Positions 1-20,202 of a DNA stretch of 20,202 nucleotides are shown here, piece by piece. Under the pieces are notes generated by a model. The model saw nothing but the letters and a program-made list of their open reading frames with translations. It had not been told where the DNA came from and ran no database searches. The DNA lies in IMG/VR virus record IMGVR_UViG_3300045996_000628, positions 1-20,202 of that record. One strand, 5' to 3'. How positions within the stretch are numbered: position 1 is the first letter of the stretch; every line of letters starts with the position of its first letter. The position numbers and the translations under genes are program-made. This stretch comes from a virus.

Positions 1-122
1 GCGATGTCCGCGATCAGCACACCTGCGTACGTGCCGACGAATGCCAGGGCAGCGTTTACAGCCTTGTTCGCCGTCTCCGCAGCACCCTTCACCTCGGGAT
101 GAGAGATCTCGAAGTTGCTCAT
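1..122 (-). CDS. Small hypothetical protein, cut by the window edge (N-terminus only)
   Basis: About 40 N-terminal codons are visible, starting MSNFEISHPEV and running into an alanine/valine-rich stretch (AALAFVGTYAGVLIADI) that could be a membrane or buried amphipathic helix. The ATG is preceded by GGAGG three bases upstream, a strong ribosome-binding site. The gene lies 33 bases downstream of the DUF1353-type gene, so it is probably the last or next gene of the lysis operon. I do not recognise the family. A small membrane protein is possible, but the sequence ends before this can be judged. Confidence 0.7.
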   Translation of the reverse strand, partial: MSNFEISHPEVKGAAETANKAVNAALAFVGTYAGVLIADI

Positions 123-155
123 GATCCTCCTTTTCCGATCGGCGTTCGGTACCGA

Positions 156-668
156 TCAGGTCTTTTGCGCGTCGGCCTTCGCCCGGTCAGGAACGAACTT
201 GCTGGCCAACCAAAGTATCGTCAGCCAAACCTGAACCACCAAGCTCGGGATCAAGACAACTGGACTCGCCAGTATCAAGACCAGCAGCACCTGAGGCAAG
301 GTCTTCAGACTACCAGCTCGACGATGCTTGTTGCCGATGGCGCCGAGGCGCACGCCGGCCCACATGATCCAGCGTCGAGGGAACGTGACCCCCGACACCT
401 TCATCGCCTCTCGAAACGTCTTGTCGACGTCGTTCGAGGAGATCGTGGGGATCATGTCTGTGATCAACCAATCGTGGAGAACGGCGGACTTGGAGTACAG
501 CCCGGTCCTAGGGTACAACCAGGCCGTAGCCCTCGGAACCGAGGCGAAGTCCGTCACGTAGCCCACCGGGACTCGGTGTTCGACCTGGTCGGTCTTGAAG
601 ATCAGATCGCGAGTCAGTTCCCAGCGTACATCGTCGATCTCGTCGACCCCGAGCTTCGTGACGAACAT
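156..668 (-). CDS. DUF1353-type protein with hydrophobic C-terminal tail
   Basis: This 170-aa protein has the two signature blocks I associate with the phage and prophage family DUF1353: VTDFASVP at residues 38-45 and SAVLHDWLI at 61-69, followed by a helix with FREAM and FPRRWIMWAGVR. The family's biochemical function is not established as far as I know. Residues 124-157 are an almost uninterrupted hydrophobic segment with two prolines, long enough for one or two membrane spans, followed by a short charged end. The start ATG is one base after the endolysin stop (TGA-C-ATG), implying translational coupling. Position right after the endolysin suggests a lysis-related or envelope-associated role, but that is inference. 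Family assignment is by motif memory only. Confidence 0.8.
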   Translation of the reverse strand: MFVTKLGVDEIDDVRWELTRDLIFKTDQVEHRVPVGYVTDFASVPRATAWLYPRTGLYSKSAVLHDWLITDMIPTISSNDVDKTFREAMKVSGVTFPRRWIMWAGVRLGAIGNKHRRAGSLKTLPQVLLVLILASPVVLIPSLVVQVWLTILWLASKFVPDRAKADAQKT

Positions 669-669
669 G

Positions 670-930
670 TCATCGTCCTACGACATCGTCCGGGGGCTCT
701 CCGCCCAGAGCGAACGGGATGGAGTCGACGTCTGCCTGACGCCACTGCTCCGGAGAGCCGAGACGCCTTGCAGCCATGCGGAACACCACGCCGTTGGGCA
801 TGTAGGCACGAACCGCACCGCCCGGAAGCTCGGGGTCGAGCTTGACCATGAACACCAGGTCGCCCCAGCGGTAGGTCTTGCCAGGCACCAGGGCCGTGTT
901 GTCTCCGTGCACCAACAGAACGTTGGCCAT
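670..930 (-). CDS. Putative internal in-frame product: separate endolysin C-terminal domain
   Basis: Within the endolysin frame, codon 194 is an ATG at position 930, preceded by GAGGAGG with an 8-base spacer, which is an optimal initiation signal. Translation from here would give an 86-aa protein starting MANVLLVHGDN, corresponding exactly to the region after the acidic linker. Internal starts that make free wall-binding domains, which then assemble with the full enzyme, are known for some endolysins such as Lys170 of an Enterococcus phage and CTP1L and CD27L of clostridial phages. The signal is seen; its use is inferred. The GAGGAGG also encodes Glu-Glu in the linker, so it may be coincidental. 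Confidence 0.45.
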   Translation of the reverse strand: MANVLLVHGDNTALVPGKTYRWGDLVFMVKLDPELPGGAVRAYMPNGVVFRMAARRLGSPEQWRQADVDSIPFALGGEPPDDVVGR

Positions 931-1509
931 ATCGTCGTCCTCCTCAGGAACGTCCAACCCCGCGATCACTCGAGCGCGAGGGATGATCTCATCAATCAGT
1001 TGGCGGATTCGAACATCACCCGGGCACACCTTGCCGTACGCGCTGGACCACAGCTCGCCGTCGGATACCCTACCCCCGTAAGCCATACCCTCGAAGTTAC
1101 CGTTGCACCCCTGACGGTGGTACGCGATACCTCGGGATCCTGGCTTCGAGTCAGGACACAGCACCAGCGGGATCGAGTGCGTGTGGTAGGCCCAGGCACA
1201 AATCTTGGCAATCGCCTCGATCTGCTGAGGCGTGAACGCCGGAACGTTCGAGCCCGACCACGCACCGAACGCAGGGCCATGGTCCTCGTTCTCGATCGCG
1301 ATGACCCGGTGGTTCCCGTCGAGGTTGGCGGCGCTCCGGTACTTGGTGTCCCGGGACTGGATGATCTGCCCATTCGCCTTCGTCGAGAAGTGCGCAGCCG
1401 CAGCCGGCGCATACCCCACAATGGTGTGGACGCAGACGATGTCGTGCCGGGTCATGAGGGTTTGCGAGGACTGCTCGCCAGCCCACACAGCCTCAGACAG
1501 CCTGGCCAT
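670..1509 (-). CDS. Endolysin: zinc N-acetylmuramoyl-L-alanine amidase (Amidase_2/PGRP-like)
   Basis: This 279-aa endolysin should cleave the bond between N-acetylmuramic acid and L-alanine in peptidoglycan. The catalytic domain covers about residues 15-170. The expected zinc ligands are visible: H28 in VCVHTIVG, H131 in IAYHRQGC and C162 in GKVCPGD. Acidic residues in IAIENEDHG (73-76) sit where this fold has its active-site strand. An acidic linker (PEEDDD, 188-193) leads to an 86-residue C-terminal region (194-279) that matches no LysM or other wall-binding repeat I recognise but is placed where a cell-wall-binding domain would be. An AAAGGATC Shine-Dalgarno precedes the ATG. The gene follows the collagen-like membrane protein by 18 bases. 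The C-terminal region has its own ribosome-binding site and ATG at 930. Confidence 0.93.
   Translation of the reverse strand: MARLSEAVWAGEQSSQTLMTRHDIVCVHTIVGYAPAAAAHFSTKANGQIIQSRDTKYRSAANLDGNHRVIAIENEDHGPAFGAWSGSNVPAFTPQQIEAIAKICAWAYHTHSIPLVLCPDSKPGSRGIAYHRQGCNGNFEGMAYGGRVSDGELWSSAYGKVCPGDVRIRQLIDEIIPRARVIAGLDVPEEDDDMANVLLVHGDNTALVPGKTYRWGDLVFMVKLDPELPGGAVRAYMPNGVVFRMAARRLGSPEQWRQADVDSIPFALGGEPPDDVVGR
939..945 (-). promoter_or_regulatory. Internal ribosome-binding site inside the endolysin gene
   Basis: On the minus strand the bases read GAGGAGG, followed after eight bases by ATG at 930, in frame with the endolysin. It is a closer match to the anti-Shine-Dalgarno than the site at the endolysin's own start (AAAGGATC). 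Confidence 0.5.
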
Positions 1510-1527
1510 TCTTGATCCTTTCGGTTG

Positions 1528-2355
1528 TTATCCCTGAGTGCAAACAACTACGGTTTCCGACTCGCCGGGCAAGAGCCCCGTCAAGAAGGTTCGTTGAGAC
1601 TGCACTGGGAAGTCGGGAGGGCACGAAGGCCCAGGGACTCCAGGGACACCCGGATCACCAGGCGGACCCTTGATGTTAGCGATGAACACCCACGTGTCGA
1701 CGTCCGTCGTGTACTTCACGAAGAAGTCCCCGTCGTCTTCGACCAACAGGTCATGAATCCCACGACCGTCGGCTCCACGGCACTGCAGGGGCTCTTCGAG
1801 GCAGGCTGGAGACTGCCCTGGATCACCCTCGGCGCCTTCCGGGCCTCCAGGACCGCGACAGCCGGGCTCAACTGGCTCGCAGGGGTCACCAGGCTCCCCG
1901 TCCTCTCCTGGGCTCCCAGCGTCGCCCTCAGGCCCCTTAAATTGTGGATCATCCTCGATCCGGTCGTACAAGATGGCCGCAGCGGCTGCAGCGAGTGCGT
2001 CGTCCGCACTGATGCTGCCTCCCGGGTCGGGAATCGGAATCTGAGGAAGTCCTCGTTCCTCGAGCCGCTCATTCGCGGCTTCCAAGGACTCGATACCCGC
2101 TTGGGTGATCGCTGTTTGTGCGGCGTTCTCCGAAATTCGCCAGGTGTTCCAGGCCGAGAAAGCCACGGCCAGAATCGCCACCAACATACTGATGGCGATC
2201 CCGATCTTAGCGTTCCTCGTAGCTTTGATATCCACGCGTTCGACGTGGGCCTTGGTGGGTACATGCTGGCGAACCTGGTCTTCGACTCGGCTTGCCGCCT
2301 CGTCCAGCCGCTCCAGAGCCTCAGCCGAGCCCCCGCGCTCGTCGGAGCTGCTCAT
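1528..2355 (-). CDS. Membrane-anchored collagen-like protein in the lysis cassette
   Basis: This 275-aa protein has a charged helical N-terminus (1-48), one clear transmembrane segment (about 51-69, IGIAISMLVAILAVAFSAW), a helical stalk (75-105), and a region rich in Gly-X-Y triplets: GPEGDAGSPGEDGEPGDP at 141-158, a second block at 168-180 and a third, GPPGDPGVPGVPGP, at 230-243. A small globular-looking insert (about 193-229) separates the second and third blocks. Six cysteines (159, 166, 185, 192, 245, 272) all lie beyond the membrane segment, suggesting disulfides outside the cytoplasm. The start lies inside the end of the coiled-coil holin-like gene (35-base overlap) with GGAGATA upstream. 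Collagen-like repeats are common in phage tail fibres; a transmembrane version beside the endolysin is less usual. Function unknown; lysis role is inferred from position. Confidence 0.85.
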   Translation of the reverse strand: MSSSDERGGSAEALERLDEAASRVEDQVRQHVPTKAHVERVDIKATRNAKIGIAISMLVAILAVAFSAWNTWRISENAAQTAITQAGIESLEAANERLEERGLPQIPIPDPGGSISADDALAAAAAAILYDRIEDDPQFKGPEGDAGSPGEDGEPGDPCEPVEPGCRGPGGPEGAEGDPGQSPACLEEPLQCRGADGRGIHDLLVEDDGDFFVKYTTDVDTWVFIANIKGPPGDPGVPGVPGPSCPPDFPVQSQRTFLTGLLPGESETVVVCTQG

Positions 2356-2713
2356 TGTCTATCTCCAATCCAGTGATGCGCTCACGCAGCTTCTCGACCT
2401 CCATGGAGTGTTCAGCACGCATACGCGCGATGTCCGCCCGGAGGTCGTTGTTGTCAGTCTGCAGGCTCTTGATCTGAGCCGCCATCTCGAGCATCTGGTC
2501 ACGCACCAGCTTGGTTAGGGCGCTGGTGGTTTCCACGATACCGCTCTCGCTCTCTCGCTCTGTCTTGGTGTCTTCACGCTTCTCACGACGACTTTCTAGC
2601 CACAGCTTGCCCAGCCAGAACACCAAGGCAGTTGCGATACTCGAAGGGCCACCGATCCCCAGAATCTGAGCGAGATCGATTCCCCCGGAGTCGGCGGCCT
2701 GTGCCAGGATCAT
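2321..2713 (-). CDS. Holin-like protein: one transmembrane segment plus long coiled coil
   Basis: The 130-aa product has a short N-terminus, one hydrophobic segment (about residues 14-38) and then a highly charged helix from 40 to the end. Residues 72-127 show a heptad-like pattern typical of a coiled coil. This architecture, immediately upstream of the endolysin region, resembles single-span holins of actinophages, which form the membrane lesion that releases the endolysin. Sequence-level identity to a named holin family could not be checked. The ATG overlaps the stop of the preceding membrane protein (ATGA), and its 3' end overlaps the collagen-like gene by 35 bases, so the lysis genes are tightly coupled. 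Confidence 0.8.
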   Translation of the reverse strand: MILAQAADSGGIDLAQILGIGGPSSIATALVFWLGKLWLESRREKREDTKTERESESGIVETTSALTKLVRDQMLEMAAQIKSLQTDNNDLRADIARMRAEHSMEVEKLRERITGLEIDNEQLRRARGLG

Positions 2714-3150
2714 CTCTTGGTCCTCTCCACTTTGGCCGCTCTAAGCTCCAGGAGCAATCGGCGCAGTTCCTCTGGATTTTCTTCCTCTCCCTTACGACGC
2801 CGTTCCAGACGGATATCGTGCACGCTGTCCATCGCAAACGCCCCGAACAAAAACGCGTAGGACAGAACTCTCGCTCCGCCGGCTACTGCGATCACCGACG
2901 AGATTGTGAACAACCCGAGGGCTACCACGACGAGACCGGCAAGCCGGTAACCCTTCCTCTTGCCCATACCCACAAGAAGAAGAGTCCCGGCCACCACAAA
3001 TTCGACACCCAAAAGAACCTCGGCCCAGTAAGGCGCAGATCGTTCTAGGCTGATGATTGGGTAGATGGTCGAGTACAGGCCGAAGGTGATGATCAATAAG
3101 TATGTGGCCACCTTCGACCAATCCCCGAGGCACCTCTTGAAGAGAATCAT
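2710..3150 (-). CDS. Four-helix membrane protein, possible holin or antiholin
   Basis: The 146-aa protein has four predicted membrane segments at about residues 14-32, 43-62, 70-90 and 94-108, and a charged cytoplasmic-type tail (RRRKGEEENPEELRR) from 112. I chose the ATG at 3150, which overlaps the preceding stop as TGATG; a GTG one codon upstream is the alternative. It is followed by the one-helix holin-like gene with an ATGA overlap. Paired membrane proteins of this kind commonly sit between tail-tip and endolysin genes in actinophages and are often annotated as holins or simply membrane proteins. Which of the two genes makes the lethal lesion cannot be told from sequence. Confidence 0.8.
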   Translation of the reverse strand: MILFKRCLGDWSKVATYLLIITFGLYSTIYPIISLERSAPYWAEVLLGVEFVVAGTLLLVGMGKRKGYRLAGLVVVALGLFTISSVIAVAGGARVLSYAFLFGAFAMDSVHDIRLERRRKGEEENPEELRRLLLELRAAKVERTKR

Positions 3151-3974
3151 CACGACGCAGCCGCGTAGAGGACCGACATACTCGGGGCGTGACCATCGGT
3201 CAACACCGTGTTCGCAGCCGTCGATGAGAACGCGTGCAGCAAGATCACATCGTTCACTGCCAGCTCGACGAGGATGTTGTTCTGCACCTCAGTAATGTAC
3301 CCTGCTGCGTTACCCATCGGTTGGAACACGTCACCATGAGGAAGGGTCGATCCGTTACGGATCCACCGGGTTCCGCCTGCACCGGCCGAAGCCGCCCGAC
3401 TGACGTTCGATGTCAACCAGTAGACGCCGGCAGTCAAGATCGTGACGGTGTTGTTGGTCAGATTGACCGTCACACCTCGCGACTTCACAGTGGTCTGCCA
3501 GTCAACCACGGTTGCCGAGGTCCCGATGGACTGGGCAGTAGTGGTTTGGGTCAGCTTGCAGTACGGCGCCGCACCACCCGAGGACGCTTCCAAAGAAGCC
3601 ACCCGAGAGCCGAGCGCCGTGTTGCCCGTACTGACGTCTGTCGTCCTCGTCTCGACTACTGCGATGCGGGATCGCACGTCAGTGAGCTGGCTGGTCGCCG
3701 AGCCCGTGGTGACGTTGGCACCCGTACCTACGCCCGTACCAAGACGGTCAGACAACCGGACGTTGCCATGACCACCGTTGGTAGCGGTGTTCGTAGTGAG
3801 CGACTCGAGGGCCGTCAACCGAGAGTTCGCGTTGAACGCCTCAATCACGGCCATTCGAGTCTCGTGATCGATAACCCGAGTATCGAGATCCAATACGTTC
3901 GATCGGATCTTGTTGTACTCGGCTGCCGAGGCGATGTTGCCTGAGACAGCCAAAGCCATAGGCACAATAGCCAT
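3150..3974 (-). CDS. Minor tail protein, probable receptor-binding protein with C1q-like C-terminus
   Basis: This 274-aa protein is probably a trimeric tail-tip fibre. Residues 1-60 are helical and end in a coiled-coil-like stretch, followed by a Gly/Thr-rich linker (61-95), a second helical stretch (about 96-131), and a beta-rich C-terminal domain (138-274). That domain has the pattern of C1q/TNF-like jelly rolls: an ILTAGVYWLTSNVSRA strand pair, then a VQNNILVELAVNDVILLHAF block, and a hydrophobic end (SMSVLYAAAS). Such domains bind host surface glycans or proteins in other phages. The ATG at 3974 overlaps the stop of the tail hub gene as TAATG; an upstream in-frame ATG lies inside the hub gene and lacks this arrangement. 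It is the last virion gene before the membrane and lysis genes. Confidence 0.85.
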   Translation of the reverse strand: MAIVPMALAVSGNIASAAEYNKIRSNVLDLDTRVIDHETRMAVIEAFNANSRLTALESLTTNTATNGGHGNVRLSDRLGTGVGTGANVTTGSATSQLTDVRSRIAVVETRTTDVSTGNTALGSRVASLEASSGGAAPYCKLTQTTTAQSIGTSATVVDWQTTVKSRGVTVNLTNNTVTILTAGVYWLTSNVSRAASAGAGGTRWIRNGSTLPHGDVFQPMGNAAGYITEVQNNILVELAVNDVILLHAFSSTAANTVLTDGHAPSMSVLYAAAS

Positions 3975-6556
3975 TATGCACTCCAGATGAAGCTCGTGTC
4001 CCACAGACCATACTGCGGGCTGTCCCAGTATCCGATCAATGCCGGCTTGATCAGCTCAACCGATAGCGTATCTTGCAGACCACCGGTCTGGGAGAAGGTA
4101 CGTGTGATCCCGTAGATCTGGAGCTTCATTTCTTCGCCCAAACCGTCCGGATCCTGCAGCCGCACCGTGTCTCCAAGCTGCCGGCGAGGATCGCCCGCCA
4201 CCTGGATGTTCTCCGTCGTGGGGATGGGCTGGATCGTTCGTGGCAGAAGAGAGCTGAGCAACGTCGACCCTACAATCTCGGGTTGCCACTGCACCCAATC
4301 TCCCGAAAGAGGGAGGTTGCGCTCGCCGTACTTCAGGACGCTCGCACGATCGAACACGGTCTGAATCGCGTTGGGCTGCGGAGTCATGAGTGTACCCATG
4401 ATCCGCAACGCCGGAGAACCATCCTCGTTTACACCAGTGCCAAACCGGGCGGGGTATTCGTACCCATTCCAGACACGGATCACCAGATTACCGTCAACAT
4501 CGAGACGTGCGTTGACATCGACCCCGCTGACAAAGTCGCTTCGCTCGGTCCACAGGCCGCCGATCAGCCACTGGACGACGTAAGCGCCATTGATAAGCGT
4601 TTCCTTATCGTCCCAGTTCGGCGAAGCGCCCGCCACGGTGTCTCGACGATCCATCTTCCAAGCCGTGACCTGAGAGATGTCGTCTCGGTAGATCGTGAAC
4701 TGAACAAATCCACCTTCGGGGTTCGGAGGAATGTAGAACTCGTCGATGTTCGTAGCTTCGAACACCACATCGCGATCAGCCGTCACCATCTTAGAGTCGG
4801 CCGTCAACACGTTTCGAATCGAGTCAAGCGAGTTCGTGATTTGAAGATCCGAAGCGTTGTCAAGGTTGATCGTCCCGGTGATCGTATTCTGCAGTTCGAG
4901 CAAGGTGTTACGGTTCCAGAATCGGAACACACCCTTCTCATCCCAGAATGCGGCACCCAACTCGGCAGCAGCTACGTCAGTGATAGCCTGCCACGCATCC
5001 TCGTACATCTCGACCGGGATGTTTGTCAAACGGTTGAGACCTCGGTCCAAGACGGCAGCGTAGCGAGCCTGTCGGGTACCATCGGTTCGAATCCACGACT
5101 CCACGGGAGTATCCCCAAACCCCGTGTTCCGATACGACCAATAGATGTCGCCCATGCTGCCCTTTCGACGCAGCACAACCAAGCCCTTCAGCGTGTCGTA
5201 GTTGGCGCCTCCCCCAACCCAGTTATCCCAGATGTCCCAGTTGGTGTCGTAACCGTCGGTGGGAGTGACCTTAACTCCGTTCAAGAACAGATTAAAGATC
5301 ACGCTGTCGGCTTCATCTTGCTTGATCACATCAACCTTGATGTGGTCAGTACCCGTTGGCAAGGGGTACCACGGGGTAACCGCCCCGCTGTCCGTCACCC
5401 AGTTCCGAGCCTCGAGACGAATCGATCCGGTGTGCACAACCACCTTGATCCGGGACTCATAACCCGTGTGAATCTCGAGAGGGGTCCAGTTGGTCGTAGT
5501 CCACGGGTAAGAGACGTCGTACCCGCTGGCAGGATCAACCACGTTGCTGATCGTGAACCCGAAGTAGTGCGTGTTGTCGTATTCGAAGTTGTGACGGTCC
5601 TTAGCCCAGTACCGGTTTTCGTTAGCCGAGTAGGGCCCATCGGGCGCTTCACCGGAAGCGTCGCCGCGAACTCCGTTGAAGGAGTAAGGCCGACGGCTGG
5701 TCTCGGTAGCCACGCTCGGGTGGAGGGCCCCTGTCTTCGACATGATCGGCTTACCTACGGTCTCCGTCTTCGGGAAACCCTGCGACCGATTGTTGTCAAG
5801 CTGACCGATGTTCGGTAGGTACGATCCGTTACCCGAGATCCAGAGCTGTGAACCGGGGTCTGCGGCCAACCACTCGGGGTCGTTGACGTAAGGGTACTTC
5901 TCACGATCGGTCTGCCAGCGGTACCCGGTCGGCGACGTGTTGCCGTGGCGCAGGCAGTGGTCGATGACCCAGTGCGACTCGCACAACTGAGCCAAAGTCC
6001 AACCTCGGTCCATGTGATATTTGCTGATGGCCCACTTCGGGAAAGTCACCGGGACACGCAGCTCTTCCGCTCGGTCCAGAGCGGTGATCGTGACCGCGTT
6101 ACCGCCTCGGTGTGGGGTAATCGAGCGGATTCGACCGATGAACTGGTCGTACCAGATGACCCCGTAGATCGTCTCGACTCCGAGCGCGTACTTGATCTCG
6201 CACCCGATCGGATCCTTGTTGTACAAGGGACTCAAACCGTTGTAAGGCGAGAACACCGAAGCGAAGTTCATCAGAGAGCCGTTCGAGTGCAAATACTGCC
6301 CCGACACATCGAACTCCAATGAAGCTGCGGCAGAGCCCTCAATCAGCATCACCTCAGGCGGAGCCGAGCCGGCCAAGGCCCGGTCCGTCTTGATGGAGTC
6401 CGCCCCTTCAGAAAGGTCGCAGATCGTCATTCCAGAGAATGAACCGTTGCGGTTCCAGTCGACAAGAATGCGGGCGTAGATCGTGCGCTCGGACTCGGCC
6501 AGCGCGGCTTCAACAGCCGCATCGACCGTCGAGCCAAGACCGCTCGTCTGCATCAT
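3974..6556 (-). CDS. Tail hub/tail-associated minor tail protein with lectin-like insertion
   Basis: At 860 aa and directly after the Dit-like gene, this is the tail hub (Tal/gp27-like) protein that closes the tail tip and holds receptor-binding proteins. The N-terminal part (about 25-200) contains ARILVDWNRNG and the beta-rich hub-like segment with YDQFIGRIRSITP. The C-terminal third (500-860) continues the hub core, with DAWQAITDVAAAELGAAFWDE and, near the end, GDTVRLQDPDG. Between them, residues about 325-478 look like a concanavalin/LamG-type beta sandwich (HYFGFTISNVV, VFNLFLNGVKV-like strand, GDIYWSYRNT). The start is ATGATG, with the first ATG overlapping the Dit stop (ATGA); GGAGG lies one base before it, so the second ATG at 6553 may be the true start. 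Confidence 0.88.
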   Translation of the reverse strand: MMQTSGLGSTVDAAVEAALAESERTIYARILVDWNRNGSFSGMTICDLSEGADSIKTDRALAGSAPPEVMLIEGSAAASLEFDVSGQYLHSNGSLMNFASVFSPYNGLSPLYNKDPIGCEIKYALGVETIYGVIWYDQFIGRIRSITPHRGGNAVTITALDRAEELRVPVTFPKWAISKYHMDRGWTLAQLCESHWVIDHCLRHGNTSPTGYRWQTDREKYPYVNDPEWLAADPGSQLWISGNGSYLPNIGQLDNNRSQGFPKTETVGKPIMSKTGALHPSVATETSRRPYSFNGVRGDASGEAPDGPYSANENRYWAKDRHNFEYDNTHYFGFTISNVVDPASGYDVSYPWTTTNWTPLEIHTGYESRIKVVVHTGSIRLEARNWVTDSGAVTPWYPLPTGTDHIKVDVIKQDEADSVIFNLFLNGVKVTPTDGYDTNWDIWDNWVGGGANYDTLKGLVVLRRKGSMGDIYWSYRNTGFGDTPVESWIRTDGTRQARYAAVLDRGLNRLTNIPVEMYEDAWQAITDVAAAELGAAFWDEKGVFRFWNRNTLLELQNTITGTINLDNASDLQITNSLDSIRNVLTADSKMVTADRDVVFEATNIDEFYIPPNPEGGFVQFTIYRDDISQVTAWKMDRRDTVAGASPNWDDKETLINGAYVVQWLIGGLWTERSDFVSGVDVNARLDVDGNLVIRVWNGYEYPARFGTGVNEDGSPALRIMGTLMTPQPNAIQTVFDRASVLKYGERNLPLSGDWVQWQPEIVGSTLLSSLLPRTIQPIPTTENIQVAGDPRRQLGDTVRLQDPDGLGEEMKLQIYGITRTFSQTGGLQDTLSVELIKPALIGYWDSPQYGLWDTSFIWSA

Positions 6557-7386
6557 GCCTCCAGAAGGGTCACGTTCACATTTTCGAGGGGGAAGAGCGG
6601 GGATTCGGTCGGCATCTGATCAATAACGACCTTCATCGAACCACCGCCGAGTTGCCAGTCGGTAGCGCTTGCCCCAATTTCTACCTGCGCCGCCGCGATC
6701 GAAATGTCGGGCGCCGAATCAGCGAAGTAGAGCACAGGGTCGAGAGCCCCGATACCGGCAGGAACCGTGACGGTCCATGTGTATCGAGCCCACGAGGTGG
6801 TAATCGGGATGTCTGCCGAGTAACCGCTATCGCCACTCTGACCATTCCGGTTGTAGTAGTCAACGATCCAACGTAGATTGGCAGCCGTCGAGCCCTTGAT
6901 ATAAGCACTCGCTGTGACCACGTCACCCGGGTTGACCGCTGCAGGGTTGTTACGGGCTAGACGGAACCATGCCGCAGCAGACCGATTGGTCCACTTGCAT
7001 GCCCATCCACCAGCGCCCACACCTGTCGGCCAGTCGTTCACACGAACGGTAGCGCCCTGAGTCACACCCGAGCCTCGAGCCGTGCCTCCACCAACCTTGG
7101 GGAAGCACGACTCGGGGACCAGACGGTTCTTACGAAGTGGGTTGATCAAATAATACGGACCCGGAATCAACCGAGTCCGCATCGCATCCAACCATTCCCA
7201 CTCGTCGTAATCCATGTATGTGAACGAGAGCGGCACACTCTGTCGAAATCCTGTGATATCGATCTGCCGAGCGCCGGAGAGACCTTGGTGGATCCCTCCG
7301 TAACGCTCAACAGTGATGCCGATATCCGGCTCGGGGCAGGAGAGAGCCCGCAGGTCCCCGATGGGGCCTAGGTACCACGTGCTCAT
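6553..7386 (-). CDS. Distal tail (Dit-like) minor tail protein with carbohydrate-binding-like insert
   Basis: This 277-aa protein follows the tape measure, the usual place of the distal tail protein that joins the tube to the tip hub. Residues 1-98 have Dit-like features: a short strand-rich start, GFRQSVPLSFTYMDYDEWEWLDAM and GPYYLINPLRKNRL. From about 107 to 248 there is a jelly-roll-like domain resembling carbohydrate-binding modules (CBM_4_9-type pattern: VNPGDVVTASAYIKG, then SWARYTWTVTVPAG, and AAAQVEIGASATDW). A short C-terminal strand (250-277) returns to the core. The ATG overlaps the tape-measure stop as ATGA. Dit with inserted binding modules is known in other siphoviruses, where they aid host attachment. 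Confidence 0.85.
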   Translation of the reverse strand: MSTWYLGPIGDLRALSCPEPDIGITVERYGGIHQGLSGARQIDITGFRQSVPLSFTYMDYDEWEWLDAMRTRLIPGPYYLINPLRKNRLVPESCFPKVGGGTARGSGVTQGATVRVNDWPTGVGAGGWACKWTNRSAAAWFRLARNNPAAVNPGDVVTASAYIKGSTAANLRWIVDYYNRNGQSGDSGYSADIPITTSWARYTWTVTVPAGIGALDPVLYFADSAPDISIAAAQVEIGASATDWQLGGGSMKVVIDQMPTESPLFPLENVNVTLLEA

Positions 7387-10049
7387 CCCCGCCTCCGATT
7401 CATAAGGTTCGTCTTGTTAACCATCTTGGCGACGCCAGACGGATCGAACTGGATATCCCACGACCAGTTGGACATGGCTTCCAACACCCGACTGACCAAT
7501 GCATCAGCCATGCCAGAACCACCCGAACCGGCTCCCAGCTTGACCAGAGAGTTACTCAAGTCCTGAGCAGGGGTCACTCGGCCCGTTACTGGCGGCGTGA
7601 AAGAGCCCATCGTCCCGGCCATGAGGAAATCTTGACCCGACATCGTCGAGTACATCTCCATGCCGGCTTCGTTGGCAGTGTACGTCGACCCAGCCGATAC
7701 AGGGCCTCCGTCTTCACGGCCTTGGTCTCGAGCCTTGTCAACCAGCGAACCACCCTTGAGCCCACCCTTGATGTTGTTCATCAAGTTGTTCCAGGCATCG
7801 CCCAAGTCTCCGATGATTCCCTTGACCCAGTTGATGGGACCTGCGAACGCACCTGTGATGACGCCCCACAAACCGCTCAATGCGCTCGACACCGCGTCGA
7901 CTACAGTCCAGAAGATGTCCACGATGAAGTCGATTCCCGACTTTACCGTGTCCCTGATCCAGGAGATCACGTCGGATACGAGCTTCCATACCCAATCCCA
8001 CGCAGCCCGGGTGGCGGCGACGATCGAGTCCCAGTTCGCGATAATCAGAACGACCAAGGCCACGATCGCCGCGATGATCCACCCGACCGGGCCCATTGCG
8101 ATTACCCAAGCGGCAGCCATGCGAATTGCGTTTGCCGTCGCAGCCGCAGCCATCCCAACCCAAGCAGCAATCCACGCCACGGCAGTACGTGCGGCATTCG
8201 CCACAGCCGCCGCAGTCATCTTCACGAAGTTCGCGATAGCCTGTGCGGCCATGATGGCGTAGTAACGAGCCGTGAACGCCGCGCTTCGAGTAGCCGAAGC
8301 GATCCAAGCAGCCGAAGCCTTGCCGGCATTGACGATAGCTTGTGCCGCGATCTGCATCCACGCGAACACCCATCGGGCCGCCGTCGTGATAGCCGAACCC
8401 ACACTCGCCAGCGCGGCCTTAGCCATCTTCGAGAAAGCCTTACCGACATCGCCCAGGATGCCGCCTGCGGCCCGCATGGCCCCGATGGAGTCGCTGATAG
8501 CGACGATGCCCTTAGCAGCCGTAGCGGCCAACTTGAAGGCGGTGACAAGGCCAATAAGCGCGATAACCAGCGGGACGACCCAACCCTTGTTCTCCGACAG
8601 CCACCGGCCGAGGGCCTGTAGCATAGGACCAAGGGTGTTGATCGCAGCCACCAGAACGACTCCGAGGACTCGCACGAACTCCTTGATAAAGGGCATTGAA
8701 GACTGCAGGATGCGGCCAATCTCAGCGATCAGCTTGCCGAATACCTCCGAACCGACCTCGACCACATAACGGATGGCGTCGCCGATTTGCTTGAAAGCGT
8801 TCTTAGTGCTCTCCAAGGCCGACCAGTTCTGGAACGACTCAGTAATGCGTTCCATCATGTCCCCGAACGACTCGCCACCCCGTAGCGCGGCAAAGATGTT
8901 CTTGAAACCTTCGACGACGTTGCCGATGACTCGGCCCATCTGCTTGATCTTCTCGATCGTGTTCTCGATCCACTCTCGCATCTCGCCGGTCTTGCGAGCT
9001 TCAGCAGCCCAATCCGAGAACTTCTTGGTTACGTCACTCAGGGCGGAACCCCACTCAACGAAGAAGCTCGAGCCGACGACCGCGAAGTCCTTCAGAGCAG
9101 AACCGACGTTGGCCAGGACTGGCTTCATGGCCTTGAGGCCCTGAGTGGTGTTTACACCGATCCGAGTCAGATCGTCTTGCGACTCCTGGGTCGTGGCCAT
9201 CTTAACCCATTCCTGGACCATGCCACGAATCCCGCCGGCAGCGCCGGCCAATCCGGTCTTCACACCCGGGAGAAGTTCCTTCAAACTACGGAACGACTCA
9301 TCCATACCCTCGAACAGACGTTCCTGGACGACCTTTCGGATCTCGCCGAGAGGTTCCTTGAACTCTGCTAGCGCTCGAGCTGCCGACTGAGCTGAAGGCG
9401 TAAGGTCCTTCAGAGCCTCCTCAAAGGCCGCAGGATCCCCGGAGGAACTTAGGGCCTTGAAGAATCCCTGCGTGCCTACAACGAGAGATGCGATGGCAAT
9501 AGAGGCCCCTGCCAAGATGCCCGGAATGATGGCGAGTGCGCCACCCAGAACCTGAGCAGCACCCCCTGCCGCAGCTAGCAGGTGCGGGAACGTCAGAAGC
9601 ACCGCTCCGATTGCCGTGGCGTATCCGAGGAGACGACCCCAAGTGACCAGGTCAACAGGGATCTTGATTTTGTAGCCCTTGACCGCCTTGTCAATAATCT
9701 TTAGCTGAGTCTTGATAGTGGCGATCGTCTTACCCATGTCGATGTGTGCCCACAGGTTGATCGCACCAACCGCCTTCTGGGCCAGATTCTTCAACCGACG
9801 CGTCTTCTTGACCACGTCATCGCCGTCGACATCTACCTTAAGCTTGATAGCGTCTTTCTTGGCCTGTTCCTTGATTTTCTTCAACTCGGTCTTGAGACCG
9901 GTGGCATCCAGGACAGCTTCGACCTCAGCCTTGACACTCTTCAGGATCCCCTGCAGTTCACGCTTGAGGTCTTCGCCAAACTTCGACGTATCGGGCACAA
10001 CCCTGACAGACGCCCGACTGACTTCCTGACCACCCGGGCCGTCTGCCAT
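7383..10049 (-). CDS. Tail tape measure protein
   Basis: At 888 aa this is the longest protein of the window and sits right after the tail chaperone pair. It sets tail length and is ejected with DNA; at the general rule of about 0.15 nm per residue the tail would be near 130 nm. The N-terminus is rich in charged helices (20-125). Hydrophobic segments occur at about 140-195, 490-510 and 648-676 (VGWIIAAIVALVVLIIANW), and an alanine-rich helical region (about 550-650) has a loosely repeating AxxxAxAW pattern typical of tape measures. The C-terminus is glycine- and methionine-containing and probably attaches to the tail tip. An AAGGGAGA ribosome-binding site precedes the ATG. No peptidase or lysozyme domain was recognised. 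Confidence 0.95.
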   Translation of the reverse strand: MADGPGGQEVSRASVRVVPDTSKFGEDLKRELQGILKSVKAEVEAVLDATGLKTELKKIKEQAKKDAIKLKVDVDGDDVVKKTRRLKNLAQKAVGAINLWAHIDMGKTIATIKTQLKIIDKAVKGYKIKIPVDLVTWGRLLGYATAIGAVLLTFPHLLAAAGGAAQVLGGALAIIPGILAGASIAIASLVVGTQGFFKALSSSGDPAAFEEALKDLTPSAQSAARALAEFKEPLGEIRKVVQERLFEGMDESFRSLKELLPGVKTGLAGAAGGIRGMVQEWVKMATTQESQDDLTRIGVNTTQGLKAMKPVLANVGSALKDFAVVGSSFFVEWGSALSDVTKKFSDWAAEARKTGEMREWIENTIEKIKQMGRVIGNVVEGFKNIFAALRGGESFGDMMERITESFQNWSALESTKNAFKQIGDAIRYVVEVGSEVFGKLIAEIGRILQSSMPFIKEFVRVLGVVLVAAINTLGPMLQALGRWLSENKGWVVPLVIALIGLVTAFKLAATAAKGIVAISDSIGAMRAAGGILGDVGKAFSKMAKAALASVGSAITTAARWVFAWMQIAAQAIVNAGKASAAWIASATRSAAFTARYYAIMAAQAIANFVKMTAAAVANAARTAVAWIAAWVGMAAAATANAIRMAAAWVIAMGPVGWIIAAIVALVVLIIANWDSIVAATRAAWDWVWKLVSDVISWIRDTVKSGIDFIVDIFWTVVDAVSSALSGLWGVITGAFAGPINWVKGIIGDLGDAWNNLMNNIKGGLKGGSLVDKARDQGREDGGPVSAGSTYTANEAGMEMYSTMSGQDFLMAGTMGSFTPPVTGRVTPAQDLSNSLVKLGAGSGGSGMADALVSRVLEAMSNWSWDIQFDPSGVAKMVNKTNLMNRRRG

Positions 10050-10051
10050 GG

Positions 10052-10869
10052 TTATTCTCCCTTGGGATTGACCGCTCTACGACGAGCTGCCTCGAGTTGT
10101 TTGGCTGCTACCGCCGCGAACATAGTCCTGTGCTTAGGCCGTGGTTTCTTAGCTGGTCGATCTGGAACCGGAACGGGATCCGGAGGAGCTACCTTCTTGG
10201 CGTCCTTCTTGTCCATGTTCGCCATCATGAAGGCATAGTTACCATCTCGAACAGCGTCGATCAAGCTGGCCAAGAAGTAACGCTCGGCGTCCCACCCTCT
10301 GAACTCCGGACCACCACGCAGCATGGCTATCGTCCTCGAGCCTGGCGGTAGTTGCCGGACGAGGGCGAGAATCATGCGCGGAGTGTAAGATGAACCTGGT
10401 CGAGTCGGCCAGATCTCGACCAGGTTCAACCCGTAATACTCTTGCAGATCGGCCAGCACGGACTCGCCGTGCTCTTCGATCAGGCAGGCGAGTCCGTAGC
10501 TTCCCCCGGCTTGGTCGCCTCCGTCCACATGGACAGCAGCGTCATGTGCTTCAGGAGATCGTTGCCGAGGTACTTGACCATGTGTGCGCCCTTGCCGTCC
10601 TTGGTGACAGAACGGAGGACGAACTTAACGGTCGCGACCGTCTTGTCCTCGTCCAGGTCGTCATCGACCTCGATCGGGTTGCCCTCGTCGTCCGTTTCGA
10701 TCTTGCCGTCCAGCTCCTTCAGCTTCTCGATAACCGCCTCGCGAACCTTCTTGTCGACGCGCAAGAGCGACTGCAGGACGAACTCGTCGTCGCCGAACCG
10801 GAGAACCAGCGGGGCGTACTTCTTCTCGATTGCGGCGTCGATGTCTTCGAGGGTGATGACGTTGCTCAT
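10052..10869 (-). CDS. Tail assembly chaperone, long form (gpG-T-like) made by -1 frameshift
   Basis: The second chaperone reading frame (open from 10528 to 10052) has no good independent start and lies in the -1 frame of the upstream chaperone, overlapping its end. A -1 slip at the GGGGGAA site gives one 272-aa protein: about 123 residues shared with the short form, then about 149 unique residues with ILALVRQLPPGSRTIAML, a YFLASLIDAVRDGNYAFMMAN helix region, and a basic proline-rich tail (PPDPVPVPDRPAKKPRPKH). Conserved frameshifting in this gene pair is general in long-tailed phages. The product helps tape measure and tail tube assemble and is not usually kept in the virion. Only two bases separate the stop from the tape-measure ATG. 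Confidence 0.87.
10480..10869 (-). CDS. Tail assembly chaperone, short form (gpG-like)
   Basis: The zero-frame product is 129 aa, starting MSNVITLEDIDAAIEKKY. I chose the ATG at 10869 because GAGAGG lies about ten bases upstream; the longer open frame to 10929 has no ribosome-binding site and begins in the leader. The protein is acidic and helical, with an aspartate/glutamate-rich region (about 55-75), as is common for gpG-type chaperones. It is the first gene after the terminator that follows the major tail protein. Most ribosomes should make this form, with a minority slipping to make the long form. Confidence 0.88.
   Translation of the reverse strand: MSNVITLEDIDAAIEKKYAPLVLRFGDDEFVLQSLLRVDKKVREAVIEKLKELDGKIETDDEGNPIEVDDDLDEDKTVATVKFVLRSVTKDGKGAHMVKYLGNDLLKHMTLLSMWTEATKPGEATDSPA
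10501..10507 (-). promoter_or_regulatory. Programmed -1 ribosomal frameshift site (G GGG GAA)
   Basis: On the minus strand the zero-frame codons read CCG GGG GAA GCT, containing the heptamer G GGG GAA. After a one-base slip the P-site Gly codon re-pairs with GGG and the A-site Glu tRNA with GGA (one G-U pair). The -1 frame then reads S-Y-G-L-A-C-L into the second chaperone frame, while the zero frame stops at TGA 21 bases downstream. The site lies within the only overlap of the two frames, as expected for tail chaperone genes. Confidence 0.85.
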
Positions 10870-10955
10870 GGTGGCGAACCTCTCGTAGATAGTTACATTG
10901 CAAAAGCCTGAACTGGGAAAACATCCCAAATCAGGGGTCTGACATGATCAGCGGA

Positions 10956-11002
10956 CAAAAGAAAAGCGGGGGTCGAGCGGTCCGCCAGGAACTCGACCCC
11001 CG
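10956..11002 (-). terminator. Rho-independent terminator after the major tail protein gene
   Basis: On the minus strand, CGGGGGTCGAG pairs perfectly with CTCGACCCCCG (11 base pairs, 14-base loop) and is followed by CTTTTCTTTT. It begins about 12 bases after the major tail protein stop at 11014. It would end or reduce transcription between the highly expressed capsid/tail tube genes and the chaperone/tape measure genes, which need less product. About 86 bases separate it from the chaperone start; a small inverted repeat (TGGGA, 5 bases, TCCCA at 10914-10928) lies there, but I see no clear promoter consensus. Confidence 0.88.
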
Positions 11003-11013
11003 TGATCGGAGGA

Positions 11014-11595
11014 TCAGGGCGTGTCGACACCCGGGATCCAGAGGAACTTCAACTGCGTCGCAGCCGCCGGCCGGTCGAGCACCGTGGCCCGCATCGGCAG
11101 AACACCGAAGTCGTCGACTGCCAGGCCGATCGCGTCCTCGCGCCGGAGACCGGCGTTGTTGGCGTAGAAGGCGATCTTGTTCGAACCGTCGACCAGGACC
11201 ACCAGGAACGAGGACTTGGTCTCGCCACCCACGGGCGCGTTCGTACCGTAGGAAGCACCTGTCGCCTCGTTCGGGGCGCCGTAGTACAGCTCGAACGTGT
11301 CGGCGTCGAACTGGACGAGGTTGAAGGTTACGAAGTCCACCGGGGGATCGGTCTGAACCGTCTTCAGTGCCGACTTCTGCCAGGTGCCCTTGGTCTCGGT
11401 GTCCCCACCATCGAAGCCGAACTCCGGCAGATCGTCACGAGAAGTGTGACCGATGATCTCGAAGCCGGTCAAAACGGTCGCCTCATCGACGAAATCGAAG
11501 ATCTGCTGCTCAGTCGGAGGGGCAACGTTGCTCGCCGCCGCCTTGTAGATGTACCCGTTAGCCGCCGTGAAGACAGCATCGTCATTAAGCGCCAT
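11014..11595 (-). CDS. Major tail (tube) protein
   Basis: This 193-aa protein polymerises into the tail tube. It sits after the tail terminator gene and before the terminator and chaperone pair, the standard place. It is beta-rich and acidic, starting MALNDDAVFTAANGYIYKA, with a THS-like tube fold pattern: GFEIIGHTSRDDLPEF, KGTWQKSALKTVQTDPPVDF, and SSFLVVLVDGSNKIAFYANNAGL near the end. No C-terminal Ig-like extension is present. A strong AAAGGAG precedes the ATG, fitting high expression. A hairpin terminator follows directly. Confidence 0.9.
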   Translation of the reverse strand: MALNDDAVFTAANGYIYKAAASNVAPPTEQQIFDFVDEATVLTGFEIIGHTSRDDLPEFGFDGGDTETKGTWQKSALKTVQTDPPVDFVTFNLVQFDADTFELYYGAPNEATGASYGTNAPVGGETKSSFLVVLVDGSNKIAFYANNAGLRREDAIGLAVDDFGVLPMRATVLDRPAAATQLKFLWIPGVDTP

Positions 11596-11608
11596 CGTGG
11601 CGTCTCCT

Positions 11609-12052
11609 TTACGTTGAACGTGCGGGCCTGAGGCCCAATTGGATCAGACCCTGGATACGCCAGGTGTCGTCGTACGGCGAATCGAACTGGGTAGGCCCCA
11701 TCGTCTCGAAGTACGAATGCAGATGGCCAGAACCCGGAACGACGATCTGCAGCTTGACCATTTCCTGCAGAAGGAATCGGGCGTCGAGGTACAAGTCCTC
11801 GGTGCCCGTTAGGCCAAGCTTCTTGTCGCCGTACGCTGTCAGCTCGATCACCGGGCGGTCGAGCTGGTCAGGACGCTGAGCATGCGCAAGGCCGCCCAGC
11901 CGGCGGACGTTAACGATGGGGTACGTGCGATCCTTCACGTCACGAACCCATGAACCCACAATGATACCAGGGTATGCGACAGTCAACTCTGATCGGAGAT
12001 ACGGGAGCACCACAGAGTGAATTCGAGGGATCCGACGTCGCGCTAGAGCCAT
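11609..12052 (-). CDS. Tail terminator protein (probable)
   Basis: The 147-aa product lies directly before the major tail protein gene, where siphoviruses encode the protein that caps the finished tail tube and joins it to the head. It has the size and alternating helix-strand pattern of the family: an N-terminal helix (IHSVVLPYLRSEL), a GSWVRD strand, a YPIVNVRRLGGL block, then RPVIELTAYG and LYLDARFLLQEMV, as seen in gpU/gp17-like terminators. The ATG overlaps the preceding stop as TGATG. Assignment rests on position and pattern. Confidence 0.75.
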   Translation of the reverse strand: MALARRRIPRIHSVVLPYLRSELTVAYPGIIVGSWVRDVKDRTYPIVNVRRLGGLAHAQRPDQLDRPVIELTAYGDKKLGLTGTEDLYLDARFLLQEMVKLQIVVPGSGHLHSYFETMGPTQFDSPYDDTWRIQGLIQLGLRPARST

Positions 12053-12369
12053 CAGATCACCCCTGCCGCTCGAAGAAGGATGTATTGACCTACGACGTAT
12101 CGTGGGAATGCGGCGTTGTGGACGAAGTGCCCGAACTCTACGCTCAACGGAGCCGGCCCCACGAGGGAAACGGAGTAGTCGAGCGTGCCGTATTTGGTGT
12201 TGCGAGGACGACCGCCTTCGATGCTGTGTCGTCCCTGATCCCGAGTAGCTGCCAGATTCCGGCGAGCCTTGGTCTCGATGTCGACACCAGTGGTCAACAC
12301 GGCCATCTGAACGCTTTCCAGACGCGCGATCGTCTTAGCGCAGGTCTTGTAAATCGTTACCCTAGCCAT
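12052..12369 (-). CDS. Neck/head-tail joining protein (HK97 gp10-like or DUF5403-like)
   Basis: This 105-aa basic protein lies third among the four short genes between capsid and tail tube. It has an N-terminal helix, a SIEGGRPRNTKYGTLDY turn region and an APLSVEFGHFVHN motif. Short proteins with a VE(F/Y)GH strand in this position are usually classed as HK97 gp10-like or related joining proteins. Its ATG overlaps the upstream stop as TAATG. The precise role, tail completion or neck, is inferred from synteny. Confidence 0.7.
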   Translation of the reverse strand: MARVTIYKTCAKTIARLESVQMAVLTTGVDIETKARRNLAATRDQGRHSIEGGRPRNTKYGTLDYSVSLVGPAPLSVEFGHFVHNAAFPRYVVGQYILLRAAGVI

Positions 12370-12731
12370 TAGCTGCGCCTAATCTGGTAGTCCGTGTGCT
12401 TAGTACGCCGACTACCTCGATAGAAGGTGGGCTTCCCCACCACCGTCCAGCGTTCACCAAGCCACTCGATCTCAGACTGCGGAGTGAGTACGGGGTTTTC
12501 CGAATCCCACTTCCGGGTGAATCGCAAGCGGTAGACCTCTTCGGATTCGTAACCTTCGTTGTCCTGTTCCGCTCGCCGAGCACTCGTCCCCGATTGTCGA
12601 GCAGGTTGGACTTCCGCCTTGGCGGACACTCCGACTTCCGATAGTCGGTACATAATGTTCTGGTCGTCGTCGAGATACTGCTCTGCGTAGTAGATCACGA
12701 CGTCTTCATCGGCGCGGTCCAAGAGAGCCAT
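12369..12731 (-). CDS. Head-closure/stopper protein (probable)
   Basis: The likely product is 120 aa, starting MALLDRADED at 12731, where the ATG overlaps the stop of the adaptor gene (TAATG) and GGGAG lies upstream. A longer open frame to 12785 lies inside the adaptor gene and is not preferred. The sequence is beta-rich, with VVIYYAEQYLDDD early, EEVYRLRFTRKW in the middle and WLGERWTVVGKPTFYRGSRR near the end. The IEWLGERWTVVG pattern is typical of head-closure proteins (HK97 gp7/SPP1 gp16 type), which seal the connector after packaging. Assignment rests on pattern and synteny. Confidence 0.72.
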   Translation of the reverse strand: MALLDRADEDVVIYYAEQYLDDDQNIMYRLSEVGVSAKAEVQPARQSGTSARRAEQDNEGYESEEVYRLRFTRKWDSENPVLTPQSEIEWLGERWTVVGKPTFYRGSRRTKHTDYQIRRS

Positions 12732-13204
12732 TACGGGTAGCTCCCATCGATCAGGTAGTCCTGACCGGGCACGTTCAATCCCCACGCCAGCGACGGATCG
12801 AAGTCAGCCGGAGGACCGTACACCGGAATCGGCAGCGTCGGAGCGATGACAAACATCCTGCCGTCGCTCAACCCCAGTAGCGCCCATTCGTCGTCGGTGA
12901 TCTCGAGTTTTCCGCTCGCCACCTGCTGGTAGATCGCGTAGCTGTAGTTGCCGTCTGATTCCTGAGAAAGCCCTTCAGGATTTCGAATCAACCGAAGAAC
13001 CATCTCGGATTCCACCAGCACTACAACCGCCTCGTCGAGGTGATTCGGATGCTCGGGATCCGAGATCCGGTCGTCGAGGTCGGGGATCTTGTGCTTGATC
13101 AGCAGTTCGGCGTCCCCAAGCCGGGTGGTGACGAGGGCCGTCAAGCGCTCGTCCAGATCCTGCTCGTAGCGGTCCTGAACGTCCTGAGCAGTTGCGTAAG
13201 CCAT
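12731..13204 (-). CDS. Head-tail connector/adaptor protein (gp6/gp15-like)
   Basis: The 157-aa product starts MAYATAQDVQDRYEQDLDE. I chose the ATG at 13204 because GGGAGG ends about five bases before it, while the GTG at 13210 would sit directly on the Shine-Dalgarno. The helical N-terminal half (YATAQDVQDRY, TRLGDAELLIKHKIPDLDD, DEAVVVLVESEMVLRLIRNPEG) is the classic pattern of the adaptor that docks on the portal. The C-terminal half includes a GNYSYAIY block and a proline-rich end. It is the first of four translationally coupled connector genes. Confidence 0.83.
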   Translation of the reverse strand: MAYATAQDVQDRYEQDLDERLTALVTTRLGDAELLIKHKIPDLDDRISDPEHPNHLDEAVVVLVESEMVLRLIRNPEGLSQESDGNYSYAIYQQVASGKLEITDDEWALLGLSDGRMFVIAPTLPIPVYGPPADFDPSLAWGLNVPGQDYLIDGSYP

Positions 13205-13219
13205 CGTCACCCTCCCGGG

Positions 13220-13579
13220 TCAGTTGTTCTTGTGCGCTTCGGTGTAGGCGATGTACGCCTCGGCGGGAACTCGACCTCGAGCCGGAACCCGAATGTCGGT
13301 GTTCGCCTTAGCCCACGCTCGGACGTCAGCGGCGGAAGGGTCCTCAGAAGCCGTCTCCGGCTCCGAATCCTCTTCCTGAGTGTCATCACCCTCGGAGTTC
13401 CCATTGACGTCGTCAGCGGGCTCCTGGGAGGCAGGAACAGCCACGTCGTCGAACTCTGGTTCCGGGACGACCGGAGAATCGACCGTGACCCGCTTCCAGT
13501 CTCGACTCTGCAGCAACCTCTTGGCGCGCTCGTCACCGATACTGACGATCCCGCCGCCTTGCGTAGATTCAATCTTCAC
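13220..13579 (-). CDS. Acidic head-region protein with Lsr2-like C-terminal DNA-binding module
   Basis: This 119-aa protein has three parts. Residues 1-32 (GGGIVSIGDERAKRLLQSRDWK) resemble a short domain common in phage genes beside the capsid gene. Residues 35-80 are a very acidic, probably disordered linker. Residues 82-116 (SAADVRAWAKANTD, then PARGRVPAEAYIAYTEAH) match the pattern of the C-terminal DNA-binding domain of Lsr2, the actinobacterial nucleoid protein, including the RGR minor-groove hook at 101-103 and the following PAE helix. The start is GTG at 13579 with GGAAAGG seven bases upstream; it lies 21 bases after the hairpin that follows the capsid gene. Role unknown: DNA contact in the head, a regulatory role, or a protein-binding use of the fold are all possible. 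Confidence 0.82.
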   Translation of the reverse strand: MKIESTQGGGIVSIGDERAKRLLQSRDWKRVTVDSPVVPEPEFDDVAVPASQEPADDVNGNSEGDDTQEEDSEPETASEDPSAADVRAWAKANTDIRVPARGRVPAEAYIAYTEAHKNN

Positions 13580-13599
13580 AGCACTGCCTTTCCGGAGAA

Positions 13600-13623
13600 G
13601 GCCGGGAGCCGAAGCCCCCGGCC
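13600..13623 (-). other. Very stable UUCG-capped hairpin after the major capsid gene
   Basis: The minus-strand RNA would form a ten-pair stem (GGCCGGGGGC with GCTCCCGGCC, including one G-U pair) closed by a UUCG tetraloop. It lies 15 bases past the capsid stop and 20 bases before the next start. There is no U-tract (UUCUCC follows), so it is a poor intrinsic terminator. It may protect the capsid message 3' end or partly attenuate read-through. Confidence 0.75.
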
Positions 13624-13638
13624 ACTCACGTAGTTAGA

Positions 13639-14682
13639 TCAGGCGACACCGTCGTCGTTGGTCAGACGAACGAAGGCCTCCGGATCCTGAACCAGGACGC
13701 CATACTCCGCCTCGCAACGGACGGCGACCAGGTTGTGCTGCCAGAGCGACACGATCTCGTCGTTGATGACCAGGGTGGCCTGGTCCGACACGTCGTAGCT
13801 GATCCCGCCAACCGGACCCCACAGCACCTTCGACCAGTCACCGGCGTAGCCGAGGATCTCGTCGTCGCCAGTGCCGGTGGCCAGGTCTTCCATCAGGATC
13901 GCCGGGCGACCCAGAATCCGACCCGCGCGGGTGACGTTGTTGACCTCGAGCGGAAGAGCGCCGTCCACGAACAGCGGCCGACCGTCGGTGCCAATGGCGC
14001 CGTTCAGCGTAGCCTCCAGCGCCTCGTCCAGCAGCCACGAGCGGAGCTTGTAGCGCTTGCCCTGGGCGTCGCGATCCGACGTCAGGAGCTTCAGGACGTT
14101 GTTGAGCTGGGTGTACATCCCACCGTTGGCCGCCGTCGGGAAACCAGCCGCAGCCGGGTTCAGCGTGACCTCCTTGGTGGTCTGGTTGACGTACGCACCG
14201 AACGGCGTCTGGGTGCCGCGAAGCACCGCGTCGTCGAACTTCTTGGCGAACGCCTCGGCGACCTTGTTCCGCATCACCTGCAGGTAGTTGCGCGGGTTGG
14301 CACGCACAACCTCAGCCGACTCGGCGAAGATGACCGCGATCTTGTGGGGCTTGACGACGACGTTGGTGTCCTCGAACGTGCCCTTCTTGACCGGCTTGCG
14401 CTGGCCTTCGCCAACCCACTCCGCCTCGATGGACGCGCTCCAGTCCTTGAACTCGACGCCAGTGCCAGCCATCGGAATCCGACGCGCCAGCGACTGAACG
14501 AGCGAGGTCCGACGAGTCTGCTCGTAAAGCGGACCAGCCTGAACCGGGTCAAGATAGCCGGCGAACATACCGTCGGCCTGGTTGGCAACAGTGCCACCGT
14601 TGGTGCCGACGTACGCGATCGACTCCGGGTTGTGGAGCGTCTCGTTCGGACCGGGCACGCTCGGGTCTACGGGAGTAGACAT
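13639..14682 (-). CDS. Major capsid protein (HK97 fold)
   Basis: The 347-aa product lies after the scaffold gene. Its N-terminal arm (MSTPVDPSVPGPNETLHNPE) is followed by the typical HK97-fold order: PVQAGPLYEQTRRTSLVQSLARRIPM, GEGQRKPVKKGTFEDTNVVVKPHKIAVIFAESAEVVRAN (E-loop and spine helix region), a KKFDDAVLRG motif, and near the end GRPAILMEDLATG, ILGYAGDWSKVLWG and VSLWQHNLVAVRCE (A-domain strands). There is no N-terminal protease or fused scaffold domain, fitting the separate scaffold gene. The ribosome-binding site is weak (AAAGCGAGA). A stable hairpin follows the gene. Confidence 0.93.
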   Translation of the reverse strand: MSTPVDPSVPGPNETLHNPESIAYVGTNGGTVANQADGMFAGYLDPVQAGPLYEQTRRTSLVQSLARRIPMAGTGVEFKDWSASIEAEWVGEGQRKPVKKGTFEDTNVVVKPHKIAVIFAESAEVVRANPRNYLQVMRNKVAEAFAKKFDDAVLRGTQTPFGAYVNQTTKEVTLNPAAAGFPTAANGGMYTQLNNVLKLLTSDRDAQGKRYKLRSWLLDEALEATLNGAIGTDGRPLFVDGALPLEVNNVTRAGRILGRPAILMEDLATGTGDDEILGYAGDWSKVLWGPVGGISYDVSDQATLVINDEIVSLWQHNLVAVRCEAEYGVLVQDPEAFVRLTNDDGVA

Positions 14683-14713
14683 ATTGTTCTCGCTTTCGAA
14701 TCAGAGGGTGTGA

Positions 14714-15214
14714 TCAGCGATTCTTGTTGACGACTCGGCTGATCATGTTCAACAGCGGGTCGCCGTTGAGGGGCAGTGCATCATTGCCCTGGCCCTGGGA
14801 AGGATCGACTGCCTTCGGCTTCGCAGGCGCCGTCGGGGTTACCCCGTACAACGTCTTGACGCGCTCGGCATCCGCCTTCAGCTCCTCGTCGGTCTGGCCG
14901 ACCAGTCGCTTAGCGATGTCCACGACCTTCTCCTTGAGGTCAGGCACCGTGGCATCCAGCGCCGCCTGCAGCTTCGCTAGCTGCACCACGGAGCTTGCCG
15001 ACTCGGCCTTGGCAGCCTCAAGGGCTTCCGTCGCCTGAGCCAGCTTGGCCTCATACTCCGCCTTCACCTCAGCCTTGGCGGCTTCCACCTTCTCCTTGGA
15101 CTTGACTCGAGTCGAGGCAGCCTCGGAGCGGGCATCAGCCAGCAGCTTGGTGAGAACCTCAGCCGGCGTCTCGCTGGCCGTGGTCGTCGGTTCGGTAGGA
15201 GTAGGACTCGACAT
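14714..15214 (-). CDS. Capsid scaffolding protein
   Basis: The product is 166 aa and is almost entirely helical, rich in Ala, Lys and Glu. A threonine/proline-rich start is followed by a long coiled coil (about 15-90, including KSKEKVEAAKAEVKAEYEAK) and a C-terminal basic end (LLNMISRVVNKNR) that may contact the capsid protein. Two tandem ATGs (15217 and 15214) follow AGGAGG by three and six bases, so I chose 15214. A longer open frame to 15244 starts at a GTG overlapping another AGGAGG and is unlikely. Scaffolds of this type lie just before the capsid gene and direct shell assembly before leaving it. Confidence 0.87.
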   Translation of the reverse strand: MSSPTPTEPTTTASETPAEVLTKLLADARSEAASTRVKSKEKVEAAKAEVKAEYEAKLAQATEALEAAKAESASSVVQLAKLQAALDATVPDLKEKVVDIAKRLVGQTDEELKADAERVKTLYGVTPTAPAKPKAVDPSQGQGNDALPLNGDPLLNMISRVVNKNR

Positions 15215-15263
15215 CATTTGCCTCCTGGGCAGTTGATCGCTCACCCTCCTGGGGTGGCTCTAT

Positions 15264-16010
15264 TCACGCGACCGCTCCGATGGAGAAGTCGCGGGCTGTT
15301 ACCTCGCCGGCCTCGACTGCTCGTCGGAACCGGTTCATGGCGTCCTGGTTGTTCTTGGCGCCACGGGTGACTCTCTTCCAGACCTGCTCAGCTCGTTTGA
15401 ACGCTTCGCGGCCTGGCCAATCGTTGGCGTCGAATACTGGGACGACTCGGCAGTCGCAGAGCGCGTGGAACTTGCGCCCTTCACCAGCGGACTCCCGGGA
15501 TTCGTACACCGGGCCTCGGCTGACTAGCATCCAACAGAATCCGCACGTCTCACGCCCCGTAGCAACCCGGGCGTAACGCACTCGCCGACCCTCCGGCTTG
15601 TCTTCGTCGACAGCCCGGAGAATCTGACGTCTCCCGCCGTTCTCGACCTCCTTCATTGCCCTTCCCAACACCTGTGTGACGGCGTAATCCGAGGCTCCAG
15701 GCCTCGAGTACTCGACACGAGATGGCTCCATGGCTTCAATCAGCCAAGGAAGCTCGTACTCGCCCAGGAACTGATCGTGCCGGGGCAAGTCGGGGAAGTG
15801 CTGTTCTCGTTGCTCGTCGTAGAACGTGCGTGCCAGACGCGACGATCGTTGCCGGGCTCGAAGAACCAGGGGGAAGAGATACTGCAGGAATTCCAGCCAC
15901 GTACCGTACGTGAGCCGTGCAGATCGTAGTCGTTCGACGGCTGGGAAGGCCTCGCGCACGAACTGGGCCGTGATCGCTGCCTGAGCAGCCGCGAAGTCCT
16001 CGACATCCAT
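15264..16010 (-). CDS. MuF-like minor capsid/head morphogenesis protein
   Basis: This 248-aa protein lies between portal and scaffold, as phage Mu gpF and SPP1 gp7 relatives do. The N-terminal two thirds are helical. The C-terminal module has a conserved putative zinc site: C156 and C159 in ETCGFCWML, then H182, C185 and C187 in KFHALCDCRVVPVF. This C-x2-C to H-x2-C-x-C layout is typical of actinophage MuF-like proteins. Such proteins are incorporated in small copy number near the portal and may travel with DNA. The ATG follows the portal stop after three bases, with AGGAG upstream inside the portal's last codons. Confidence 0.87.
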   Translation of the reverse strand: MDVEDFAAAQAAITAQFVREAFPAVERLRSARLTYGTWLEFLQYLFPLVLRARQRSSRLARTFYDEQREQHFPDLPRHDQFLGEYELPWLIEAMEPSRVEYSRPGASDYAVTQVLGRAMKEVENGGRRQILRAVDEDKPEGRRVRYARVATGRETCGFCWMLVSRGPVYESRESAGEGRKFHALCDCRVVPVFDANDWPGREAFKRAEQVWKRVTRGAKNNQDAMNRFRRAVEAGEVTARDFSIGAVA

Positions 16011-16013
16011 CGG

Positions 16014-17462
16014 TTACTCCTCGCGAGAGCTGAACTGCGGTGGAGTCGGCGGCTGCGCCAGAAGACTGGCGAACTGTTGCCGTGGCGACTCCTTGTCCCA
16101 GACGTCCATTTGCCGACGCTGCTCGGATGAGTAATTCAACTCGATTCGAGCCTGCTCGACCGGGATGATCGGACGACCATCAGCCGTTTGCGTGGACACC
16201 AGCTTCTGAACCGCATCGGCCTTAGCCGAGAAGGTCGGAGTAGCAGGGTCGCGCCAGACAGTTTCGAGCCGGTGTGCGTCCTTCGGAAGATCCTCTTCCA
16301 TGACCAGCATGGCAATCCGCATGACTTGCTCCCAGACGCCTCCGAGAATCCGCTGCTTGCGCTCGGACTTCTTCACTAGGCGAGTCTCCGAAGACCGAAT
16401 GGCCTCGGCGGACGCCGGGTTGTCGGAAGCGATCGTAAGGTACTGCGGAGGCAGGCCCGTGTAGGTAGCAGCCTGCTTAGCGAGCTGGTCGAGCGTCTCG
16501 AGATAGTTGCGAAGCTCGGCGGCCTGAAACTGACCGACGTTGACTTCGTGATTCTCGTGAGCCAGCATGCGGCCCATGTAGGCACGGAATGCCGAAACGG
16601 CCGCCGTACCCGAACCCATGACTTCTTCCTTGCTCAGACCGAAGATGTACCGCTGAGGCAGCGCCATCAATTCGGCAGCGCCCTGCAAGTTCATCATGAT
16701 TCGAGCTGCAGCATCCGTAACACTGCGAAGCTCGGAAGTGATCTCCGACTTGCCGTACCTGTCGGTGATTCGACGCCTATTCAGCATCGGAACTACCGTG
16801 ACGACACCCAGGTCGTGATCAACCCGCCACTCTTCCAACCAGCCTGTCTTGGAGACACCATCTCCGCGCTTCAGGCCGATGTTCGAGTTGGGGAGGTAGA
16901 CGGTGACGCGGTCGTAGTCGAGCCGGTCGATGTTCTGCAGTTCGGGATCGAGAATCTCATCCTCGTTGCGGTATACGCGAATCGCTCGCTTGACCCTACC
17001 CGTCCGAGCATCGGTGTCGACCCACATCGTGTTGGCGGACTCGACCCTGATGACCGGCGTGTCCTGATCGGCCAACGGGTCGTCGGGATCGGGGGCCGAG
17101 ATAGTGATGTAGGAACGCCCGTGGATGAAGCACTCGAGGTGCGCCAGCCCAGACTGCTCGTCGAGGTTGTTGTACTGCCACCACGACCACAGACGCTCGT
17201 CCGCCGTGCTCTGTCCGGCCAGCCGAAAACCTTCAACGTCCAGACGCTCCTCGAGCGAATCCAGATAGACGCGCGGCCAGCCGACCTGAGCGATTAGCTG
17301 CTGCATCTCCGGCGGGACGGCCATGCCGACAGCCTTGGGACGCCAATCGGACTCGTAGTACAGCGAATTCTCATCCAGGCTCTGAGCGTAGATGTCGAAC
17401 CGGCTGAGCATAGCTTCGGCCTGATCAGCATCAAACTGATTGGCCTGGATCATTGCGGTCAC
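16014..17462 (-). CDS. Portal protein (SPP1 gp6-like)
   Basis: This 482-aa protein forms the dodecameric ring through which DNA enters and leaves the head. It has the usual size and order: a helical N-terminus, VGWPRVYLDSLEERLDVEGFR, a wing region with HLECFIHGRSYITI and ANTMWVDTD, GVVTVVPMLNRRRITDRYGKSEI, then the long stem helix and AAELMALPQRYIFGL, and GLPPQYLTIASDNPASAEAIRSSETRLVKK in the crown/clip-side region. The start is a GTG immediately after the terminase stop TAG, with AGGAGGGG about 13 bases upstream. An ATG three codons downstream is possible but further from that site. Confidence 0.93.
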   Translation of the reverse strand: MTAMIQANQFDADQAEAMLSRFDIYAQSLDENSLYYESDWRPKAVGMAVPPEMQQLIAQVGWPRVYLDSLEERLDVEGFRLAGQSTADERLWSWWQYNNLDEQSGLAHLECFIHGRSYITISAPDPDDPLADQDTPVIRVESANTMWVDTDARTGRVKRAIRVYRNEDEILDPELQNIDRLDYDRVTVYLPNSNIGLKRGDGVSKTGWLEEWRVDHDLGVVTVVPMLNRRRITDRYGKSEITSELRSVTDAAARIMMNLQGAAELMALPQRYIFGLSKEEVMGSGTAAVSAFRAYMGRMLAHENHEVNVGQFQAAELRNYLETLDQLAKQAATYTGLPPQYLTIASDNPASAEAIRSSETRLVKKSERKQRILGGVWEQVMRIAMLVMEEDLPKDAHRLETVWRDPATPTFSAKADAVQKLVSTQTADGRPIIPVEQARIELNYSSEQRRQMDVWDKESPRQQFASLLAQPPTPPQFSSREE

Positions 17463-19175
17463 CTACATCATCACCGCCCCTCCTGAGTCGGACCCGCTGG
17501 TTGAGCGAGCTTTCTTGGACATCATGTAGTCTTGGCGAGCCCCGAATGCGAGAACTGCGCACACAGCAGCGTCGATCTTCCGGCTGCTGTCCTTCGTCAC
17601 CTTGCGAATGCTCACAAACCCGAAAGTAGTCGGGTTCGTCTGGGCGTTAGTGATGTGAGCCTTCAGAAGCCGGTCGTGTCCATGCGTCACGGCGCCCTCG
17701 AGCACCGCATCCTGGAATCGCTCACAGTCTTGCGCGAACCGCTTGGTCTGACCCCGCATGTCGAAGGCTACCGGGTTGTTCGGAGACGCCTTCACCTTCA
17801 GCCGGCGCTTGTACTTGCGCGACCAGGCGTCAACGTACGACTCGAACTCTTTCATGTCAGCCCGGAACGCCACGACGTCGTAGGTACCGAACGCGTAGTG
17901 AACCATATCGTCAACTTGCTCACGAGGCACCTCGTTGAACGGGTAGTCCTCGGGGTCCCAGACCTTGATGATCTGGATCAACCCATCGTGTACTCGACAA
18001 GCGACGAGTGCTGTGTGGTCACCCGACTTGGAGCCGTCGAAGCCCAGCGTAACCCTGTCGCCCGGCTGCAGGGGGTTTGGAACCTCTTGGAGGCACCGAT
18101 CCCACTCATTCGGACTGATCCACTGGTCTTCGGTGGCGTTGATCTGGTTGAAGAACTTGCGTCGAGACTCAGAGATGCTGTTGTTGACGTCCATGATGGA
18201 CGCTGCGAGGGTCTGCAGGTCGAGCCAGAGAGCATCGCCTCGGCAGACCTTCAGGCCTTCTATGAGCTTCCTGACGCCCTCGTTGTGAGCCTTCAAATCA
18301 ACCGACGGCCGGGTGATCTCGGCGGGAGATGGCGTATCAGCCGGCGCCTCGAGCGAGTCGTACAGCAACCCGGTGTCGACGGCTACCTGAGACTGGACGG
18401 CCTGGTGGGTCTCCCACATTCGCTCGCCGATGGACTGCTGTCCCGGAACGTGCGCGTTGCAGATTGCCAGGTACCGAGCGGCGCCCAGACGGCTCTTCGT
18501 GACGTTCCCGTCGATGACGTCGTACATCGAGTGCCCGGAGTTCGACTCAACCCACCACTGGATCTCGTTCATGATGACGAACGTCGGGCGCTTACCTTCC
18601 AGAGCCAACGGGCTTGACGTCACACCCTCGATCATCCGACCGCCAGCGGCGTAGATGATCGTCTTGTTGATGTCGAGCTTGAACTCCTTCTTCAACCGAG
18701 CCGAAATCATGGCCGGGAAGAGTGTAAACGTGTTCCGCGTCTGATCTTGAGAGACTGCAGCTACCTGGATCCAGGCGCTCGGTCGCTGCTTGCCCACCGG
18801 GGCGCCGTACTCGTCGAAGTGAGAAAAGGCTACCGGTCCGCACAGCTCGGCCAGCGAGATCGCGGCTACCAGGGGGTCCTTACCCCAGCCCTTCATTCGG
18901 CGTAGAACGCCATTCCGGTAGGTGAACCGGCCATTCTCGTCAACGGCGTACCACCAAAGCAGGAATCGAGCCTGCTCGTCGGTGGGGATGAACGTCTCGT
19001 TCTCCTCGCCACCCGGCATCCGGACGTACGTGGCCAGCCAGTCGATAATGTCCCAGCCGAGAGAGCGCTCTGGCAACCACCAGCGACCATCCCAACGACG
19101 CTGCCACGTAGGGCCGATGATATGGGACGGCGCGGGCCGGAGATCCGACAGCCGAACGACGGTGTCGAGCGACAT
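17463..19175 (-). CDS. terL: Terminase large subunit (packaging ATPase and nuclease)
   Basis: This 570-aa motor protein drives DNA into the prohead and cuts concatemers. The ATPase half shows a divergent Walker A, RRMKGWGKDP (92-101), ending GKD instead of GK followed by S/T, a Walker B/catalytic Glu at TFVIMNE (198-204, E204), and a coupling-type motif AICNAH (237-242). The nuclease half has the RNase H-like acidic residues D380 (LGFDGSKSGDHT), D440 (AFRADMKEFE) and D535 (RKIDAAVCAVLAF). The ATG follows a good AGGGAGAT site and lies 17 bases after the small GTG-started gene. No separate small terminase gene is recognisable in this window; it may lie beyond the right edge or be divergent. Confidence 0.95.
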   Translation of the reverse strand: MSLDTVVRLSDLRPAPSHIIGPTWQRRWDGRWWLPERSLGWDIIDWLATYVRMPGGEENETFIPTDEQARFLLWWYAVDENGRFTYRNGVLRRMKGWGKDPLVAAISLAELCGPVAFSHFDEYGAPVGKQRPSAWIQVAAVSQDQTRNTFTLFPAMISARLKKEFKLDINKTIIYAAGGRMIEGVTSSPLALEGKRPTFVIMNEIQWWVESNSGHSMYDVIDGNVTKSRLGAARYLAICNAHVPGQQSIGERMWETHQAVQSQVAVDTGLLYDSLEAPADTPSPAEITRPSVDLKAHNEGVRKLIEGLKVCRGDALWLDLQTLAASIMDVNNSISESRRKFFNQINATEDQWISPNEWDRCLQEVPNPLQPGDRVTLGFDGSKSGDHTALVACRVHDGLIQIIKVWDPEDYPFNEVPREQVDDMVHYAFGTYDVVAFRADMKEFESYVDAWSRKYKRRLKVKASPNNPVAFDMRGQTKRFAQDCERFQDAVLEGAVTHGHDRLLKAHITNAQTNPTTFGFVSIRKVTKDSSRKIDAAVCAVLAFGARQDYMMSKKARSTSGSDSGGAVMM

Positions 19176-19192
19176 GAGGATCTCCCTTCGGG

Positions 19193-19354
19193 TCAGAGCG
19201 GTTCGCCGCTTTTGCGTTTACCGCAGATGGAACACTTTCGGATACGTATTCTGACGACTTTACGAACTCGCTTGTTCTTGACCCATTCTTTCCGGAGAAT
19301 CGTCTTGACTTCTTGGGCTGCGTCGTTGCATACGTGCTTTTTCTTGCTTTTCAC
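19193..19354 (-). CDS. Small basic protein with CxxC motif, GTG start
   Basis: A 53-aa frame opens with GTG at 19354 and ends with TGA at 19193. It reads VKSKKKHVCNDAAQEV, then TILRKEWVKNKRVRKV, then RIRIRKCSICGKRKSGEPL. It is strongly basic, with H7/C9 near the start and C41/C44 near the end; together these could bind one zinc ion. A G-rich site (GGGGGACC) lies just upstream. It fills the space between tRNA-Lys and terminase, and its codon use resembles its neighbours. It lacks any ATG, so simple ATG-only gene calls miss it. I do not recognise the family; nucleic-acid binding is a guess from charge and CxxC. Confidence 0.65.
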   Translation of the reverse strand: MKSKKKHVCNDAAQEVKTILRKEWVKNKRVRKVVRIRIRKCSICGKRKSGEPL

Positions 19355-19373
19355 GAGGTCCCCCAACCCTTTG

Positions 19374-19445
19374 TGCCGCCGGCAGGGTTCGAACCTGCGT
19401 CCCCGGATTAAGAGTCCGGTGCTACGCCTACTCAGCTACGGGGGC
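19374..19445 (-). tRNA. tRNA-Lys(CUU)
   Basis: A 72-base cloverleaf: acceptor GCCCCCG with CGGCGGC (one C-C mismatch at the fourth pair), D-arm GCT/AGC with GG in the loop, anticodon stem CCGGA/TCCGG with loop CTCTTAA (anticodon CTT), T-arm GCAGG/CCTGC with TTCGAAC, and discriminator A. CCA is not encoded. Confidence 0.93.
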
Positions 19446-19447
19446 GG

Positions 19448-19520
19448 GGTGGCCGGAGGGTATCGCACCCTCTTCCGACGGGTTCACGGCCCGTCCACTC
19501 ACTTTTCGTATCTCGGCCAC
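19448..19520 (-). tRNA. tRNA-His(GUG), with unusual features
   Basis: The acceptor GTGGCCG/CGGCCAC, the T-stem GAGGG/CCCTC and the anticodon stem ACGGG/CCCGT pair perfectly, the anticodon is GTG and the discriminator is C73, as in bacterial tRNA-His. It departs from the consensus in four places: the base before G1 is T rather than the usual encoded G-1; position 33 is C rather than the nearly universal T; the D-arm is weak and has no GG in the loop; and the T-loop is TGCGATA, with G at 55. It is packed two bases from each neighbouring tRNA. Confidence 0.75.
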
Positions 19521-19522
19521 AG

Positions 19523-19594
19523 TAGCGGGACCCGGAGTCGAACCGGGGAACGGGGGTGTATGAGACCCCTGTGCGACCGTCGCACCTTCCCGCT
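19523..19594 (-). tRNA. tRNA-Met(CAU), elongator type
   Basis: A clean 72-base cloverleaf: acceptor AGCGGGA/TCCCGCT, D-arm GTGC/GCAC with loop GACGGTC, anticodon stem GGGGT/ACCCC with loop CTCATAC, T-arm CCCGG/CCGGG with TTCGACT, discriminator A. The paired first position (A1-U72) argues against an initiator tRNA. A CAU anticodon could also mark tRNA-Ile2 if the host's TilS modifies C34; this cannot be excluded by eye. Confidence 0.92.
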
Positions 19595-19597
19595 GGA

Positions 19598-19631
19598 GCG
19601 TGCGCAGGTGGTAGCGAGGTACCTGGCACGC
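19598..19631 (-). other. Stem-loop just upstream of tRNA-Met
   Basis: On the minus strand GCGTGC-CAGGT pairs with ACCTG-C-GCACGC: 11 pairs with one bulged base and an 11-base loop. It ends three bases before the 5' end of tRNA-Met, so it could guide or affect 5' processing. Its ACCTG/CAGGT arm is also part of a longer-range inverted repeat. Confidence 0.5.
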
Positions 19632-19676
19632 AAAACTTGATCAGTCCTAAGTGGAGAACACCTGGTCAGGTACCTC
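19616..19676. repeat. 10-base inverted repeat GAGGTACCTG / CAGGTACCTC
   Basis: GAGGTACCTG at 19616-19625 and its exact reverse complement at 19667-19676 flank 41 bases. One copy overlaps the loop and arm of the stem-loop at 19598-19631, so the two structures compete. The region between the 71-aa gene and tRNA-Met holds no other feature I can see. Confidence 0.6.
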
Positions 19677-19694
19677 CGGATGAAATCTTGAACA

Positions 19695-19910
19695 TCAGGG
19701 CTGACCGTATAAGCCCCGATACAGCTCGCGAACATCGTGTCGATCGCCTTCGACCGGATGGCCCTCGTGCTGCAGTCGTCCTCGACGCTGTTGGTCGGCC
19801 TCCCGGTCGACGCGAGCCTCGACTTCGGTCAAACCCGGCAGCTCGACATCCACGATGTTCCGACGCCGCAAATTCAGCTTCCGCTTGACCGTCTTCCAGT
19901 TAACGCTCAT
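19695..19910 (-). CDS. Small arginine-rich hypothetical protein
   Basis: The 71-aa product starts MSVNWKTVKRKLNLRRRN and ends ELYRGLYGQP. It has a basic N-terminus, a VDVELPGLTEVEARVDREAD middle and an Arg/His/Asp-rich end, with no cysteine and no membrane segment. The ATG has GAGGG about six bases upstream and lies 14 bases after the stop of the 52-aa gene, so the two are probably co-transcribed. Codon use is GC-rich like the rest of the window. I do not recognise a family. It precedes the Met-His-Lys tRNA run. Confidence 0.65.
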   Translation of the reverse strand: MSVNWKTVKRKLNLRRRNIVDVELPGLTEVEARVDREADQQRRGRLQHEGHPVEGDRHDVRELYRGLYGQP

Positions 19911-19924
19911 GACCCGCCCTCTCG

Positions 19925-20083
19925 TTACCGCTTGGTCAGCTCCGAGGCGTCGACCACGAACCTCGTGCCGTTCTGAGACTTGATCTCCACCCGGCTATTC
20001 GGCAACAGGTTGACTATCTCGGCGTTCTGAATCGAGCCTCGGTAATCCACCTTGTCGCCCTTCTTGAACTTCTTCTCAGCCAT
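19925..20083 (-). CDS. Small SH3-like hypothetical protein, start directly after tRNA-Trp
   Basis: The 52-aa product (MAEKKFKKGDKVDYRG at the start, FVVDASELTKR at the end) has the rhythm of a small SH3-like or KOW-like beta barrel: a basic lead, then GDKVDYRG, NAEIVNLLPNSRVEIKS, NGTRFVVDASEL. The ATG at 20083 is one base after the tRNA-Trp discriminator base, and no Shine-Dalgarno is visible because the upstream bases are the tRNA acceptor stem. The frame stays open to 20179, but that would translate the tRNA. The function is unknown; the fold suggestion is pattern-based. Confidence 0.75.
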   Translation of the reverse strand: MAEKKFKKGDKVDYRGSIQNAEIVNLLPNSRVEIKSQNGTRFVVDASELTKR

Positions 20084-20084
20084 G

Positions 20085-20155
20085 CACGCTCGTAAGGGAT
20101 CGAACCTTCTGCTCTCGGGTTTGGAATCCGAGGCGCGGCCCAGCCGCTCGAACGC
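20085..20155 (-). tRNA. tRNA-Trp(CCA) (probable)
   Basis: A 71-base candidate: acceptor GCGTTCG/CGAGCGT (two G-U pairs), anticodon loop TTCCAAA (anticodon CCA, T33 and A37 as expected), anticodon stem TCGGA/CCCGA with one A-C mismatch next to the loop, T-arm GAAGG/CCTTA with TTCGATC (outermost pair mismatched), and discriminator G as in bacterial tRNA-Trp. The D-arm is short (GCGG/CCGC with a five-base loop). CCA is not encoded. The imperfect pairs and short D-arm keep confidence moderate. Confidence 0.68.
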
Positions 20156-20202
20156 TTGAGGCACACCGACAAGGTGCACCAGGCCTCGGCTACCGACACT
20201 TT

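Follow-up and report, generated by a model that had tools for sequence, protein, structure and literature searches.

An internal start signal at the domain junction of an actinophage amidase endolysin gene and its conservation among homologues with different C-terminal modules

The endolysin gene and its internal start signal

The window, which here denotes the entire stretch of DNA analysed (20,202 nucleotides, a 20.2-kb virus record), carries on its minus strand an endolysin gene flanked by a DUF1353 gene and genes for proteins that are likely of the tail-fibre type (Table 1). The full-length protein, with a computed mass of 30.2 kDa, consists of a T7-lysozyme/PGRP-type zinc amidase (residues ~1–182), a short acidic linker (~183–193) and a C-terminal module (194–279). 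Amidase_2 (PF01510) is its only Pfam match (E 9e-8), and a search of NCBIfam with the whole endolysin gave no match. In an AlphaFold2 model of the full-length protein built with 17 homologues, the amidase closes with a helix at 165–182 and the C-terminal part is separate, which places Met194 where the linker ends. Foldseek groups the amidase model with LysC (6ssc/6srt), AmiA (4knl) and T7 lysozyme (1lba); judging from this fold, H28, H131 and C162, which are invariant in the 16 aligned homologues, would be the zinc ligands.

Table 1. Positions of the endolysin gene, its start signals and neighbouring genes in the window
Feature	Position	Strand	Basis or remark
Endolysin, 279 aa	1509 (ATG)..670 (TGA)	-	Amidase_2, linker and C-terminal module
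Region with the gene's own Shine-Dalgarno (SD), CGAAAGGATCAAGA before the ATG at 1509	1510..1527	-	AAAGGA start
Internal SD, GAGGAGG	945-939	-	Sequence; counterpart at the same junction in homologues
8-nt spacer ACGACGAT between GAGGAGG and the internal ATG		-	
Internal ATG, codon 194 (Met194), in frame	930-928	-	Sequence
Predicted separate C-terminal protein MANVLLVHGDNTALVPGKTYRWGDLVFMV..., 86 aa, 9.4 kDa	670..930	-	Small alpha/beta domain
DUF1353 gene, directly downstream of the endolysin	156-668	-	PF07087, E 1e-26
Truncated small protein with hydrophobic stretch MSNFEISHPEVKGAAETANKAVNAALAFVGTYAGVLIADI, after the DUF1353 gene	1-122	-	Possibly holin
Collagen-repeat protein, upstream of the endolysin	1528-2355	-	Likely tail-fibre type
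Protein with BclA_C match, upstream of the endolysin	3150-4004	-	PF18573, 38.6 bits (cut-off 38); likely tail-fibre type
tRNA gene	19374-19445	-	Rfam RF00005, 63.4 bits

An earlier reading made from the sequence only had noticed GAGGAGG, an 8-base spacer and an in-frame ATG at the junction between the amidase and the C-terminal region, and both the sequence and the end of the amidase domain in the AlphaFold2 model bear this out. The same reading had held the internal signal to be better than the gene's own, which stands as far as pairing energy is concerned (-11.5 kcal/mol for the internal SD duplex vs -9.6 kcal/mol for the AAAGGA start) but not for accessibility, given that the internal site is partly paired and slightly less open (unpaired fraction 0.47 vs 0.61). 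In the window alone, synonymous shuffling with the locus's own codon usage produces an equally strong site in 40% of trials (p = 0.40, not significant); the signal thus proves little by itself, since acidic codons readily give rise to such a motif.

The C-terminal module (residues 194–279) has no match in Pfam, PHROGs or PDB sequences. Modelled alone, it is predicted by AlphaFold2 to be a small alpha/beta domain with a pLDDT of 85 (five sequences; of the five models, the best alone was confident), for which Foldseek found no significant match in the PDB or BFVD. No wall-binding family could be assigned by any of these comparisons, in agreement with the initial impression that the region belongs to none that is known. 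The module model shows a weak and insignificant Foldseek match (E 1.5, TM 0.38) to EccB1, whose repeat is similar to PlyCB, the octamer-forming subunit with which PlyC binds the wall (PMC4769845); an EccB/PlyCB-like identity of the module was rejected on this E value and on an hhalign probability below 1%.

The junction signal among homologues

Homologues were gathered by the amidase domain in successive searches that returned 7, 14, 5 and 70 loci, some of them located in Nocardioides genomes. One of the six peptide patterns of the first search (7 loci) spanned EEDDDMAN and all later patterns lay inside the amidase; with patterns so confined, the homologue set was not selected for the signal. 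A junction was scored when an in-frame ATG or GTG preceded by an SD of -7 kcal/mol or lower fell no more than 25 codons past the end of the amidase. By this rule, a strong SD with an in-frame start codon is present at the junction in 52 of 70 non-redundant homologues, 3–24 codons past the amidase. The same rule applied out of frame to these 70 finds 2 (+1) and 1 (+2), other 26-codon blocks of the amidase contribute 0–3 of 70, C-terminal parts 5–6, and control blocks in neighbouring genes 176 of 3238 (5.4%). A relaxed rule, which allows TTG and 30 codons, gives 58 in frame vs 3 and 3 out of frame. In a held-out set of 19 later loci, 12 carry the signal in frame (two of them, L161 and L163, look like one gene) and 0 and 0 out of frame. 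These counts are of related sequences rather than independent events; at 70% identity, 29 of the 40 amidase clusters include a strong site, and many catalytic domains merge into large single-linkage clusters at 50–60% identity. There are also homologues in which the signal is weak: the nearest whole-gene relative of the window, L002, has only a weak SD (AAAGGAAG, -5.6), and L009 and L045 retain the Met with a weak SD.

The signal could in principle be a by-product of coding, in that selection on the protein favours an acidic, flexible linker whose GAG/GAC codons, in a GC-rich genome, mimic an SD. Such an origin accords with the frequent reproduction of the window's signal by synonymous shuffling, as well as with chance alone giving a signal in about a third of the homologues. 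Shuffling of all junctions, however, expects 22.5 ± 3.0 sites, with a maximum of 32 in 1000 trials, against the 52 observed, so that the sequence-only caveat that the signal also encodes the acidic linker holds for the window taken alone but not for the homologue family. Moreover, where starts are preceded by at least three acidic residues, an SD accompanies 25 of 30 at junctions (83%) but only 14 of 71 in controls (20%; p 2.4e-9). The linkers ahead of the start vary widely (PEEDDD, KEEEGI, LEEIP, PKENPL, QEDD, PPEDP, VNGGND, GGGVRN), and some contain no Glu at all (NGGND-V) with SD and start still present. The AGGAGG-like core, which falls mostly in two codon registers (36 and 15 of 52), is retained by linkers with zero or one acidic residue, for example in L008 (GGAGGGAACGAC-GTG) and L031. 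In addition, Ala, Ser, Thr or Pro directly follows the internal start in 34 of 52 cases vs 174 of 596 for other in-frame ATG/GTG codons (p 3e-7), a bias as expected of true protein N-termini and not of a coding by-product.

Thus, the signal exceeds chance overwhelmingly for the family, though not for the window alone. The alignment of homologues had been named beforehand as a check, with conserved Glu-Glu and drifting codons that erase the signal as the outcome speaking against an internal start; what is found is the opposite, in that Glu-Glu changes while SD and start are kept beyond coding need. Because the homologues keep it in this way (52 of 70, and 12 of 19 held out), the proposal that the internal start yields the C-terminal domain as a separate, predicted protein is strongly supported.

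Exchange of C-terminal modules

The C-terminal parts of the homologues fall into 49 sequence clusters (BLASTP E 1e-3), and in 158 pairs the amidases are at least 60% identical, the C-terminal parts are unrelated and a strong site is present in both. By sequence comparison, dozens of related soil-phage genes keep the junction start while the C-terminal domain has been swapped for an unrelated one. The window's own module, which shows no relation to the L009-type module in profile comparison, recurs behind the same amidase in L002 and L033, behind another catalytic domain, M15-peptidase-like by eye, in L088, and behind another amidase-like domain (by eye) in L090 and L227; in all five it begins at the same Met/Val, and the SD is strong except in L002.

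Homologues without a C-terminal module, or with PG_binding_1, mostly have no internal start. Among the PG_binding_1 amidases, L061, L062 and L078 lack a junction start, L079 has a weak one only, and L042 is an exception with a start at codon 29. Likewise, most relatives of the L088 enzyme that carry a C-terminal module have a junction start, whereas those with a 20–33-aa tail do not. It is about an even bet that the endolysin C-terminal modules of uncultivated actinophages, drawn from dozens of unrelated sequence families, move about as quasi-independent genes, each bringing its own start codon when it is placed behind a different catalytic domain. Almost all lysins of this kind would then be two-protein enzymes, with internal initiation as the fixed element of the design, dropped only where the module is absent or of the PG_binding_1 kind.

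Two individual loci deserve mention. The module behind the internal start in L048 (3595-4125) includes two hydrophobic, membrane-like segments and looks as though a holin-like protein had been joined to the amidase. In L215 (2001-3150), the in-frame continuation of an M15-like enzyme is a long, different domain of ~240 aa, which is likewise preceded by GGGAGG-TACCC-GTG.

A predicted two-protein enzyme and its relatives

In type II internal-start endolysins, the C-terminal domain that is made on its own joins the full enzyme in a complex (PMC9430671, PMC12203907). Lys170, LysIME-EF1, CTP1L, CD27L, CS74L and LysP7951, all from Firmicutes phages, belong here, with products and complexes demonstrated (PMC9430671, PMC4777826). 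The window's gene shares their layout, having a single catalytic domain followed by a C-terminal domain (Pfam, AlphaFold2, Foldseek), an in-frame SD and start codon at the junction, and a predicted free C-terminal product of similar size; it differs in coming from an actinophage, in a C-terminal module of no known family and in a product that is predicted from sequence. By analogy, initiation at codon 1 would give the full amidase endolysin, while ribosomes loading at the internal GAGGAGG would start at Met194 and make the 86-aa module alone; one cell would contain both, the module probably in excess. The free module would most likely join the full-length enzyme via its C-terminal domain, giving a complex of one or a few catalytic domains with several C-terminal, probably envelope-binding, modules and hence multiplied binding sites. 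Selection would keep the internal start at the domain junction while the linker changes and the downstream module is replaced. That one gene encodes two proteins which assemble in the type II manner is the reading we favour and regard as probable, co-assembly and wall binding of the free module being plausible parts of it. Such a complex would share its working principle with PlyC (PlyCA with a PlyCB octamer), an enzyme with many small wall-binding subunits. PlyCB, however, is a separate subunit and is not known to arise from a start inside the gene of the enzyme.

Among lysins of phages that infect Gram-positive bacteria, in-frame internal starts are common, with about half predicted to have one (PMC9430671). 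In mycobacteriophages they have been experimentally shown for Ms6 lysA (Lysin384/Lysin241) and LysPollywog (PMC3111421, PMC9430671), so actinophages already offer examples of the principle, and the suggestion that it might be new for them was too strong as stated. The window has in common with these an actinophage lysin gene with SD and in-frame internal start. They are, however, type I, with a short form that keeps a catalytic domain, whereas the window's start falls after the sole catalytic domain; a type I assignment was discarded, given that the amidase ends at ~182, the start lies at 194 and residues 194–279 match no family. No actinophage lysin yielding the C-terminal domain only (type II) was found in the literature surveyed, nor any account of a start that stays constant while modules are exchanged behind three catalytic domains; a type-II-like group in uncultivated actinophages thus appears undescribed in that literature. 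Cultured phages hardly ever carry this amidase clade, with 20 distant records among 50,697. The Streptomyces phages JPandJE, Ibantik and Darolandstone encode a related amidase with a C-terminus of the peptidoglycan-binding type (by eye). At the junction, JPandJE has one GTG candidate (-8.3), and a strong internal start is missing from Ibantik and Darolandstone. A candidate internal start is seen in LuckyBarnes (AAGGGAATCCTCGGC ATG, -9.5).

Among the alternatives, the one that survives best, though we consider it rather unlikely, accepts that the internal start is used but has the free module act alone, as a competitor or regulator of the enzyme, as a membrane or holin helper or in lysis timing, rather than as an enzyme subunit. 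Short forms of type I can work by themselves or alter lysis timing (PMC3111421, PMC9430671), many modules of the homologues look helical and do not resemble wall binders, and the L048 module has its membrane-like segments; on the other hand, the mixed complexes demonstrated to date all come from the single-catalytic-domain group (PMC9430671), to which the window's layout corresponds. Clearly less probable is that the start is a relic of fusion or a recombination joint: modules that once stood as genes of their own, each with an SD and a start, would have been fused in frame behind various catalytic domains, and the start would mark the point of exchange, perhaps with no role now. The 49 module clusters, the occurrence of one module with its start behind three catalytic domains, the start-like second residues and the resemblance of the L048 module to a former holin gene all suit this history. 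A relic would be expected to decay, yet the signal persists in distant relatives above the synonymous expectation, and a free-standing copy of the window's module was not found in viral_contigs. A fusion origin and present use of the start are compatible with each other. The coding by-product, improbable by a slightly wider measure, is largely refuted for the family by the shuffling, control and linker comparisons given above.

The usual picture of a lysin is that of a single chain. Should internal initiation prove to be the rule in these actinophages, a hidden second subunit would matter for gene counts, domain annotation and lysin expression, and many unannotated modules would become candidate envelope-binding or oligomerising domains for actinobacteria. 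The pairing of unrelated modules with one translation design also makes it possible to test whether small domains of very different kinds all act by multiplying on the enzyme.

The amidase frame itself is interrupted in several homologues. In L012 (3001-4887), an intein-like insert of ~340 aa splits the amidase at GKVC|CPGD, in the conserved zinc-cysteine region, and the frame resumes downstream. In L010 (3001-3330) and L008 (3001-3100), the frame is broken at the same point, DIVCVH|TIVG, which is possibly the target of a homing element; Rfam gave no intron match for this break, and L010 carries an insert of ~130 nt, with the 5' end of the gene present a second time (MARMPQAIWLGEHSPKTPIQRYDVVCVH stop).
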